A stretch of 64,000 nt of DNA, taken from contig NZ_PNXQ01000005.1 in assembly GCF_005217525.1 (NCBI RefSeq), forward strand, positions 203,821 to 267,820, in the 5' to 3' direction. Position 1 is the first letter of the stretch; every line of letters begins with the position of its first letter. This stretch comes from Paenibacillus terrae. Its GTDB lineage: Bacteria > Bacillota > Bacilli > Paenibacillales > Paenibacillaceae. Below the pieces are notes generated by a model. It worked only from the letters and a program-made list of their open reading frames with translations, ran no database searches and was not told the DNA's origin. This document shows positions 1 to 64,000 of the stretch, one piece after another. The translations under genes and the position numbers were made by a program.

Positions 1-1133
1 GCCAGACAAATTGTGGGCGGCAGACCACCACCATCATATAGCCTCCCCATAATATAAGGCCCCATCACCCGTCCGGCTGCACCAATACCCCCTACTAACC
101 CAATGTAAAAGGGTGCCCCCCGACCTCCGTGATCCGACAAAAATGCCGGAACCGCAGGTGCGATCAGCATTTCTCCCAGGGTTGCCAAAACCATGGCGAA
201 TATCATCCCCGTATAGTTCTGTGTGCCTAGCATGACGATGTAGGCTGCCAAATAAAATCCCCCGGCCCACGTCATTTGAGCCGAAGCGTGCCTTGCGTAG
301 AGACGCTTTAGCCAGAAAATAATCGGCTGTGCAGCAAAAATTAGCACACCGTTCAGTGTCCATAGTAGCCCGTACATCGTTTTAGGCAAGCCCTGCTCAA
401 TAATATATGGAGATACGCCCGTATTCCAGATCGAATTACCGAACCATAAAAAGAGCGAGCCCAACCCGACGAAGAGATACAGCCTAGTATCACGGAAGAG
501 CAGCCGCGCTGGTATTTCCTCTGTTCTTTTCTTCACGGACTTGCTGAGATGAACTTCCCCCTCTTCCCGATCGACCCTGCTCAGATAGGACCAGAAAAAC
601 CCGGCAAATACCGCAGAGGTAATCCCGTTCATGACAAAGCTGAGCTGATAGGAGAGATCGGCCAGAACGCCGCTCAGTCCCGTACCCAACGCCACCCCTA
701 TATTATTGGCAACATAGATAATGTTGAATAGCTCTCCACGACGGTCAGCAAAGCGAAAACCTACAAATGCCTGAATCGCGGGCACAGATACGACATTAAA
801 AAAGCCGATAAAGCCCATCATAATAACAAACGCAATCCAGTGACCGCTGGTAAACGGAAGCGTGAGAAGTCCCAGTGCGTTCATTGCCAGCGAGCCGACA
901 ATCAGTTTTTTGGCCCCAATGCGGTGATAAAGGGCTCCTCCTAACACCTGACCAAAAATCCCGCCCAGGGACTGCACCAAAATCGCAATCCCCGCATCTC
1001 CCATGCTGCGGTGCAGCTCGTCAAACACATACATGCTAACCAACGGCCACATAAGAGAGCTCCCGGCGGAATTAATGAGACTGGCGACAAGAAACACTTT
1101 TACTTCCTTCGGATAAGAATCCAACCATTTCAT
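1..1133 (-). CDS. MFS transporter (3' end outside window)
   Basis: The reading frame runs from an ATG at 1133 to the window edge without a stop (377 codons), so the C-terminus is missing. The translation is strongly hydrophobic with about ten visible membrane segments; it begins MKWLDSYPKEVKVFL and has the MFS-type loop GGALYHRIGAKK after the second helix and a cytosolic charged centre (SRVDREEGEVHLSKSVKKR) between the two six-helix halves. A good ribosome site (AAAGGAGAAAC) precedes the start. Family knowledge: such proteins are proton-driven drug or metabolite exporters in the plasma membrane. The substrate cannot be read from sequence. Confidence 0.85.
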   Translation of the reverse strand, partial: MKWLDSYPKEVKVFLVASLINSAGSSLMWPLVSMYVFDELHRSMGDAGIAILVQSLGGIFGQVLGGALYHRIGAKKLIVGSLAMNALGLLTLPFTSGHWIAFVIMMGFIGFFNVVSVPAIQAFVGFRFADRRGELFNIIYVANNIGVALGTGLSGVLADLSYQLSFVMNGITSAVFAGFFWSYLSRVDREEGEVHLSKSVKKRTEEIPARLLFRDTRLYLFVGLGSLFLWFGNSIWNTGVSPYIIEQGLPKTMYGLLWTLNGVLIFAAQPIIFWLKRLYARHASAQMTWAGGFYLAAYIVMLGTQNYTGMIFAMVLATLGEMLIAPAVPAFLSDHGGRGAPFYIGLVGGIGAAGRVMGPYIMGRLYDGGGLPPTICL

Positions 1134-1180
1134 ATATTTTGTTTCTCCTTTAGCATCTGACACCATAACAAGACATTATC

Positions 1181-3313
1181 TCATTGACGCTTCACATTCA
1201 CCACCGTTGAAAAGAAAGTAGCCCCCCGCCCCATATCCGACAGTCGGTCAGAGGTTAATACATTGGCACGCTGTCTGCGTCCTTTACCTTCCCACCATAA
1301 CCCTTGGCTAATCACCGTACCAGGCAGCATCAGATCCGTGACTTTGGCTTTCAGTTCATACGTTCCCCGGTCGTTCCATACCGTAACCGGATCACCGTCC
1401 GCGATGTCTCTTGCCTGAGCATCCTCCGGATGAATTTGCAGCAAAGGCTCTCGTTCCAGCCGCTGATGCTTGGGTAAGTTTGCGAACGTGGAATTCAGAA
1501 AATTATGATTCGGTGGCGAAATAAACATCAGCGGGAACCGCTCGTCCGCTTGCGGCCGATGCTCTCCGTCGTATCCTTCGATCAGCGGCACATACGAAGG
1601 CATCGCGGGCAGACCCGCTTGCTTCATCTTTTCCGAATACAGCTCAATCTTGCCCGAAGGCGTAGTCAGACGATCCAGATAGGTAGCCTTCGGCGTCATG
1701 TCCAGTTTGACAAAAGGTGACTTTTTTAAGGCTTCCAAAGTCACACCGTTGAGATAAGGATTCGTCGGGTTATCAAGTGCACCCGCGATCATGTCCTCTT
1801 CACTTTCCGTGAAAGCAGCCTCATCAAAGCCCATGGCTCGTCCGAGCAGGCTAAACAGCTCATAGTTGCTTTTGCTTTCTCCGAGCGGAGCAATGACTGG
1901 CTTCTGCATCTGGACATAGTGATGCCAATAGGATTTGTACAGGTCTGTACCTTCAAAAGAAGACGCAGCAGGCAGGACAATATCCGCATAGCGGGCCGTA
2001 TCGGTGAGGAACAGGTCGTGAACGACCGTGAACAAATCCTCCCGTTCAAACCCCTGCGTCACCCGATCAGCATCGGGTGCTACGACAACCGGATTGCTGC
2101 AATACACGAACAGCGCCTTGATCGGCACGTCCTTCTGCAGCAGCGCTTCGCCGATTTGGTTCATGTTGATCACCCGGGCATCCGGGTTTTTACGCAAATC
2201 AGGACGGGCCAGATTGGCGCCGTTGAATTTGCCGTAAGCGCCGTTGGAGCGTGATGCTCCCCCGCCGTGCTTTAGCCATTGCCCGGTGAGCGCGGGCAAG
2301 CATGTAACCGCGCGTACATTCATGCCGCCATTATCATGATGCTGAAGCCCGTTGCCAATGTTGATATACGCCGCTCGCGCCTGTCCGTACATCTCCGCGA
2401 GACGGATAATATCTGCCTCCGGCACACCTGTAATACGTGAGACGCGCTGCGGGGTATATGCCCTCACATGCTCGCGCAGTTCCTCATGACCGACCGTATA
2501 GCGGCGCAAAAATTCATCGTCCGTCAGCCCTTGCTCGAACAGTACATGCATAACACCCAGCGCAAGCGCGGTATCCGTTCCCGGGTAGAGCGGAATGAAC
2601 CAATCCGCCCATTGCGCTGTCCGGTTGCGGTGGACATCAATGACGATCACCTTGGCACCTTTTTTGCGTGCCTTCTCGGCCAACACCACCTGATGCATAT
2701 TGGTGCTGATGACATTTCCACCCCATACAATAATGAGGTCAGCATCCTCTGTATCCTCTGGACTGGTGCCGCCCTTAAAACCCATGACGGATGCCCAGCC
2801 TTCATTCCCGGCCACACTGCAAATCGTCTGGTCCAGTTGGCTTGAACCCAGCGCATTGAAAAAACGGCGATCCATCCCGTCCACACTCAACACGCCCATA
2901 TTGCCGTAAAAGCTGTAGGGGAGAATAGATTCCGGGCCATCCGTGCAAATCAGTTCCTTGAAGCGGCCAGTAATGGTATCGACTGCCTCCTCCCAGCTAA
3001 TTCGTTCGAACTCCCCTTTCCCCTTGGGGCCTACACGCTTCAACGGATAGAGCAGCCGCTCGGGGTCATACACCCGCTCCGTCATATTGCGAACTTTGTT
3101 GCAAATAGCCCCTTTTGTAATGGGATGATCCGGGTTACCAGTCACCTTGACGATCTTTCCATCTTCCTTGTGAAGCAGGAGCCCGCACGTATCCGGGCAA
3201 TCCAGCGGACATACAGCCGGGAAAATACCGTCCGTACGCTCCGTCATTCGCTGTCCCCTTTGTAAGTCTTGCTGAAGCACGTCCTCAGGAGGCGCGCTGT
3301 TGCTATGATCCAT
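1181..3313 (-). CDS. Molybdopterin oxidoreductase, YoaE-like
   Basis: Large molybdenum-cofactor enzyme of the formate dehydrogenase/DMSO reductase superfamily, about 710 residues. Near the N-terminus are the cysteines of a [4Fe-4S] cluster, CPLDCPDTCG, followed about 28 residues later by the fourth Cys in GAICNK. The N-terminal Fe4S4 domain, central molybdopterin domains and the C-terminal molydopterin dinucleotide-binding domain (IHPEDAQARDIADGDPVTV) are all present, so it is full length. There is no Tat signal, so it is probably cytoplasmic. It resembles Bacillus subtilis YoaE, whose substrate is unknown. The start is placed at the ATG at 3313 because AAAGGAG lies 10 nt before it; an upstream in-frame ATG at 3346 has the ribosome site inside its own coding region. 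Confidence 0.85.
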   Translation of the reverse strand: MDHSNSAPPEDVLQQDLQRGQRMTERTDGIFPAVCPLDCPDTCGLLLHKEDGKIVKVTGNPDHPITKGAICNKVRNMTERVYDPERLLYPLKRVGPKGKGEFERISWEEAVDTITGRFKELICTDGPESILPYSFYGNMGVLSVDGMDRRFFNALGSSQLDQTICSVAGNEGWASVMGFKGGTSPEDTEDADLIIVWGGNVISTNMHQVVLAEKARKKGAKVIVIDVHRNRTAQWADWFIPLYPGTDTALALGVMHVLFEQGLTDDEFLRRYTVGHEELREHVRAYTPQRVSRITGVPEADIIRLAEMYGQARAAYINIGNGLQHHDNGGMNVRAVTCLPALTGQWLKHGGGASRSNGAYGKFNGANLARPDLRKNPDARVINMNQIGEALLQKDVPIKALFVYCSNPVVVAPDADRVTQGFEREDLFTVVHDLFLTDTARYADIVLPAASSFEGTDLYKSYWHHYVQMQKPVIAPLGESKSNYELFSLLGRAMGFDEAAFTESEEDMIAGALDNPTNPYLNGVTLEALKKSPFVKLDMTPKATYLDRLTTPSGKIELYSEKMKQAGLPAMPSYVPLIEGYDGEHRPQADERFPLMFISPPNHNFLNSTFANLPKHQRLEREPLLQIHPEDAQARDIADGDPVTVWNDRGTYELKAKVTDLMLPGTVISQGLWWEGKGRRQRANVLTSDRLSDMGRGATFFSTVVNVKRQ

Positions 3314-3362
3314 GGTGTTGATGCTCCTTTCCGTTACCGTTTCCAAAAATTACACTGTTCTT

Positions 3363-3391
3363 ATCATATATACAGCTATGTCCTATGGCAA
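3363..3391 (-). promoter_or_regulatory. Sigma-A promoter of the molybdopterin oxidoreductase
   Basis: Reading the minus strand, TTGCCA (3391-3386) and TATGAT (3368-3363) are separated by exactly 17 bp, about 50 bp upstream of the start codon at 3313. This is a close match to the vegetative promoter consensus; the assignment is by inspection. Confidence 0.65.
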
Positions 3392-3592
3392 GAGAAGGAT
3401 TTTGCCAACCCAAATCCGTCCAAAAGATTAAAAAATCCGCTTGCTGCTCACAGCAAAACGGATTTCAAATATTCTATATTATTTTTTGATCATACCTGTT
3501 TCAATATTGAATACCAAGGGTAAAAGAGATCAAGGCATTATGGACGAGAGCACACTCATCCTCCATGCCAAATCTTGAACCACTCCCAAAAG

Positions 3593-3639
3593 AATCCGCC
3601 ATGACAGGTTTCGTTCCCCCGGACCTGCCATGGCGGATT
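3593..3639 (-). terminator. Hairpin terminator after the FNT channel gene
   Basis: Two 17-nt arms (3593-3609 and 3623-3639) pair with one mismatch. On the minus strand the hairpin follows the channel gene stop and is followed by CTTTTGGG, a weak U-tract. Confidence 0.6.
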
Positions 3640-3672
3640 TGCTTTGTTCTCATTTTTCTAAGCCCTGCCTAA

Positions 3673-4521
3673 TCAGGCATGGTCACTCAACGGAGTTGTT
3701 GCAGTAGACGAGGGGGCCTGAGGTGATTCATTCACAGGATGCACAGCGGAATGAGGCTTTTTCAAATATGCCAACCAGTAAGCTCCAGCTACGAACATGC
3801 TTCCTCCCACCAAATTCCCCAGCCAAACCGGAATGAAGTTCATGACATAATCTGCCCATGAAAAATGACCTGCAAAAATAGCCGCCGGAATTAGAAACAT
3901 ATTGGCTACAACGTGCTGAAATCCGATAGCTACAAAGGCCATCGTCGGGAACCAGATCCCCATAATTTTGCCGCCGATCGAATCCGTGCTATACGCCAAC
4001 CAGACAGCCAGCGCTACCAGCCAGTTACATCCAATACCGGATATAAACGATTGCAAAAAGCTTTCATGCAGCTTGTGTCCCGCCATATCCACCACTTTGT
4101 CCAAATAAGGTCCTGTCTCGGTTAAACCCAGCACATGACCAAAGAAAAAGGCAACAAACAACGCACCCGCAAAATTACTAAGCGTAATAATTGCTAAATT
4201 ACGGAACATCGCCCCGGTCTTGATCCGTCCTGCCCATCTCGCTAAAGGGACTGCCATCATATTACCGGTCAGCAATTCTCCGCCTCCGATCAATACCAAT
4301 ACCAGACCTACAGGGAACACGGCTGCTCCAATAAAAGTAGCAATACTCCCCCATTCTTTGGGCGCGCTTGCGATAACTCGTATATCTAGCAAAAAACCAA
4401 GCGCAATAAATGCACCTGCTAAAAATCCCAATACCACTGCCACAGTCCATGGATTGTTCGCTTTGGCCACTCCTGTTTCCACCGTCTTTTCAGCAATCTG
4501 CCCCGGCTTATAACTTGCCAT
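3673..4521 (-). CDS. Formate/nitrite transporter family channel
   Basis: A 282-residue membrane protein of the FNT family (FocA/NirC). Six transmembrane segments are apparent. Family signatures are visible: GGGELLTGNMM after the second helix and GFQHVVANMF in the fifth helix, which carries the conserved central-pore histidine. Family members form pentameric channels for formate, nitrite or hydrosulfide. Neighbouring redox genes (a molybdopterin oxidoreductase and an NADH oxidase) fit a role in fermentative or micro-oxic metabolism, perhaps formate. AAAGGAG lies 8 nt before the ATG, and a Rex/FNR-type palindrome sits upstream. The exact substrate is not resolvable from sequence. Confidence 0.9.
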   Translation of the reverse strand: MASYKPGQIAEKTVETGVAKANNPWTVAVVLGFLAGAFIALGFLLDIRVIASAPKEWGSIATFIGAAVFPVGLVLVLIGGGELLTGNMMAVPLARWAGRIKTGAMFRNLAIITLSNFAGALFVAFFFGHVLGLTETGPYLDKVVDMAGHKLHESFLQSFISGIGCNWLVALAVWLAYSTDSIGGKIMGIWFPTMAFVAIGFQHVVANMFLIPAAIFAGHFSWADYVMNFIPVWLGNLVGGSMFVAGAYWLAYLKKPHSAVHPVNESPQAPSSTATTPLSDHA

Positions 4522-4594
4522 ATATTCCGCTCCTTTAACATCTTTTTACTACAACATTCTCTCACATATTTTATTTAAAATCAGTGGTTTTGTT

Positions 4595-4610
4595 TGTGAA
4601 AAAAATCACT
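4595..4610 (-). promoter_or_regulatory. Rex/FNR-type palindrome upstream of the FNT channel gene
   Basis: TGTGA-N6-TCACT, one mismatch from the FNR consensus TGTGA-N6-TCACA and also close to the Rex consensus. On the minus strand it overlaps a candidate -35 (TTCACA, 4600-4595) with a -10 (TAAATA, 4577-4572) 17 bp downstream. The centre lies about 38 bp upstream of the expected transcription start, so anaerobic activation by FNR or repression by Rex are both possible. Confidence 0.5.
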
Positions 4611-4623
4611 TTAATGAATATTA

Positions 4624-4654
4624 AAAAACAGCCCTTGGATAAAGGACTGTTTTT
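4624..4654 (-). terminator. Terminator after the 33-residue membrane protein gene
   Basis: On the minus strand AACAGTCCTT and AAGGGCTGTT form a 10-bp stem with a 5-nt loop followed by a run of T. The plus strand also ends in TTTTT, so it may work in both directions. Confidence 0.75.
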
Positions 4655-4695
4655 CATGTATTATTACGTCTACTGCGCTACTATGCGCTTTACAT

Positions 4696-4797
4696 TTAGT
4701 TGTATTCTTCCTTTTCAACTGCTCTTAAGAACCAAATAACTCCACCTAGGCCTCCCAGCGCCACGGCTACAAGAAAAAGGATATAAAACAAATCCAT
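4696..4797 (-). CDS. 33-residue single-pass membrane protein, CcoS-like topology
   Basis: A short frame starting MDLFYILFLVAVALGG and ending LRAVEKEEYN, with AGGGGGT ten nt upstream of the ATG and a strong terminator just after it. It consists of one hydrophobic helix of about 20 residues, an aromatic/basic boundary (IWFLRAVEK) and a short acidic tail. This layout resembles the small cbb3-oxidase assembly factor CcoS, but no cbb3 oxidase genes are in the window and the similarity is only by eye. It lies between the FNT channel and NADH oxidase genes on the same strand. A small membrane protein of unknown function is the safest description. Confidence 0.6.
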   Translation of the reverse strand: MDLFYILFLVAVALGGLGGVIWFLRAVEKEEYN

Positions 4798-4906
4798 AAG
4801 CTACTTACCCCCTAATCCTTATGCTACTTTATATTGTACTATAAGGATTCGTCCATACGTCTCAGATTGTTGACAAACTTATGAACAATGTCACAGACAA
4901 AATGAA

Positions 4907-6268
4907 TTATACGGTAACTGGCTTCCGTTCAGATATCGGCGGCAATGCTTGTAAACCCGCTGCATTTAGGAAATTCCAAGGCTTGTTATAATGCGGCTGG
5001 AAGAAGAAATCCACAAAGGCCAGTTGGTCAATGGTCATATGATTTTGGATCGCCACCGACAGGGTATTAATCGATTGGGTCAAATCTACCTTCGACATAA
5101 TTTGTGCTCCGACAATTCTCCGTGTCTCCTGCTCATATACAACCTTCAGCAGCACCTTTTCCGACGTTGGCATAAATTCAGGGCGGTAGCTGTCCTCAAT
5201 GGTTACAGCCTCTACGGCCATACCTTCGTCCGCTGCTGCCGCTTCCGTCAAACCTGTTCCTGCAATATTATCTTCATAAATTTTAATACCCGAAGTTCCC
5301 TGTGTTCCCATATAGGCAATGGTCGGTTGAACCAAATTGCGTGCCACCAGCGTGCCCATACGAACAGCGTTGGTTGCCAACGGAATATACGCTGTTTGGC
5401 CTGTCGGGTTATAGCGGATTGCACAGCTATCGCCTGCAGCAAATACGTCCGGGCAGCTGCTTTGCATAAAATTGTCCACAATGATCGCGCCGTTAGGCAG
5501 CATGTCCACCTGACCTTTAAGCAGATCCGTTTGAGGACGGAAGCCGATGCAGAGAATAACAAGCTCTGTTTCATATTCTCCTTGGGATGTCACCACTTTA
5601 TTCACCTTACCGTTATTTCCTTCAAAACGGCTCACGGTTTCTCCCAGCACCAGCTTGATGCCATGTTTCTTCAAGGAATCTTCAATTCGGTCTGTATATT
5701 CCGGATCCAAATATTTATTCAAAATACGATCAGCGCTATCAATCAGCGTTACGTTCTTACCATTCATTTGAAAAGCTTCCACCAGCTCAACACCGATATA
5801 TCCGGCTCCAACAACTGTAATATTCTGTACATGCTTGGCTTTCTCAATGATGTCATTGGAATGATTATAGTTTTTGCAGAGCAGAATATGATCAAGCTCA
5901 ATACCTTCCAGCTTCGGAATAATAGGCCACGAGCCCGTAGTTACAATCAATTTATCAAAGGTGTCCGTAAATTCTTCTCCTGTTTGGAGATTGCGTGCTT
6001 GCAGCGTTTTGCCTGCTGTATCGACATTCGTTACCTCATGAAGCATCTTGGTCACGACACCCAGCTCAGCCAGTTCATTCGGGGAAGAATAAAACAATCC
6101 TTGCGGATCTTTGACGACACCACCTACGTACAGTGCAATACCACAGGATAAAAACGAAATATTGTCATTACGCTCGTAAACGGTAATTTCTGCATCTGGA
6201 TAACATTTGGCTGTGTTGACGATGGCTGCCGTACCTGCGTGTGTACATCCGATAACTGCTACTTTCAT
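4907..6268 (-). CDS. nox: Water-forming NADH oxidase
   Basis: A 453-residue FAD/NAD-dependent enzyme of the NADH oxidase / NADH peroxidase / CoA-disulfide reductase family. Visible features are the N-terminal FAD-binding start MKVAVIGCTHAGT, the redox-active cysteine in ISFLSCGIALYVGG, the NAD-binding fold VVGAGYIGVELVE, the second FAD motif DVFAAGDSC, and the dimerisation domain ending FFFQPHYNKPWNFLN. Nox reduces O2 to two H2O with NADH, regenerating NAD+ when oxygen is present. The single active cysteine and C-terminal motif favour the four-electron (water-forming) type. AAGGAGG is 8 nt before the ATG. The promoter carries three redox-type palindromes (see separate entries), consistent with control by the NADH/NAD+ ratio. 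Confidence 0.88.
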   Translation of the reverse strand: MKVAVIGCTHAGTAAIVNTAKCYPDAEITVYERNDNISFLSCGIALYVGGVVKDPQGLFYSSPNELAELGVVTKMLHEVTNVDTAGKTLQARNLQTGEEFTDTFDKLIVTTGSWPIIPKLEGIELDHILLCKNYNHSNDIIEKAKHVQNITVVGAGYIGVELVEAFQMNGKNVTLIDSADRILNKYLDPEYTDRIEDSLKKHGIKLVLGETVSRFEGNNGKVNKVVTSQGEYETELVILCIGFRPQTDLLKGQVDMLPNGAIIVDNFMQSSCPDVFAAGDSCAIRYNPTGQTAYIPLATNAVRMGTLVARNLVQPTIAYMGTQGTSGIKIYEDNIAGTGLTEAAAADEGMAVEAVTIEDSYRPEFMPTSEKVLLKVVYEQETRRIVGAQIMSKVDLTQSINTLSVAIQNHMTIDQLAFVDFFFQPHYNKPWNFLNAAGLQALPPISERKPVTV

Positions 6269-6311
6269 GTTGAATTCCTCCTTGGTGTGTGGGCATAAAA
6301 TATATGATATT

Positions 6312-6327
6312 TGTGAATAGTTTCACG
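6312..6327 (-). promoter_or_regulatory. Rex/FNR-type site 3, in the nox 5' leader
   Basis: TGTGA-ATAGTT-TCACG. With flanking bases it reads TTGTGAA-N4-TTCACG, very near the Rex consensus TTGTGAA-N4-TTCACAA. It lies about 45 bp upstream of the nox start codon. Confidence 0.6.
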
Positions 6328-6343
6328 TAACCGCGTTGTTGAT

Positions 6344-6359
6344 TGTGATTTATTTCACT
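6344..6359 (-). promoter_or_regulatory. Rex/FNR-type site 2, downstream of the nox -10
   Basis: TGTGA-TTTATT-TCACT, lying about 10-20 bp downstream of the -10 hexamer, over the predicted transcription start region. Confidence 0.6.
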
Positions 6360-6369
6360 TCATGCGCTT

Positions 6370-6398
6370 ATTATAGTGTGATATTTTTCACATTACAA
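6370..6398 (-). promoter_or_regulatory. Promoter of nox
   Basis: On the minus strand TTGTAA (6398-6393) and a perfect TATAAT (6375-6370) are 17 bp apart. The spacer is filled by a TGTGA-N6-TCACA-type palindrome. Confidence 0.75.
6377..6392 (-). promoter_or_regulatory. Rex/FNR-type site 1, in the nox promoter spacer
   Basis: TGTGA-TATTTT-TCACA on the plus strand. It fills all but one base of the gap between the -35 and -10 hexamers. A protein bound there would block RNA polymerase, which fits the NADH-sensing repressor Rex better than the activator FNR. Confidence 0.65.
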
Positions 6399-6585
6399 TA
6401 GCTTTTTATGATATTCACACTTTGTCCACATTTTCAAAGTCAGGAAGATACAACGTCAACCGTTTGCTGCAACGCCACTTTGCTTCATTTAGTTTTTCCC
6501 GCATGGGGCTTGACTATGCCTTTTTATCAGGCTTCCAAATGCTACTGCAACGAACAATACCACATATAAAATACAGAAAGCACAA

Positions 6586-6622
6586 AAGGCCGAATCTCGA
6601 GAAACAACAGAGATTCGACCTT
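6586..6622 (-). terminator. Terminator after the glutathione peroxidase-like gene
   Basis: On the minus strand AAGGTCGAATCTC pairs with GAGATTCGGCCTT, 13 bp with a G-T pair, followed by TTTGTG. The remaining non-coding stretch between this hairpin and the nox promoter (about 6625-6657 and 6400-6585) shows nothing else I can support. Confidence 0.75.
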
Positions 6623-6656
6623 ATATAAACGCATATTTCTAACTAAGTGGAAGCTA

Positions 6657-7133
6657 TTATAGAAGTTCCTCGATGGCCGCTTTCATCGCCTCTGGTGATT
6701 CCTTGGGTTCAAAACGACTCACCGGCACACCTTCACGATTCACAATGAATTTCGTAAAATTCCATTGAATCGTACCATCTTCCTGCTCTCCAGGCTGCTG
6801 CTTTTTCAAATATTCAAACAGAGATGCCGTATCCGGGCCGTTAACGTCCACTTTAGCGAATACCGGGAAATTAACCCCGTAATTCAGTTGGCAAAATTCA
6901 GCCGCTTCCTCGCTGCTGCCCGGCTCCTGACCGCCAAATTGGTTGCAAGGAAAGCCTAATACAACCAGTCCCCGATCCTTATATTCATCATATAGCTTTT
7001 GCAAATCCCCATATTGCGGGGTGAGTCCGCATTTGCTTGCGGTGTTCGCGATCACCAGCACCTTACCGGTGTAGGTATCCAGAGGAACCTCCTGATTCGC
7101 TGGTGTTACAGCTTGATGTGAATAGACGGACAT
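6657..7133 (-). CDS. Glutathione peroxidase family thiol peroxidase
   Basis: A 158-residue peroxidase of the GPX family (BsaA type in Bacillus). The catalytic cysteine is in NTASKCGLTPQ, the conserved Gln in FPCNQFGGQEP, and the Trp-Asn pair in WNFTKFIV; together these form the family active site. FCQLNYGVNFPVFAKVDVNG is the usual spacer segment. Bacterial Cys-type members generally use thioredoxin to reduce hydrogen or organic peroxides in the cytoplasm. Full length, with AAAGGAGG 7 nt before the ATG and its own terminator. Single-gene unit between nox and the siderophore ATPase pair. Confidence 0.9.
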   Translation of the reverse strand: MSVYSHQAVTPANQEVPLDTYTGKVLVIANTASKCGLTPQYGDLQKLYDEYKDRGLVVLGFPCNQFGGQEPGSSEEAAEFCQLNYGVNFPVFAKVDVNGPDTASLFEYLKKQQPGEQEDGTIQWNFTKFIVNREGVPVSRFEPKESPEAMKAAIEELL

Positions 7134-7218
7134 ATAGCATCCTCCTTTGTTTCGCTTGGTTTAAGTTTCATCACCTATTTTACCCAAAACGAGACGGACA
7201 TGCCAATATCCCTCGATA

Positions 7219-8019
7219 CTAGCGAGACGCCACCACTTCGAGTCTGCGTTCTTCACGTTCTGAGGCGGACATCCTTGGACACGCAAAACAATACCGCTGG
7301 CCTCCGCCTGTTTTGTAATATTGGCAGCAGGACGGTTTCATATATGCCTTCTCACCGGGACGGTAAGGGTTATCCAGCTCAACGAGACGGACCGTAAACG
7401 GGTTTTTTTTCCGCCCGAACACCTCTCCCTCCAGCTCCCGCGTCACATAATAATAATCTTGTTCCAAACGCTCCACATCCTGTGGATCGGTTAGCGATGG
7501 CTGTACCCTGTCCTTAAAATACAGCAAAGTCAGCGGGAACTGTCCCCACATCTGTCCAACAGATGCACCTCCTGCCGAAGCCATCGCCTCCAGTATCGGT
7601 CTGATCTGCAAGCTGTAAAAGTCGCGCAGCACCTGCTGCGCTTGCCCGGATGAATGATGCTCGTCTTGCCTGTTGCTGTCCAGCTCTGTTTGGTCGATGA
7701 CCTGAAAGCTGATGGCGGGATATTTCCCTTGATAACAAATATGAAATCTGAGATTGGAAACCGACAGATCGAGACGACGTTCACACAAAGACACCATAAA
7801 ATGCTGGGCAAATACAAGACCACGCAACTGGTTCACAAAATAAACAGCTGTGGTCAAGCTGTCTTCCGCAGACAGCAACTCACCATAATACTCCAGCACA
7901 GTGCGAAGCTTATCCGGTTCAAGCCATCCAGCCACGGGCCCGGAGTATACTGCATCTTCTGGTGTGTCTGTCACTATTCGCGCCAATTGCTCAAGCTGTT
8001 CATAATCCAATGGTTTCAT
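7219..8019 (-). CDS. FhuF-like ferric siderophore reductase
   Basis: A 266-residue cytoplasmic protein ending with a cysteine cluster SCCQYYKTGGGQRYCFACP, i.e. CC-x10-C-x2-C, the signature that holds the [2Fe-2S] cluster in FhuF-type ferric reductases. The N-terminal two-thirds resembles the C-terminal domain found with IucA/IucC siderophore proteins. Family role: release of iron from imported ferric siderophores by reduction. The gene follows the siderophore ATPase with only 10 bp between and shares its Fur-controlled promoter; AAAGGAG is 5 nt before the ATG. No siderophore permease or binding protein is in the window, so substrates arrive through transporters encoded elsewhere. Confidence 0.8.
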   Translation of the reverse strand: MKPLDYEQLEQLARIVTDTPEDAVYSGPVAGWLEPDKLRTVLEYYGELLSAEDSLTTAVYFVNQLRGLVFAQHFMVSLCERRLDLSVSNLRFHICYQGKYPAISFQVIDQTELDSNRQDEHHSSGQAQQVLRDFYSLQIRPILEAMASAGGASVGQMWGQFPLTLLYFKDRVQPSLTDPQDVERLEQDYYYVTRELEGEVFGRKKNPFTVRLVELDNPYRPGEKAYMKPSCCQYYKTGGGQRYCFACPRMSASEREERRLEVVASR

Positions 8020-8029
8020 TACGTCTCCT

Positions 8030-8923
8030 TTATCCTCTTGCCGCTACCTGTGGTCTGGCTTCACGCCGCTCGGAAACGGAGCCAGCTACATGATTCTCCT
8101 CCAGCTTCAATCCCTTTACGGCCTGGCTTACCGCTGGTTGTCCGGCCAAAGCATATGGAAGACACAGCGGTACACCTGTACGAGGATCTGTTACGATATC
8201 TGCTTCAATACCGAACACCTCACGCAGCACGTCAGGGGACATGACCTCGGTCGGCGTTCCTACAGCCTCGGCCTTCCCTTTTTTGATCGCAATCATATGC
8301 TGGGCGTACCGGGCAGCATGGTTCAAATCATGCACGACCATGACAATGGTACGTTCGGCCGAAGTGTTCAAATATTCTAGCAAATGCAACACTTCCAATT
8401 GATGCGCCATATCCAAAAAGGTAGTCGGTTCATCCAGAAACAAAATATCCGTATCCTGCGCAAGCGCCATGGCAATCCATGCACGCTGACGCTGCCCGCC
8501 AGAAAGCTGGTCGATCGGGCGATCGTGGAATTCGCTCATACCTGTCACCTGAATGGCCCACTCTACCATTTTACGATCATCTGCTTTCATGGAGCCAAAG
8601 CCTTTTTGATAGGGAAAACGTCCGTAAGATACCAGTTCCGTCACGGTCAACCCTTCTGGTGCAGTCGGATTTTGAGGCAAAATAGCCAACTGCTTCGCTA
8701 CCTCCCGGGTAGATTGCTTATGAATGGATTTACCGTCGAGCAGAACGCTGCCGCCTTTAGGATTCATGATGCGAGCCATCGTCTTCAGAATGGTGGACTT
8801 GCCAGAGCCATTTGCGCCCACCAATGCTGTGATTTTCCCTTGCGGTATTTCAACGTTCAGATCCTCCACAATCAACCGATCTTCATAAGCAATATCCAGA
8901 TTAGCCGTTTTCAGACGAAACAT
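8030..8923 (-). CDS. Iron-siderophore ABC transporter ATP-binding protein
   Basis: A 297-residue ABC ATPase of the FecE/FhuC/YusV type. Walker A is GANGSGKST, the signature motif QLSGGQRQRAWIAMA, Walker B DILFLDEPTTFLD, and the switch histidine lies in VMVVHDLNHA. A C-terminal extension of about 40 residues (after VPLCLPYALAG) is longer than usual. Such ATPases power import of ferric siderophores and, in Bacillus, one ATPase (YusV) can serve several permeases. That fits its standing alone with the reductase gene here. A Fur box overlaps the promoter about 90 bp upstream. Confidence 0.9.
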   Translation of the reverse strand: MFRLKTANLDIAYEDRLIVEDLNVEIPQGKITALVGANGSGKSTILKTMARIMNPKGGSVLLDGKSIHKQSTREVAKQLAILPQNPTAPEGLTVTELVSYGRFPYQKGFGSMKADDRKMVEWAIQVTGMSEFHDRPIDQLSGGQRQRAWIAMALAQDTDILFLDEPTTFLDMAHQLEVLHLLEYLNTSAERTIVMVVHDLNHAARYAQHMIAIKKGKAEAVGTPTEVMSPDVLREVFGIEADIVTDPRTGVPLCLPYALAGQPAVSQAVKGLKLEENHVAGSVSERREARPQVAARG

Positions 8924-9005
8924 TCGGAATCATTCCTTTCCCTTATCTAATATATAGTTACGGGCTTAACGCACGTGATTCATCAAAACTTCATGCTATC
9001 TTTAT

Positions 9006-9034
9006 ATAATAAAGATATTGATAATCATTATCAA
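9006..9034 (-). promoter_or_regulatory. Fur box overlapping a sigma-A promoter
   Basis: TGATAAT-C-ATTATCA (9019-9033) is a perfect 7-1-7 Fur box; the surrounding 19-mer at 9014-9032 matches the classical Fur consensus at 18 of 19 positions. On the minus strand a promoter reads TTGATA (9034-9029) and TATTAT (9011-9006) with a 17-bp spacer, so Fur would cover the -35 and spacer. It should repress the ATPase/FhuF pair when iron is sufficient. Confidence 0.88.
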
Positions 9035-9098
9035 GTATTGATTGGCATATTCCCTTAGCATAGGAATCATTTCACGGAAAATGACCCCGAAAATTCAC

Positions 9099-9132
9099 AA
9101 AAAAAGACCACAGCTCCTCAAAGCTGTGATCT
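9099..9132 (-). terminator. Terminator after the LLM-class oxidoreductase
   Basis: On the minus strand GATCACAGCT-loop-AGCTGTGGTC is followed by TTTTTTT, a classical intrinsic terminator. Confidence 0.88.
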
Positions 9133-9153
9133 TCCAATATCCGGCAGACAACA

Positions 9154-10173
9154 TCAAGACTGTACAGAACGCAGCCCAAATGCTTCAGCCATGAGACGTA
9201 TGGATTTCAACTTGGCGTCAAAGTCATGAATAATACTGGCGACCATGATTTCCTGTGTATGATAAGCCTCACTCAATTGCTCAATTTGGTGCTTCACTTG
9301 CTCAGGTGAGCCAACTACCATGCGCTTGCGATTTTCACGGATGCGCATCCGGTCATATGGCGTATAAGGATAGGCCAATGCCTTTTCTACGGAAGGTGTG
9401 CCAGCGGAACGCATTCCCTGCTCCAGCAACACCAGGGACAGATCCATACTGGAAGCCAATCGATTGGCTTCCTCTTCGGTATCCGCACAGATAGCAAATA
9501 CAGCGACAAGTGAACGCGGCTGATCACTGTGCTGCGAAGGCTTGAAATGCTCCTGATACTCTTTCATCGCTCCTGTGCCGCCTTCGCCGTTGATGAACTG
9601 CGCAAATGCAAAGCCCACGCCACGTTCGGCTGCAAGCCCTGCACTGTCGCCGCTGGAGCCGAGCAGCCACATTTCTGGCACGGTTTCTACGAGCGGCATC
9701 GCCTGTAATGAGCCGAAGCGATGATCACTGCCCGTACTGTCATACAAATAGGCTAGCAGGTCATCCAACTGCTCGGGGTACAGATCGACACCACCTCGCA
9801 TTTTACCCTCCTGCAAGGCTCTGGTAGCGATTGGCATTCCTCCCGGCGCTCGTCCCAGACCCAAATCCATGCGCCCCGGGTACAAGCCCTCCAATACACG
9901 GAAGTTTTCCGCTACTTTATAAGCGCTGTAATGCGGCAGCATCACACCGCCTGATCCCACTCGAATGGTTGAGGTACGAGCGGCCAGATGCGAAATCAAT
10001 ACCTCCGGGCTGGAACCAGCAAGATTAGAGGCAGCATGATGCTCTGATACCCAAAAGCGATGATACCCCAAGCGCTCCGCCTCTATAGCAAGCTCAGCGG
10101 TCTTTTGTAATGCTTGCGCATGCGTCATGCCTTCCGATACCGGAGATTGGTCAAGAATGCTGAGTTTTATCAT
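9154..10173 (-). CDS. LLM-class flavin-dependent oxidoreductase
   Basis: A 339-residue member of the bacterial luciferase-like monooxygenase superfamily. Recognisable are the start LSILDQSPVSEGMTHAQAL, the FMN-barrel motif RFWVSEHH, SGGVMLPHYSAYKVAE, and MDLGLGRAPGG, all typical of the single-subunit YhbW/MsnO8-like group. These enzymes use reduced FMN and O2, but substrates are rarely known. It is a lone gene with its own strong terminator. A GAAAGG ribosome site lies 11 nt before the ATG. Confidence 0.87.
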   Translation of the reverse strand: MIKLSILDQSPVSEGMTHAQALQKTAELAIEAERLGYHRFWVSEHHAASNLAGSSPEVLISHLAARTSTIRVGSGGVMLPHYSAYKVAENFRVLEGLYPGRMDLGLGRAPGGMPIATRALQEGKMRGGVDLYPEQLDDLLAYLYDSTGSDHRFGSLQAMPLVETVPEMWLLGSSGDSAGLAAERGVGFAFAQFINGEGGTGAMKEYQEHFKPSQHSDQPRSLVAVFAICADTEEEANRLASSMDLSLVLLEQGMRSAGTPSVEKALAYPYTPYDRMRIRENRKRMVVGSPEQVKHQIEQLSEAYHTQEIMVASIIHDFDAKLKSIRLMAEAFGLRSVQS

Positions 10174-10301
10174 ATAAAGTCTGACCTTTCTGTTTGGGAA
10201 TAAGAATAGGCATTAATTATAGCACGCGAAGCCACAGTTACCCAAGAGGGGTCAATTGGATTTATACTGGAAAATTGATTTTACACCGGAATTGGAAATG
10301 T

Positions 10302-11465
10302 TTATTTTTCGTTGAGGCTCGCCTTCACTTTATCCGCTTCATAAAGATGTGAACGCTTTTTAAAGAAACTAAACAGATGTGTGACGATAACCTTCAATAC
10401 TGCATAGCCCGGAACCGCCAGTATAATCCCTACCACTCCAAACAGATTGCCCGCCGTCAGAATGACAAAGATAATGGTGATCGGATGCACCCGGAGAGAC
10501 TTGCCCATAATTTGCGGAGAAATAAATTTACCCTCAATGAGCTGTACGACTGTCCATACAATGACCATTTTGAGCAGCATAACCGGAGATGTTACCAAAG
10601 CTACAATTAATGCAGGCGTAATGGCAATCACAGGTCCCAAATAAGGAACAACGCTCGTAAAGGACGCAATGACGGCAAGCGTCAGAGAATAGTCCAGTCC
10701 GATGATCAAGTAGCCGATATACAACAGCACCCCGATACAGAAGCTGACAATAATCTGCCCCCGTATATATGAGCTGACCTGATGATTCATTTCGGTCATA
10801 ATGCGATCAGTCTCTTTACGCAGCATAGGCGGGAACATTTTCAGAATCGTCTGTGGCAGCTTATGTCCATCTTTCAGCAAGTAAAACAAAATAAATGGAA
10901 CCGTAGCGATCGCAAGCACCGTTTCTGTGACTACACCCAAAAAGCTTCCCAAACTTGCCCAGGCATTATTAATGAAGGCAGATAACTTTTCAGAAGCCTT
11001 GGAGGCCAGCTCCGACGGATTGATTTGAATTGTGTTCTGGAACTGGTTAACAAAGTCACTGCCAATTAATTTCTCAAACTGTTGTTGTACTTGCTCGCTA
11101 TATGCAGGCACATTTTGAATCAATCCCTGAATCTGATCGCGTATCACAGGCACTACCGATGTAATCACGACGGTAATAATCCCTATGATAAGCAAATAAA
11201 GCACAATAATGGAGTAAATCCGTTTGACCTTGTTGCGCTCCAGCACATCAACCAGCGGATTGAACAGATAGTACAAAACACCGGACAAAATGACAGGAAG
11301 AATGATCGTTTTGAGCAGCACAATAACGGGGGTAAATATGTACGAAATTTTGGTAAGCACCAATACATTTAAGCCGATCAGCAGCAGTACCAGCAGGAAT
11401 AACACAAACTTGTTGTTCAGAAAAAACTTTTTGAATCGGTCTTTCCATGCTGGAGTTGTTTCCAC
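10302..11465 (-). CDS. AI-2E family transporter (PerM/YtvI type)
   Basis: A 387-residue membrane protein of the AI-2 exporter / PerM superfamily, with eight likely membrane helices: three N-terminal helices, a soluble segment rich in Gln and Ser (residues about 125-175), then five helices including [16 protein letters not shown] and [16 protein letters not shown], the family hallmarks. Despite the name, members include Na+/H+ antiporters and proteins of unknown substrate. The start is a GTG at 11465 with AGAAGGGG 8 nt upstream; a nearby out-of-frame ATG is not used. Confidence 0.85.
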
Positions 11466-11565
11466 ATGACATTCCCCTTCTCTTTAAGCAAATGAGTGTA
11501 AAGATCCTACATATTGTTAGGATATATTTTTAGATTAATATATACAAGGTTATACCCATATAACA

Positions 11566-11612
11566 CAAAAGCAAACAAAGTTGTACGACAGCATACAGAC
11601 TTTGCTTGCTTT
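11566..11612 (-). terminator. Terminator after the LCP gene
   Basis: On the minus strand AGCAAGCAAAGT pairs with ACTTTGTTTGCT around a 17-nt loop, followed by TTTTG. It lies just beyond the LCP stop codon. Confidence 0.65.
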
Positions 11613-11618
11613 GGAATG

Positions 11619-12641
11619 TTATGGAGTATCGTTTGTCTTGGTTGCAGCAGAATCCGTCGTTGTGGTCACAGGTTTGTTTTCTTGCTCAAACATATTTTGT
11701 ACAAAGCTCTTAAGCTTTCTCTGGTCCACACCCAATACCTGTGCCCCCTTAACCGTTGTCTCTCGCACCAGCTCATTCGGTGGAATTTGCTGTTTCGCGA
11801 TGGTTTTGGCGTCGATATTAAAGCCTAATGAAGCCAGTTGCAGCATTTCCGTTGTGCTCAGATTCGTTTCAATATATGGAGAGATGCTGTTTAAAATACT
11901 TGGCAGCTTAATCAGAGACGAGGTCGACTGGATTTTGCCACCCAGCTCGGTAATAAATTTGCGTTGCCGCTCCGTACGCGTAAAATCGGAAGTGGCATCA
12001 TGACGAAAACGTACATATTGCAAGGCCGTTTTGCCGTCCATGTGCTGCATTCCCTTTTTCAGATCAATATCAAACTGGTGCTTGTCTGCTTTGGAAGTGT
12101 AGTACATATCCTTTTCGACATCCAGATCAATACCGCCCACAGAATCCACCAGCGCAATAAAGCCGTTAAAATCCGTGTATACATAGTATTGGATCGGTAT
12201 GCCGAGCAGGTCGCTCACCGTTTGTCTGGTCAGGTCAGGCCCGCCGTAAGAAAATGCGGCATTCAATCGACCTTGCCCATGGCCCGGAATATCAACGAAC
12301 GTATCACGCAGGATCGACATAAGCGTAGCCTTCTTCGTGACCGGATCAACAGAAGCAACCATAACAGAGTCAGAGCGTCCTGAATCCTCCCCGCGTGAAT
12401 CGCCGCCCAGCAGCAAAATATTCACTCTCTCTTTCCCATCCCACTCCGGGGGAAGAGACACTTCTACGGGCTGTACATTTGTTGGGGACTGGCTTTGTGC
12501 TTGCGGCTTAAATTTCGAATCCTGACCAGTAGCGACCGAAATTTGATTTGTAAAATGATATATAGAGTAAGCATAATATCCGCCCACCAAAAGAACTGCC
12601 GCAGTCACAGAAATACCCAGCCATTTTAATATTTTTCGCAT
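11619..12641 (-). CDS. LytR-CpsA-Psr (LCP) family protein
   Basis: A 340-residue protein with an N-terminal membrane anchor (ISVTAAVLLVGGYYAYSIYH) followed by the extracellular LCP domain. Core motifs are NILLLGGDSRGEDSGRSDS, LMSILRDTFVDIPGHG, KLNAAF-like GRLNAAFSYGG, and TALQYVRFRHDATSDFTRTE with the arginines that bind the lipid pyrophosphate. LCP enzymes transfer teichoic acid or other glycopolymers from undecaprenyl phosphate carriers to peptidoglycan. The tail after residue 320 is Thr/Ser-rich and likely disordered. The ribosome site (GAGGT) is weak. Monocistronic by context. Confidence 0.9.
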   Translation of the reverse strand: MRKILKWLGISVTAAVLLVGGYYAYSIYHFTNQISVATGQDSKFKPQAQSQSPTNVQPVEVSLPPEWDGKERVNILLLGGDSRGEDSGRSDSVMVASVDPVTKKATLMSILRDTFVDIPGHGQGRLNAAFSYGGPDLTRQTVSDLLGIPIQYYVYTDFNGFIALVDSVGGIDLDVEKDMYYTSKADKHQFDIDLKKGMQHMDGKTALQYVRFRHDATSDFTRTERQRKFITELGGKIQSTSSLIKLPSILNSISPYIETNLSTTEMLQLASLGFNIDAKTIAKQQIPPNELVRETTVKGAQVLGVDQRKLKSFVQNMFEQENKPVTTTTDSAATKTNDTP

Positions 12642-12756
12642 ATTTTCGGGTAACCTCGCTTTTATTCAACATCTTTCAGCTTATAAAAGCATACCCTCCC
12701 TGCAAGTTATCTGTCAATTCGGGTCGTCTGTTCAGCATAGCACGATTGACCTGCGG

Positions 12757-13725
12757 CTAATGATTGTTTTCCTTGTCTGTCACGCTGTTATTCTTATGTT
12801 CTTGCGGCGCCAGGTTAGCATTGTCAGGGGTGTCCGCGTACCATGGATTAAGATGCACAAGCACCTCGTAAACCCTCGGCTCCTGCTTCATCACAGCCCC
12901 TTTGATCAGCCGGATAATATCATGTCCCTGCTGAATCGTCAGGGAAGCATCCACAGAAGCGCGGATGTCCACAATAATGTAATGACCGTGCTCACGGGCA
13001 CGAATGCGGTCAATTCGCTGAACGTCGTCTACACTTAGGGCTGCTTTCGCATAGCTTTCGATTTCCTCGGTTGCAATCGCCTTTTCCATCAGTACATCTA
13101 TGGATTCACGGCCCATTTCCCACGCCAGCCTCAGAACCAGCAATGCGACCACAAACCCTGCAATCGGGTCACCGTAGGATAAAATAGGAATGCTCCAATG
13201 CTCCCCGATCAGACCTAAACCAATACCTAGTACAGCAGCAGCGGAGGCGTACACATCCGCCAAATGATCCTTGGCCGTAGCTATAAGCCCCTGGCTGTTG
13301 GCTGCCCTTCCGATACGGATGGTATATATATACAGCCATTGCTTCCAGAGCAGGGAGATGATTGCCGCCACCAGTGCCAGTATATGTTCCTTCGGCATAG
13401 GCTCAAACAGCGCCATAATGGAATGATAGCCAATAAATATGCCGGCTGCGAATAAAATGACCGCCACCACGCTGGCCCCAATGACCTCTGCCTTGCCGTG
13501 ACCATAAGGATGATCCTCATCCGGCGGAAGACTCGATATACGCATCGCTCCCAGTGCCGTTGCCGAGGCGATTACGTCCCCGGCGTTATGCACACCATCA
13601 GCAACCAGCACCTTGCTGTTGAACATGACGCCTGTAATGATTTTAATGCCGGTTAATAGGATGTTGCTGATCAGGCTGATCCACGCTGACAGCATAGCAC
13701 GTTTGCCCATATCCTGTTCCTGCAT
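12757..13725 (-). CDS. Cation diffusion facilitator family metal exporter
   Basis: A 322-residue CDF protein. Two metal-binding motifs are visible: DGVHNAGD in the second helix (HxxxD of the transport site) and DEDHPYGHGKAE in the loop after it. Six membrane helices are followed by a C-terminal ferredoxin-like cytoplasmic domain (residues about 210-295). CDF proteins export Zn2+, Mn2+, Fe2+ or Co2+ using proton exchange; the DGVHNAGD signature is common in the Mn/Fe-leaning and generic groups, so specificity is left open. GGAGG is 9 nt before the ATG. A long hairpin and repeat-rich leader precede it. Confidence 0.88.
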   Translation of the reverse strand: MQEQDMGKRAMLSAWISLISNILLTGIKIITGVMFNSKVLVADGVHNAGDVIASATALGAMRISSLPPDEDHPYGHGKAEVIGASVVAVILFAAGIFIGYHSIMALFEPMPKEHILALVAAIISLLWKQWLYIYTIRIGRAANSQGLIATAKDHLADVYASAAAVLGIGLGLIGEHWSIPILSYGDPIAGFVVALLVLRLAWEMGRESIDVLMEKAIATEEIESYAKAALSVDDVQRIDRIRAREHGHYIIVDIRASVDASLTIQQGHDIIRLIKGAVMKQEPRVYEVLVHLNPWYADTPDNANLAPQEHKNNSVTDKENNH

Positions 13726-13747
13726 GATGTATAACCTCCGTATCTAT

Positions 13748-13791
13748 CTTAAAAACAACTGTTATCGCCAAGTTAATCAGTTGTTTTTAAG
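13748..13791 (-). promoter_or_regulatory. Long perfect hairpin in the CDF gene leader
   Basis: Arms CTTAAAAACAACTG (13748-13761) and CAGTTGTTTTTAAG (13778-13791) are perfectly complementary over 14 bp with a 16-nt loop. The hairpin ends only a few bases before the ribosome site of the CDF exporter. It could end read-through transcripts or act as a leader control element; the U-tract lies inside the stem, so terminator activity is uncertain. Confidence 0.55.
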
Positions 13792-13880
13792 GCAGCTATG
13801 CTGCTGGTTTTTCTTCAGTTGCTCAAGGCAGCTATGCCGCTGGTTTACTTTGTTAGCTCAGCGCAGTAATGCTGCTTGTG
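13789..13880. repeat. Imperfect 36-bp tandem repeat with hairpin cores
   Basis: The unit AAGGCAGCTATGCTGCTGG starts at 13789, recurs as AAGGCAGCTATGCCGCTGG at 13825, and in degenerate form (CGCAGTAATGCTGCTTG) near 13861. Each core (GCAGC-TAT-GCTGC) is self-complementary, giving a series of small hairpins in the gap between the helicase and CDF genes. Confidence 0.6.
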
Positions 13881-13925
13881 TCATCATATGATGCTGCCGC
13901 ATCAGCGGCATGGGTGGAGATTACA

Positions 13926-13995
13926 ATAGCCCCGGAAGATGAGCCTCTCCGGGGCTATTATCATAACCATAGTTGAGCGTTCTATGAGAACGCTC
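13926..13995 (-). terminator. Paired hairpins downstream of the DEAD-box helicase gene
   Basis: Two perfect stems follow the helicase stop: GAGCGTTC/GAACGCTC (13975-13995, 5-nt loop) and ATAGCCCCGGA/TCCGGGGCTAT (13926-13958). Neither has a clear U-tract on the minus strand, so their strength as terminators is uncertain. Confidence 0.55.
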
Positions 13996-14000
13996 TTGCT

Positions 14001-15608
14001 TTATCTGGACCGTCCGCGACGGCCCCCCTGTCCTTGAGCCCCGCGCGGGCCGCCTTTGGCCTGTCCACCGCGACCACCTTGGCCTGCGCGGGCGGAACCG
14101 CCGCTGCTGCGGTCATACCCGCCGCGTTCGCTGCTTTGCCCTGCGGAGCGACCTTGGCCTGCGCGAGCAGAACCGCCGCTGCTACGGTCATACCCGCCGC
14201 GTTCGCTGCTTTGCCCTGCGGAGCGACCTTGGCCTGCGCGGGCGGAACCGCCACTGCTGCGGTCATACCCGCCGCGTTCGCTGCTGCGGCTGGAGCGACG
14301 CTCGTCGCCTGCGGAGGCTGAGCGCCCTTCGCGCGGCTGTTCCCGCTCGGTGCGGCCACGGCCTGCCTGTTCACGGCCGCTGCCCCGGCGTCCGCCGCCG
14401 GAACCGTTGCCGCCAAAGGAACGGCGGTCGTTTCTGCCTGAGCGGCGTTCTCCATCCTGCCGCTCAGATGTACCGGCAGCAGGTCTACGCTGCCCACCGC
14501 CCTCGCTGCTGGTGAATGTGACACCAGCAACCTTCTGGATGTTCCGAAGCTCAGGAACATCCCGTGGCGTGGCGAGCGTTACCGCCACACCTTTGCCTCC
14601 GGCGCGGCCAGTACGCCCGATGCGGTGGATGTAGCTTTCGGCATCCTGCGGCATGTCATAGTTGAAGACATGCGTTACGCCTTCCACATCCAGGCCGCGT
14701 GCGGCTACATCGGTCGCTACAAGCAATTGAAGCTTCGCTTCACGGAACGCCTTCATCACTTGCTCACGCTTGTTCTGGGACAAATCCCCGTGAAGCTCGC
14801 CGCTCTCGAAGCCCATTTCTTGCAACTGCTCATTTAACGCAGCAGCACGGCGCTTCGTACGGCAGAAAATAACAGCCAAATACGGACGATCCGCATTCAG
14901 CATATCCACTAATGCTTGCTGCTTGCCCCGATCCGTCGTCTGTACAACGACCTGACGGATTTGGGTCACCGGAACGGAAGAAGCAGACTTCACTTTTACA
15001 TCCACGGGTTCGTTCATATATACACGAGCCAGTTTGCGGATCCCTGCTGGCATTGTAGCCGAGAACAGCATCGTCTGTCTCCGGTACGGAACTTCCTGAA
15101 GAATCGTCTCTACATCGTTCAGAAAGCCCATGTGCAGCATTTGGTCCGCTTCATCCAGCACCAGCATTTTAACACCGCTCAGATCCAGCGTGCCGCGTCT
15201 CAGGTGATCCAGCAGTCGTCCGGGTGTACCGATAATCAACTGTGCGCCGCCCTTCAGCTTGCGAAGCTGACGCTCTACATCCTGGCCTCCATAAACAGCC
15301 AGCAACGACAAGCTTGGCTCCGTTGCAGCCAACACGTTCGCTTCCTGTGTAATCTGGAGCGCCAGCTCACGCGTTGGGGCAATCACGAGCGCCTGCGGAT
15401 GGCGCTTGTCCAAATTCATTTTTTGCAAAATCGGCAGTAAAAACGCAAGCGTTTTACCTGTTCCCGTATGCGCCTCGGCAATAACGTCCTGGCCTTCCAT
15501 CAACAGCGGAATGGATTCCCGTTGCACAGGTGTTGGTACTGTAATTCCCTGCTCTTTCAAGGCGTCTACCCAATGCTGCTCTACGCCTAATGCTGCAAAA
15601 TTCTTCAA
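14001..15608 (-). CDS. DEAD-box RNA helicase with repeat-rich RGG tail
   Basis: ATP-dependent RNA helicase, about 535 residues. Motifs in order: Q motif (TPVQRESIP), motif I AHTGTGKT, Ia PTRELALQ, Ib GTPGRLLDHL, II DEAD, III SAT, and VI HRIGRTGRAG. The conserved core ends near residue 370; the remaining 165 residues are Arg/Gly/Ser-rich and contain three copies of a 25-residue unit with SSERGGYDRSSGGSARAG. Such tails bind RNA in the CshA/DbpA-type helicases that act in ribosome assembly, RNA decay and cold growth. The start is set at a TTG (15608) because AAGGGAAG lies upstream of it; the frame stays open to another TTG at 15638 that has no ribosome site. Confidence 0.88.
   Translation of the reverse strand: MKNFAALGVEQHWVDALKEQGITVPTPVQRESIPLLMEGQDVIAEAHTGTGKTLAFLLPILQKMNLDKRHPQALVIAPTRELALQITQEANVLAATEPSLSLLAVYGGQDVERQLRKLKGGAQLIIGTPGRLLDHLRRGTLDLSGVKMLVLDEADQMLHMGFLNDVETILQEVPYRRQTMLFSATMPAGIRKLARVYMNEPVDVKVKSASSVPVTQIRQVVVQTTDRGKQQALVDMLNADRPYLAVIFCRTKRRAAALNEQLQEMGFESGELHGDLSQNKREQVMKAFREAKLQLLVATDVAARGLDVEGVTHVFNYDMPQDAESYIHRIGRTGRAGGKGVAVTLATPRDVPELRNIQKVAGVTFTSSEGGGQRRPAAGTSERQDGERRSGRNDRRSFGGNGSGGGRRGSGREQAGRGRTEREQPREGRSASAGDERRSSRSSERGGYDRSSGGSARAGQGRSAGQSSERGGYDRSSGGSARAGQGRSAGQSSERGGYDRSSGGSARAGQGGRGGQAKGGPRGAQGQGGRRGRSR
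14081..14285 (-). repeat. 75-bp tandem repeat in the helicase tail
   Basis: Three near-identical 75-bp units, aligned by GGAACCG/GCAGAACCG landmarks ending at 14100, 14175 and 14250. They encode the 25-residue Arg/Gly-rich units of the helicase C-terminus. Differences are a few single bases, suggesting recent expansion or homogenisation by slippage or unequal recombination. Confidence 0.88.
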
Positions 15609-16034
15609 GTGGTATTCACTTCCCTTATCTGTATTCAATATGTGTCACGTAAAATAGGTTCATGTGCCATATGACATCCATCGTTCCATAGTTCAGAATT
15701 CCCATTTTTGTATCGGTTCTCATTCAACCCTTTTCAGGAAGGGAGCTTATCCGTTATCGTTGATTCTGTTCATGTAACCCAAACATACGGCCGCAATGCG
15801 GCTCAGGCCGTTCCATATATGACTTTCCTAGTATACGCGAAGTTGAACGGGTTTCCAAACCATTTTAATGAACGGATGCAAAAGGTGAATTTAGTTGCCA
15901 TGTCAGATATTATGAAATAGGAAATGCTCGAACAGAATACCCAGACATAAATTATGTTTTCCAGTCATGGACTTGTTTTTCTTTACCACAACCTTGAAAA
16001 ATCCATTATACTAAACATCAGGAGGTTGAAACTT

Positions 16035-16709
16035 ATGCATATTCAGGTTCAAAACGTTGAAAAAATAGAAAACGATTATCTCATTCATTACAAAGCAGGG
16101 GGCGCACTGCCGTTCGTTCCGCATGATATTGTTCTGATTCATGGCAAGCAATATTTTATCGGCACGATTGTGGAGGTAGGGGCGGAACAGGCTCTTGTAC
16201 GGATCAATCCGCAATATGAGAGCCAGTTGGCAGGCTCCATCGGGCTTGAACTGGCTTTCTCACCGACCGTCTCCATTCAAGGAGCAGATAAAATCGTGGA
16301 AAAGCTCGGATATTTCCCTCCCTTTCATTATGACCACATTACAGCAGCCGATATCACAAAGGACCAGATAACATTGACGATTGAACTATCACCACCTACC
16401 GTACTGATACCCAAATCACCCGATCTGACGCCTTCCGCTGAACAGCCTTCACTTTATATGTCTTCAACGGAAAATGTACCCCGTTATGCGGTGACCTTTA
16501 CTTTTTTAGAGACAAAGGAACATGAGTTGACCGCTATGGAAACGGAAAATATCATTTTACAGCTTGATTTCCGTTATGAAGAAGCGGACATGGTCATTGA
16601 TATTGATGCAATAACCGGTCTGTCAGGCAGCTTCCTGTGCAGAGGCATCCGTACGGAGATTGCAGAGTTGAATGAATACACTGGAGGCTCGGTAGCTGAT
16701 CCACAGTGA
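16035..16709 (+). CDS. Hypothetical protein, immunity-like
   Basis: A 224-residue soluble protein; no family recognised with confidence. AGGAGG stands 9 nt before the ATG at 16035, so this start is preferred over the longer open frame from 15954. The first 80 residues look like a small beta domain (VPHDIVLIHGKQYFIGTIVE). The C-terminal half has a pattern (GYFPPFHYDHITAADI, then alternating beta strands ending EEADMVIDIDAITGLSG) vaguely like small immunity proteins of the Imm50 kind; that comparison is weak. First gene of a plus-strand cluster of unknowns (16.0-21.5 kb). The gap before it (15609-16034) holds a possible -10 (TATACT near 16006) but no other feature I can support. Confidence 0.7.
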   Translation: MHIQVQNVEKIENDYLIHYKAGGALPFVPHDIVLIHGKQYFIGTIVEVGAEQALVRINPQYESQLAGSIGLELAFSPTVSIQGADKIVEKLGYFPPFHYDHITAADITKDQITLTIELSPPTVLIPKSPDLTPSAEQPSLYMSSTENVPRYAVTFTFLETKEHELTAMETENIILQLDFRYEEADMVIDIDAITGLSGSFLCRGIRTEIAELNEYTGGSVADPQ

Positions 16710-16725
16710 TGCATACATATAAGTC

Positions 16726-16848
16726 AAGGAAGCTGCCTTTGCGCTGCTATGCTCACATAAGCACCTGCCCTACGCACAACATGCCCTGAAGCAATTGCTG
16801 CAACATGAGGAATTCGGCGTGTCTGCCCAGCGGGAACTGTCAAGATAA
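16726..16848 (+). pseudogene. Gene remnant with HEAT-like C-terminal fragment
   Basis: Forty codons in one frame end at TAA (16846-16848) and read like the C-terminus of a helical-repeat protein (LLCSHKHLPYAQHALKQLL, then HEEFGVSAQRELSR). There is no start codon or ribosome site, and a stop lies just before it in frame. It looks like what remains after deletion of a larger gene between the two flanking unknown genes. Confidence 0.4.
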
Positions 16849-16877
16849 TCGACATCCAAAGGAGAATCAACCTACTC

Positions 16878-17507
16878 ATGCGAGTCAAAATATTTATATT
16901 CATACTTATTATCGGGGTAATATGTGTTCCCGCCTATTTCATCATGAGCAGCTTCGGGTTATTCCAAAATGAAAAGGTACTTGTACAGTACAAGGTTGCC
17001 GTGGACTTGGAGGGTGAAAAGTATGATGCCTGGCCAGTCATCAGCAGCTTTACCGCTATAGACAAAAAAGGCGACGACCGTCAGCTCTACTACCAGGCGG
17101 AAGGCGCCGGCTTGGAATACTTGTTTCAGTTAGCCTATGGACAATATGAACTCAAGCCCTCCAAAGAAAATCCTTTTATGGACGGAAGAATTCACTACAC
17201 CATGGATCATCCCGATTACGTCCGGCAAGAGAAGAAATATAAGAACGCCAACGATTATAGTCAGTTGCAGCATTATTATAACCAGCAGGAACAGGTCATC
17301 TATACTTATAACCCCGAAGGCAGGCTTGACAAGACATATGTTCGCTCCATTATCACTACAGGTATGACTCGCAGCTCTGGTGGATCAAGCAGTCTTGTGA
17401 AAGATAACTACATCAATATCAGTAAACTGTTCAAGGACAAGCTGGGAATTACCGTAAAAGTAGACGTGGACAAGGACAATAAAATCGTTACTCTATTCAT
17501 GATATGA
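16878..17507 (+). CDS. Membrane-anchored hypothetical protein
   Basis: A 209-residue protein with one N-terminal hydrophobic segment (IFIFILIIGVICVPAYFIMS) and no lipobox, so probably a signal anchor with the rest outside the membrane. The outer part is rich in Tyr, Lys and Asp, with a Tyr/Gln stretch (DYSQLQHYYNQQEQVIYTY) and ends VDVDKDNKIVTLFMI. No family recognised. AAAGGAG lies 13 nt upstream of the ATG, a long spacing. Located in the cluster of unknown genes after the gene remnant. Confidence 0.7.
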   Translation: MRVKIFIFILIIGVICVPAYFIMSSFGLFQNEKVLVQYKVAVDLEGEKYDAWPVISSFTAIDKKGDDRQLYYQAEGAGLEYLFQLAYGQYELKPSKENPFMDGRIHYTMDHPDYVRQEKKYKNANDYSQLQHYYNQQEQVIYTYNPEGRLDKTYVRSIITTGMTRSSGGSSSLVKDNYINISKLFKDKLGITVKVDVDKDNKIVTLFMI

Positions 17508-17516
17508 AAAATAACC

Positions 17517-17756
17517 GTGAGAAAGGAAGGGGATACTTATGACAGAACGTTTGGGACCTGCTTATTTGGAGGGATGGGCTGTACTTGGGATGATGAATTT
17601 TCAGACGATGTGAATGAGGATGGTCAGCTTGAGCTGATCAACGGCAAGCTATGCGATTTTGAAGAGGTCAAGCGAAATGACTTTGTTTCGATTAGTATTA
17701 CAATGACAAGCGCCAAAGGTCTGAAAACAGAAATCATTCAGGAAGAGCTGGCCTGA
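17517..17756 (+). CDS. Small acidic hypothetical protein, possibly frameshifted
   Basis: The frame from a GTG at 17517 gives 79 residues; its second part (WDDEFSDDVNEDGQLELING and on to TEIIQEELA) looks like real acidic protein. The best ribosome site (AAGGAAGGGG) instead serves an ATG at 17539 in another frame, which encodes MTERLGPAYLEGWAVLG and then meets a stop at 17611. A single-base shift near 17590-17600 would join the two into one sensible protein. It may therefore be a frameshifted gene. No family recognised. Confidence 0.4.
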   Translation: MRKEGDTYDRTFGTCLFGGMGCTWDDEFSDDVNEDGQLELINGKLCDFEEVKRNDFVSISITMTSAKGLKTEIIQEELA

Positions 17757-17841
17757 CGAGGATGCGAAGAAGCGCCAGGCCATTTAAAAATATTACAAAA
17801 TCTACTGCATAAGCAGGCATCGGAAGGAGGAATCTCTGAGC

Positions 17842-18201
17842 GTGAGCATACAAGCCTTTGATAGTCTCGAAGCGTTAGTTCAAGCGGTTAGCCACATGGA
17901 TATGAATGAATGGGTATTCACCAATCTGGAACGTTTTCAGAGCAATCCTGTCAATACCACCTATTATATCATCCCGGAGGCAGAACTATGGGAGCTGGAG
18001 GATGCAGGTCTCACCGTCACCAATCACCGCGACGAAAGGATTCCCGCTTCCCTTCCCGATCACCACGCACAGACATGGCTGGAGATAGCGAACGTGCAGG
18101 ATGTCATCGAAGTGCTACGCCGCAGCGGCAACGAGCCGGACATCCACCGCATCGCACAGGGACTTCAGTATTACCATGAATACGATGCTTTTATGGAATA
18201 A
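17842..18201 (+). CDS. Hypothetical protein, DUF7716-like
   Basis: A 119-residue soluble protein starting at GTG (17842) with AGGAGG 11 nt upstream. It contains TTYYIIPEAELWELED and a C-terminal helix-rich part with HAQTWLEIANVQDVIEVL, which reminds me of the DUF7716 group of small proteins found near toxin-immunity genes; this is from memory and unchecked. The last 11 bases overlap the 3' end of the convergent large gene at 18191-19825. Function unknown. Confidence 0.65.
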   Translation: MSIQAFDSLEALVQAVSHMDMNEWVFTNLERFQSNPVNTTYYIIPEAELWELEDAGLTVTNHRDERIPASLPDHHAQTWLEIANVQDVIEVLRRSGNEPDIHRIAQGLQYYHEYDAFME

Positions 18202-19825
18202 GAGATTCCAGCAGTGCTTTTACCTCAGGATCAGCCTGTTTCAGACTGCTTTTCAGCTTTTTCTCGCCGCCCCAAATTCGGTAAACGAGCAGCTCTTTGT
18301 CGTACTCCTCCAGCTTTTCAAGTTCCTCTACCAGCACCTGGGCCTGCTCTACGCTTTCGATTCCAGACGACTTCAACGGTTTGGCACTTTGGTTGCCTGC
18401 CAGAAGAATCGTCGTCCAAACTGGAATAGTGTCTGGCGTCAGTCCATGCGCTTCAGTAAAAACAGCCGCGTAGCCGTCCTGTACCGACTGATGCTCCGTG
18501 TCCACCAGCTTCATATAGCGAATTACCCACGGAAAATAGTCTGTTCCTTTCAGGCCCAGTCCCATCACCGTATAGGTGCCTGGCATCGCCGATTTTTCTC
18601 CCGGCTCCACATCGTTGTACCACTTGAACTCTTCCATCACGATATCTGCATATTCAGCCAATAGCGGGTAAAGTGCGGGATATTCCAGTGCATTGGCAAA
18701 AAAACGATGCAACGCGGATTTAGCCAGCTTGGGCACAGGCAGTATATTTTTCACCTTGCTCTTGAGCTTCATACGATATTCCTTGGTAAAGCCCTTCTGT
18801 AAAATATCGCATACATATACGAGCGCTTCCCTGTAGCTCTCTTCTTCCTCTGAACGAATGTGAACCTCCAGCGTTTGCAAAATATCATTCGCTTTACAGG
18901 TGACACGCTCGCTAGTATATAGCGCTGGAATGCTACCTGATCCGCTCTTGAGCCACTGGGCGGCCTGCTCCGAGCCTAGCTGTGAAGCGATCTCCAAATA
19001 TTTCTGCCGTGCATCGGCATCGGTCGAACCCACTCGCATGGCGGTGAGCAGGAACATCTCCATGGCTGGTGCAGGAATATCTGAAGGACGAATATCAGGC
19101 TTCACCGTATAATCCAACCCGTAGCTTTTTTCACGATCCGCATACCTCGCCAAAAATTCATCTTCGGCCCAACGCTTCAAGTCACCGTTAAGCTGATGTC
19201 TCCATGCTTCCTCACGATTTCGGCTCACCTTCACTTTTGCATCCATTCGATCCAGAAGGTCACCTACCCGTTCGGCATCTATAGGGTACAAATGAGGATC
19301 GAGCAAGTGCCTCACAAAGAAAAAATCATCCTTTTCCTTCGGCACAGCTTTATTGGCGGGGTTCAGCTTCTGTTCCACAAACTGTTGGATAGAGGCTAAT
19401 AAATGCTGTCGTTTATCTTCGTTTAGAAGTGAAAATGTAAAATGGCTGGATTTCTTCTCCAAGACCACTTCCAGATGAAATTCCAGCCGATAACGAAAGA
19501 ACATGGAACTAAATTTTTCAGACTTAAACAGCGTCTCTATCCGTTCCCTGATCACAGGCATCCATTCGTCCTGCACCTGCTGGAGCGTTACACCCTCCGT
19601 AAAATCAGGGATCTTCGTATCCGGTTTACGACTGTCCCAATCAAATAGCTCATAGATATCTACCCGTAGTCCGTTCTTGTTACACATGACGTTCAAGTAT
19701 TCATGAATTCCTTCGTGAAGGACACTTTTGGTCTGGAATTCGGCGATTCGTTTTTGCTCAGAAGCGTATACCTTATCAATTGCCTCGAAAATCAGATTTA
19801 TGTGTGCTTGTACTCCTGATGCCAT
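18191..19825 (-). CDS. Large hypothetical protein, DUF6138-like
   Basis: A 544-residue soluble, helix-rich protein with no transmembrane segment. Segments such as AIDKVYASEQKRIAEF (N-terminus) and GTYTVMGLGLKGTDYFPWVI (C-terminal third) recall the uncharacterised DUF6138 family, but this is a recollection only. The start is the ATG at 19825, preceded by GGAGGAGGAA; an ATG 21 bp upstream overlaps that ribosome site. It is the only minus-strand gene in the cluster of unknowns and converges on the gene ending at 18201. Confidence 0.75.
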   Translation of the reverse strand: MASGVQAHINLIFEAIDKVYASEQKRIAEFQTKSVLHEGIHEYLNVMCNKNGLRVDIYELFDWDSRKPDTKIPDFTEGVTLQQVQDEWMPVIRERIETLFKSEKFSSMFFRYRLEFHLEVVLEKKSSHFTFSLLNEDKRQHLLASIQQFVEQKLNPANKAVPKEKDDFFFVRHLLDPHLYPIDAERVGDLLDRMDAKVKVSRNREEAWRHQLNGDLKRWAEDEFLARYADREKSYGLDYTVKPDIRPSDIPAPAMEMFLLTAMRVGSTDADARQKYLEIASQLGSEQAAQWLKSGSGSIPALYTSERVTCKANDILQTLEVHIRSEEEESYREALVYVCDILQKGFTKEYRMKLKSKVKNILPVPKLAKSALHRFFANALEYPALYPLLAEYADIVMEEFKWYNDVEPGEKSAMPGTYTVMGLGLKGTDYFPWVIRYMKLVDTEHQSVQDGYAAVFTEAHGLTPDTIPVWTTILLAGNQSAKPLKSSGIESVEQAQVLVEELEKLEEYDKELLVYRIWGGEKKLKSSLKQADPEVKALLESLIP

Positions 19826-20037
19826 TATGATGTGTTCCTCCTCCATGCCTTCACAAATTGTAGTTCCTACGTAATTAAGATAGACTAATCTATAACTATT
19901 TTATTTCCTGATTATAGCATATCTCTCATTTACTTTTGGACTCCATGAACAGAAAGCAACGGAGCTTCGTGATGAGATTCTATCATTGTTGCAGAAGCAG
20001 CATTGTCTGATTTTAAAGTAAAAGGAGTACGAATGAA

Positions 20038-21459
20038 ATGACGGATCATTTTGGGCAAATCCTTGATAGGCTGGGAGATATCGCAGAACGTCTGAGACAA
20101 AGCGGAATGCCTGACGTGGAATACAAGTCGACGGAGGGCATCTCCACAGTGGAGATAACTGCTCTGGAGGAACGGCTACAGATGACTTTGCCTGCCTCCC
20201 TGTCTGAACTGATCCAACGGTGCGGCAGCTTATATCTGTTATGGTCGCTTCCTCAACATTGCATTGTAGCTGATGTATCGAAACGTACAGGTGAATATAG
20301 CTTCACCTCTGATCACGGACTGAACATACTCGAAGATATCACGGGAGAGTTCGGCTGGAATCATGAGTATATTAGCTATTTCACATCCTATGGGGAAAAT
20401 GCAGACTCACCAGCGACGACGGACGAACATCGGTATCTGATTTTCAACTACAACGGTGCTGGCGATCCAGTGTTACTCGATTTGGCTACATCCACTACCG
20501 AGCCTGCGGTGTTCTGCTATGATCACGAGCAGGATCGGTTGACCTTGCTTGCGGACAATCTGCCCGCCTATATAGACACCATCCTCACGTTGCACGGCCT
20601 ATGGGTATGGGATTGGACGACAGTGATTGACGAGCATGGCATTCAGCTCACAAGTCACCCACTACAAATGTGGGTACGCTGGCTGGATGTGTTCTGCAAT
20701 GTGAAGCTGGAGGATGCCCATTCACTTGAAGCTTTGATTAATTACACTACGATGCATGGCGTAGACAATCCCGCCATTTTGCAGACCTTTCAAGCATATG
20801 ATCCGAAGGATATTTTCCTTGCCTGGGAGCAGCGCCTTCAGCATAGTCCTGTGAATTTCGCTATCTGGGGTGTTTTTATAGGAGAAACCGCTGGCGACGG
20901 GGCTGCTGATTGGGTCCGCTCCTTATGGCAGCCGGGCGCTGTGCAAACGTGGACTTCTTCCTTGGTTCCAAATAGCGGTTCTATTATAGCAGTTACATTT
21001 GTATCTACCCGTGCCTACCTGACCGCCCGTTGCCTGCCCAGGCATGAAGGCTTGGCATACGTGTGCAATAACCTGCTACAGCATTCGACGGGGGACGGTA
21101 AATTAGAAGGGTACACTGCTAACGGACAGCTACAGCATTTTCATTCACCACAGGTCATTGACTGGATGCGGGATAAGGTGAATCATCCAGTAGAAGGCTG
21201 GGCAACGCTCTTCGCCCACTCCCATCCTACAACTAAACAGTTGCTTGAATGGCTATCCGATGGCGAGCTTTATCAGAAAATCACAACCGAAGCATTGAAT
21301 ATCATGATTCAACGGGATCTTCTTCCTCCTCTGGAAGCAGACACTTGGGCTAACATCTCAGACCTGCTTCATGCTTCTTTGCAGCTTGTTATGCTCAAAA
21401 AAGATAAACGCCGTATTGAAGCAGTGCTGGAGCAGCTTTCTGATTTGGGGCTTTGCTAA
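20038..21459 (+). CDS. SMI1/KNR4 (SUKH) family protein
   Basis: A 473-residue protein whose N-terminal 190 residues form a SUKH domain: VEITALEERLQMTLPASL, the Trp-containing strand region, and YNGAGDPVLLDLAT followed by AVFCYDHEQ are characteristic. SUKH proteins are common immunity proteins against secreted nuclease toxins, and also appear in housekeeping roles. The C-terminal 280 residues are helical, with a HEAT-like feel, and not recognised. AAAGGAG is 10 nt upstream of the ATG. The frame that follows the stop (from 21453) continues in coding-like fashion, hinting at a 3' frameshift. Confidence 0.8.
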   Translation: MTDHFGQILDRLGDIAERLRQSGMPDVEYKSTEGISTVEITALEERLQMTLPASLSELIQRCGSLYLLWSLPQHCIVADVSKRTGEYSFTSDHGLNILEDITGEFGWNHEYISYFTSYGENADSPATTDEHRYLIFNYNGAGDPVLLDLATSTTEPAVFCYDHEQDRLTLLADNLPAYIDTILTLHGLWVWDWTTVIDEHGIQLTSHPLQMWVRWLDVFCNVKLEDAHSLEALINYTTMHGVDNPAILQTFQAYDPKDIFLAWEQRLQHSPVNFAIWGVFIGETAGDGAADWVRSLWQPGAVQTWTSSLVPNSGSIIAVTFVSTRAYLTARCLPRHEGLAYVCNNLLQHSTGDGKLEGYTANGQLQHFHSPQVIDWMRDKVNHPVEGWATLFAHSHPTTKQLLEWLSDGELYQKITTEALNIMIQRDLLPPLEADTWANISDLLHASLQLVMLKKDKRRIEAVLEQLSDLGLC

Positions 21460-21742
21460 GCCTTTTGGAGTCGCTGCATCAGCAGCTTAACCCCTTGAAA
21501 AAGGTATCTATAGTGAATGAAATTAATTCATCATTCAAATTTGCTGTTGGGAAATCAAAACTCAGGAGCAGGGAAGTCAAGCCGTGCAGCATGCTTCACT
21601 TGGCGAATATTCGATCTGATCCGCAATTTTGCGCATAGAAACTTCGGCATACCCTTTCAGATTCCAAAAAAATCCAGTATTGTAGCGCTTTCACTTGTCA
21701 AATTCCAATGAAGATGCTATCCTGCAAGTGGGATTGTTACTG

Positions 21743-21792
21743 AAAAGGCAAAACCCGAGTACATTAATGTACCCGGAGTTTGCCTTTTTTTT
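21743..21792 (+). terminator. Intrinsic terminator between the SUKH and esterase genes
   Basis: A long stem (AAGGCAAA...TTTGCCTT with inner GTACATTAATGTAC) followed by eight T. It lies about 290 bp after the SUKH stop. A possible promoter (TTGTCA, 17 bp, TATCCT near 21696-21724) lies just upstream of it, so it could also be a leader terminator. Confidence 0.82.
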
Positions 21793-21851
21793 GATTTATA
21801 TCGATGCAGCATTATACAGTCAACCATCCCAAGCATGTGTAAGCGCTTTAA
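21791..21851 (+). promoter_or_regulatory. Promoter and cre site of the secreted esterase
   Basis: TTGATT (21791-21796) and TATACA (21813-21818) are 16 bp apart. TGTAAGCGCTTTAA at 21838-21851, just downstream of the predicted start site, matches the catabolite response element bound by CcpA. Binding there would block transcription when preferred sugars are present. A weaker cre-like sequence (TGTAGCGCTTTCA) is at 21681-21693. The rest of 21460-21680 shows nothing else I can support. Confidence 0.65.
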
Positions 21852-21878
21852 AAAATGACACCAAAGGAGATCAATTTC

Positions 21879-23111
21879 ATGCAAAGAAGACGTTTCGCCC
21901 TTGTTTTACTATCTTTCGTGTTCCTGCTCACGATCGTTTTCCCGTCCTCCAGCTCTGCCGCAGCATCCGATGTACCAGCACCACAGGCTACCCTGCTTAC
22001 TCAGGTACAGCCTTTGGGTGAAGTCGTTTCTGCCGTTGTACTGAAATACAGCACCAATATTGACGGGGCATCCTTATCCACTTCCAGCTTTCAGGTACAA
22101 TCTGTACTCAATGATGTATATACAGACAGAACCGTGACCGGTGTATATACCAATGATACTGGAGCTATTACCAACCGCAGTACTCATGGTAAATATGTCG
22201 TGATTGAGCTGGATAAGCAAGATAAAAATGCAAGTACCCTTACTTACGATGCAACGAGTGCAGTCAACCGCATCAACACGTTAAATTATTACATTAGTCA
22301 GAAGAAAGACATTGCAACTCAAAAGAAAGCAGTCATTCCTGCCTCTGCACAGACTGTAAAAGCAACCGATAAAGTTACACCTATCGTGGACGATTTTCAA
22401 AAAAACACCTTTGAAAATAAAGACGGCTTCAAGCTGAACTACTTTACGTTTGAGCCTAAAGTAGAGTCTGGCAAAACCTACCCGCTGGTTGTGTTCCTGC
22501 ACGGAAACGGCGAGCGTGGTGACGGAAACGGAGTGAACCTGCTGGCAAATGCTGGTGCTGTTACTTGGGCTTCTCCTGAGCAGCAAGCCAAACACCCTTC
22601 CTTCGTAATCGCTCCACAAAGCCCGATTGATCTGGAACATAAATTCATTTGGGCGGATGAGCCGCGCAACAGCGCTGTAGCTGATCTGGTACGTGAAACG
22701 GCGTTAAAATATCCGATCGACACGAACCGAATCTATATCGTTGGTATTTCTCAAGGAGCTATGGGAACGTGGAGATTGTTGGAGAAAAATCTTGACTTGT
22801 TTGCCGCAGGTGTACCGATTGCCGGTTTGACCAACTATGAAAAAGCCGTTAACATGTATGCACCTGTTGATCCTAAACACGTCGAAGTATTGAAAAACGT
22901 TCCGATTTGGGCCTTCCATGCTGCAGACGACACTACGGTAAGTCCTAAAAACTCGCAAGAAATGGTAGCTGCTATTCAAGCGCAAAACGGAAATCTCATT
23001 CATTTTACTGAATATGAGGCAGGCATTATCAAACCTGTAGGACACTTCTCTTGGGTTCCCGCTTTGCAAAATCAGGATATGATTGAGTGGCTATTTGCGC
23101 AAAAGAAATAA
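21879..23111 (+). CDS. Secreted alpha/beta-hydrolase (esterase / prolyl-oligopeptidase family)
   Basis: A 410-residue secreted enzyme. The signal peptide has basic MQRRRF, a hydrophobic core (ALVLLSFVFLLTIVF) and likely cleavage after SSSSAAA. Residues about 30-150 form an Ig-like N-terminal esterase domain; the hydrolase domain follows with PLVVFLHGNGERGDG (oxyanion region), the nucleophile elbow GISQGAMGTW, the acid region HAADDTTVSP and the catalytic histidine in GHFSWVP. This arrangement is shared with predicted feruloyl/acetyl-xylan-type esterases and PHB depolymerase-like proteins. Its cre site fits a role in polymer use. AAAGGAG is 9 nt before the ATG at 21879; an upstream ATG at 21855 overlaps the ribosome site. 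Confidence 0.85.
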   Translation: MQRRRFALVLLSFVFLLTIVFPSSSSAAASDVPAPQATLLTQVQPLGEVVSAVVLKYSTNIDGASLSTSSFQVQSVLNDVYTDRTVTGVYTNDTGAITNRSTHGKYVVIELDKQDKNASTLTYDATSAVNRINTLNYYISQKKDIATQKKAVIPASAQTVKATDKVTPIVDDFQKNTFENKDGFKLNYFTFEPKVESGKTYPLVVFLHGNGERGDGNGVNLLANAGAVTWASPEQQAKHPSFVIAPQSPIDLEHKFIWADEPRNSAVADLVRETALKYPIDTNRIYIVGISQGAMGTWRLLEKNLDLFAAGVPIAGLTNYEKAVNMYAPVDPKHVEVLKNVPIWAFHAADDTTVSPKNSQEMVAAIQAQNGNLIHFTEYEAGIIKPVGHFSWVPALQNQDMIEWLFAQKK

Positions 23112-23138
23112 AATGATGTTTGTATACCTCTAAAAATA

Positions 23139-23176
23139 AAGCGCCAGGCGGTTCGATACCCGTCTGGCGTTGTTTT
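23139..23176 (+). terminator. Terminator of the esterase gene
   Basis: AAAGCGCCAGGCGG pairs with CCGTCTGGCGTT around a short loop, followed by GTTTTGC. It lies 28 bp after the stop. Confidence 0.8.
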
Positions 23177-23189
23177 GCTATCTAAAGAA

Positions 23190-23232
23190 GGCACCTGCCT
23201 TCCTGTGTACCACTATCAGGAGTGCAGGTGCC
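23190..23232. other. Hairpin in a 400-bp non-coding stretch
   Basis: GGCACCTGC (23190-23198) and GCAGGTGCC (23224-23232) are perfectly complementary, with an inner TCCTG/CAGGA pair. No U-tract follows. The rest of 23233-23509 contains further short self-complementary pieces (AACTCG-TCTG-CGAGTT near 23325) but no gene or family I recognise. Confidence 0.45.
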
Positions 23233-23509
23233 ATATAAAATGAGGAGAACTGAAAAACTTGACACTGGTATTGCCATTTGCAGTAAAGTTGAACCTACTA
23301 CCTCGCTCGCTTCGCAGCTTTGATTGTTCTCAAAACTCGTCTGCGAGTTACCTTGTTCGGGCTTCTAAGCTCGCATGCACCTAAAGGATATTAGTAAATA
23401 TGTAGCTTGCGTATGGTGGAGTTTATTTCACCCTTTTACGCTTCTGTGTTACATTATATAAGTAAAGCGAGAACAAAAATTCGAATCAGAATTTACGTTC
23501 GCCATTTTT

Positions 23510-23869
23510 TCATAGTCCTTTATTCCGAACTAAATCAAAGTCTATATCTTCCCGACATGTATTCCATAACAGTTCGTCTGTAAGAAAACTTAATGCATCC
23601 ATGTTGCGCAATCGTTCGACCAATTCAGTAATCACATCTATGTCCTCACGTTGTACATGCCTTGCAAGAGTGATGCCACCTGTATCGCCGTCAACATATA
23701 GATGGGAATGATGTCTTTCCTTTTTTACATGTCGAAGGGTAAGCACGCTATTGTCGATCATCATGACGTAACGGTCCTTGATCAGATAACCCTCAAAAAG
23801 CTCATACATATGCGGAAGATCGCAGGGACCAAGAATGAGACTTACTTTTTCAAAATTACTTTTGTTCAT
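23510..23869 (-). CDS. Hypothetical protein
   Basis: A 119-residue soluble protein with no recognised family. It contains LILGPCDLPHMYELFEGYLI and a His-rich middle (KKERHHSHLYVDGDTGGI). GGGAG lies 10 nt before the ATG. It is a lone minus-strand gene facing away from the YozG-like regulator, so both may share the intergenic control region with the repeated ACTTC elements. Confidence 0.6.
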   Translation of the reverse strand: MNKSNFEKVSLILGPCDLPHMYELFEGYLIKDRYVMMIDNSVLTLRHVKKERHHSHLYVDGDTGGITLARHVQREDIDVITELVERLRNMDALSFLTDELLWNTCREDIDFDLVRNKGL

Positions 23870-23960
23870 TAGAATTTAGCTCCCTCTTTATGAAATTAGA
23901 GTATTACCATTAGGGCAGACCTATTAACAATTCATTAAAAAAGATATTCATAAAAACAAT

Positions 23961-24021
23961 AGTAAAACTTCTGAAGTGCATTTAATGTACTTTTATAATA
24001 ATACTTCTGTAGTAAAACTTC
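23961..24021. promoter_or_regulatory. Repeated operator-like sites before the YozG-like regulator
   Basis: The palindrome ACTTCTGAAGT (23967-23977) recurs with one change as ACTTCTGTAGT (24003-24013), 36 bp centre to centre. AGTAAAACTTC also occurs twice, at 23961-23971 and 24011-24021. Paired sites directly upstream of an HTH gene suggest autoregulation. Confidence 0.45.
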
Positions 24022-24095
24022 AATGATTTTCGTGATTATTTTATTATAACGCGATCAAATTCATACTTTAGATACACAAGAGGAGAATTCAAATT

Positions 24096-24365
24096 ATGGA
24101 TGTTAAAAATAGATACCATTTTAAACTTGGCGACATCTTGGAAGAACTTGATATTACACGTAACAGACTGGCCGTAGAAGCGAAAATACGTCCGGCTACC
24201 GTCATTGACATGGTAAATGGAAAAACCAAAAGACTTGAACTGGAAACACTCGTCCACATGCTTGATGCTCTGAACAAATTTGCCCGCCAACGGAGATTTA
24301 CACGAACTATTACTCTTGCTGATATCGTAGAATACATTCCTGAGGATGAAATTGAGAAGCATTGA
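24096..24365 (+). CDS. Small Cro/CI-type HTH regulator, YozG-like
   Basis: An 89-residue protein dominated by a helix-turn-helix of the XRE family: LGDILEELDITRNRLAVEAK, recognition region IRPATVIDMVNGKTK, then LELETLVHMLDAL. The short DNA-binding domain with a small tail is like B. subtilis YozG. AAGAGGAG is 10 nt before the ATG. Repeated palindromes just upstream are candidate operators. Targets are unknown. Confidence 0.8.
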   Translation: MDVKNRYHFKLGDILEELDITRNRLAVEAKIRPATVIDMVNGKTKRLELETLVHMLDALNKFARQRRFTRTITLADIVEYIPEDEIEKH

Positions 24366-24410
24366 TTCTGTCTGTGATATTAATATCAAAGTAGACAAAT
24401 ATAAAAAAAC

Positions 24411-24442
24411 AAAAAGGCACTGTCCCAATACAGTGTCTTTTT
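24411..24442. terminator. Bidirectional terminator between convergent genes
   Basis: AAAAAGGCACTGT and ACAGTGTCTTTTT form a strong stem with A/T tracts on both sides. It serves the HTH gene (plus) and the amino-acid ABC operon (minus). Confidence 0.85.
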
Positions 24443-24506
24443 GCGAATACGTCAGATCGTTCTTAAACGGGCCCCGTAACCTCTTCTCTACATACAGCAT
24501 CCTCAA

Positions 24507-25385
24507 TCAGTCCACTTTGCCGCCTTCTACGACCAATTGGTCTGTGAAGCCTTCTCCGTAAACAGAGGTCAGTGTGTCCTTGTAGGCTTGATGGACAAAG
24601 TTTTCCTTGCCCAGCGTATCCAGCTCATTGTTGATCCAGTTCAGCAGCTCTTTATTTCCCTTCGCTACTGCGGGGGCAATGGTATCCTGGCCGCCAAAGG
24701 CCGGAATGGTTACGGTGAAGCCGGGGTTGGCTTTCGCCCAGGCGATCAGCTCTGTATTATCGTTAGCGATGGCAGCGCCACGTTTGTCTTTGAGGGCTGA
24801 GAAAATTTCCGTGTATTGATCGAATTTGAGCAACTTGATGTCAGGATAATTTTTAGTAAAATAGGTCTCAGCCGTCGTCCCTTTTGCGACAATCAGCTTC
24901 TGATCCGAATTTTTCAATTGATCAATTGTAGTGATCGGAGCGCTGTCCGGTGATACAATGCCAAAGGATAATTTCATGTATGGATTAGCAAAATCGACCT
25001 TTTCTTTGCGCTCGTCCGTCACGGTAAAGTTAGCCATGATGATGTCTACCTTGTTGGATTGCAAATAAGCGACCCGGCTGGCGGCATCCACCAGAACGAA
25101 CTCTACCTTGGACTCATCGCCCAGAAGGTCCTTGGCAAATCGTTTCGCAATATATACGTCAAAGCCCTGATTTTTCCCTTCTGAATCCACGTAGCCAAAC
25201 GGAGGCTTATCCGCGAAAACACCAATTCGGATTTTGCCGTTCTTTTTAATGTCTTCAATTGAAGCAAATTTTGCCGAGCCAGAACTGCCATTGGCATTGC
25301 CGCCTGCTCCCGCGCAGCCCGTCGATCCGATAAGCAGCAGGCTTACAGCAAGCAATAATGTCGTTAACTTCAACCCTTTTTTCAT
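24507..25385 (-). CDS. Amino-acid ABC transporter substrate-binding lipoprotein
   Basis: A 292-residue binding protein of the SBP_bac_3 type. The N-terminus has a signal with a lipobox-like LIGSTGC and a Gly/Ser/Asn linker after the Cys. GKIRIGVFADKPPFGYVD, GFDVYIAKRFAKDLLG and DIIMANFTVTDERKEKVDF match the family that binds Glu/Asp or Cys (PEB1-like). The Arg and Asp of the amino-acid carboxylate/amino site (VTDERK) are present. It is last in a four-gene operon (permease, permease, ATPase, binding protein). The start at 25385 has AGGGGG 9 nt upstream; an ATG three codons earlier overlaps it. Confidence 0.87.
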   Translation of the reverse strand: MKKGLKLTTLLLAVSLLLIGSTGCAGAGGNANGSSGSAKFASIEDIKKNGKIRIGVFADKPPFGYVDSEGKNQGFDVYIAKRFAKDLLGDESKVEFVLVDAASRVAYLQSNKVDIIMANFTVTDERKEKVDFANPYMKLSFGIVSPDSAPITTIDQLKNSDQKLIVAKGTTAETYFTKNYPDIKLLKFDQYTEIFSALKDKRGAAIANDNTELIAWAKANPGFTVTIPAFGGQDTIAPAVAKGNKELLNWINNELDTLGKENFVHQAYKDTLTSVYGEGFTDQLVVEGGKVD

Positions 25386-25402
25386 CGTATTCATCCCCCT
25401 GT

Positions 25403-26167
25403 TTATGTAGTTTCATACTGAAATATATCCAGAAAGTGCTGGGCACGCTCTGTTTCCGGTTGGGTAAAAAATTGCTGTGGTGTGGTCATTTCGCATATTT
25501 GTCCTTGATCCATAAACACGATGCGATCCCCCACCGACTTGGCGAATCCCATCTCATGCGTCACGATAATCATCGTCATCCCCTGTCGCGCCAGTTCTCG
25601 CATCACATCCAGCACCTCCCTGACCATTTCCGGGTCCAGGGATGCCGTGACTTCGTCAAAGAGCATAATTTCAGGGTTCATACACAATGCGCGTACAATC
25701 GCAATCCGCTGCTTTTGTCCGCCTGATAACTCTCTCGGATACGCATCCTTGCGATCCAACAGACCGACCCGTTCCAATAATTGCTCCGCTTGCTTGAGCG
25801 CTTCCTGCTTGTTTCTCCGCTGCACTTTAAGCGGGCCTAGCAATATATTTTCCAAGACGGTCATATGGGGAAACAGCTCATAGTTCTGGAATACCATCCC
25901 GATATGCTGCCGTATCTCCCGCCAATTCACTTTGTTGTCCGTAAGATCCTGTCCTCTATATCGGATTTCTCCGCCTTGGACTGGTTCCAGACCATTGAGG
26001 CACCGCAGAAGTGTGCTTTTTCCGCAGCCCGAAGGGCCAAGAACAACCACGACCTCCCCCTTCGTTACCTCCAGGTCAATCTGTTGGAGCACCTTTCGGT
26101 CACTGAAGCTTTTGTCCAGCCCTCGAATCTCCAGCAAAACCTCCACAGCCTCTGCCATTGCGCTCAC
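25403..26167 (-). CDS. Amino-acid ABC transporter ATP-binding protein
   Basis: A 254-residue ATPase of the GlnQ/HisP type. Walker [11 protein letters not shown]-loop [17 protein letters not shown], signature [16 protein letters not shown], Walker [15 protein letters not shown], and the H-loop IIVTHEMGF are intact. Cytoplasmic energy subunit of the polar amino-acid importer. It begins with a GTG at 26167, or alternatively an ATG three codons later; neither ribosome site is strong. It lies 9 bp after the second permease and 17 bp before the binding protein. Confidence 0.92.
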
Positions 26168-26176
26168 CCCATCCTG

Positions 26177-26854
26177 CTAATTTTGCCATCTGCGTTCGAA
26201 TCTTTTGGAAAGTCTGGACAACGGATAGCATACGAGAAAATATAGTATAAAAATAAAGCCGTACACCCAAAAGGATGCCGCTGGCGCTTTAATTACGCCA
26301 AGCTCAATAATCTGCTGTCCGACCTTTACCACCTCTACCACGCCAATCAGCACCACCAATGATGTTGTTTTGATCATCCGTGTTGCCAAATTAATAGAAC
26401 CCGGCAGCATTCGGCGTACCGCCTGAGGAATGAGCACATGACGGTACAATTGTCCATACGTCAGACCGAGCGCTTGCCCGGATTCCACTTGATGCTTGGG
26501 CAACGATTCGAGCGCACCACGAACGATGTCACCGATCTCCGCCGCACCCCATAAGCTAAACACGATAATTGCCGTTAGCTCCCCGCTAATATTCACATTC
26601 AGCAAAGGCGTGAAGCCGAAGTACACGACATACAGCCAAACCAAAATCGGAATGATACGAAACGTCTCCAGATAAAACCGTAATACGAATCGAATCGGTC
26701 CCGACTTTAAAGTGCGCAATAACCCCATCACGATGCCCAGCACTGTGCCGATCACTATCGAAATAAATGCAATTTCCATCGTAACGAGTAATCCACCTAA
26801 CAGACGCTCAAAATTGGAACCTTCAAAAAGCACATTAATTCCCGAATTCTGCAT
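26177..26854 (-). CDS. Amino-acid ABC transporter permease
   Basis: A 225-residue HisMQ-type permease with about five membrane helices. The EAA loop is visible (SLPKHQVESGQALGLTYGQ and HVLIPQAVRRMLPG). GGAAGG lies 6 nt before the ATG. The first 20 bp overlap the end of the preceding permease gene, indicating translational coupling. It pairs with that permease to form the channel of a polar amino-acid importer. Confidence 0.9.
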   Translation of the reverse strand: MQNSGINVLFEGSNFERLLGGLLVTMEIAFISIVIGTVLGIVMGLLRTLKSGPIRFVLRFYLETFRIIPILVWLYVVYFGFTPLLNVNISGELTAIIVFSLWGAAEIGDIVRGALESLPKHQVESGQALGLTYGQLYRHVLIPQAVRRMLPGSINLATRMIKTTSLVVLIGVVEVVKVGQQIIELGVIKAPAASFWVYGFIFILYFLVCYPLSRLSKRFERRWQN

Positions 26855-27500
26855 ATCGCACCTTCCTTTCCACCCATGTCAGCAGCATCGACAAAGGCAA
26901 AAGCAGGATAAGATAAGCCAGCACCAGCAAAATCAGCGATTCCGCCGTTTTGTAGTACATGCCGATCAGGTCTTTTGCCACATTCATAATATCTAGCAAA
27001 GCAATGGCGCCAACAATGGAGGTTTCCTTGAGCAGAAAAATTGCATTCGCACCCAACGATGGAACACTGATAGCAAAGGCCTGTGGCAAAATAACATACC
27101 GCGCCAGTTGCACCTTGGACAGTCCCAAGCTAAGCCCGGATTCCGTCTGAGTTTTACTTACCGCTTCAATTCCGCCACGGAACGCCTCTGCCATATACCC
27201 TCCGCCCAAAAAGGTCATACCGACGATGGCACAAGTCATTTCACTCATATGCAGACCTATTTTGGTAAAGCCATAATACAGAAAATACAGTTGTACCAGC
27301 AATGGTGTATTGCGGGAAAGCTCGATATACGCTGTAATAATGCCGCTAATTCCCTTCACCTTGTAATACAACACAATACTGCACAACAAACCGACGATCA
27401 GCGAAAAGAGGATGGCCCAAAAAGCAATCTTCAATGTAAGCCACATCGCCTCACCATACAGTGGTAAGCTCTCTACGATAAACTCCCAGTCTAGATTCAT
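26835..27500 (-). CDS. Amino-acid ABC transporter permease
   Basis: A 221-residue HisMQ-type permease and first gene of the operon. Helices alternate with YIELSRNTPLLVQLYFLYYG and the EAA loop AVSKTQTESGLSLGLSKVQ followed by VILPQAFAISVPSLG. GAAAGGT precedes the ATG by 8 nt. Two different permeases plus ATPase and binding protein make a complete importer. Confidence 0.9.
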   Translation of the reverse strand: MNLDWEFIVESLPLYGEAMWLTLKIAFWAILFSLIVGLLCSIVLYYKVKGISGIITAYIELSRNTPLLVQLYFLYYGFTKIGLHMSEMTCAIVGMTFLGGGYMAEAFRGGIEAVSKTQTESGLSLGLSKVQLARYVILPQAFAISVPSLGANAIFLLKETSIVGAIALLDIMNVAKDLIGMYYKTAESLILLVLAYLILLLPLSMLLTWVERKVRYAEFGN

Positions 27501-27559
27501 ATGTACATACCTTTCAATTTTCGATTAATCCTATGTATTTTGTAAGTTTAATAACAATG

Positions 27560-27609
27560 ATTGTATTCCAGCCCAATTATTACGTCAATACTTTGACAAA
27601 AATTTGTCA
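27560..27609 (-). promoter_or_regulatory. Promoter and palindrome of the amino-acid ABC operon
   Basis: On the minus strand TTGACG (27588-27583) and TACAAT (27565-27560) are separated by 17 bp. Five bases upstream of the -35 lies TGACAAA-AA-TTTGTCA (27594-27609), an inverted repeat in a position suited to an activator. The regulator is unknown. Confidence 0.65.
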
Positions 27610-27662
27610 TATTTATCTATGATTTAGGAAGAAAACCTTTATTTCATTTCAGAAATGCATGC

Positions 27663-27700
27663 AAAAAAGCCTGAAATGGTTAAATTCCATTCCAGGCTTT
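27663..27700 (-). terminator. Terminator of the SulP transporter gene
   Basis: AAAGCCTGGAATGG and CCATTTCAGGCTTT pair on the minus strand, followed by TTTTGC. Confidence 0.85.
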
Positions 27701-27720
27701 GATTTATTCTATACGATTTA

Positions 27721-29169
27721 TCACACCAGTGGCTCCGTAACTACAGGACCGCCGAGCTTTTCCACAATCAAGCGGCTTTCCTCATTTAGTCCCCGTAGAG
27801 TAATCAATTTACCGGACTTCGTGTACTTTTGCAACACCTTTCCAATAGCAGTTACCGCAGAATGATCCCAAATATGCGATTGGCTGAAATCCACCACCAC
27901 GCGTTTCGGATCATCCGAAGGTTCAAAATGATCGACAAAATGAGTCGTCGAAGCGAAAAACATCGGACCGCTAACATGGTACACCTTTTCATCGTCGTCT
28001 TCTGTCGCGCTGATGCGGATTTTAGCCATTTTCCAGCCAAAATGCAGGGCACTCAGCAGCACACCCACAATAACACCCTTGGACAAATCATGCGTAGCCA
28101 CCACAATAACGACCGTTGTAACCATAATAAATGTGTCCGCCTTGGGAACCTTGGCGATATTTCGGAGCGAATTCCAGTCCACTGTCCCGATACACACCAT
28201 AAACATAACTCCCACCAGTGCGCCCATCGGTACTTCCTTCACAACCTCGCCGAGCACCAGCAGCAGAAAGGCCAGAAACACCCCTGCCGTGAAGGTGGAC
28301 AAACGCCCTCTGCCTCCCGAGCTAACATTAATAACGGATTGTCCGATCATGGCACAGCCACCCATACCGCCGAAAAAACCATTTACAAAGTTGGCAATTC
28401 CTTGCCCACGGGCTTCCCGGTTTTTATTGCTTTTCGTTTCGGTCATTTCATCCAAAATACTGGCTGTCAGCAGTGATTCCAGCAGTCCCACCAGCGCCAT
28501 CGTAAAGGAATATGGCAGCAAAATCCACAAGGTATGCAACGACCACTCAATCTGCGGCAAATGAAATGAAGGCAGTGAGCTGGTCAGCGTGCCGATATCG
28601 CCTACGGTTTTGACATTTAACCCGAACGCATACGTGATGATCGTCATGATGACGATTGCCGTCAATGGAGCGGGAATGCTTTTCACAAACTTCGGCAAAA
28701 TATACACAATGAGCAATGTAGCCGCCACCATCGCGTACATGATCCAATTGGCTCCGTGAAAGTGAGTGAGCTGCGCCATAAAGACGAGGATCGCCAGCGC
28801 ATTCACAAACCCGGTCATAACCGGTTGGGAAATAAAGCTTATAAAGCGCCCTATTTTCAAAACACCCAGCAGCACCTGAATAATACCTGCCAAAATAGTA
28901 GCCGCAAACAGATATTCCACGCCATGATCCTTCACCAAACCGACGACCAATACCGCTACAGCCCCGGTTGCTGCCGAGATCATCGCCGGACGTCCGCCTG
29001 CAAAAGAAATAACAATTGCCATTGAGATGGAGGCGTACAGTCCGACCATCGGATTGACACCGGCAATGATCGAGAAGGCAATCGCCTCCGGGATCAGCGC
29101 CAGCGCCACGGTCATGCCCGCAAGTATATCGGCCCGGATATTACCGAACCATTGTTGTCTAAGATTCAT
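27721..29169 (-). CDS. SulP-family anion transporter with STAS domain
   Basis: A 482-residue membrane protein. The first 380 residues contain the SulP core ([57 protein letters not shown]). The last 100 residues are a cytoplasmic STAS domain ([38 protein letters not shown]). Members carry sulfate, bicarbonate or other anions with Na+ or H+; the STAS Ser/Asp region is typical of regulated transport. The substrate is not decided. AGGAGG lies 15 nt upstream of the ATG, longer than usual. A structured leader of about 100 nt precedes it. Confidence 0.88.
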
Positions 29170-29204
29170 ACAGTATCTTTCCAGCCTCCTATATTAAAAG
29201 AGAA

Positions 29205-29331
29205 CAGCGTGTTGGCTCGCAGCCCGGTGTCGTTCCGGGTCTCCGTCCAGCGGCCAATCGCATAGGCTCTCCTATGATTCAGTTCGTTTCTCTCACACGA
29301 ACCCGCCCGTTACATTCAGTCCATCATTATA
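29205..29331 (-). ncRNA. Structured 5' leader of the SulP gene (unassigned)
   Basis: Downstream of a TATAAT (29331-29326) the minus strand can fold into several stable stems: GTTCGT/ACGAAC (29297-29302 with 29282-29287), CATAGG-AGAG-CCTATG (29261-29276), and an outer TTGGC/GCCAA helix (29253-29257 with 29212-29216) enclosing ACCCGG/CCGGGC (29222-29240). I do not recognise a known riboswitch class. The region 29332-29440 has nothing I can support. Confidence 0.4.
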
Positions 29332-29440
29332 ACGTAAGGAGTTCGCAGAAACGAGTCAGGTAAGAGGCTGTTTAGAAAAAGAAAATAGACGTTTCCTTGG
29401 AATATCGCCTGTTTTCTTCGTTTGATTCGTTTTCTTATAT

Positions 29441-29572
29441 TTAAAATTTTCGCAATTCCTGTACAAGCTCCATTAGGGAGTCAGAGTTATCCGCTTCGGA
29501 GCTATGCTGGAGCATGCTCTCAAAGTCAGGCAATGCACGCTTCAATAAACGGTGGCTATAATCGTAATGTAT
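29441..29572 (-). other. In-frame coding-like extension after the UbiB stop codon
   Basis: After the TAG of the UbiB-like gene the same frame stays open for 43 codons to a TAA at 29441. It reads as a plausible helical tail (RLLKRALPDFESMLQHSS, then SLMELVQELRKF). No ribosome site precedes any start codon in it. It may be a lost C-terminal tail or the end of a removed gene. Confidence 0.35.
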
Positions 29573-31243
29573 CTAAAATCTTCCCGATTTAAAAATAGAA
29601 TACAGTAAAAAGGCAACCATTAAGAGAGCGACGACAAAGCCAATCTCAATCGCAGGCACATTCCACAGCACAGTCGCCTGATGATTCAGCGATGAACCGA
29701 TAATCAGGCCGACCATAATAATGCTGAACGCCAGCAGTACGATGCTGAACGACAGGCGATTGCTGATTTGATCCAGCCTGCGCAAGAGCATTTCCAGCTC
29801 CGGCACGGTGACCTCCAGCTTGAGCTTGCCTTTGCTGATAATCGAAGCCAGATGCCTTGCCTGCCCTGGGAGCTCCATCAGCGTCTCCACCAGTTCGGTC
29901 GCACCGCCCAGCAGCTTGCCCCGGATACGACGGCCGCTAAAGCGCTCCTTTAACAGCTTGTTGCCAAAAGGCTCCGCCAGAGCAAGAATGCTAAGATCAG
30001 GGTCGAGATGCTCAATGACCCCTTCCAGCGTCAACAGCGACTTGCCGAGCAGCAAGACATCTGAAGGCAGTCCGATCCGGTGCCGCTGTGCTGCGCCGAA
30101 CAGGTCGTTCAGGGCATCCCCGATGCTGACCTGCGAGAACGGAACGTCCGAGTAATCTTCGCGCATCTTATCCAGATCGGCACGCAGCGCGTTCATATCG
30201 GTATCTGGCTCAACCAGCCCCAGCCGTTCGATTGCCCGAACCATGGCATCGGTATTTTTGCGCATCAGCGCAATAATGAGCGAGGCCAGATGATTCTTCA
30301 TCTCTTCGCTCAGCCGTCCGGTCATGCCGAAGTCCAAATAAGCAAGACTGCCATTTTTCAGGACAAGCAAATTTCCCGGATGAGGATCGGCGTGAAAAAA
30401 ACCTTCAATAAATATTTGATGCAGCATACTGTTTACCAGCCGCTGCGCCAGATCCTTCAAATCATATCCACGACGTAATAGCTCTTCGCGATTGCCCAGA
30501 TGGGTACCATCCAAAAACTCCATGGTTAACACACGTGAAGAGGTATGGTCCCAATATATTTTCGGAATTTGGATATGCGGGTCCTGCTCGAACTGGAGCG
30601 AGATTTTCTCCGTATTGCGGGCTTCATGGTTGTAATCCAGTTCCTGAATGAGCGATCTGCCCAGCTCCTCCACCATCTGGCTAAGCTGATAGCGTCCCAC
30701 CCATTCCCAGCGTTTGACTGCTATTGCAGTCAGCTCCCGCAAAATATCCAGATCCCGACGAATGATGCGGTTCACGCCGGGGCGTTGGATTTTAATGGCG
30801 ACCAGTTCTCCGCTGTGCAGCTTACCCAGATGCACCTGACCAATGGAAGCAGCAGCCAGCGGAACATCGTCAAAACGGATCATAATATCCTCCAATGACG
30901 TGTCCAGCTCCTGTTCCAAAATGCCGCGTGCTGTTTCAGAGGAAAAAGGCGGCACCTGATCCTGAAGCTTGACCAGCTCACGGATAATCGGCTCCGGCAG
31001 CAGGTCTGTGCGCGTGCTTGCCAACTGTCCAAGCTTAATGAACGCAGGCCCCAAATCCTCCAGCACTAGCCGAATCCGTTCGCCCAGCGTTTTGGACTCT
31101 GGCGTTTCTCTCATCAGCCACTTACGGGGCAGCGATAATAGCTGGAACAGGCCCATTTCCTCCACCATATAGCCAAAGCCATGACGCGCCAGCGCCATGG
31201 CAATTTCCCGGTAACGACCGGCGTGCTTTATACGAACCGCCAT
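29573..31243 (-). CDS. UbiB/ABC1 atypical kinase family protein
   Basis: An ABC1/AarF/UbiB protein of about 556 residues. The atypical kinase features are present: KxGQ motif LGPAFIKLGQLASTR, VAIKIQRPGV, the extended QELDYNHEARN, catalytic HADPHPGNLL and metal-binding YLDFGMTGRL. Two hydrophobic helices end the protein (FSIVLLAFSIIMVGLIIG and the last 25 residues), which anchor it in the membrane. Family members act on lipid or quinone metabolism by ATPase activity. The gene is coupled to the phasin-like gene; the ATG at 31243 begins 2 nt after that stop. A longer start at 31273 is possible, but family members usually start near the former. Confidence 0.85.
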   Translation of the reverse strand: MAVRIKHAGRYREIAMALARHGFGYMVEEMGLFQLLSLPRKWLMRETPESKTLGERIRLVLEDLGPAFIKLGQLASTRTDLLPEPIIRELVKLQDQVPPFSSETARGILEQELDTSLEDIMIRFDDVPLAAASIGQVHLGKLHSGELVAIKIQRPGVNRIIRRDLDILRELTAIAVKRWEWVGRYQLSQMVEELGRSLIQELDYNHEARNTEKISLQFEQDPHIQIPKIYWDHTSSRVLTMEFLDGTHLGNREELLRRGYDLKDLAQRLVNSMLHQIFIEGFFHADPHPGNLLVLKNGSLAYLDFGMTGRLSEEMKNHLASLIIALMRKNTDAMVRAIERLGLVEPDTDMNALRADLDKMREDYSDVPFSQVSIGDALNDLFGAAQRHRIGLPSDVLLLGKSLLTLEGVIEHLDPDLSILALAEPFGNKLLKERFSGRRIRGKLLGGATELVETLMELPGQARHLASIISKGKLKLEVTVPELEMLLRRLDQISNRLSFSIVLLAFSIIMVGLIIGSSLNHQATVLWNVPAIEIGFVVALLMVAFLLYSIFKSGRF

Positions 31244-31244
31244 T

Positions 31245-31604
31245 TTAATCCAGTCGGTTCCCTTCTTCAGCATCGCTCGAACCCGTAAGCGCCGCCTTTT
31301 CTTTTTCCAGCTCCGCTACCTGTTTTTCCAGGGATGCCACACGTTGCTCCAAACTTGCGACATCATTTTCGGTAGGTACGTCCAGTTCCTGCAAAATGCG
31401 GCTAACCTGCTCACGGATCACCGTTTTGAATTGTCCCTGTTCCTCTGCGCCCCGTTCGATCAGACGATCGACCAGCGCTTTGGATTCCGATGGTGCAAGT
31501 TCTCCCCGGTTTACAAGATCCTCGACGGCTTTTTCCACCTTTTCTTTGCTGACAATGGTGAGGCCCCATCCCAATGAGATGGCTTTTTTGAACAAATCGC
31601 TCAT
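31245..31604 (-). CDS. Phasin-family protein
   Basis: A 119-residue, charged, mostly helical protein. The N-terminus has MSDLFKKAISLGWG followed by VSKEKVEKAVEDLVNRGELA, like the phasin/PhaF-like domain. The C-terminal part is a coiled coil with regular Leu/Val (DVASLEQRVASLEKQVAELE). Often found next to UbiB-like genes in Firmicutes; the function of the pair is unknown. GGGGAGG lies 7 nt before the ATG. No polyhydroxyalkanoate genes are in the window, so a granule role is unsupported. Confidence 0.8.
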   Translation of the reverse strand: MSDLFKKAISLGWGLTIVSKEKVEKAVEDLVNRGELAPSESKALVDRLIERGAEEQGQFKTVIREQVSRILQELDVPTENDVASLEQRVASLEKQVAELEKEKAALTGSSDAEEGNRLD

Positions 31605-31646
31605 GATATATCCTCCCCTACCTGTGATTTCCTATAGTATAACCCG

Positions 31647-31682
31647 AAAAGGGGAACCGCATAAAGTCCGCAGCTCCCCTTC
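31647..31682 (-). terminator. Terminator of the ThuA-like gene
   Basis: AAGGGGAGCTGC and GCGGTTCCCCTT pair on the minus strand, followed by TTCGGG. It lies between the ThuA and phasin genes. Confidence 0.7.
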
Positions 31683-31706
31683 CCTAGTTAGAAGACATCA
31701 GTTATA

Positions 31707-32345
31707 CTAGCCCGGCAAGCGTCCCGCCCACTTGGCAGCCTGAAGAATCAACTTTCGATACCCTTCATGCTGGAAGCTTGGCTGATTGTGTCCAGGCATC
31801 AAATAGACAACCCGACCCAAGCCATAGGACAGCGACCATGCTGCCGGGCACCATTGGCCCTCGTATTCGTATTCCATCAACAGTGTTTTTTCAGTAAACG
31901 GATCAAAATCAAACCGATACGGCTCCTCCTCAATCTCAAACGGTTCAATCCCCTCCATAATCGGGTGGTCCGGCTCCGTCACCTTGAAGGACAACTGACC
32001 CGCAGCAGGATGCCGCAAAAAACGCGCCCCCATGAGCTGTGCAATTTCATATCGGCCTTGCAACGTAATTCCGTTGTGTAGCACGAGCAGTCCTCCCCCG
32101 CCACTGACGTAGGACAGCAACCCTGCTGTTTGTTGGGGAGACAGAACCTCCTTGCGGCTATCGCAGTAAGAGATGCACAAATCAAAAGAGGCCAGGTTTT
32201 CCTTGAGCAGCATTTTACGATTTTCACTGCATTGTACCGTCATCCAATCCTGTAAAATATGGCTGATCTCTCCGTCCACCCCTTGTAGCGGGTGAAACTC
32301 CGGATACGTATAATCTCCTAACAACAATGCTTTTCTTCTTTCCAT
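31707..32345 (-). CDS. ThuA domain-containing protein
   Basis: A 212-residue protein of the ThuA / glutamine-amidotransferase-like fold. GDYTYPEFHPL, GGGGLLVLHNGI, the C-terminal GLGRVVYLMPGHNQPSF and the tail AAKWAGRLPG are typical. The catalytic Cys of true amidotransferases is replaced, as in other ThuA proteins; these are linked to carbohydrate metabolism. AAGGAGG is 7 nt before the ATG. Single gene. Confidence 0.85.
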   Translation of the reverse strand: MERRKALLLGDYTYPEFHPLQGVDGEISHILQDWMTVQCSENRKMLLKENLASFDLCISYCDSRKEVLSPQQTAGLLSYVSGGGGLLVLHNGITLQGRYEIAQLMGARFLRHPAAGQLSFKVTEPDHPIMEGIEPFEIEEEPYRFDFDPFTEKTLLMEYEYEGQWCPAAWSLSYGLGRVVYLMPGHNQPSFQHEGYRKLILQAAKWAGRLPG

Positions 32346-32621
32346 GATGAATCCTCCTTGCCTAATCTGTATATAAGGACTTTAAAGGCGATGTCCCGTG
32401 TCATTTGTTCTTAATTTGTGTGGTTTCTGGGCTCAAAAATTCCAACTAGCCCTCACCCGTTGCGCATAACACCGCCATCATCATCCGAGCTACGGCATAT
32501 ATAAATAATTCTACAGGCGGGCTATTAAATCCTTTAGCAGAAGATTATAGCATATATATTCGATCGGAATAAACACATTCAAAAATTTATATGCGTGAGC
32601 ACTGGCGAATTCATCGGTTTA

Positions 32622-32630
32622 TGGTATACT
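32622..32630 (+). promoter_or_regulatory. Extended -10 promoter before the AbrB-type regulator
   Basis: TGGTATACT at 32622-32630 has the TGn motif of an extended -10; no good -35 is seen. It would give a leader of about 140 nt to the ATG at 32778. The remaining part of 32346-32621 holds no gene or other clear signal. Confidence 0.5.
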
Positions 32631-32777
32631 CGTAAGAAAAAAAGCGTGTTCATGTGTTTTCTAAAAAAGGCTGGATCGCTTTTTAGTAAGAAGTTTATGC
32701 TTGCGGTTATAGAATTGTTAAGCTCTTCTTAAAACTTATACATTCTATGAATCTTAAAAACCGGGGAGGTTGCATGA

Positions 32778-33227
32778 ATGAAGAGGACTGGAATGACCCG
32801 GCCTTTGGACAGCTTGGGACGAATTGTGCTTCCTAAAGAGTTGCGCATGACGATGGAGATTGACATCGGCGATCCATTAGAGTTTTTTATCGAAGACCAG
32901 ACACTCATGCTCCGTAAGTACAAATCAACCAATTGCATATTTTGCGGTGCGGTCGATACAAACACTTATTTTAAAGACCAGTTTATATGCGACGAATGTG
33001 CAGCAGCGATGAAAACGGAAGATTTGCTTCCGGTCACGGTGGCAGAAACCAATTTGGCCCCAATCAAGCAAAATATGCATATGAAAAAGATTTATCAGCG
33101 TACAGATGTTATTCTGGAAAAAATGCGAGAGCTTATGGAAGAGCATCCAGCATCCTCACAAAAACAACTTGCTTCTATGCTAGGCGTGAGTCAGGGAAGG
33201 ATTTCCCAGTTGAAGAAGCTCATGTGA
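32778..33227 (+). CDS. AbrB-type regulator with zinc-ribbon and C-terminal HTH
   Basis: A 149-residue regulator with three parts. Residues 1-50 are an AbrB/SpoVT swapped-hairpin DNA-binding domain (TRPLDSLGRIVLPKELRMTM). Residues about 53-75 hold CIFCG...ICDECA, two CxxC knuckles likely binding zinc. Residues about 115-149 look like a helix-turn-helix (SSQKQLASMLGVSQGRISQL). AbrB proteins control transition-state genes. Known Firmicute relatives combine the AbrB domain with a Zn ribbon; the extra HTH makes it a likely multi-contact regulator. GGGGAGG is 8 nt before the ATG. Confidence 0.85.
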   Translation: MKRTGMTRPLDSLGRIVLPKELRMTMEIDIGDPLEFFIEDQTLMLRKYKSTNCIFCGAVDTNTYFKDQFICDECAAAMKTEDLLPVTVAETNLAPIKQNMHMKKIYQRTDVILEKMRELMEEHPASSQKQLASMLGVSQGRISQLKKLM

Positions 33228-33293
33228 GCGAATCACCATAAAGGAATGAATACGCTTCCATGTCATGTAAGGTTGATTCTTGTCTAAGTTTAG

Positions 33294-33332
33294 AAAGGCT
33301 GGACCCTTGTCAGCAAGGGTCCAGCCTTTTTT
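33294..33332 (+). terminator. Terminator of the AbrB-type gene
   Basis: AAAGGCTGGACCCTTG and CAAGGGTCCAGCC pair around TCAG, followed by TTTTTT. It may also end the cobalamin operon on the other strand. Confidence 0.88.
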
Positions 33333-33399
33333 GCGTACCTATGAAGTTGTTCTTCTATCCTGTTAGGAACTACAGTTGCGATGGTTGCCAGATGGCAGA

Positions 33400-34854
33400 T
33401 TACTGACCGTATGCCCTACACTTTTCCACCCAGCGTGCTGCCGCCTTGGGAAGAGAGGCAAGGTGAATATGCGTGTAGGCTGCCAATAGGTTACCCTTCG
33501 CATAGCCTTCGCTCTGGAGCCCGCGCATCCCCTTGGTTTGATAGGCATAAGGGTACGGGCAGGCCGATTCATCATAGGCCATCACGGAATAATGAAACTC
33601 ATGTCCCCGAATGTTCTCACCGGCTTCCAGCAGCAAGCAATCCTGTAATGCAGTTGCTTCCCGATATCCGAGCGCGGCCCGCTTTTCCTGCATTCGCACA
33701 TCGGACGGTATTACCCCCGCCATGACATGTACGGTACCGGAACGATCTGTAAGCGTGCGCGCCAGTACCATGTAACCACCACATTCGGCGAATACAGGCA
33801 TATCCCGGCTCACCGCGTTGCGGATATCTTCCAAAAAGCCCGTATTCGCAGCGATATCTGCAGCGAACTCTTCAGGGAAACCACCGCCCAGGTATAGGCC
33901 GCTTGCCTGCTCAAGTACACGTTCTCCCGCCAGCGGACTGAAAAAGGAAAGTACCGCTCCCGACTGACGCAGCAAATCCAAATTTTCCGGGTAGTAAAAG
34001 TTGAACGCCGCATCTCTGGCAACGGCAATGATCGGACGTTCTCCAATATCAGCTTGTGTCTCCGACGAAAGCCGATCCGAGGCAAATAGCTGCTGCGCTG
34101 GCAAAGACAACGGCGGAGCCGAGTCCGCCAGTGCCCGCAGCGCGACCAAATCCGTGCCTGTGCGGATTAGCTCTGCTGCCCGTTGAAAAAGCGGCTCCAG
34201 CTCGCCGCGTTCGACAGCCGGGACCAAGCCCAGATGACGCTCGGGGATGTCCAGCCCATCGTCGCGTTGGAGCCAGCCGAGCACGGGGAGACCACACTCC
34301 TGCTCGATTGCCTTTTTGACGATGCCGTAATGCCCTTGGCTTCCGCAGCGGTTCACGATCACACCCGCAATGCGCAGCTTCGGCTCCAGACGCTGGAAGC
34401 CAAGTACAATAGCGGCCGCGCTTCGTGCCATACTGCGTACGTCAACGACCAGCAGCACAGGGCTATCCGTCAGCATGGCGATTTCGGCGGTGGACCCGGT
34501 GTTGCTGAGCGGGTCCTTGCCGTCATACAGCCCCATGACGCCTTCGATCACGGAAATATCCGCACCCTCGGAGGCGCGGATAAAGGTTTCACGCACCGTA
34601 TCCGGCGAGGTCATCCATGAGTCGAGATTACGCGAAGGCGTTCCGGTCGCGGCGGTATGATAGGTCGGATCAATATAATCCGGCCCGCACTTAAAGCCCT
34701 GCACCCGCAGGCCGCTATCGGCAAAAGCTTTCATCAGCCCAAGGGTAACGGTCGTCTTGCCCGCCCCGCTGCCCGTTCCAGCCACGACGATACGGCTTCT
34801 GTGTGTACCAGCGGCCTGATCGGTCCGTACATCCTGCTTATTGTGGTCAGTCAT
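33400..34854 (-). CDS. cbiA: Cobyrinic acid a,c-diamide synthase
   Basis: A 484-residue enzyme that amidates the a and c side chains of cob(II)yrinate using glutamine and ATP. The N-terminal ATP-binding domain begins VVAGTGSGAGKTTVTLGLMK with the P-loop; FKCGPDYIDPTYH and VIEGVMGLYDG follow. The C-terminal glutaminase domain has the catalytic Cys in PVFAECGGYMVLAR and RGHEFHYS with the late histidine. Last gene of the cobalamin operon; it overlaps cbiG by 8 bp. In B. megaterium more genes follow here; in this genome the operon ends. Confidence 0.95.
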   Translation of the reverse strand: MTDHNKQDVRTDQAAGTHRSRIVVAGTGSGAGKTTVTLGLMKAFADSGLRVQGFKCGPDYIDPTYHTAATGTPSRNLDSWMTSPDTVRETFIRASEGADISVIEGVMGLYDGKDPLSNTGSTAEIAMLTDSPVLLVVDVRSMARSAAAIVLGFQRLEPKLRIAGVIVNRCGSQGHYGIVKKAIEQECGLPVLGWLQRDDGLDIPERHLGLVPAVERGELEPLFQRAAELIRTGTDLVALRALADSAPPLSLPAQQLFASDRLSSETQADIGERPIIAVARDAAFNFYYPENLDLLRQSGAVLSFFSPLAGERVLEQASGLYLGGGFPEEFAADIAANTGFLEDIRNAVSRDMPVFAECGGYMVLARTLTDRSGTVHVMAGVIPSDVRMQEKRAALGYREATALQDCLLLEAGENIRGHEFHYSVMAYDESACPYPYAYQTKGMRGLQSEGYAKGNLLAAYTHIHLASLPKAAARWVEKCRAYGQ

Positions 34855-35935
34855 AAGCTACCCGTGCTACGGAAATGGTCATGTTGCCGCTTTTTTTCTT
34901 CTCCAGCAGCCAATGGTCTGCACCAGAGGACAAGAGGGCTGAAGGCTCACTAACGCCATACGCTCCTGTGTACTTGAAGACCGTTTCCGATGGATTGGGA
35001 AGCTTCACAGTGTTTAGCTCTGATGGCGTGTACGTCACCAGCTCCCAGCCGTATTTGGCGCAAAGGGCAAGCAAGCCCTCTTCATCCTTTTTCAGATCAA
35101 TGGTCGCAATATTGCGGACGCTTTTTACAGACAAGCGAAGCTCATTCAAGGTGTCCAGCACGCCAGCCGCCAGTTCCTCCACAGCAGTCCCCCGATTACA
35201 GCCGATGCCGAGCACCAGACTTTTCGGACGATACAGCACGCCATTAGCCAGAAACCGTTCCTCTTCCTCAGTCTCCAGCAGACGATCGCTAACGACCAAT
35301 GCGGCATTGAACGGCTCTTGTGAAGCTTCTGCCATCGAACCATATACCTTGATATGGGCAGGCACAGGCTTGTCATAACGCCACCAGTTCCGTTCGCCTG
35401 TCTCTTGCACGAGCGCCACAGGCTCCTCATTCACAACAGCCGCACTCACCGGAGTTGCCTTGTCGAAGCTATCGACCACCCAACCCAATTCCCGACCGAA
35501 CATGTCCACCGGAATCGTGCCCTGCACATCCGATGCAGTCGTAATTACCGGGCGTGCGCCGAGTACAGAAGCCACATGACGGGTCAGTTCATTGGCACCG
35601 CCCAAATGCCCCGACAGTACGCTAATGACATGCTCCCCGCGATCATCAATCACGACCACCGCCGGGTCTACCTTTTTATCCACCAAAATCGGCGCAATCA
35701 TACGGACGACCGCACCGAGGGAAATAAATAAAATAATACCGTTATATTGCTTAAATAAATCCGGCAAAATCAGCTTGACCGAGCCTTCGAACAATTGAAT
35801 ACCGTACTCCTGCTCATCGCCCCGTTCAAACTTGGACATGTAATACACATCCGTTCCCGGAAAGCTGGCTCCTAAATGACGAACCATCTCTACTCCGTGC
35901 TTCGTGATCGCCACAGCGGCAAATGGATTACTCAC
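34847..35935 (-). CDS. cbiG: Cobalt-precorrin-5A hydrolase
   Basis: A 362-residue CbiG. It opens the delta-lactone of cobalt-precorrin-5A and releases acetaldehyde, leading to ring contraction. Features are the N-terminal domain (AVAITKHGVEMVRHLG), central GEHVISVLSGHLGGANELTR, and the C-terminal domain GIGCNRGTAVEELAAGVL. A GTG start at 35935 has GGAAGGGAG 9 nt upstream; the gene overlaps cbiF by 8 bp and cbiA by 8 bp. Confidence 0.93.
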   Translation of the reverse strand: MSNPFAAVAITKHGVEMVRHLGASFPGTDVYYMSKFERGDEQEYGIQLFEGSVKLILPDLFKQYNGIILFISLGAVVRMIAPILVDKKVDPAVVVIDDRGEHVISVLSGHLGGANELTRHVASVLGARPVITTASDVQGTIPVDMFGRELGWVVDSFDKATPVSAAVVNEEPVALVQETGERNWWRYDKPVPAHIKVYGSMAEASQEPFNAALVVSDRLLETEEEERFLANGVLYRPKSLVLGIGCNRGTAVEELAAGVLDTLNELRLSVKSVRNIATIDLKKDEEGLLALCAKYGWELVTYTPSELNTVKLPNPSETVFKYTGAYGVSEPSALLSSGADHWLLEKKKSGNMTISVARVAYD

Positions 35936-36722
35936 CAGGCTTCACTCCCTTCCGGTAGCCGTGGGTGAACGACTTATCATACAGCTTGGAACGATGCGCG
36001 TCCTTGTCCACCAGCCCCGGATCGAGCGCCCAGCCTGCCAAAATCATCGCATGCATCGTAATTCCCGCTGCGTGCAGATCGGCAGGCAACTGAGCAAGCG
36101 TCGTGCGCACGATCTTTTGGTCCGGCCAGGTTGCACGTTGTACAACCGCTACAGGTGTGTCCTCGCTCCAGCCAGCCGCCAGAAACTCGACAACGACCTT
36201 CTTCGCCAACGTTGCACTAAGGAACAACGCCACTGTACAGTGATGGGATGCCAAGTCGCGCAGCTTTTCCCGATCCGGAACAGGTGTGCGGCCTTCGGCA
36301 CGCGTCAGGATGACGGTCTGCGTCAGATCAGGCACAGTCAGCTCTGCGCCAAGCACGGCAGCAGAAGCAAAGACCGAGCTGACACCCGGCACGATTTCGT
36401 AAGCAACTCCGCGCTGCTTCAGCAGCACCATTTGTTCCAAAATCGCGCCGTACACTGCCGGGTCCCCCGTATGTACACGAGCTACACTGCGTCCAGCCTG
36501 CACAGCCTCGCTCATAATTTCGACCTGCCGCTCCAGATCCATGCCTGAGCTTTGCAGCACCTGCGCCTCCGGCTTGGCCGTGGCGATCAGCTCGTCGTTC
36601 ACAAGTGAATCCGTGTACAGAACAACGTCGGCTGTACGCAAAATCCGGGAGCCCTTGACGGTAATCAGTTCCGGGTCGCCGGGACCCGCTCCTACGATAT
36701 ATACTTTCGGCTCCAAACTCAT
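35928..36722 (-). CDS. cbiF: Cobalt-precorrin-4 C11-methyltransferase
   Basis: A 264-residue tetrapyrrole methylase. KVYIVGAGPGDPELITVKG is the SAM-binding start, and GDPAVYGAILEQM plus VPGVSSVFASAAVLGAE are family motifs of CbiF/CobM. It methylates C11 with SAM. Its ATG overlaps the cbiL stop by 4 bp (ATGA) and its end overlaps cbiG. Confidence 0.95.
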   Translation of the reverse strand: MSLEPKVYIVGAGPGDPELITVKGSRILRTADVVLYTDSLVNDELIATAKPEAQVLQSSGMDLERQVEIMSEAVQAGRSVARVHTGDPAVYGAILEQMVLLKQRGVAYEIVPGVSSVFASAAVLGAELTVPDLTQTVILTRAEGRTPVPDREKLRDLASHHCTVALFLSATLAKKVVVEFLAAGWSEDTPVAVVQRATWPDQKIVRTTLAQLPADLHAAGITMHAMILAGWALDPGLVDKDAHRSKLYDKSFTHGYRKGVKPGE

Positions 36723-37435
36723 TTGCTCACCACCATCAGACTCAAATATTCAAGCTCCTGTCCACGCAGCTCGCGCGCGTTACGCCATACCATTTCATAA
36801 GGAGAAGTGACCTTGGTAATGACAGACGCACGATCCCCCAGATTCAGTTCATCCAGCACATCCAAAATCAGATCCAGCACCTTGGCAACCTTGATGAACA
36901 CGACCGTATCGTGATTTTCAATTGCTCGCTTCATCGCTTCTTTATCATGGGTAGCGGGAATAATACCGACCTGCTGATCTCCGTCTGCCAAAGGCAACTC
37001 CAGGGCTGCTGCTGCTCCTAACACGGAAGAAATGCCCGGAATAGATACAATCGGCACCTCGGGATGAAGCTCCTTCATAAGACGCGCCAAGTGAATAAAG
37101 GTACTGTACAGATTCGGGTCCCCCTCGGTGACAAAGGCTACATCCTTGCCTTGACTCAAAGCCTCCCAGCAGGCCACCACCGTTTTGTTCCACTCCCGTT
37201 CCAATACAACCGAGTCCTTGGTCATCGGGAAAATGAGCCCCAGCATCTCTTTTTCCTCCGGGTTTACGTACAGCTCCACGATTTCATGGGCATACGATTT
37301 GCCTCCCCGACGTTTTTTCGGATAAGCCACAACTGCGCATTCCTGAAGCATACGGTACGCCTTGACCGTAATCAGCTCGGGATCACCCGGCCCCACGCCT
37401 ACGCCGTAAAGTGTTCCTGTTGCCGCCGTATTCAT
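36719..37435 (-). CDS. cbiL: Cobalt-factor II C20-methyltransferase
   Basis: A 238-residue tetrapyrrole methylase of the CobI/CbiL type. TLYGVGVGPGDPELITVKAY is the N-terminal SAM site; EGDPNLYSTFIHLARLM and SIPGISSVLGAAAAL are typical of the C20 enzymes. It acts early, on cobalt-sirohydrochlorin, directly after cobalt insertion by CbiX. GAGGGGGAG precedes the ATG; 29 bp separate it from cbiET. Confidence 0.94.
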   Translation of the reverse strand: MNTAATGTLYGVGVGPGDPELITVKAYRMLQECAVVAYPKKRRGGKSYAHEIVELYVNPEEKEMLGLIFPMTKDSVVLEREWNKTVVACWEALSQGKDVAFVTEGDPNLYSTFIHLARLMKELHPEVPIVSIPGISSVLGAAAALELPLADGDQQVGIIPATHDKEAMKRAIENHDTVVFIKVAKVLDLILDVLDELNLGDRASVITKVTSPYEMVWRNARELRGQELEYLSLMVVSK

Positions 37436-37464
37436 GCTGTCTCTCCCCCTCTTGATCTACCAAA

Positions 37465-38721
37465 CTACTCCCCTGCTGCCTCGTCAGCCGCTTCCACCGA
37501 CGGCCGCCCTGTAATAACATATATCGGATTTAGTCCATCAAAACGCGTCATATTCAAAATCGGCTTGCTACGCGCTGTTTGCAGTAACGTCACCGAGGTT
37601 TCCAGCCCCGCTTCTTGCATCGCCTTCATGCCGTCATGCAGCGTCTCAATCGTTGCGGCATTCACTACAATTCGTCCATCCGTACGCAGACGGGAAGCGC
37701 ACAGCCGAATCAGCTCCGCCAGCTCTCCCCCGCTCCCGCCGATAAACACCGCATCCGGGTCTGGCAGCTCTTCCAGTCCGGCAGGCGCTTTGGCGTGAAT
37801 GACCGGAAAATCGGTGCGGAATTTGATCTTGTTCGCTTCCACATTGGCGAGATCGCCTTCATTCTTCTCAATGGCAAACACTTGCCCGTACTTCGCCAGC
37901 CGTGCACACTCCACAGCTACAGAGCCGGACCCTGCGCCAATGTCCCATACAATGCTTCGCTCTGTCAGACGCAGCTCGGACAGGCTGAACACGCGCACTT
38001 CACGCTTCGTAATCAGCCCTTTTTCCGGCTTGCGCTGGTGAAATTCCGCATCCTCAAAACCAAATCCCCGACGAATCGCAAGCACGTCCGCACCCTTACG
38101 GCGGCGCAAAATAACCACATTCAGTGGTTGGAACGTTCCCTGCGCCATCTCTTCCAGCGTATAATGCCGATACGTCTCATCCGGTCCGCCCAAATGCTCG
38201 CCAACAAAGGCATCATATTCCGTCATGCCGTAATGCAGCAGATAGGCAGCGACTGCGGCGGGATGATTCCGGTCGTCCGTCAGCAGCGCGACCTTATGCT
38301 GTCCGTCGATCCGCTGTGCCAGTCCGGTTATCGGACGGCCATGTATGCTTTCCAGCACCGCATCCTGCCAGCTCTCTCCCAGACGTGCAAATGCCAACTG
38401 AACCGAGCTGAGATGCGGCAAAATATCCAGATGCTCAGCCCCCAGCTTGGCGGACAAATACCCTGCGATGCCAAAAAAAAGCGGATCGCCTGACGCAAGC
38501 ACGACAATATCCTTGTCCTCACGCAAACGTCCCAATTCTTCCACCACGGTGGAGAAGCCGCTCTTTAATGTTCGTTTTTCCCCTGCGGCTGTCTTGAAAA
38601 AGGCCAGTTGGCGCTCTCCGCCAACCAGCACGTCCGCGCGCTCGATTCGCTCCAGCGTCTCCTGCGACAGACCTGCCGCTCCATTTTCACCGATACCAAT
38701 GACACGGATCACTCTACTCAC
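37465..38721 (-). CDS. cbiET: Bifunctional cobalt-precorrin C5/C15-methyltransferase and C12 decarboxylase
   Basis: A 418-residue CbiE-CbiT fusion (CobL type). The N-terminal CbiE part begins RVIRVIGIGENGAAGLSQ with ASGDPLFFGIAGYLSAKLG. The CbiT part starts near residue 230 with KREVRVFSLSELRLT, followed by WDIGAGSGSVAVECARLA and FIGGSGGELAELIRL. It methylates C5 and C15 and decarboxylates the C12 acetate. The start is placed at a GTG (38721) with GGGAGGG upstream; it overlaps the cbiD stop by 8 bp. A longer ATG start at 38745 would overlap cbiD by 32 bp. Confidence 0.93.
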   Translation of the reverse strand: MSRVIRVIGIGENGAAGLSQETLERIERADVLVGGERQLAFFKTAAGEKRTLKSGFSTVVEELGRLREDKDIVVLASGDPLFFGIAGYLSAKLGAEHLDILPHLSSVQLAFARLGESWQDAVLESIHGRPITGLAQRIDGQHKVALLTDDRNHPAAVAAYLLHYGMTEYDAFVGEHLGGPDETYRHYTLEEMAQGTFQPLNVVILRRRKGADVLAIRRGFGFEDAEFHQRKPEKGLITKREVRVFSLSELRLTERSIVWDIGAGSGSVAVECARLAKYGQVFAIEKNEGDLANVEANKIKFRTDFPVIHAKAPAGLEELPDPDAVFIGGSGGELAELIRLCASRLRTDGRIVVNAATIETLHDGMKAMQEAGLETSVTLLQTARSKPILNMTRFDGLNPIYVITGRPSVEAADEAAGE

Positions 38722-39859
38722 CGACTCTCGCCCTCCCCAGCACATTCCCTTTCATCGTTACCAGTACCATTTCTACGACGATTCCACCATCTGCATGCTC
38801 CAGACAATGCTGACATCCATAGGTGCACAGCTTTTCAAAAAAGCTCAGCGCATTCGCCTCGGTCATCATATCCGCCACCTGAGTAGCTGTATTTGCCTCG
38901 GCCACCGCTGCTGCAAGCGACTCGTCCACACCCGCTTCACGCGCGACCTCCGCCAAAAAGCCAAAATCCACCGGGGCGCTCTTGGAATGAACCATCATGA
39001 CACCTTGAGCGACCTTCGACAGCTTGCCGGGCATACCGACGAGAATAATTTTCTTCATTCCCAATCGTTTTCCATGCTTGATCGCAAAGCCGACAAAATC
39101 GCCCATCTGAATAAAAGCTTCTTCCGTGAGCTGATCGTACATTTGCATTGCATATTTTTCACTGCTGCCGCCTGTGGTTAGGACAATTTCCTTGCAATCC
39201 ATCGCTTGCGCAACCGATATGGCCTGCACGACACTCGCTTTATAAGCTGATGTGGAAAATGGAACCACCACACCTCGCGTACCCAGTATGGAGATACCCC
39301 CAAGAATACCAAGCCGCCCATTCAGCGTCTTCTTGGCGATTTCTTCGCCGTCCGGCACGCTGATAACGACACGGACACCTTTGGCCGATCCATGCTCCTC
39401 AAGCACGCCTGTGACGGCCTCCGTAATCATTCGACGCGGCACAGGATTGATCGCTGCTTCACCGACAGGCACTGGCAGACCGGGCTTCGTCACCCGGCCC
39501 ACGCCGATGCCGCCGTCGAGTTCAATGCCCGGCTCCTCCCGCCAACTGACGGACGCGATAATTCTCGCCTGATGCGTCGCATCCGGGTCATCGCCGCCGT
39601 CCTTGATCGTCGTGCAGGAAGCCTCGTCCGCGTTCAGCACAGGCTCGATCAGTTCGAACGCATGATCGAAGCCCGCTGGCAGCGATATGACCGCTTCCTT
39701 CGGCGGAATGCCCGTGATGAGCAGTTGCACCGCTCCCTTGGCAACCGCAGCCGCGCAGGCTCCAGTTGTAAAGCCTGACCGCATCGGCTTGTCCGGCGCG
39801 GGAGCTTCACCGCTTTTCATCCGTTTGGGCCTGTCGGCGGACGCCGCTTCCTTTTCCAT
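38714..39859 (-). CDS. cbiD: Cobalt-precorrin-5B C1-methyltransferase
   Basis: A 381-residue CbiD. The MRSGFTTGACAAAVAKGA motif near residue 28 marks the family, with FGFLAEVAREAG and the late cysteine-rich CTYGCQHCLEHA. It methylates C1 of the contracted ring. GGAGG lies 7 nt before the ATG at 39859; an ATG two codons earlier is too close to it. Confidence 0.94.
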   Translation of the reverse strand: MEKEAASADRPKRMKSGEAPAPDKPMRSGFTTGACAAAVAKGAVQLLITGIPPKEAVISLPAGFDHAFELIEPVLNADEASCTTIKDGGDDPDATHQARIIASVSWREEPGIELDGGIGVGRVTKPGLPVPVGEAAINPVPRRMITEAVTGVLEEHGSAKGVRVVISVPDGEEIAKKTLNGRLGILGGISILGTRGVVVPFSTSAYKASVVQAISVAQAMDCKEIVLTTGGSSEKYAMQMYDQLTEEAFIQMGDFVGFAIKHGKRLGMKKIILVGMPGKLSKVAQGVMMVHSKSAPVDFGFLAEVAREAGVDESLAAAVAEANTATQVADMMTEANALSFFEKLCTYGCQHCLEHADGGIVVEMVLVTMKGNVLGRARVGE

Positions 39860-39933
39860 ACCCATTCCTCCTTAACCTCTCATGCTGTTCATGTTCCAAT
39901 TCATTTCATGATACAGCAAACGGGCAACCGCAT

Positions 39934-40578
39934 CTAGCGGACAGCCATTAAGGAGATTGCATTCAATGCCGCCACGACGATGGTACTGCCGCCCTTGCGT
40001 CCAATGTTCGTAATGAACGGAATATCCAGCTTGCGCAGCTCGTCCTTCGATTCTGCCGCCGATACGAAACCGACTGGCATCCCGATAATCAGGCCGGGCT
40101 TGGCCGCTCCTTCTTTCACCAGACGAATCAGCTCCAGCAGGGCTGTCGGCGCATTTCCAATCGCATAAATACCGCCTTCGCCTGCCTGAATCGCTTTGCG
40201 CATCGAAATAATGGCGCGAGTCGTATTCAGCCTTTTCGCTTCCTCCATCACGTCCGGGTCGGAAATGTAGACATGCACATCTCCGCCAAACTGACGGATA
40301 CGATCCTTGCTCAGTCCCGCCTGAATCATTTGCACGTCCGCAACGACCTGCTGCCCTGCGCGAATGGCCGCAACTCCAGCTTCAATCGCTTTCGGATGAA
40401 ATACCATGCTGCGGCCCAGCTCAAAATCAGCAGACGCGTGAATAACACGCTGTACCACTGGATATTGCGCTTCTGTAAAAGGATGCTCTCCCAGCTCCTC
40501 GGTGATCATCTCGAAGCTTTTACCCTCAATCTCCTGCGGCTGCACCGTTAACGGTTTAAAATCTGTTTTAAAATCCAT
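39934..40578 (-). CDS. cbiC: Cobalt-precorrin-8 methylmutase
   Basis: A 214-residue CbiC/CobH. It moves the C11 methyl to C12, giving cobyrinate (hydrogenobyrinate analogue). Family motifs are VVQRVIHASADFELG, VADVQMIQAGLSK, and GNAPTALLELIRLV. The catalytic histidine lies in RVIHASADF. The ATG at 40578 is chosen because AAAGGAG is 11 nt upstream; the frame stays open further up but without support. A 270-bp gap separates it from cobK. Confidence 0.94.
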   Translation of the reverse strand: MDFKTDFKPLTVQPQEIEGKSFEMITEELGEHPFTEAQYPVVQRVIHASADFELGRSMVFHPKAIEAGVAAIRAGQQVVADVQMIQAGLSKDRIRQFGGDVHVYISDPDVMEEAKRLNTTRAIISMRKAIQAGEGGIYAIGNAPTALLELIRLVKEGAAKPGLIIGMPVGFVSAAESKDELRKLDIPFITNIGRKGGSTIVVAALNAISLMAVR

Positions 40579-40848
40579 CGTTTCGACCACTCCTTTATGG
40601 AAAATTAGTTTTGAACATTCAAAGTTACCGACTGGGCCACCACACAGTGGGATGGTACTTCCCATCGCCACCGCTGCGCTTGCACAACACCATTCAGACT
40701 ACTCCGTTTTGATGTGAATTTTTAAAATTCAGCTTATATACGTATTTTAAGATGACTATATTTTAAATACACGCCAGAAAAAGCTCTGGATTTATCGGAT
40801 TGACTGGGCTGTTAATTACCCGATCGACCAGATTCACAGGATCACAGT
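40579..40848 (-). other. 270-bp gap inside the cobalamin operon
   Basis: AT-rich spacer between cobK and cbiC in an operon whose other junctions mostly overlap. It contains a perfect inverted repeat TGAATTTT-T-AAAATTCA (40715-40731), AT-rich promoter-like sequence (TATAGT, TATAAG on the minus strand), and a hairpin-rich stretch near 40635-40680 (GATGGG-loop-CCATCC, then CCAC-TGT-GTGG). It resembles neither a full cobalamin riboswitch nor a gene. Confidence 0.5.
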
Positions 40849-41628
40849 TCAGATCGAAGGGTCCACTTTGGTTGTACGCAGTGCGTCGATCACTCCGTTG
40901 AAATGATCAAATACGGTGCCAAATTCCACTTCTGGTCTGGAAATCAAAATCACATGAATGCCCAGCTCCAGCGCAGATTGAACCTTTTCATCCACCGCTC
41001 CCGTGCGTCCGCTTTCCTTGGTCACCATCACTGTCGTGCTGAAGTGCTTGTACAATGCTTCGTTCATCTCGCGGGAAAAAGGTCCCTGCATGGCGATAAT
41101 ATTTTTTTGCTCCATGCCTAGCTCGCCGCATTTCTCCATATTGTCCAGACGTGGGAGCATACGTGCAACCAAACGAATCTCCGGGTCTTCGAGCAAATGC
41201 TTGGTGAACGTGCCGAGCGTCTTGCTGCCTGTGGTAAGCATGATAGAGCCTTTAAGCTGCTTCGCTTCCAATGCGGCTTCCTCATAGGAGGGTACGATGT
41301 GAAGCAACGGATGATTGTCATACACCAGCCCTGCCCGCTCGTAGCGAACATAAGGAACCCCGGACTCGCGTGCGGCTGTCATGGCATTCGCATGAGCTTC
41401 TTCTGCAAAAGGATGACTAGCATCAACGATGGCCTGTACTCCCTGTTCCTTAACCACTGCTGCCATTTCATCGGCTGTCATTCGACCTGTGCGTACGTCC
41501 AGACCTACTTCGGACAAGCTGTTTGCCGCGCTCTCTGTTACGACGGAGGCCAATACTTTGAAACCATTGTCCCGGATTTGCAGCGCCAATTCCCGAGCAT
41601 CGCTCGTTCCACATAGCATGAAAATCAT
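40849..41628 (-). CDS. cobK: Cobalt-precorrin-6A reductase
   Basis: A 259-residue CobK/CbiJ. MIFMLCGTSDARELA, VDASHPFAEEAHANAM and SGVPYVRYERAG are conserved. It reduces precorrin-6A with NAD(P)H to the 6B form. The ATG overlaps the cbiX stop (ATGA). It corresponds to cbiJ of B. megaterium. Confidence 0.93.
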   Translation of the reverse strand: MIFMLCGTSDARELALQIRDNGFKVLASVVTESAANSLSEVGLDVRTGRMTADEMAAVVKEQGVQAIVDASHPFAEEAHANAMTAARESGVPYVRYERAGLVYDNHPLLHIVPSYEEAALEAKQLKGSIMLTTGSKTLGTFTKHLLEDPEIRLVARMLPRLDNMEKCGELGMEQKNIIAMQGPFSREMNEALYKHFSTTVMVTKESGRTGAVDEKVQSALELGIHVILISRPEVEFGTVFDHFNGVIDALRTTKVDPSI

Positions 41629-42599
41629 GAGCCACTCACCTGCCCGCTACCTGAAATCCCGTTTCCGTTCACAACAGACGGCGTATGTGCATGATCGTGG
41701 TGATGATCATGATGGTGATCGTGGTCATGTCCGTGATCATGGTCGTGGTGATGATGGTGATGCTCCTGCGCCTCCAGACGGAACTGGCAGTTATCGCAAT
41801 TGGCCATAACCTTGCCGACTAAACCTTCATTGGCACGCTCCAGCACAAGCTCAACCAATTGCGGATGGAAACCAAAGTACCCTCCAATTTCCACTTGCAA
41901 ATCAGGATGGGCCTCGGCAAATTCCTCTGTCATTTCTCCAATGCGCTTAATCAGCACACCTGTGAACAGAAAGTATGGAAGCACGATGATTTTTTTGGCC
42001 CCCAGGCGCAGGCAGCGTTCCAAGCCATCTGGAAAAGAAGGCTGAGTCACACCGATAAAGCTGCTCTCCACCCACGTATACGGAAGTTTTTCCCACAGCA
42101 TACGGGTAATTTTGAAAAAGTCGCTGTTCGCATCCGGATCGCTGCTTCCGCGTCCCAGCACCAGCACAGCCGTTTCTTCGTCCGTCACCTCGGCAGAAGA
42201 CTGCGCATCGCTATCCATACCCGCTGGAACCGCAACCGGACGGGCCTCTTTCAAGCGGCTTTGCAGAATGCTGACAATTTTTTCGTGAACGCCAATCGGA
42301 CGTCCATATACAAATTCAACCTGAGGATACTTAGCCTTCGCACGATCAATCGCCATCGGAATATCAATTTTGGCATGTCCCGCTGCGAACAAAATAATCG
42401 GAACAAGCACGACCCGCGTCGCCCCTCGCTCCACACATGTCTGCACACCTTCAGCAATGCTGGGCCGTGTCAGCTCCAAAAAACAGGTTTCCACACACAT
42501 ATCCGGCACCCGATCTGCCACCGCCTGTGCAAATTCCAGCAACTCCCGGTTTCCCTCCGGGTCCCGACTCCCATGTCCAACCAACAATATTGCATTCAC
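41625..42599 (-). CDS. cbiX: Sirohydrochlorin cobaltochelatase, long form with His-rich tail
   Basis: A 324-residue CbiX(L). Two chelatase half-domains follow each other: residues 1-115 (ILLVGHGSRDPEGNRELLEF) and about 143-250 (VLGRGSSDPDANSDFFKI). The C-terminal part has MANCDNCQF (MxCxxC), which in B. megaterium CbiX holds a [4Fe-4S] cluster, and a run of about 26 His/Asp residues likely handling Co2+. It inserts cobalt into sirohydrochlorin, the committed step of the anaerobic route. A GTG start with GAGGAGG 11 nt upstream. Confidence 0.95.
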   Translation of the reverse strand: MNAILLVGHGSRDPEGNRELLEFAQAVADRVPDMCVETCFLELTRPSIAEGVQTCVERGATRVVLVPIILFAAGHAKIDIPMAIDRAKAKYPQVEFVYGRPIGVHEKIVSILQSRLKEARPVAVPAGMDSDAQSSAEVTDEETAVLVLGRGSSDPDANSDFFKITRMLWEKLPYTWVESSFIGVTQPSFPDGLERCLRLGAKKIIVLPYFLFTGVLIKRIGEMTEEFAEAHPDLQVEIGGYFGFHPQLVELVLERANEGLVGKVMANCDNCQFRLEAQEHHHHHHDHDHGHDHDHHHDHHHDHAHTPSVVNGNGISGSGQVSGS

Positions 42600-42693
42600 T
42601 GCTATATTTTCCTCCTCATCAATAGGTACAATCTACCAATATGACCTATTTTATCTATATGCATGCATCTATAAAAACAGGCTTTCTAGCCTA

Positions 42694-44505
42694 TTAATCA
42701 CCGCAGATGGCATTCACTTCTACTGTTGCAGGTGCATCTTCATGCCGAAAACCTGCCACAACGCCCACACGTTTGAAAAATTTATGAAAACGCTCGTTTG
42801 GATGCCCTTTTTCCTTATATTCAGCAATGACATTCTCAACGATATCCGTAATCTGATCCCCCGGAATGCCCTCTGCCACAGGTTGTGCAGCATGAGCGTT
42901 ACGGCCAAATTTTTTGCCGCCTAGAAACAAATCGTATCCTCCCTTGCGGTACACAATCCCGATATCTTCCAGCACCGCTCCATAGCAGGCCATACCGCAG
43001 CCGTTCAAAGCAATGCTCGTTTCCTTAGGTGCCTGCAATCCGCCCAGTACAACCTGTAGATGCTCCGCCACAGGCACAGCGTCATCCTTCTCCATATTGC
43101 AGAAGTCGCACGCCTTCACCTTAAACACATCGCCTATCGGCATCACGATGAATCGTTCATCCCGTAGCCGCCCTACCAGCTCCTCCGGGTCCGCGCACGG
43201 CACGCGCAGCACGATCTGGTGATCCGGCGTATACTCCAGCTCGCCTTCATCACCCGCTACCTCCGCGAGCAGCGCCATCTGGCGAGCGGTGAACTTCTTG
43301 TTTCCCACGCCGGGGGAAACGCCCACCTCAAACAACGCAGGCTTGCCAAAGCTGCCTATCGCTGTCCCGGCCGTAGCTGCCGTTCCGGCGGCGCTCACGG
43401 CGGGCGCTTGCCCGTTCCAGCGCGCGCTGGCTTCGCCCGGCAGCTTGCCGCCCGCAGCGAGGCGGCTCAGCGCCTCCGCTGCCAGCGATGCCGGGGCCGC
43501 ACCGGCTTGCGCCGCAGGCGCGGCCTGCACGGCAGCCACCGCTTGCGGGCGTGCCTGCGTTGCCACCGCAGCAGCACCGCTCGCGGAAGGCGCGGTCCCG
43601 CCAGCTCCCGCAGGGGCTGGTACTGCGGGAGCTGCGCCTGCCTGCGACGCATTAAGCGCGCGATCCTCTTGCGCGCCCAGCGACCACGGCTCCGCTTCCG
43701 TACGGAGCCGCTGATGCGGCTTGAGCGCCTGCTCGGACGCATCCAGCGTATACTTGCGCTGATACCCACGCGGCGTCACGATCAGACCGTCATACACCAT
43801 CGTCGAGGAATTACCGATGATGACGGTCGTCAGCATACCGATATCATGGTTCAGCATGTCCTCCAGCGTCGTCACTACGACTTGCTGACGGTCACGGTAA
43901 GCACTCTTGACCAGCCCGACCGGAGTCTGCGGATCACGGTAACGCAGCAAGATGGACTGCGTCTCAACAATCTGGCGTGTACGCCGACCACTGCGCGGGT
44001 TGTACAGTGCAATGACAAAATCCGCCGAAGCAGCCGCTTCTACGCGCTTCACAATCGTTTCCCAAGGGGTCAAATGGTCACTCAGACTGATCGTGCATGC
44101 ATCATGCATGACGGGCGCACCCAACAGCGAAGCACAGGACTGAATCGCCGATATTCCCGGCACAACTTCTACCTCAACCCCGTCCTCACGACGCCAGCCC
44201 TTTTGCATCAGCACTTCGTACACCAGCCCGGCCATACCATATACGCCTGCATCTCCACTGGAAATGACGGCTACCTTCTTGCCCATCTCCGCCTGTCGAA
44301 CCGCCTCCTGTGCACGGCTCACTTCCTCCGTCATGCCTGTGCGTACAATCTCCTGTCCATTCAACAACGGACGGATCAGATCCACATAGGTGTTGTAGCC
44401 GATAATGACCTCACTCTCGGCCAGCGCATCCAGCGCCCGTTTTGTGATATGTTCCATATCCCCCGGTCCGAATCCAATCACGAGCAATTTTCCTAATGGG
44501 TCCAT
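42694..44505 (-). CDS. cbiH60: CbiH60: cobalt-precorrin-3 C17-methyltransferase fused to a sulfite/nitrite reductase-like domain
   Basis: A 603-residue fusion. The first 245 residues are the CbiH/CobJ methylase (KLLVIGFGPGDMEHITKRAL, SGDAGVYGMAGLVYEVL, VVPGISAIQSCASLLGAPV). A low-complexity Ala/Pro/Gly linker runs from about 275 to 390. The C-terminus has ferredoxin-nitrite/sulfite reductase features with ACDFCNMEK and NGCGMACYG, the four cysteines of a [4Fe-4S] cluster. In B. megaterium CbiH60 the iron-sulfur domain helps ring contraction. First gene after the riboswitch; AAGGAGG precedes the ATG. Confidence 0.93.
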   Translation of the reverse strand: MDPLGKLLVIGFGPGDMEHITKRALDALAESEVIIGYNTYVDLIRPLLNGQEIVRTGMTEEVSRAQEAVRQAEMGKKVAVISSGDAGVYGMAGLVYEVLMQKGWRREDGVEVEVVPGISAIQSCASLLGAPVMHDACTISLSDHLTPWETIVKRVEAAASADFVIALYNPRSGRRTRQIVETQSILLRYRDPQTPVGLVKSAYRDRQQVVVTTLEDMLNHDIGMLTTVIIGNSSTMVYDGLIVTPRGYQRKYTLDASEQALKPHQRLRTEAEPWSLGAQEDRALNASQAGAAPAVPAPAGAGGTAPSASGAAAVATQARPQAVAAVQAAPAAQAGAAPASLAAEALSRLAAGGKLPGEASARWNGQAPAVSAAGTAATAGTAIGSFGKPALFEVGVSPGVGNKKFTARQMALLAEVAGDEGELEYTPDHQIVLRVPCADPEELVGRLRDERFIVMPIGDVFKVKACDFCNMEKDDAVPVAEHLQVVLGGLQAPKETSIALNGCGMACYGAVLEDIGIVYRKGGYDLFLGGKKFGRNAHAAQPVAEGIPGDQITDIVENVIAEYKEKGHPNERFHKFFKRVGVVAGFRHEDAPATVEVNAICGD

Positions 44506-44584
44506 CGTTATCCTCCTTCTTAAATCTAGGCTATGTCTTCCACACTTCTATCTATTTCACTTATATATGGACATCCTGTAACTC

Positions 44585-44613
44585 AAAAAACCCATCCTGC
44601 CCGGATGGGTTTC
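44585..44613 (-). terminator. Terminator in the cobalamin leader
   Basis: AAACCCATCCG and GGATGGGTTTTTT form a stem with a short loop and T-run on the minus strand, about 80 bp before cbiH60 and after the riboswitch. It is the likely off-switch when cobalamin is bound. Confidence 0.8.
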
Positions 44614-44832
44614 CTATGTACGCATCGTATTATCAGACAACACAACATTAAGAAGACACTTCTTGTCTTCCGCCATCGTGCCGTTGCTTTCCATCTGCCT
44701 GTTCACGCTTGAAACGCTTCTGCACGTTCAGATCCACGCAAACCTGTAACCAACATGGAAAAAGCAGCGTGCGCCTAATTTCCTGATTTCGTACACCCAT
44801 CCTCTCCGCGAAGGTTAACGGTGCATACAGAT

Positions 44833-44987
44833 CAAGGTAGGTCTCCTGGCTCGGCATCAACAGATTTTTTCGTCTTCCCCGGTTTCTCACGAGTGACATC
44901 TGAAAAAATCCTCTTCCTTACAGTGGCGGGACCGCTCGGGACTTGCACCCGATTCCCTGTTACCCTTCGCTATCACAAAGGCACCTT
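44833..44987 (-). promoter_or_regulatory. Cobalamin riboswitch
   Basis: On the minus strand the conserved elements appear in order: AAGGTGCC (about 44985-44978), GGGAATCGGGTGCAAGTCC, the B12-box part GTCCCGCCACTGTAAG (about 44928-44913), and GCCGAGCCAGGAGACCTACC (44852-44833). This is the RF00174-type aptamer (adenosylcobalamin-sensing in Firmicutes). A likely promoter (TTGCGC, 18 bp, TATGAT) lies upstream near 45015-45045. The leader reaches the terminator at 44585-44613 and then cbiH60. Confidence 0.95.
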
Positions 44988-45059
44988 GTCTGTCCGCTAT
45001 TTGATTATGGGTCTTATCATAACCTTGCCTCAATCAGTTGCGCAAGCATGAAAAACGCT

Positions 45060-45614
45060 TTATTTCAAGTTCTCCGCCTTATTTTTTAGCATATGCAACA
45101 ATTCGTCCGGGTCCGCAGAGATACTCAGCAGCGTTGGATGGTCAACTCCGGTAAAGCCCTCCTGCACACTATGACGCACCATTTCCGCCAACGGGTCAAA
45201 ATATCCGTTCACATTCAGCAGCCCGATAGGCTTGCGATGAATGCCGATTTGCGCCCAGCACAGTACCTCAAATAGCTCCTCAAAGGTTCCCAATCCGCCT
45301 GGAAGGGCAATAAATGCGTCAGCCTTTTCGCTCATCACCGCTTTGCGTTCATGCATGCTCGCCACCTCAATAAATTCGGTAACTCCCCGGTGAATAATCT
45401 CTGCATCGAATAACAGGGTCGGCATAATCCCGGTGACCTGACCGCCCCCTGCCAGCATCGCATCCGCGACTTCGCCCATCAGCCCCTTGCTGGAGCCTCC
45501 ATAGATTAAACGGACATGGTGTCTCACCATAGCCTCTCCAAGCTTACCTGCCTCCTGAAGATATACCGATGAATGTCCGGGTCTGGACCCGGCAAAGACA
45601 CAAATGGAATTCAT
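45060..45614 (-). CDS. LOG-family protein (TIGR00730 Rossmann fold)
   Basis: A 184-residue cytoplasmic protein of the lysine-decarboxylase-like / LOG family. CVFAGSRPGHSSVY, IYGGSSKGLMGEVAD, MHERKAVM and the nucleotide-binding PGGLGTFEELFE are all present. LOG proteins are 5'-monophosphate phosphoribohydrolases that split nucleotides (cytokinin riboside monophosphate type). AGGAGC is 9 nt before the ATG. Confidence 0.9.
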   Translation of the reverse strand: MNSICVFAGSRPGHSSVYLQEAGKLGEAMVRHHVRLIYGGSSKGLMGEVADAMLAGGGQVTGIMPTLLFDAEIIHRGVTEFIEVASMHERKAVMSEKADAFIALPGGLGTFEELFEVLCWAQIGIHRKPIGLLNVNGYFDPLAEMVRHSVQEGFTGVDHPTLLSISADPDELLHMLKNKAENLK

Positions 45615-45714
45615 AACGTCTCAGCTCCTGTTCTGGTATCCGCATCGAGGCTTTTTCATTATATTAAATAAATATTTTCGCTATAACAAAAACTTCTGTC
45701 GATGCATATCCAAC

Positions 45715-45748
45715 AAAAAAAAGATAAAGACCTTGTAGGCCCTTATCC
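45715..45748 (-). terminator. Terminator of the HemD-like gene
   Basis: GATAAGGGCCT-ACA-AGGTCTTTATC with G-T pairs on the minus strand, followed by TTTTTTTTG. Confidence 0.8.
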
Positions 45749-45785
45749 TCATTTTACCCTTTATCGCAAGGATATGGGTTAGTTT

Positions 45786-46631
45786 TCAGTTCACAACTTC
45801 CAGGCCGCAGCCGTGCGCCGAAGCGCTATGCTCAAAATATCTTCCCAGCTCCACCATCATGGCGCCCATACGTTCCTCCACTGGAAAGACAATCCGTTCA
45901 ATCCCTTCCTCCAAAATGGACTGCGCCGTCACCTTGCCTACCGACACAGCGATCACATCCTGGCGAAAAGCTTCCAGCACGTCTTCCATCTGCTTCTGTT
46001 CCCTCGCATATTGAGCCAAAAAGCGGATTTGCGGACCGCTGGTGAACGTAACTGCATCCACATCGCGGTTCAGGATATCCTGCAGCAATGCTTGCAAATT
46101 TGCTGCCTCCGGAGGAATATGCTTATAGGGAAGCACCTGCCGGGTAACTGCGCCTTGCTCGTCCAGCCACTTCACCAGCCGGGGAGCCGGATCACCATGT
46201 AGCTGCAACAGCACTTCCTTCCCCTTAAGATCATACGGGGCAAATGCCTGCGTCAACCCGATCAAGCTTCCGTCCTCGTCCCGTACAACTGGCGTAAAGC
46301 CACGCTTTTTGAGTCCATTGACCGTTTTGTAGCCCCGTGCTGCAATGTTCGAGGAATGTAATAGCTCCATCATCTGTTCTGCTACTTCCATATCCTCCGC
46401 CATATCGAATAGCGCGTCCAGCCCCATGCCTGTCGTGAAAATGTTCCAGTCCGGCGGCTGCTTCACCCACGATACAATAGCGTTACGCAGCTCGATATCG
46501 TCCAGAAAAACCGTGCCCTGGGCTGGACGCAGCACCGGCTCGCCCCCCATTTTTGTAACCAGCAGCGCCATTTCGTCTGCTTTACGAGGGCCGGCAAGGG
46601 CGACTCGCTTGCCTGCCATGCGTTGGGCCAT
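45786..46631 (-). CDS. Uroporphyrinogen-III synthase-like protein
   Basis: A 281-residue protein of the HemD family. Two Rossmann-like halves are seen: KRVALAGPRKADEMALLVTK, IFTTGMGLDALFD, KEVLLQLHGDPAPRLVKWL and VDAVTFTSGPQIRFLAQYA, VIAVSVGKVTAQSILEEG. HemD folds linear hydroxymethylbilane into uroporphyrinogen III, the branch point of heme, siroheme and cobalamin. It lies close to, but not within, the cobalamin operon. AAGGGGGG is 6 nt before the ATG. It could be a second HemD-like copy. Confidence 0.85.
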   Translation of the reverse strand: MAQRMAGKRVALAGPRKADEMALLVTKMGGEPVLRPAQGTVFLDDIELRNAIVSWVKQPPDWNIFTTGMGLDALFDMAEDMEVAEQMMELLHSSNIAARGYKTVNGLKKRGFTPVVRDEDGSLIGLTQAFAPYDLKGKEVLLQLHGDPAPRLVKWLDEQGAVTRQVLPYKHIPPEAANLQALLQDILNRDVDAVTFTSGPQIRFLAQYAREQKQMEDVLEAFRQDVIAVSVGKVTAQSILEEGIERIVFPVEERMGAMMVELGRYFEHSASAHGCGLEVVN

Positions 46632-46732
46632 CTTGTTCCCCCCCTTGTAGAAGTCGTACTCCTTTCTACCAAGTATACAATCAAGGGACTAAAAGACAAA
46701 TAAGAATTACTTTTCCGATGAATATAGTGAGC

Positions 46733-47887
46733 TTATAAATCGACTTGCCTTGACTTACTTTCCCTCTGGTTTTCCTGCTGACTCGTGCTATCCTGTTTCT
46801 CTTCCGATGGCTTAGGATCGCCTCTATCTTTTTTAGGCTTGGGTCGGAGTAGCAGCCATAGCACCAAGGGCATGAAAACAAAGAAAACGATCATCACCAC
46901 GGTCCACTCCCGGCTGAAATCATAAATTTGGATAATATTAGAAAACAGCATAAAGGAACAGACGTACCCCAACAGACCGACAGGCCATACAATTAAACTC
47001 CCCCAGGCAGGAGCAAACATACGCTTTACAGTCAAACTGATAACGTACAGATCGAACCCCATCTTTGTAAGCAGGGTTGGCACGGTAAGAGCAACTATAA
47101 ACAAATCAAACCGATCCAGAAAGTCCGTTAGCCGCAACTGACGTACCAGTTCATAAGATGGATAAAACAGCCTTGACATGATAGGAACACCAATAACCAA
47201 CTCCTCTAGCAGCACCAGCATGATCATAAAAGCGGTTCCGATACAATGTCCAAGCCACACACTGCGGCCATTAAAGATCCGTCCAGAAATTGCCAATGGC
47301 AGCAGCAAGATATCTGCCATATAACCAAGCATACGCCAGCTACCCTGGATAACTCCCCCTATATCCGGGTGCAACAGCGGTCTCATTACAGAAAAATCCA
47401 TATTATTCCCGAAAAAAAGCGGCATGGTCAGCAGCGTCAGAAGCAACCACGGTACAAAAAGCTCCGCCATGTTCACAATGGTGTTGATCCCCCCTTTAGC
47501 CATAAACGTCAAGGTCAGCAGCAAAATAAGGGATACGACGACAATCGGAGTTATTGGCAAAAGAACGATCTCTACAAAATCAGTCATAATTCTCAAATCC
47601 CTCGCAAAAAGGATCAGGAATAAAATAAGATAAGCCACAAGCAGCATACGCCCCAGCACGGGATGGGAGCTGACTATGGTCTGCAGCAGATCCTGATCGG
47701 GAAAACGCTGCTTAAGCTTCAGCATCGCCCAGATCGGCAAACATATTACGATAGCCGCTATCGCACAGGTCCAATAGGCATGCTGATGTGCGTAATCTGC
47801 TGCCTGCCCCGGAGCATGTACAAGGGTAATACTGACCTCCATCAGCACACTAAGCATTATGATTTGTCTGGTTGTGAATTGCCTCAT
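46733..47887 (-). CDS. GerAB/GerB-type spore germination permease, copy 1
   Basis: A 384-residue membrane protein of the spore-germination (APC-like) permease family with about ten helices. MRQFTTRQIIMLSVLMEVSI, RFPDQDLLQTIVS and DFLDRFDLFIVALTVPTL are typical. GerB subunits form the membrane channel part of germinant receptors. The start at 47887 has AAAGGAGG upstream. Very similar over its whole length to the neighbouring copy at 47956-49068, so a tandem duplication. It has a longer charged C-terminal tail. Confidence 0.9.
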   Translation of the reverse strand: MRQFTTRQIIMLSVLMEVSITLVHAPGQAADYAHQHAYWTCAIAAIVICLPIWAMLKLKQRFPDQDLLQTIVSSHPVLGRMLLVAYLILFLILFARDLRIMTDFVEIVLLPITPIVVVSLILLLTLTFMAKGGINTIVNMAELFVPWLLLTLLTMPLFFGNNMDFSVMRPLLHPDIGGVIQGSWRMLGYMADILLLPLAISGRIFNGRSVWLGHCIGTAFMIMLVLLEELVIGVPIMSRLFYPSYELVRQLRLTDFLDRFDLFIVALTVPTLLTKMGFDLYVISLTVKRMFAPAWGSLIVWPVGLLGYVCSFMLFSNIIQIYDFSREWTVVMIVFFVFMPLVLWLLLRPKPKKDRGDPKPSEEKQDSTSQQENQRESKSRQVDL

Positions 47888-47955
47888 GCAGGTACATCCT
47901 CCTTTTGCCCGCAAGCACTCATTACATACGCCACAATACAGCCCGCATGTATATA

Positions 47956-49068
47956 TTAATGAACCGGATCATTTCCAAGTCTTGCTTTATTCTCCATTCC
48001 CCGCTCCTTACCTTTATTGTTGGGCCGCAGCAGCAGGCATAGCACCAAGGGCATAATGATAAAGAACATAATCATCACCATCGTCCACTCCCGGCTGAAA
48101 TCATAAATTTGAATACTGTTTGAAAAAATAATAAAGGAGCTGACGTATCCCAGCAAACCCACAGGCCAAACCATCAAAGCACCCTGTACATGAGGGAACA
48201 GGCGTTTGACAGCCATACTCAGAATATACAGATCCAGTCCCACCTTTATGAGCAGAGTGGGTATCGTAAACCCCCCTACAAATAAATCAAACCGATCCAG
48301 AAAATCCGTTATATACAACTGACGTGCCAGCTCATAGGATGGGTAGAACAGCCGCGCCAGAATGGGAAGCCCGATGACAACCTGCATGAGTGTAACAATG
48401 AAGACCATAAAAACAGTTCCTATCAAATGGCCCCACCATGCACCCTGCGGGCTATAGTTTTTCCCTTGCAATACAAAAGGCAACATCAGAATGTCCGCCA
48501 TATACGAAAACATATACCAGCTTCCTTTCATGATTCCGGTTATACTTGGATGCAAAAACGGTCTAAGCTCCGAGAAATCCATGTTTCTGCCAAAGAAAAA
48601 CGGCATCGTCAGCAGTGTCATAATGGAGATCGGTATAAAAATCTCACTCATGTTCACGATGATGTTCATACCGCCCCTAGCCATATAAACGACGGTTAAC
48701 AGTATAATAAGTGAAATCATGAAAAAGGGAGTTCGCGGCAATAGAACCGCCTTTACCAAATCGGTAATAATCCATAAATCCCGGCCAAACAGGATTAAAA
48801 ACAGGGAAAAATACAGGAGCAGCAGTATACGCCCTATCACCACGCTAGAACTGATCATGGCTTGAAACAGGTCCTGATTGGGAAAACGCTGCCCAAGCTT
48901 CAGCAATGCCCAGATTGGCAAGCACAATACTGCGGCTACTACCATACAGGTACAATAGGCGTGTTGTTCCGCATACGCCCCGGCTTGTGACGGAGCGTGT
49001 ATCAAGGTTATATTCGTCTCCAGCAGCACACCGAGCAGCACCATTTGTCTAGTTGTGAACTGTTTCAT
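47956..49068 (-). CDS. GerAB/GerB-type spore germination permease, copy 2
   Basis: A 370-residue member of the same family, with MKQFTTRQMVLLGVLLETNI, RFPNQDLFQAMIS and DFLDRFDLFVGGFTIPTL. Residues align with copy 1 end to end apart from the tail. AAAGGAG is 9 nt before the ATG at 49068. Two B subunits in one operon allow two alternative receptors with the same A and C subunits, as seen in B. megaterium and other species. Confidence 0.9.
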   Translation of the reverse strand: MKQFTTRQMVLLGVLLETNITLIHAPSQAGAYAEQHAYCTCMVVAAVLCLPIWALLKLGQRFPNQDLFQAMISSSVVIGRILLLLYFSLFLILFGRDLWIITDLVKAVLLPRTPFFMISLIILLTVVYMARGGMNIIVNMSEIFIPISIMTLLTMPFFFGRNMDFSELRPFLHPSITGIMKGSWYMFSYMADILMLPFVLQGKNYSPQGAWWGHLIGTVFMVFIVTLMQVVIGLPILARLFYPSYELARQLYITDFLDRFDLFVGGFTIPTLLIKVGLDLYILSMAVKRLFPHVQGALMVWPVGLLGYVSSFIIFSNSIQIYDFSREWTMVMIMFFIIMPLVLCLLLRPNNKGKERGMENKARLGNDPVH

Positions 49069-49108
49069 GAGGTGCGTCTCCTTTTTCCACAAGCATCATT
49101 ACAATTCG

Positions 49109-49333
49109 TTACAACCAAGAGGGCAGCCATATATCAATAAACCGTGTCAGCCAGGTAGCCATATAGACAGTACTGTGTGTCGACGTTCCATAGATCCAGA
49201 TACCGATACTAAGGGCGTACAATACACGTGAGATCCAGCGGTTGACAGCAGGTGCGGCGTTCAGGCTTTTACGGTCCATCAGATACATGAAGATGATCGC
49301 CAGTACCAAGGGCAGCAGAAATATTTTATTCAT
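49109..49333 (-). CDS. Small membrane protein of the ger operon
   Basis: A 74-residue protein beginning MNKIFLLPLVLAIIFMYLMD with a second hydrophobic stretch (WISRVLYALSIGIWIYG) and a C-terminal amphipathic end. AGAAGGAG is upstream of the ATG at 49333, which overlaps the gerC stop by 8 bp, so it is translationally coupled. Small extra membrane genes (GerD-like or Ger 'D subunit' types) are known in some ger operons; the sequence resembles none I can name. Confidence 0.75.
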   Translation of the reverse strand: MNKIFLLPLVLAIIFMYLMDRKSLNAAPAVNRWISRVLYALSIGIWIYGTSTHSTVYMATWLTRFIDIWLPSWL

Positions 49334-50546
49334 TCTGGATTTGCTCCTTCTTGATCCCGAATGGCTTGGTAACTGCACCAATATTTTCAATATGCACAAT
49401 CGGATTTATGGTAACTTCCACCTTGGGGTACAACTGATCCCAACGGGGTTTAATCCGTTTCCATTCATTCGGAAGGCTCGTTATGATAACCCGCCCCAAA
49501 CCAAGCACATCAGAACGATATTTTTGTTGAATCACCTGGATAGCCTCACCCAAATCCTTCTTGATCTGACGTTCTACCTGCTGCTCCAGCCACTTCAAGT
49601 TTACTTCATTGGAAATATCGAAAGTCGTCTCATTTTCCCTTACATTTCCGTTGCAGTTCAGTTGGATGGTCATCTGAATATCATCCCCGTGAACATAGGG
49701 TTTGAAATGAACGCTGTTTTCGATAAGATGCACGGACAAATAACCACTTCCCTTGGGAGGGGTTATAAATATTTCCATATCCTTCGCCTGATCCATACCC
49801 AGCATCAAAAACCGACTTAAATGGTTATCTATAATGCCGGTTACTCTGTCCTTGCGAAATACAGCCAGTCCATCGACCTGAATATTCGTTTTCTTGTCCT
49901 TCAAATTAGAGGGGCCGTTCTTCACCAGGGACATTACGGGCACAGCCGGGTCAACGCCTTCCAACAGAATCGAATTCATCAGCAGCTTGATAGAACGGGG
50001 CTTTTTCATATAGGAATAGTTTAGCTCGCGCACCATTTCTGCCGGATATTGCTCAATCGGTGCATCCGCCTGAAGCATATCCAGCGCCGTTCCCTTCGTG
50101 ATGACCACCAAAGAAGACAGACGGTTCTGCGGGATACGTGTCAATACATCCATCATATTGCTGATTCCTTCCCGCGCCAGTTCCTCACTGAACAACAGCA
50201 CCCGGCGATGGGAATAATTCAACGTTCGTGAAACACCCCGCTGTTCCTCGGTACTTGCCCCCCGAAAGCTGGGGCCTGTTCTGGACTCCAGGTAGTAGGA
50301 TTTGGTTCCGCTCGTCCCTCCCCCGCCTCCTGTGCTTCCTGAGGAACCGAGCTGTCCTGGGAGGGCAATCTGCATCGTTACCCGGTATTGATCGCCTTCC
50401 TTATCCAGCCCGGTTCCCATCACAAAGGCAACATCGTTCACCTCACGGCGATCCCAGCATCCCCCTAAAAGTACAGAACAGAGCACCAGACAGCTAAGTA
50501 CAGCCGCTTTACGCATTTTCCCTGCATCAGACCATTGGGGCTTCAT
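49326..50546 (-). CDS. Ger(x)C family germination lipoprotein
   Basis: A 406-residue GerC/GerAC protein. The N-terminus has a lipoprotein signal (VLCSVLLGGCWDRREVND; Cys30 the lipid-modified residue), then the N-terminal domain GTGLDKEGDQYRVTMQIA and the GerAC_C domain with VGAVxx-like INPIVHIENIGAV at the end. It anchors the receptor to the inner spore membrane. A Gly/Ser loop (SSGSTGGGGGTSGT) is unusually long. The start at 50546 is chosen as it has GAGGAGGG at good distance and overlaps the gerA stop by one base (TGATG). Confidence 0.9.
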   Translation of the reverse strand: MKPQWSDAGKMRKAAVLSCLVLCSVLLGGCWDRREVNDVAFVMGTGLDKEGDQYRVTMQIALPGQLGSSGSTGGGGGTSGTKSYYLESRTGPSFRGASTEEQRGVSRTLNYSHRRVLLFSEELAREGISNMMDVLTRIPQNRLSSLVVITKGTALDMLQADAPIEQYPAEMVRELNYSYMKKPRSIKLLMNSILLEGVDPAVPVMSLVKNGPSNLKDKKTNIQVDGLAVFRKDRVTGIIDNHLSRFLMLGMDQAKDMEIFITPPKGSGYLSVHLIENSVHFKPYVHGDDIQMTIQLNCNGNVRENETTFDISNEVNLKWLEQQVERQIKKDLGEAIQVIQQKYRSDVLGLGRVIITSLPNEWKRIKPRWDQLYPKVEVTINPIVHIENIGAVTKPFGIKKEQIQNE

Positions 50547-52171
50547 CACCATCCCTCCTCGGTTGTCGGCGATCCATTCATCTTTTCTTTCGCTCGTTTG
50601 TTGTTACCTTTTCCAATCCAGGAAGGACGTTTGGTCATTTTCCACCAAGGCGCACGAACGACGAGATCCTTTTGGTCCATGTGATTGTATGGGCTATACC
50701 CGCTCATGTAAGGCACACCAAACGACGTTAGCTTGGTTAAATGTGTAGCGAGCAGTGTGGTCGCGATAATGATTCCAAACAGTCCGAACACCCCCGCCAT
50801 CAGCATGATCGGAAACCGCAGCAGACGAACCGTAATCGCAAAGTTAAAACGCGGAATGGTGAACGAAGCAATACCTGTGAGCGATACGATAATAACCACA
50901 GGTGCCGATACAATTCCCGCCTGTACAGATGCTTGCCCGATAACGAGCGCACCGAGGATACTGACAGCCTGGCCGACCGTTTTGGGGAGACGAATCCCCG
51001 CTTCTCGTAACGCCTCGAAGGAAATCTCCATCATCAATGCTTCAACCAAGGCGGGGAAAGGGATCGATTCACGCGCCGCAGCAATACTCAAGATAAGTGT
51101 CGTCGGCAGCATATCCTGATGATAGGTCGTGACCGCCACATATAATGCAGGCAGGAAAAGAGCCAGGATGAGAAAAAGGTAACGAATCCAGCGCACTACA
51201 TTACTGATGAAAAAACGCTCGTAATAGTCTTCGCTCGCTTGCATCATCTGCCACATCGTGACTGGCCCAATCAGGGCGAAGGGCGTACCGTCCACAAAAA
51301 TGGCAAACCGTCCTTCCAGCAATTGCGCGGTGACCGTATCCGGACGTTCCGTATATTCCATTTCCGGAAACGGTGAATACGGGTGGTCCTCAATCAGTTC
51401 CTCAATGTACCCCGTCTCCAGCACACCATCTATTTTGATATCGCTGAGCCTTTTTTTTACATCCTCCACCAGCTTCGGATCTATGATGCCCTCGATATAG
51501 GTAAGTACGACGCTCGTTTGGGTTTCTGTCCCGATGGTCATGCTTTGCATCTTGAGCCTGGGGGTCTTCAGCTTGAATCGCAGCAAGGCCGTATTCACGC
51601 GAAGCGTCTCGGTAAATCCTTCACGCGGCCCGCGAATAACCGCTTCGGTCTGCGGTTCCTCCACTCCACGGCGGACGCCTCCCTTAGCGCTGAAAATATA
51701 CGCACGAGGCGTACCGTCTACGAACAAGGCCGCATTGCCGTCCAGTATCGACGCCGAGACCATTTTCCATTGATTCATCGTTTTGGTCTGGGACATGGAA
51801 ATCCGAGTTTCATCCAGCGGATCTAATGTTCCGTTTACCTCGGGGTCCTTAAGCATCATGCCCAAAATGAAAGGTCGCAGGATATGATCCTGCAAATCCT
51901 CCGATTTCACCGTGCCTTCAATATAAGCCAATAGCCCTTTTCGTTCAGGGGAAATCATCAGCTCCCGATAGACAACATCAGAGCAATCCTTGAAAATATC
52001 ACGCAAAGCAGTCAAATTGTCTTCCAGACTGCTCCGCAGCGGCTGTTCCAACCATGATGGTTCAGGCAGTCCTTTAAGAGCATCGTAATTTCGTGTCTTG
52101 CGATCTGCAGCGGGAATCGTGCGCCGGCTCCACGGTAATCTCGGCAGCTTGGGAAAGCGTCCTTTCTTCAT
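50546..52171 (-). CDS. GerA family spore germination protein
   Basis: A 541-residue GerAA/GerKA protein, first gene of the ger operon. The N-terminal hydrophilic domain has LRDIFKDCSDVVYRELMI and two beta-rich subdomains; about five helices follow from residue 300, with FVDGTPFALIGPVTMWQMMQ and ESIPFPALVEALMMEISFEA characteristic. The C-terminus is hydrophilic. AAAGGGGG is 8 nt before the ATG at 52171. It is the A subunit that binds germinants with B. Confidence 0.93.
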   Translation of the reverse strand: MKKGRFPKLPRLPWSRRTIPAADRKTRNYDALKGLPEPSWLEQPLRSSLEDNLTALRDIFKDCSDVVYRELMISPERKGLLAYIEGTVKSEDLQDHILRPFILGMMLKDPEVNGTLDPLDETRISMSQTKTMNQWKMVSASILDGNAALFVDGTPRAYIFSAKGGVRRGVEEPQTEAVIRGPREGFTETLRVNTALLRFKLKTPRLKMQSMTIGTETQTSVVLTYIEGIIDPKLVEDVKKRLSDIKIDGVLETGYIEELIEDHPYSPFPEMEYTERPDTVTAQLLEGRFAIFVDGTPFALIGPVTMWQMMQASEDYYERFFISNVVRWIRYLFLILALFLPALYVAVTTYHQDMLPTTLILSIAAARESIPFPALVEALMMEISFEALREAGIRLPKTVGQAVSILGALVIGQASVQAGIVSAPVVIIVSLTGIASFTIPRFNFAITVRLLRFPIMLMAGVFGLFGIIIATTLLATHLTKLTSFGVPYMSGYSPYNHMDQKDLVVRAPWWKMTKRPSWIGKGNNKRAKEKMNGSPTTEEGW

Positions 52172-52279
52172 CGTTATTTCCCCCTTTACGAATGAGCCGG
52201 ATAGGTAATATAACATGTAGGATGTACTAGCCTGCACAGGATTATGTATCCAACTGGCTCAGCATGTTGAACAGATGAC

Positions 52280-52312
52280 AAAAAGACCCTGCAATCAATC
52301 TGCAGGGTCTCC
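52280..52312 (-). terminator. Terminator after the hypothetical gene upstream of the ger operon
   Basis: AGACCCTGCA-GATTGATT-GCAGGGTCT followed by TTTTG on the minus strand, isolating the ger operon. Confidence 0.85.
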
Positions 52313-52348
52313 AAAAGCATCGTCATAAAATGGTGAATAAAACAGGGA

Positions 52349-52684
52349 TTAATCCCCCCAATATTCGTCAGGGTGGTATTCAATTTCAGAACCGGCTTGA
52401 AATGTAAGCTCCCCGGTTTGCTCATCGTATTGTACGCTTTCCGGGGTGACGTAATACCAATGCTTCACAATGGTTCCATCCTCCGGCGTTACAAATCGGA
52501 ATACATTCAGTTCCCTGCTATAACGCACAATCTCCTTCGCTGCCTCATGCGGCAGCTCTTGAAACGTGAAGCGAAACACGCCGTCTGCCGATGCCAAACG
52601 GCAATCGAAAATCTGTTTGCGGCTGTCAGCAAAGCTGCGACCCGTGACGGCATGCTTGATCAGCCATGTTTCCTGCTGCGCCAT
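52349..52684 (-). CDS. Hypothetical protein
   Basis: A 111-residue soluble, acidic protein; no family recognised. It has FRFTFQELPHEAAKEIVRYS and ends GSEIEYHPDEYWGD. AAGGAGG is 8 nt before the ATG at 52684. It follows the pirin gene by 16 bp, probably in the same transcript. Confidence 0.65.
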   Translation of the reverse strand: MAQQETWLIKHAVTGRSFADSRKQIFDCRLASADGVFRFTFQELPHEAAKEIVRYSRELNVFRFVTPEDGTIVKHWYYVTPESVQYDEQTGELTFQAGSEIEYHPDEYWGD

Positions 52685-52700
52685 TGCGCGCACCTCCTTA

Positions 52701-53414
52701 TTAGGGCAAATCAATCAGCATATAAAAGACAGGCTCCTGCGCCTCCAGCGACAGCTTCGGCTCCTGCTCAATACGGGCCGAATCACGCACGTCTAGCCTA
52801 TGTTCACCGTTCACACGCAGCGAGCCTTCGATAACAAACAAGAATACGCGTCGCCCTTCGGACTGTGCGAATTCCACACGCTCGCCGGGCTGAAGCTTGC
52901 TTAAATAAATCGTCAAATCCTGATGGATCGCAGCTATTTCACCCTCCGTGCCTGGAACACGCTTCCCTGCAACGACAGGTAGAAGCTGACCGTGCAGACG
53001 CTCAGGGTTGAACGCTGTAGCTTCATAAGATGGTTCCAGTCCTCTCGTAATCGGGCTAAACCACAATTGAAGTAAACTAACATCCTCCGTTTGCGAAGCG
53101 TTGTGCTCCGTATGGATGATCCCGTGGCCCGCAGACATCCGCTGGATACCTCCAAAATTCGTCACCGCCACATGCCCACGGTTGTCCTCATGACGCAGCT
53201 CGCCGTACAGCACGATGGAGACAATCTCCATATCACTGTGAGGATGCGCCCCAAAGCCCCGGCCCGGTGCGATCACGTCGTCATTACAGACACGCATGGG
53301 ACCAAACGCTGTATTGTTCTCATCCTGATATTCCGCGAATGAAAAGCTGTGGCTGCCCCGCAGCCATCCCTTATCGAAGCTGAAACGGGAAGCAGCCGGA
53401 TATATTGTGAACAT
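52701..53414 (-). CDS. Pirin family protein (YhhW-like)
   Basis: A 237-residue bicupin. RFSFDKGWLRGSHSFSFAEY at the start and FGAHPHSDMEIVSIVLYGEL, with metal-binding His residues, then GHGIIHTEHNAS with the further His and Glu. E. coli YhhW-type pirins are quercetin dioxygenases in vitro. AAGGAGGG is 5-6 nt before the ATG. Confidence 0.88.
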   Translation of the reverse strand: MFTIYPAASRFSFDKGWLRGSHSFSFAEYQDENNTAFGPMRVCNDDVIAPGRGFGAHPHSDMEIVSIVLYGELRHEDNRGHVAVTNFGGIQRMSAGHGIIHTEHNASQTEDVSLLQLWFSPITRGLEPSYEATAFNPERLHGQLLPVVAGKRVPGTEGEIAAIHQDLTIYLSKLQPGERVEFAQSEGRRVFLFVIEGSLRVNGEHRLDVRDSARIEQEPKLSLEAQEPVFYMLIDLP

Positions 53415-53485
53415 AGTAGCCCTCCTTCAGGAAGAAAAATGAGATCAAATCTTTTTTTCATTGTACCCGAGCCACAACGATAAAG

Positions 53486-54343
53486 CTATGCCCCTGTCTG
53501 AGCGATAATTTCGTCCATAAAAGACTGCAAGGTACTGGTTACATAGGCTTCCTTGCGGCGGATAAACACCGTTGTCACTTCATTGTACGGCTCAGGCATT
53601 ACGTGACAATGCACCAGACCTTGGGCCGCCAGCCCGCTGATCGAAGATTCAGGAAAAACCGTCATTCCAATGCCAGCCGCCACGCTGCCGATAATCGTCT
53701 CGAATGTCCCAAATTCCATAATCTGCTTGGGGATAATACCCTCCATCTTGAGCCAGGCTTCCAGCCGCCCACGGTAGCCGCAGCCTTTTTTATATAAAAG
53801 GAGCGGACGGGTTGTTACATCCTCAACGGAAAAATCATCCCCTTGGGAAACAAGGACCAGCTTTTCCTGAAAGACATCCAACTGTTCAATAAGAGGATGC
53901 TTCACCGGTCCGGTCACAAACGCTCCATCCAGCCTCATCTCCGCAACCTCCTGTACCAAGTGCTCGGTAACCCCTGCCTTGAGGGACAGCTCGACATCCG
54001 GGTACTTGCTATAATAAGCATGTAAAATCGCCGGGAGCGCAATCACCGTCTCCACAATGCCAATCTCCAGCACTCCCGAAGGCGCAGAGGTACTCTGAAA
54101 CGCAAGTTTCATTTCCTCAAATTGGGACAAAATGCTTTTCGTATATTGCAGCAGACGCTTGCCCTCCGCGTTGAGGATCATGCCCCGCTTATGTCTATAA
54201 AATAAAGGCGTTTGCAGCTCCTTTTCCAGTAGCTTGATTCTGGCCGTTACATTGGACTGGACATAGCTAAGCTCGGCTGCCGCCTTGCTGACACTGCCAT
54301 GAGCAGCCACCGTCTGGAAAATGTTTAAATCGTTCAGATCCAA
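53486..54343 (-). CDS. LysR family transcriptional regulator
   Basis: A 285-residue LysR regulator. HTH region: LNIFQTVAAHGSVSKAAAEL and SYVQSNVTARIKLLEKEL; the C-terminal substrate-binding domain starts near residue 88 (GVLEIGIVETVIALPAILHA). The start is TTG with AAGGGGGAG upstream. It is divergent from an EamA exporter gene; a 17-bp inverted repeat lies between, suggesting it controls the exporter. Confidence 0.9.
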   Translation of the reverse strand: MDLNDLNIFQTVAAHGSVSKAAAELSYVQSNVTARIKLLEKELQTPLFYRHKRGMILNAEGKRLLQYTKSILSQFEEMKLAFQSTSAPSGVLEIGIVETVIALPAILHAYYSKYPDVELSLKAGVTEHLVQEVAEMRLDGAFVTGPVKHPLIEQLDVFQEKLVLVSQGDDFSVEDVTTRPLLLYKKGCGYRGRLEAWLKMEGIIPKQIMEFGTFETIIGSVAAGIGMTVFPESSISGLAAQGLVHCHVMPEPYNEVTTVFIRRKEAYVTSTLQSFMDEIIAQTGA

Positions 54344-54403
54344 TACTGCTCCCCCTTATCGTGAAGGGCAAGGCTATCAAAATTGACGAGCCTTGTCACT
54401 TAT

Positions 54404-54420
54404 CATCATTTTAAATGATG
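54404..54420. promoter_or_regulatory. Candidate operator between LysR regulator and EamA exporter
   Basis: CATCATTT-T-AAATGATG is a perfect inverted repeat with 8-bp arms, midway between divergent genes. It is the natural target for the LysR protein, but I cannot show this. Confidence 0.55.
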
Positions 54421-54522
54421 TTAACGTTTATTTTCAATCATTTTACCAACAGCTCCCTGTCCATTATGATGTGTCCATAAGATATGTCCGCTGTGGCCGG
54501 CAAGGAGGAGCTTTTTTTCACC

Positions 54523-55503
54523 ATGAATAGACAAATCATGACCGGATCTTTATTGTGCCTGATCGCCAGTATGTCATGGGGGGCCATGTTTCCGGTTTCG
54601 CACATTGCATTGCAACAAGTCAATCCGCTGTACTTTTCATTTTTACGTTATTTCTCGGTTACGCTCATATTAATTGTACTGTTGTGGCTCAAAGAGGGAC
54701 GGGCTGCTTTTCGCTTTGAGGGCAAGGGCAAGACATTGCTGTTCTTTGGTACGATGGGATTTACCATTTATAATATGGCCGTTTTCCAGGGTCAGCACGC
54801 GATGGGTGCAGCAGGTACCATTGTTGCGTCAATTATGGAAGTGCTGATGCCGATGATTTCCATTGCGATGATATGGGTCATGACCCGTAAAATGCCGCCA
54901 AAATACACACTGATCAGTATGATGATCGCACTGGCTGGAGCTGTACTCGTGATTACGAACGGAAAATGGACCTTCTTCACACTCGCCGGACAGCACTTGC
55001 TGCCGCTGCTGCTCATTTTCGCAGGAGTGATTGGATGGGTCGTGTATTCCATGGGAGGCAGCCATTTTGCAGGATGGTCCACCCTTCGCTACTCTACCTT
55101 AACCTGCCTGCTTGGAACCCTGGTTTCCTTCGTAGTCGTCACGACCGCCTCCGCCTTCAACTGGGTTGCGGTGCCTGACTGGCAGCATGTATGGTCAGTC
55201 AAGTACGAAATGAGCTTTATGATCCTGCTTCCTGGGCTGGCAGCCTTGCTGAGCTGGAATGCCGGGATCCGAATGCTGTCACCACTGAACGGAATTTTAT
55301 TTATTAACTTTGTACCGATTACCACACTGGTGCTTATGTATTTCCAAGGCTATGCCATCAGCTACTTTGAGCTGTACGGAACAGTGCTGGTCATCTTCGC
55401 GCTGCTGCTTAATAATATGGTTCAAAGAAGCTCTCTACGTCCTTCCGGCAATCCGCGCCGCATCCGTTTCCGCTTGGATCGGCGTAAATCATTCCAAAGA
55501 TAG
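54523..55503 (+). CDS. EamA/DMT family transporter
   Basis: A 326-residue ten-helix protein with two EamA domains. Motifs: LIASMSWGAMFPVSHIAL, GAAGTIVASIMEVLMPMISI and the second-half LLSWNAGIRMLSPLNGILF. DMT transporters export metabolites, drugs or amino acids. The start at 54523 has AAGGAGGAG upstream; a longer start at 54484 would precede this ribosome site. The tail is basic (IRFRLDRRKSFQR). Confidence 0.88.
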   Translation: MNRQIMTGSLLCLIASMSWGAMFPVSHIALQQVNPLYFSFLRYFSVTLILIVLLWLKEGRAAFRFEGKGKTLLFFGTMGFTIYNMAVFQGQHAMGAAGTIVASIMEVLMPMISIAMIWVMTRKMPPKYTLISMMIALAGAVLVITNGKWTFFTLAGQHLLPLLLIFAGVIGWVVYSMGGSHFAGWSTLRYSTLTCLLGTLVSFVVVTTASAFNWVAVPDWQHVWSVKYEMSFMILLPGLAALLSWNAGIRMLSPLNGILFINFVPITTLVLMYFQGYAISYFELYGTVLVIFALLLNNMVQRSSLRPSGNPRRIRFRLDRRKSFQR

Positions 55504-55541
55504 TACCTATCTATACAAGCCATAAATGTGTGGCAAAAAGC

Positions 55542-55591
55542 ATAAAAGCGCATGGACAAGGAGGTAAACTCCTGTATCTGTGCGCTTTTAT
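55542..55591. terminator. Bidirectional terminator
   Basis: ATAAAAGCGCA and TGTGCGCTTTTAT pair around an inner AGGAGG/CTCCT stem. It separates the convergent exporter and chemoreceptor genes. Confidence 0.8.
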
Positions 55592-55598
55592 CCGTTTA

Positions 55599-57584
55599 TT
55601 ATTTCTCTCCGACCTGGAATCGTCCAACTAGCTCACGCAGTTCCTCAGCCATTTGGCTCAGATCCGCTGAGGAAGAAGCAATTTCCTCAATAGAGGCGAG
55701 CTGCTGCTCAGCGGCAGCTGAGATTGACTCCGTGTTGCCCGCTGACTCGTTGGAAATATGGGAAATATCGCTCATAATACTCACGACACCTGACGCACCC
55801 CGAGCCATTTCCTGTGTCACTCCGGTAATGTCATTGATATGCCCCATCGCTCGTTCGACAGCCTGGCTAATTTCCGAAAAGGATTGCTCAGACGTGCTTA
55901 CTGAATCAATGCCTTCTGTAACCCGTGTCCGCGCTTGATACATAGCCGTCAAAGCGTGGTCCATATCCGCCTGCATCGCTTCAATACGCTCTGAAATCAA
56001 GGTAGCCGATTTGGCCGATTCCTCCGCCAGCTTACGTACCTCTGTTGCAACCACAGCAAACCCTTTACCATGATCCCCGGCGCGTGCAGCCTCAATGGAC
56101 GCGTTCAGTGCCAGCAGATTCGTCTGTTTGGCAATACCGGATATAACGCTGATAATATTTTCAATTTCGCCGGAGCGTTCACTCAGGGAATCCATCGCAT
56201 GTCCAAGCTCGTTAACAGTCTCGTCGATATCATGCATCTTCTGTACTGCTCGCGTAGCTGCCTTGCTGCCTGCTTGTGCGGACTCAGCGTTTCTCTTCAC
56301 ATTCTCAGATACGCCCACCATACGCTCGGATACGTTCACTGCCTGCTGAGCAAGCTCCTCCATACTTACGGAGCCATGTTTGACGCTTTGAACCTGCTGC
56401 TCGCTGCCCACCGCTACTTCCTGAATAGCTATGGTGACATGCTCAATGGCTTTGGTCGTCTGATCGGCACCCGCAGCCAATTCCTCTGCCGAAGAACTTA
56501 CCCGATCTGTGGTTTCGTGTACGCTTCGAATCATCGTGCGCAAACTATCCACCATGGTTTGGAAGTAAGCAGACAACTGGCCAACCTCATCGGTTTTTCC
56601 CGTTTCCAAATCGCCTGTCAAATCTCCTTTACTGATCTGCTCTGCCGATTTTTGCAGTCTGCGGATCGGCACCAGAACGGAACGAGTAATCAGGAATATA
56701 GCAGCAAGCGCAATCACCAACGAGGCTGCCAGCACGAGAATAGTTACGTAACGCATGGCAGCGGTGGCATCGTTAATTTCAGATTGATAGAAGGTTCCCG
56801 CAATTTTCCAGCCGGTATCCTTATTCGTTACATAGGTCAAATATTTCTCATGATTATCATGCACATAGTTAAAGTGTCCGCTCGACGCAGTGTACATCGT
56901 ATTAATAAAGCTTTCCTGAGAAGATGTACCCGGTTTAGCCGTAGGATGAACCACAAATTTTTTCGTATGGTCCATAATGACGATATATCCCTCTTGCCCC
57001 ACTTTAATGGAAGCCAGCTTACGTACACTGTCCAGATTTAGAGAGATCCCGAGAACACCGGACTGGTCGGAGAGCGTTTGAGATACCACAACAACAGGAA
57101 TACCCGAAGAATTGATGATGACAGGGGTGATCATCACCTTACCGGGCTGCTTCATCGCTTCGATGTACCATGGTCGTTTGCGGGGATCAAACGTACCTTC
57201 GTTCTCCTTGGGTACGCCGCGGATCATCAAGCCCTCTGTTGTACCGACAAAAATATCGTTCGCATCTTCATGTAAGCCTTTGTATTGGATCAGCTTAGGC
57301 TGAATCAACGGACTATTTCGACCGTCAATCATCGATCTGTCGAGGCGCTCCGCCAAATAACTCGCATCTTTAATTTTACTGGCGATTGCATATTCAATAA
57401 TTGAGTTGGCCGTCGCTACCCCCTGATTTGCACTGCTGTAGAGCTGTTTCTCCATAGCATTAAATGATGATTTATAGGTCGCGATAGATATACTTAAGCT
57501 TGGTAACAACAAAACAAGTAAAAATCCTAAAATCAGCTTGTTCCTGAGTGTCCAAATGGTTTTTCTCTTTCGCTTTTTTTCCAT
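55599..57584 (-). CDS. Methyl-accepting chemotaxis protein
   Basis: A 661-residue receptor. Helix 1 is [20 protein letters not shown]; residues about 45-285 are an extracellular dCache-type sensor ([20 protein letters not shown] is a Cache motif); helix 2 [20 protein letters not shown]; then a HAMP domain and the signalling coiled coil with the hairpin tip ([20 protein letters not shown]). RKRPWYIEA with a Cache fold suggests amino-acid or organic-acid sensing, undetermined. AAAGGGG is upstream of the ATG. A lone chemoreceptor gene. Confidence 0.93.
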
Positions 57585-57696
57585 GTGTTTTTCCCCTTTA
57601 CTGAAAAGCTATGTTTTTGAAATTACACTCGATGGAAGTTATATCGGTTAGAGGAAGCAAATAATTTACAGGAAATTTTCACAAATGAGCAAAATA

Positions 57697-57728
57697 AAAA
57701 CGCGCCCTATGAGACTAAGGACGCGTTT
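57697..57728 (-). terminator. Terminator of the DoxX gene
   Basis: AAACGCGTCCTT and AGGGCGCGTTT pair on the minus strand, then TTTATTTTG. Confidence 0.8.
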
Positions 57729-57738
57729 CTATGATCTT

Positions 57739-58146
57739 TTAGACCTGTGCGCTATTACTTTCAGGCTTTTTACGGCTGAACAACTGATCGAGCGAAAGAA
57801 AACGTGCGCCGACCAACGCTTGCTGTAGACTGGCGAACAGAACCAAAAGATCGAATTCAATTGAGCCAAAAGGTTGTCCTTTTTTAGCAGTTAATAGAAC
57901 ACCGATCATGACGATCGTCAATGCTGCTCCGGCGATTCTTGTTCCGATACCCAGAACCAGTGCAATACCTCCAACCAGCTCAACCGCAGCGACCACAGGG
58001 GCCAACCAGCCGGGAAGCCCGATACTTTGGAAGAAACCCGAGGTTCCGTCTAATCCCTGAAATTTTTGTGACCCGTGAACAATAAAAATAACCCCTGTAA
58101 AGATTCGTACCAACAGTAATCCAATATTCGTAAGTGTTTGATTCAT
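57739..58146 (-). CDS. DoxX family membrane protein
   Basis: A 135-residue four-helix membrane protein of the DoxX group. LLLVRIFTGVIFIVHGSQKF, GLPGWLAPVVAAVELVGGIA and IELDLLVLFASLQ-like segments are typical. DoxX-like proteins are linked to thiol stress and membrane redox in other bacteria. AAAAGGAG precedes the ATG by 10 nt. Just upstream is a 19-bp operator identical in its arms to the one before the BlaI-like gene, so it is likely repressed by BlaI. Confidence 0.85.
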   Translation of the reverse strand: MNQTLTNIGLLLVRIFTGVIFIVHGSQKFQGLDGTSGFFQSIGLPGWLAPVVAAVELVGGIALVLGIGTRIAGAALTIVMIGVLLTAKKGQPFGSIEFDLLVLFASLQQALVGARFLSLDQLFSRKKPESNSAQV

Positions 58147-58187
58147 ATGCTCATCTCCTTTTAATTTGTGTACAGATTAGATAATCA

Positions 58188-58206
58188 ACACTACAAAATG
58201 TAGTGT
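58188..58206 (-). promoter_or_regulatory. BlaI-type operator before the DoxX gene
   Basis: ACACTAC-AAAAT-GTAGTGT, a perfect inverted repeat with TACA/TGTA cores as bound by BlaI/MecI proteins. The same arms with a different 5-bp centre occur at 59557-59575. Confidence 0.75.
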
Positions 58207-58266
58207 ATTATGCATCAATAATCGGTAGCGCATAAAGCGCCACCCATTAGGATATATCTTGCCAAA

Positions 58267-59127
58267 CTACATTAACGCTAGGGCAAACATAAGCGTCAGC
58301 ATCACTAGCACATAGCTGGATAACATAATCGAACGCCAGGGCAGTCGGATTACCGGCTCTTGCTGAGGGTCTAGAATACGTGAGATCCGATAATTAATGG
58401 ACGTTTCTGCAAAAGAGGAACAAGCGGCGAAATTCACCAGATGGGCATTCGCGGGCGTCATTCTCAGCAGTTTGAGCAATGCACTTCCAATTCCCATTGG
58501 TGAACCTGTGCGTTTAATTGCTTCATTGTCAGCCAAAATTTCACGGGCTATCTTATAATGGTTGGTAATATGACGCAGCACCGGCAAGTAGAACAGCAGT
58601 GTGGCGCACATTTGCAGCAACCATGTCTTTAATGGATCATAATGCTTCATATGATACGCTTCATGGTATAAGACAGCCTCTTCCTCGTGCTTGTCCAGTA
58701 GGGACAGCAATGCGGAGGATAATACAATGCGAGGCTTCCATAATCCCATGGTGAAAGCGGCAGGCTTGGCGTAATCAATGACCCAAATCCGGTCGGCTCC
58801 CAGTTCACGATATCGTTCACCCAGTGCTTCCGTCAGCGGCAGGTCACGCATCCGGCGCAGTCTGCGGAAAGCCGCCCTTGTGGCCATACACTGCCGTATC
58901 GCTTCTACCCCGGCAATCCCAAAGGTGAGAAAGACGAGTCCACTGAGGGCATCCACCATGTAGCCAATTCCGTAGTTCTGCAACAGACTTCTACAAATCT
59001 GAAACACGTTAAAATCCAATTTCCAGCCGAAAATATGCTGCCCGGCGTACATACCCATCTGTATAAGGGCGAAACCCGAAATAAAGGCGCCTGCTGTAAA
59101 CAGTAATTTAGAACGTGTTTTCCACAT
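58267..59127 (-). CDS. M56 family metallopeptidase (BlaR1/MecR1-like, truncated)
   Basis: A 286-residue membrane metalloprotease. The zinc site is ILYHEAYHMKHYDPLK-like (HExxH as HEAYH), with EILADNEAIKR downstream as the third ligand region. Three or four membrane helices flank it. In BlaR1, the protease is followed by an extracellular beta-lactam sensor; that domain is absent here, so it is the short M56 type that responds to an unknown signal and cleaves its partner repressor. It follows blaI by 3 bp. Confidence 0.88.
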   Translation of the reverse strand: MWKTRSKLLFTAGAFISGFALIQMGMYAGQHIFGWKLDFNVFQICRSLLQNYGIGYMVDALSGLVFLTFGIAGVEAIRQCMATRAAFRRLRRMRDLPLTEALGERYRELGADRIWVIDYAKPAAFTMGLWKPRIVLSSALLSLLDKHEEEAVLYHEAYHMKHYDPLKTWLLQMCATLLFYLPVLRHITNHYKIAREILADNEAIKRTGSPMGIGSALLKLLRMTPANAHLVNFAACSSFAETSINYRISRILDPQQEPVIRLPWRSIMLSSYVLVMLTLMFALALM

Positions 59128-59130
59128 CGT

Positions 59131-59544
59131 CTATATATCCTTTTTCCATTGTTTAATTTTTTGTTCCAGACGTTCGATCAGCATAGGATCAGCAACCTCC
59201 AGAGCATCAATCATATGATTTACAGCGAGTGGACCGAATTCATCCACCAGTTCGTGGCTTAACTCCTTGGACTGTTCATCCCTGAATTCTTCCCTGCTCA
59301 AAACCGGTCGATACAAAGACGTTCTCCCGCGTATACTCTTACTCAGTATTCCCTTTTCCACCAGACGATTCATCACAGTCATCACCGTATTGAAATTAAA
59401 GTCCCGATCCCCCTCCAACGCGGTCTGCACTTCTTTAATGCTCTGATCCGAAGTGGACCATAAAATATCCATAATTTTGGCTTCCAGAGGTCCGAAAAAT
59501 CGGTTGAGTCCGGTTTCGCCAGTTTTAAAATTCAGTCGTTTCAT
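59131..59544 (-). CDS. BlaI/MecI/CopY family repressor
   Basis: A 137-residue winged-helix repressor. FFGPLEAKIMDILWSTSDQS, SIKEVQTALEGDRDFNFNTVMT and VMNRLVEKGILSKS are the signature, and the C-terminal dimerisation helices follow. BlaI proteins are inactivated by cleavage by M56 proteases. GTGAGGTG is upstream of the ATG at 59544. The gene carries its own operator 13 bp upstream, and the DoxX gene carries another. Confidence 0.9.
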   Translation of the reverse strand: MKRLNFKTGETGLNRFFGPLEAKIMDILWSTSDQSIKEVQTALEGDRDFNFNTVMTVMNRLVEKGILSKSIRGRTSLYRPVLSREEFRDEQSKELSHELVDEFGPLAVNHMIDALEVADPMLIERLEQKIKQWKKDI

Positions 59545-59556
59545 AAGAAGCACCTC

Positions 59557-59575
59557 ACACTACCGATTGTAGTGT
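59557..59575 (-). promoter_or_regulatory. BlaI-type operator before the blaI-like gene
   Basis: ACACTAC-CGATT-GTAGTGT; arms are identical to the DoxX operator at 58188-58206. It lies just upstream of the ribosome site, so the repressor would autoregulate. Confidence 0.78.
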
Positions 59576-59689
59576 ACACTTCCTGATAAAGTCAACCGTC
59601 ACACGTTATGTCAGTTTCTTTAAAGGGATTTATCTTCATCCGCCGAATGTCTCCATCCGGCGGCAATTCATGGCCTGATCCGCTTCAGC

Positions 59690-60529
59690 TCAATCCGCCA
59701 ATCTGTAGCCTACACCTCTTACCGTTGCAATATATTCAGGCTCCGCAGGCCGGTCGCCCAGCTTCTTGCGCAAGCTTTTGACATGCACATCCACGACATT
59801 GCTGCCACCTACAAAATCCGTCTCCCAGATATCATGCATCATCTGTTCACGAGAAATAACTTTGCCTTGAGAATCCAGTAGCTTCAAGAGCAAGTCGTAT
59901 TCCGTTTTGGTCAGATTTAATTGATTCTCTTCTTTATATACTAACATTTTATCACGGTCAATCCAGATGTCCTTGAACACCGTACGACGGCTACCTTGCG
60001 TTGCCTGACGGGAAGTTGCTGGATGACGTACAATCATCCGTTCAATATCATGCACCATATGATTGGAAGCCGCTGGCCATACCAGCACCTCTTCCGAAGG
60101 AAGCAGCTCATGCGCACGCACAGCCATACGATCCTGTATCACATACATGACCGGTGTATCTTTCATCTGTTCCGCCTCAAGGCGATTACGGATATCCAGT
60201 AATTCACTCCGTGTATCGGTAGCGGTCAAATCATAAATCAGCAGATCGCTTCCCAGATGACGTTGTACCTCAGGCTCCCAGCGGTGGAACACCATCACAT
60301 CAAAGCACGCATCTGACAACGTACGCACCAAGCCGTGAACGACACCTGGAACCGAGCTGATCAGAACGATGCGACGCGTCGTTGGACAGTATAAAGGCTC
60401 ATTGGAAGGAACCGTCTGTAACGCAGGGGCAGAAGGAGCTGACAGCATAGTTGTCCAGATGCCCTTTACCCGTCTCGGCATATCTGCCGCTTTGAGCCGA
60501 CTCGTTACCTGATTCGCTTGCTTTGGCAT
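59690..60529 (-). CDS. Atypical OmpR-type response regulator
   Basis: A 279-residue protein with a receiver-like N-terminal domain and a C-terminal winged helix of the OmpR/PhoB type (LTKTEYDLLLKLLDSQGKVI, DVHVKSLRKKLGD, ATVRGVGYRL). The receiver is degenerate: the acidic pair after strand 1 is replaced (RRIVLISSVPG), and the conserved Lys is replaced (VLVWPAAS). An Asp remains in LLIYDLTATD. There is no histidine kinase nearby, so it is probably regulated without phosphorylation. The start has GGAGGAG upstream and overlaps the PerR-like gene by 25 bp. Confidence 0.85.
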   Translation of the reverse strand: MPKQANQVTSRLKAADMPRRVKGIWTTMLSAPSAPALQTVPSNEPLYCPTTRRIVLISSVPGVVHGLVRTLSDACFDVMVFHRWEPEVQRHLGSDLLIYDLTATDTRSELLDIRNRLEAEQMKDTPVMYVIQDRMAVRAHELLPSEEVLVWPAASNHMVHDIERMIVRHPATSRQATQGSRRTVFKDIWIDRDKMLVYKEENQLNLTKTEYDLLLKLLDSQGKVISREQMMHDIWETDFVGGSNVVDVHVKSLRKKLGDRPAEPEYIATVRGVGYRLAD

Positions 60530-60900
60530 TCCTTACACACTCCTCCGAATACGACATGGGCATGGGCAATGGTATACCCCGTTTCATGCGCAACCGTCTC
60601 AATCCATTCGTGTGGAACCTCGCTCATCACTTCATCTACCCGGCCGCATACCTCACAAATAATATGCTGATGATCGTCCATCCGACCGTCATAACGACTA
60701 GCAGCTTCCCCCAACTTCAATTCCCGGATTAATTCCTTATCCGTCAAATAACGCAGTGAATTATAGACCGTTCCATAGGCCAGATTATATCCGCGCTCCA
60801 TCAACCGATTCATAACATCGGCCGCAGTAGGATGATCGTGGGCCTCACGAACCACATCATACACCGCCTGGCGCTGCGAAGTTAAATTTAAAGTTCTCAT
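60505..60900 (-). CDS. PerR-like Fur family regulator
   Basis: A 131-residue Fur-family protein. The N-terminal winged helix has LTSQRQAVYDVVREAHDHPT and GYNLAYGTVYNSLRYLTD. Metal and oxidation ligands of the PerR kind are in place: HPT near residue 28, the DDHQHIICEVCGRVDEV segment with two His and CxxC, and the second CxxC in GGVCKECQSK. A Per box lies 68 bp upstream. PerR senses H2O2 through Fe-catalysed His oxidation. It is coupled to the atypical response regulator downstream. Confidence 0.9.
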   Translation of the reverse strand: MRTLNLTSQRQAVYDVVREAHDHPTAADVMNRLMERGYNLAYGTVYNSLRYLTDKELIRELKLGEAASRYDGRMDDHQHIICEVCGRVDEVMSEVPHEWIETVAHETGYTIAHAHVVFGGVCKECQSKRIR

Positions 60901-60967
60901 ACCGCATCTCCCTTAACGAACGCAGATTATATTTATTCTCAACTTATAATTACAACAATAAATTAAT

Positions 60968-60982
60968 TTAGAATAAGTATAA
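60968..60982 (-). promoter_or_regulatory. Candidate Per box upstream of the PerR-like gene
   Basis: TTAGAATAAGTATAA matches the Per box consensus TTATAATNATTATAA at all but two positions. Its location 68 bp upstream of the start fits autoregulation. Confidence 0.55.
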
Positions 60983-61082
60983 ATCCTAATTCATTTCAAG
61001 TCAATGGGATCGGATAAATTGAGCCACTTTGCATCACAATGTATACGAAACATTCAGCTCATACACATCGGAGGGATATTTT

Positions 61083-61400
61083 ATGAAAATACTCTGGATA
61101 TTCACACTCTTTATGGTACTCATGCTCGGAACCAATCTGCTGGTGAACTGGCTATTTGGTATTCATAATCCTTGGGATTCTATTTCATTGGCTTTTGGCA
61201 CCCTGCGACCATCCGAATATATCGTCTTGGCAGGAATGCTGCTGTTGCTCTTTGTTACCGTGGGCAAAAAGCAAATTGGATACGCACTTCAATTCCTTTT
61301 CTCACGATGGTCACGTTTTCTGAGAGTCCCCTCTTCTAAATCTGCTTCTTCGCACAAGAGCCATCAGAAAAAGCAGAATGGGGAAAATGTAAACAAATAA
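61083..61400 (+). CDS. Small membrane protein of unknown function
   Basis: A 105-residue protein with a first hydrophobic helix (ILWIFTLFMVLMLGTNLLVN) and a second (YIVLAGMLLLLFVTVG), then a basic Ser-rich tail (SKSASSHKSHQKKQNGENVNK). GGAGGG is 7 nt before the ATG at 61083. Its 3' 90 bp overlap, antisense, the 3' end of the broken gerB gene. No family recognised. Confidence 0.7.
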   Translation: MKILWIFTLFMVLMLGTNLLVNWLFGIHNPWDSISLAFGTLRPSEYIVLAGMLLLLFVTVGKKQIGYALQFLFSRWSRFLRVPSSKSASSHKSHQKKQNGENVNK

Positions 61401-62435
61401 TGGATGAATATAAATTAGGGACTGCCGTCCAAATTCAAAATGCTCGCTCAGGCTCGGTGTTCCTATCTGGGACCACAGTAAAACAAGGATACCGCAGGGA
61501 AGCAGCGTTTTTCGGTAGGGTAAACCAAATATATCGGATATCCCCAAAGCCGATGCATAGAAGAACAAAGCCACTTTAAAAAAGTCCCCGATCAGTACAG
61601 ACATCAGTATAATGACATCGGGACGCTGGACGTATTCCGAAAGCTGGACATTCGCAAACGTGCTTAATAATGGAAAGATAGAACGCTCCGTTATATTCGT
61701 ACCCAGCACGCTTACATTTAATATGGCGACTTCAACTAAAACGATGCCCGCAGCTATAATGCCCACATAACCTGCTCTGGTCATCTGTGAAGGCTTACGT
61801 ACACAAGGGATAAACATCATGAAACAGATCATTTCACCGTAAGGAAAAGGCAAACGTTCTCTAATTACTGAGCTGAGTCAGGGCTTTAAGCCTGTACTCA
61901 TTACAGGCCTCAGCTCTTCCAGATGAATGCTGCCCGATAAGATTAATAATGTAGTTCCCAAGAAAATGACAAGTAACACCACCGAAAGAAAGATCTGTCC
62001 AGTGCGGGCCAACACTTCAAAACCGAGCCAGAGAACATAAATCACACATATTACCATCAGAAAGGCAACGACCATACTTGGTGTTTTTTCCAGTATGGAG
62101 ACACGGACCAGCTCAGTCTCATCGCGTAGATTTCTACTGGTTAAATACAGAAAAAACAGAATGTACAGTATCCCCACTGCTGTTCCACTCGTGTTCCCGA
62201 GCAATTTACGGGCATAGGTGGTCAACGTTTGGCCGGGAAACATTTCTGCTGTGTAGGTATACATTCGGAACAATACGATCCCGACACCCATAGCGATGAG
62301 CTGGGCAATCCATGTATCCCGTTCATATTCATTATCCAAATTAATAATGACCGCATTTCCCAGCAGAAAATGGAACATAAGAATGAGCATTTGCCCGGTA
62401 CTGACCAGCCTTACGTGTACAAGACCATGATTCAC
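61311..62435 (-). pseudogene. GerB-type germination permease interrupted by an in-frame stop
   Basis: One frame covers 375 codons from a GTG at 62435 (AAGGAG 8 nt upstream) to a stop at 61311, but a TGA at 61880-61878 interrupts it. The part before (LLGNAVIINLDNEYERD to RPVMSTGLKP) and after (LPFPYGEMICFMMFIP to the end) align with the N- and C-terminal halves of the neighbouring gerB at 62432-63541. A single nonsense change would explain it. GTGA overlap with the upstream gene indicates it was once coupled and translated. The first part gives only about 185 residues. Confidence 0.88.
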
Positions 62436-63541
62436 GAAGCATTCTCCTTCCCTTTTTTGTTTTCGGTCTTTTTAAACCAGGACACCATTAGCAACAGGAG
62501 CGGGAAAAATACAGAAAATATAGGGAATATGTATTTCAACACGAAATCGCCTATTTTAATATGCTCCTGATAGCTTTGAGCCATCAGTACCGAAGATATG
62601 AGCATAATTATTCCGAATGGTAGCAGCAACTTGCGGCTAGAAATGTTAAATACGTCTTCTGCTGCCTTTATCGCAGCATAATAGAAAATAAAGATCTTAA
62701 AAAAATCAAAGATAATGACGGTCATGACCCCAATAACATCCACCCTGTCGATGAAATCCGATATTTCCACCTTGCTGATCGTAGATAGTATCGGGTACGT
62801 GGCCCGCTGGAACACGTCCTCTCCGAGTGAAAGGACGTTTACCAGTGCAACTATGGTCAGGATGATGCCTCCCAGCAGCACAGCGGAAACACCAACGCCG
62901 TTGGCACGATAGCCTTTCTTTAATGTGGGAAGAATCATCGTAAAGGTAACCATCTCACCAAACGGCAGCATCAAGGCCTGTGAATAAATCACCCGCCATA
63001 TCGACTGCCAGCCATGCTGGGCAATAGGCAGCAAATTCCCCCAAGCCAAAATGCCGGAAAACACGAGCATTACATTCGTTGCGAGCCCCAGTATCAGCAT
63101 AAGGACCAGCAGCCAAATCGCTGTTCGCCCTGCCACTTCAAGCCCTAAATGCATCACATACATCACAAGCGCGATCATCAGAGCACTGATGATGATTAAC
63201 GGTGTATGCGGGAGTGTCCGATTGGCAATTAGCGTCCCCGTATCTTGAAGATCACGTGCCCCACCGTACATAAAAAAAACAATATACAAAAATGCAATCA
63301 CGCCTCCTGCCTTTCTGCCCATGATAACTTTGCTGTATTGCGTCATAAGCAAATTGGGGAAGCGTCTGTGAAGGCTGCCGTAGCACAGAAAAAGCAGAGC
63401 CCCAAGCCCTGTTGCGATGAGGATAGCCAACCATGCATCCTTGCCCGCTTCCCTCCCTGGAATGGACATCACAGACGTTCCCAATTCAAATAGAATCATG
63501 AGGGAAATCATCTCTACCGCATCCATTTGTATTTTTTTCAT
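62432..63541 (-). CDS. GerB-type spore germination permease
   Basis: A 369-residue germination permease with about ten helices. MISLMILFELGTSVMSIPGR, KVIMGRKAGGVIAFLYIVFF and RATYPILSTISKVEISDFID are typical. The start at 63541 has GGGAGGGAAGG upstream; 25 nt separate it from the preceding gerC stop. The 3' end overlaps the broken gerB by 4 bp. It is the intact B subunit of the second ger locus. Confidence 0.9.
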   Translation of the reverse strand: MKKIQMDAVEMISLMILFELGTSVMSIPGREAGKDAWLAILIATGLGALLFLCYGSLHRRFPNLLMTQYSKVIMGRKAGGVIAFLYIVFFMYGGARDLQDTGTLIANRTLPHTPLIIISALMIALVMYVMHLGLEVAGRTAIWLLVLMLILGLATNVMLVFSGILAWGNLLPIAQHGWQSIWRVIYSQALMLPFGEMVTFTMILPTLKKGYRANGVGVSAVLLGGIILTIVALVNVLSLGEDVFQRATYPILSTISKVEISDFIDRVDVIGVMTVIIFDFFKIFIFYYAAIKAAEDVFNISSRKLLLPFGIIMLISSVLMAQSYQEHIKIGDFVLKYIFPIFSVFFPLLLLMVSWFKKTENKKGKENAS

Positions 63542-63566
63542 CGCCTTCCCTCCTCCCCCTGTTCCA

Positions 63567-64000
63567 CTATTCGGATTCACCCCTTGAATACGGGTTGGTC
63601 CGTGCCTGCGTATGCTTCAGTACCGAAGTGACCTGAACACGAACGGTGCTTTCTGCAAAATAACGGCTCCATCGGGAAGAAAGCCTTTTCCATTGCGCAG
63701 GATGGCTTCTCTCCAGCTCAAGGCCGAAGCCGAGTACATCGCTACGGGTACGCTGAACCTCTCTAACCGTTAATGAAATCACTTTTTTTGTTTCCTCTGC
63801 CCATTGCCTCTGCAAGCTTTTCATCACCTCTGGACTTTTCAAGTCAATCGGACACTCAGCTTCCTGTATCGCCCCGACTTGCTTTAAGTCAATTACAAAA
63901 ACAGGCTCTCCTTGCTCCATCAGGCTGCGTACATTTGCCTTAGAGAACAAGGTTTCGATCCCGATGACTTCACCTTTCTTGCCGCAGCTCAATGTGGTTT
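63567..64000 (-). CDS. Ger(x)C family protein, C-terminal part (5' end outside window)
   Basis: The frame continues through the window end without a start codon that is supported, so only the C-terminal 144 residues are visible. VIDLKQVGAIQEAECPIDLK and EVQRTRSDVLGFGLELERSH belong to the GerAC_C domain, and the end (ARTNPYSRGESE) is followed by gerB. The lipoprotein N-terminus and, presumably, gerA lie upstream beyond the window. Confidence 0.85.
   Translation of the reverse strand, partial: TTLSCGKKGEVIGIETLFSKANVRSLMEQGEPVFVIDLKQVGAIQEAECPIDLKSPEVMKSLQRQWAEETKKVISLTVREVQRTRSDVLGFGLELERSHPAQWKRLSSRWSRYFAESTVRVQVTSVLKHTQARTNPYSRGESE

Follow-up and report, generated by a model that had tools for sequence, protein, structure and literature searches.

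The window, a 64,000-nucleotide stretch of the genome of Paenibacillus terrae, contains the minus-strand genes nox and fnt, the predicted promoters of which carry palindromes of the form TGTGA-N6-TCACA (Table 1). The closest solved relative of the nox product is the NADH oxidase 5er0 (E = 1.7e-168), and the NCBIfam model NOXase_Strep matches the protein with 487 bits, below the model cut-off of 600; Nox is presumably a water-forming NADH oxidase. Its closest relative with a species name is the Nox of P. terrae, at 98% identity. The start of nox transcription, set some 12 bases past the initial T of the TATAAT hexamer, is predicted near position 6363. In the direction of nox, on the minus strand, the palindromes follow one another in the order A, B, and C. 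The initial annotation placed them in the promoter spacer, the start region, and the leader of nox, and all three were recovered there (0, 1, and 1 mismatches to TGTGA-N6-TCACA, the pattern against which sites were scored). The 17-bp spacer between TTGTAA and TATAAT consists of site A and one additional base, so that the first palindrome indeed fills the gap between the hexamers.

Table 1 Positions of genes, predicted promoter elements, and palindromes at the nox and fnt loci, in coordinates of the window.
Feature	Position	Strand	Description
nox	4907..6268	-	453 aa, ATG at 6268; water-forming NADH oxidase type
-35 hexamer TTGTAA of nox	6393..6398 (read 6398-6393)	-	predicted promoter
-10 hexamer TATAAT of nox	6370..6375 (read 6375-6370)	-	predicted promoter
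Putative operator A, TGTGATATTTTTCACA	6377..6392	.	0 mismatches; fills predicted nox promoter spacer, centre ~-21.5
Putative operator B, TGTGATTTATTTCACT	6344..6359	.	1 mismatch; just past predicted start, centre ~+12
Putative operator C, TGTGAATAGTTTCACG	6312..6327	.	1 mismatch; nox leader, centre ~+44
fnt	3673..4521	-	282 aa, ATG at 4521; formate/nitrite transporter family, PF01226 E 2.4e-78
-10 hexamer TAAAAT of fnt	4568..4573	-	predicted
Fourth site, TGTGAAAAAAATCACT	4595..4610	.	before fnt, ~1.7 kb from site C

Five sites with at most one mismatch occur in the window, every one between positions 4595 and 6392, whereas shuffled windows contain 1.96 such sites on average. Three sites within 100 bp of each other were found in none of 500 shuffled windows, and two in a single one of them. 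When two mismatches are allowed, the whole window contains 24 sites vs 26.6 expected, which is no enrichment; therefore, the signal lies in the clustering of good sites. The whole genome has 156 sites with at most one mismatch, compared with 72 matches to the reversed control pattern. A chance origin of the nox palindromes is rejected by the shuffled windows together with the control patterns in the related genomes described below.

A further site, TATGAACAATGTCACA at positions 4880-4895, has one mismatch and is located just beyond the end of nox, with its centre 366 bp upstream of fnt. The segment between nox and fnt also includes a 33-codon open reading frame (4696-4797, minus strand), which appears hydrophobic by eye and has no Pfam match. 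It was detected by tblastn (E < 1e-4) in 8 of 80 nox loci, with matches of 82-97% in five loci of the P. polymyxa group and of about 40% in three others.

Conservation of the palindromes in nox promoters

The 400 bp upstream of nox were compared in 81 promoters, which comprise that of the window and the best 80 of 199 relatives from one scan; many of the 80 are closely related to each other, and hence non-independent. Sites with at most one mismatch number at least one in all 81 promoters, at least two in 80, and at least three in 61. The 81 promoters contain 227 sites in total vs 20 for the reversed control, which never occurs twice in one promoter, and the altered spacers N5, N7, and N8 give 0, 2, and 1 sites, respectively. 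The sole exception is the promoter from P. hunanensis (L086), which has one site left and lacks a two-site array.

In 80 of the 81 promoters, the 17-bp spacer that separates a TTG from a TATAAT-like hexamer is filled by a site. This is the informative count, because site A was chosen by requiring these two elements; among the 80 promoters with a site A, the TTG is present in all and the -10 hexamer is an exact TATAAT in 78. Site B (at most two mismatches) lies downstream of A in all 80, at a pitch of 33 bp in 64 of them. Site C, found at up to two mismatches in 44 of the 80 promoters, is positioned 32 or 35 bp past B in 40 of these. Since one site occupies the spacer of the predicted promoter in 80 of 81 cases and a second lies downstream, the arrangement is that of a repressor.

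Rex and Fnr as candidate readers

The genome encodes one Rex, the protein on which the reading put forward in the initial annotation depends. It was found as a single match (E = 2.6e-21), scores 288 bits with the model NF003995 (cut-off 126), and resembles the solved Rex 2vt2 with an E value of 1.6e-47. Of the 295 family genomes, 294 encode Rex, and the lone exception is 85% complete; because Rex is nearly universal, a reciprocal comparison based on its loss is impossible. The CRP-family proteins of the genome include two that are Fnr-like (L010 and L011), with a C-terminal cysteine group like that of the Bacillus-type Fnr of B. subtilis. The NCBIfam CRP and Fnr models match both proteins far under their cut-offs. 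Each of 47 array-bearing genomes that were searched, out of a set of 50, also has an Fnr relative, which counts against a pure Rex reading; co-occurrence was uninformative until genomes lacking a detected Fnr were found.

The consensus of Gram-positive Fnr is TGTGA-N6-TCACA. Rex of Staphylococcus aureus binds the same sequence, and positions 1 and 7 of its confirmed sites are often mismatched, mostly with lower affinity, according to the cited part of the study (PMC2883068). Since the two motifs overlap and both proteins are encoded in the genome, position alone cannot name the reader. Of the claim in the initial annotation that position favours a repressor such as Rex over FNR, the repressor part is upheld by 80 of 81 promoters; the preference for Rex does not follow, because Fnr could repress from the same place.

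The base that follows TGTGA on both strands was used to describe the form of the sites, with A/A being Rex-like and T/T being CRP/FNR-like. Site A is A/A in 1, A/T in 37, T/T in 14, and of other form in 28 of 80 promoters. The corresponding numbers are 19, 58, 0, and 3 for site B (80 promoters) and 33, 7, 0, and 4 for site C (44 promoters). Site A is the least Rex-like and site C the most, which counts against a pure Rex reading. Relative to the Rex operator TTGTGAA-N4-TTCACAA, the core and the N6 spacing are present, and the outer and seventh bases agree best in C and most poorly in A. The full operator is absent from this genome when no mismatch is allowed and occurs at four places with one mismatch. 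With at most two mismatches, there are 34 matches vs 20 for the control, a weak difference that also counts against Rex. Other loci of this genome with near matches were mostly inspected by eye. The genome's own cydA carries a perfect TGTGA-N6-TCACA, which is mixed in form. No site with at most one mismatch is present in the 463 bp upstream of the gene that precedes its ndh-like gene, as counted from a start codon that we chose, which likewise counts against a pure Rex reading; one such site falls inside the open reading frame preceding the ndh-like gene. A plasmid search yielded no further evidence.

Class II activators of the CRP/FNR type bind a site centred at -41.5. The initial annotation listed the site before fnt as a fourth site of the Rex type. 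The site exists; however, the predicted TAAAAT hexamer (offset 29.5) implies a start near 4561, and the site is centred 41.5 bp upstream of it, at the class II position. Activation by Fnr therefore explains this site better than a Rex operator does. Of the 80 loci of the relatives, 72 contain fnt in the same orientation as nox, and a site lies within 260 bp upstream of it in 54 of the 72 with at most one mismatch and in 70 with at most two. These fnt promoters contain 31 site-hexamer pairs at offset 29.5, equivalent to -41.5, and 11 at offset 9.5, as in nox. In the genome itself, one pflB site is at offset 29.5 and the nirB site at 28.5. A -10-like hexamer (five of six bases) within 1 bp of that offset also occurs at L029, L032, and L038 among 13 other loci with perfect sites; because the offset recurs at these three loci and the DNA is AT-rich, the -41.5 offset alone is weak evidence. 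In 30 distant loci, each spanning 1.5 kb on either side of nox, tblastn found no fnt; therefore, the fnt site cannot be compared between genomes with and without Fnr. Rex of S. aureus is described as binding upstream of nirC, a formate/nitrite transporter gene, in the cited part of the study (PMC2883068).

Two perfect sites precede pflB (L035 and L036; C16:902685 and 902799 of G000), one of them at -41.5 and the other about 35 bp before the gene. The second is flanked by an inverted repeat, CCGGACT/AGTCCGG, that was seen by eye. Downstream of fnt, the window contains a gene for a 721-aa molybdopterin oxidoreductase (1181-3346, minus strand), whose best NCBIfam relatives belong to the DMSO/selenate reductase and formate dehydrogenase types, all of those shown scoring below their cut-offs.

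Genomes without a detected Fnr relative

Among the 295 genomes of the family, an Fnr relative was detected in 260 (E ≤ 1e-30) and nox in 236 (E ≤ 1e-120). Eighteen genomes, all 99-100% complete, have nox and no detected Fnr relative; a genome was counted as lacking Fnr if none of its scored first-look candidates, nine at the most, matched at E ≤ 1e-30. Nine of the 18 were assigned by their absence from the list of 260, and 15 match-less genomes were unlisted.

The 500 bp upstream of nox were read in these 18 genomes and in 26 hand-chosen Fnr-bearing ones, 18 of which come from the same three genera as the Fnr-less set. At least two sites with at most one mismatch are present in every promoter of both groups, and the number per promoter is 2-3 in the Fnr-less genomes and 2-4 in the Fnr-bearing ones. 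In the Fnr-less set, 36 of 43 sites are perfect. Controls gave few matches: the reversed pattern occurs at 1 site in the Fnr-less and 0 sites in the Fnr-bearing genomes, and the N8 spacer at 3 and 3. A dependence of the nox sites on the presence of Fnr across genomes fails, because the sites are kept in all 18 genomes without detected Fnr. The 43 sites of the Fnr-less genomes comprise 21 A/A, 20 A/T, no T/T, and 2 of other form, and the 74 sites of the Fnr-bearing controls 20, 47, 4, and 3, respectively. The contrast in T/T sites, 0 of 43 vs 4 of 74, is too weak to favour either Rex or Fnr.

Ten of the Fnr-less genomes have the same 29-bp pitch, and in pairwise comparison their bases agree to 38% between the sites, 51% in the flanks, and 97% in the motif, the last value being inflated by how the sites were chosen. 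The low agreement between the sites and in the flanks indicates that the surroundings have diverged. The comparison would carry less weight if each lineage had lost Fnr only recently; the diverged surroundings argue against this, without dating the loss. A promoter with sites near +17.5 is predicted in 12 of the 18 genomes (in one near +19.5 and in one near +18.5). Of these 12, eight have a further site near +46.5, and seven have one near -48.5 to -52.5. For G319 and G078, another promoter with the same score would put the sites at -38.5 and -9.5. In six of the 18 genomes, no promoter was predicted upstream of nox.

Other CRP-type proteins are present in 16 of the 18 genomes. In two genomes, G319 and G220, none of the first-look candidates scored (148 of 148 and 150 of 162, respectively) matches HTH_Crp_2 at E ≤ 1e-8. 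Genome-wide, G319 contains five perfect sites (control 0) and G220 nine (control 1). Four of these 14 sites are inside genes, one is unassigned, and nine precede genes. Perfect sites before nox number one in G319 and two in G220, and the core of the G319 nox site is identical to that of TTGTGAATGTTTTCACAA, a full Rex operator which in G220 precedes a DUF1641 gene and the ndh-like gene after it. Another perfect site of G220 is located before cydA, divergent from a glutathione peroxidase gene, and two are at a DoxX gene, one of them at the very start of the open reading frame as listed. Rex of B. subtilis controls yjlC-ndh and cydABCD. The gene hmp, encoding a flavohaemoglobin, has one perfect site upstream in each of G319 (L240) and G220 (L247), both without a detected CRP/FNR helix-turn-helix, which suggests that it may be a Rex target in the two genomes.

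Control of nox and comparison with known systems

Of the candidate readers, Rex has the strongest support, because all 18 genomes in which no Fnr relative was detected retain the palindromes. The three sites probably form a repressor operator array through which Rex ties nox to the NADH/NAD+ ratio. While NAD+ predominates, dimers of Rex would occupy A within the promoter, B at the start, and C in the leader, possibly in cooperation, and keep RNA polymerase off nox. When oxygen or respiration falls behind, NADH would rise, Rex would be released, and nox would be expressed. Nox would then oxidise NADH with oxygen until the ratio drops, which would close a direct feedback loop.

It is possible, although doubtful, that Rex and Fnr both read the same palindromes and act as an AND gate, so that expression of nox would require both high NADH and oxygen. 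Rex would free nox at high NADH, and Fnr would block it in the absence of oxygen, a condition in which the same motif, placed at -41.5, would turn fnt on. The sites would be graded, A being closer to the Fnr form and C to the Rex form. Repression by Fnr alone, in which the anaerobic Fe-S form binds A, B, and C while activating fnt, is unlikely. It would be in keeping with the two Fnr-like proteins with their C-terminal cysteines, with the class II position of the fnt site and of one pflB site, which the nirB site nearly shares (28.5), and with the lean of site A towards the CRP/FNR form (T/T in 14 and A/T in 37 of 80 promoters). However, two observations speak against this reading: the sites are retained in all 18 genomes that have nox but no detected Fnr relative, including G319 and G220 with no HTH_Crp_2 match at all at E ≤ 1e-8, and promoters have similar numbers of sites whether Fnr is undetected (2-3) or present (2-4 in 26 genomes).

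The CRP-type proteins left in 16 of the 18 Fnr-less genomes might include a third regulator with the motif TGTGA-N6-TCACA, such as an ArcR-like CRP protein, that reads the array. A recognition helix of the form RE...R is linked to TGTGA by rule; among 30 loci of such proteins, the helix was script-readable in 20 and has this form in three (L218, L226, and L229). We regard a third regulator as quite improbable, because G319 and G220 keep the sites without an HTH_Crp_2 match (E ≤ 1e-8), and several genes next to other perfect sites in these genomes (cydA and ndh-like) are of the kind that Rex controls in B. subtilis. Activation of nox from a single site by Fnr or another CRP-family protein, for which the shared motif and the nearby sites at -41.5 might speak, is scarcely credible and was rejected on geometry: none of A, B, and C is at a class II (-41.5) position. 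The offset of 29.5 is not among the most frequent -10 offsets listed for the three sites (up to eight per site), and the recurrent offset of A is 9.5 in 80 of 80 promoters, A having been chosen with an adjacent -10 hexamer. In the distant genomes, where a promoter is predicted, the sites are mostly near +17.5, +46.5, and -48.5 to -52.5.

Nox is a short circuit for NADH. The array is present in some form on all 125 Paenibacillaceae promoters that were read (81 + 18 + 26), and its retention also in genomes without detected Fnr points to a direct control of nox by the NADH/NAD+ ratio. If Fnr is an additional reader, nox would respond to NADH and oxygen together. Because Rex and Fnr of these bacteria share a motif, sites can be mis-assigned when a scan relies on the motif alone. 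In this case, the comparison of Fnr-bearing with Fnr-less genomes, together with the position of a site relative to the -10 hexamer, helps to separate Rex from Fnr, and the approach could be extended to other members of the regulon. The control of nox may also have a bearing on oxygen removal in nitrogen-fixing Paenibacillus. Under N2-fixing, low-oxygen conditions, Paenibacillus sp. WLY78 is reported to upregulate cydABCD and three ndh genes, and hcaD, labelled an NAD(FAD)-dependent dehydrogenase, is 116-fold up in the N2-fixing state (cited part of PMC4774088). These expression data fit the Rex reading loosely, with hcaD being only a candidate equivalent of nox.

In the literature searched, no report was found that Rex or Fnr controls nox of Paenibacillus. 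The nox transcript of a Streptococcus mutans rex mutant is given as 2.67-fold down, not up (cited part of PMC3441419), which counts against Rex as a repressor of nox. The nox palindromes share their core, fixed spacing, and AT-rich centre with the Rex operators of S. aureus, B. subtilis, and streptococci (ROP, TTGTGAA-N4-TTCACAA), which are likewise positioned over promoters and control NADH-reoxidising genes. By contrast, the outer base and the base after TGTGA of the nox sites, above all of A, are often off the Rex consensus, nox has three sites at a conserved pitch on one promoter, and the genome contains no full consensus operator. The core is also that of Gram-positive Fnr sites, whose activator position of -41.5 is occupied by the fnt site and one pflB site; unlike such activator sites, those of nox are in the spacer and downstream of it, and are kept without a detected Fnr. 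Overlapping Rex and Fnr motifs in one promoter are described for ldhA of Bacillus cereus, where the Rex motif overlaps those of ResD and Fnr (cited part of PMC4162614); however, this is a different gene, and in P. terrae three sites are arrayed on the nox promoter. Elsewhere, nox has already been predicted to belong to the Rex regulons of Lactobacillaceae (cited part of PMC4972977). The array described here is ordinary in type and unusual only in its strict conservation.
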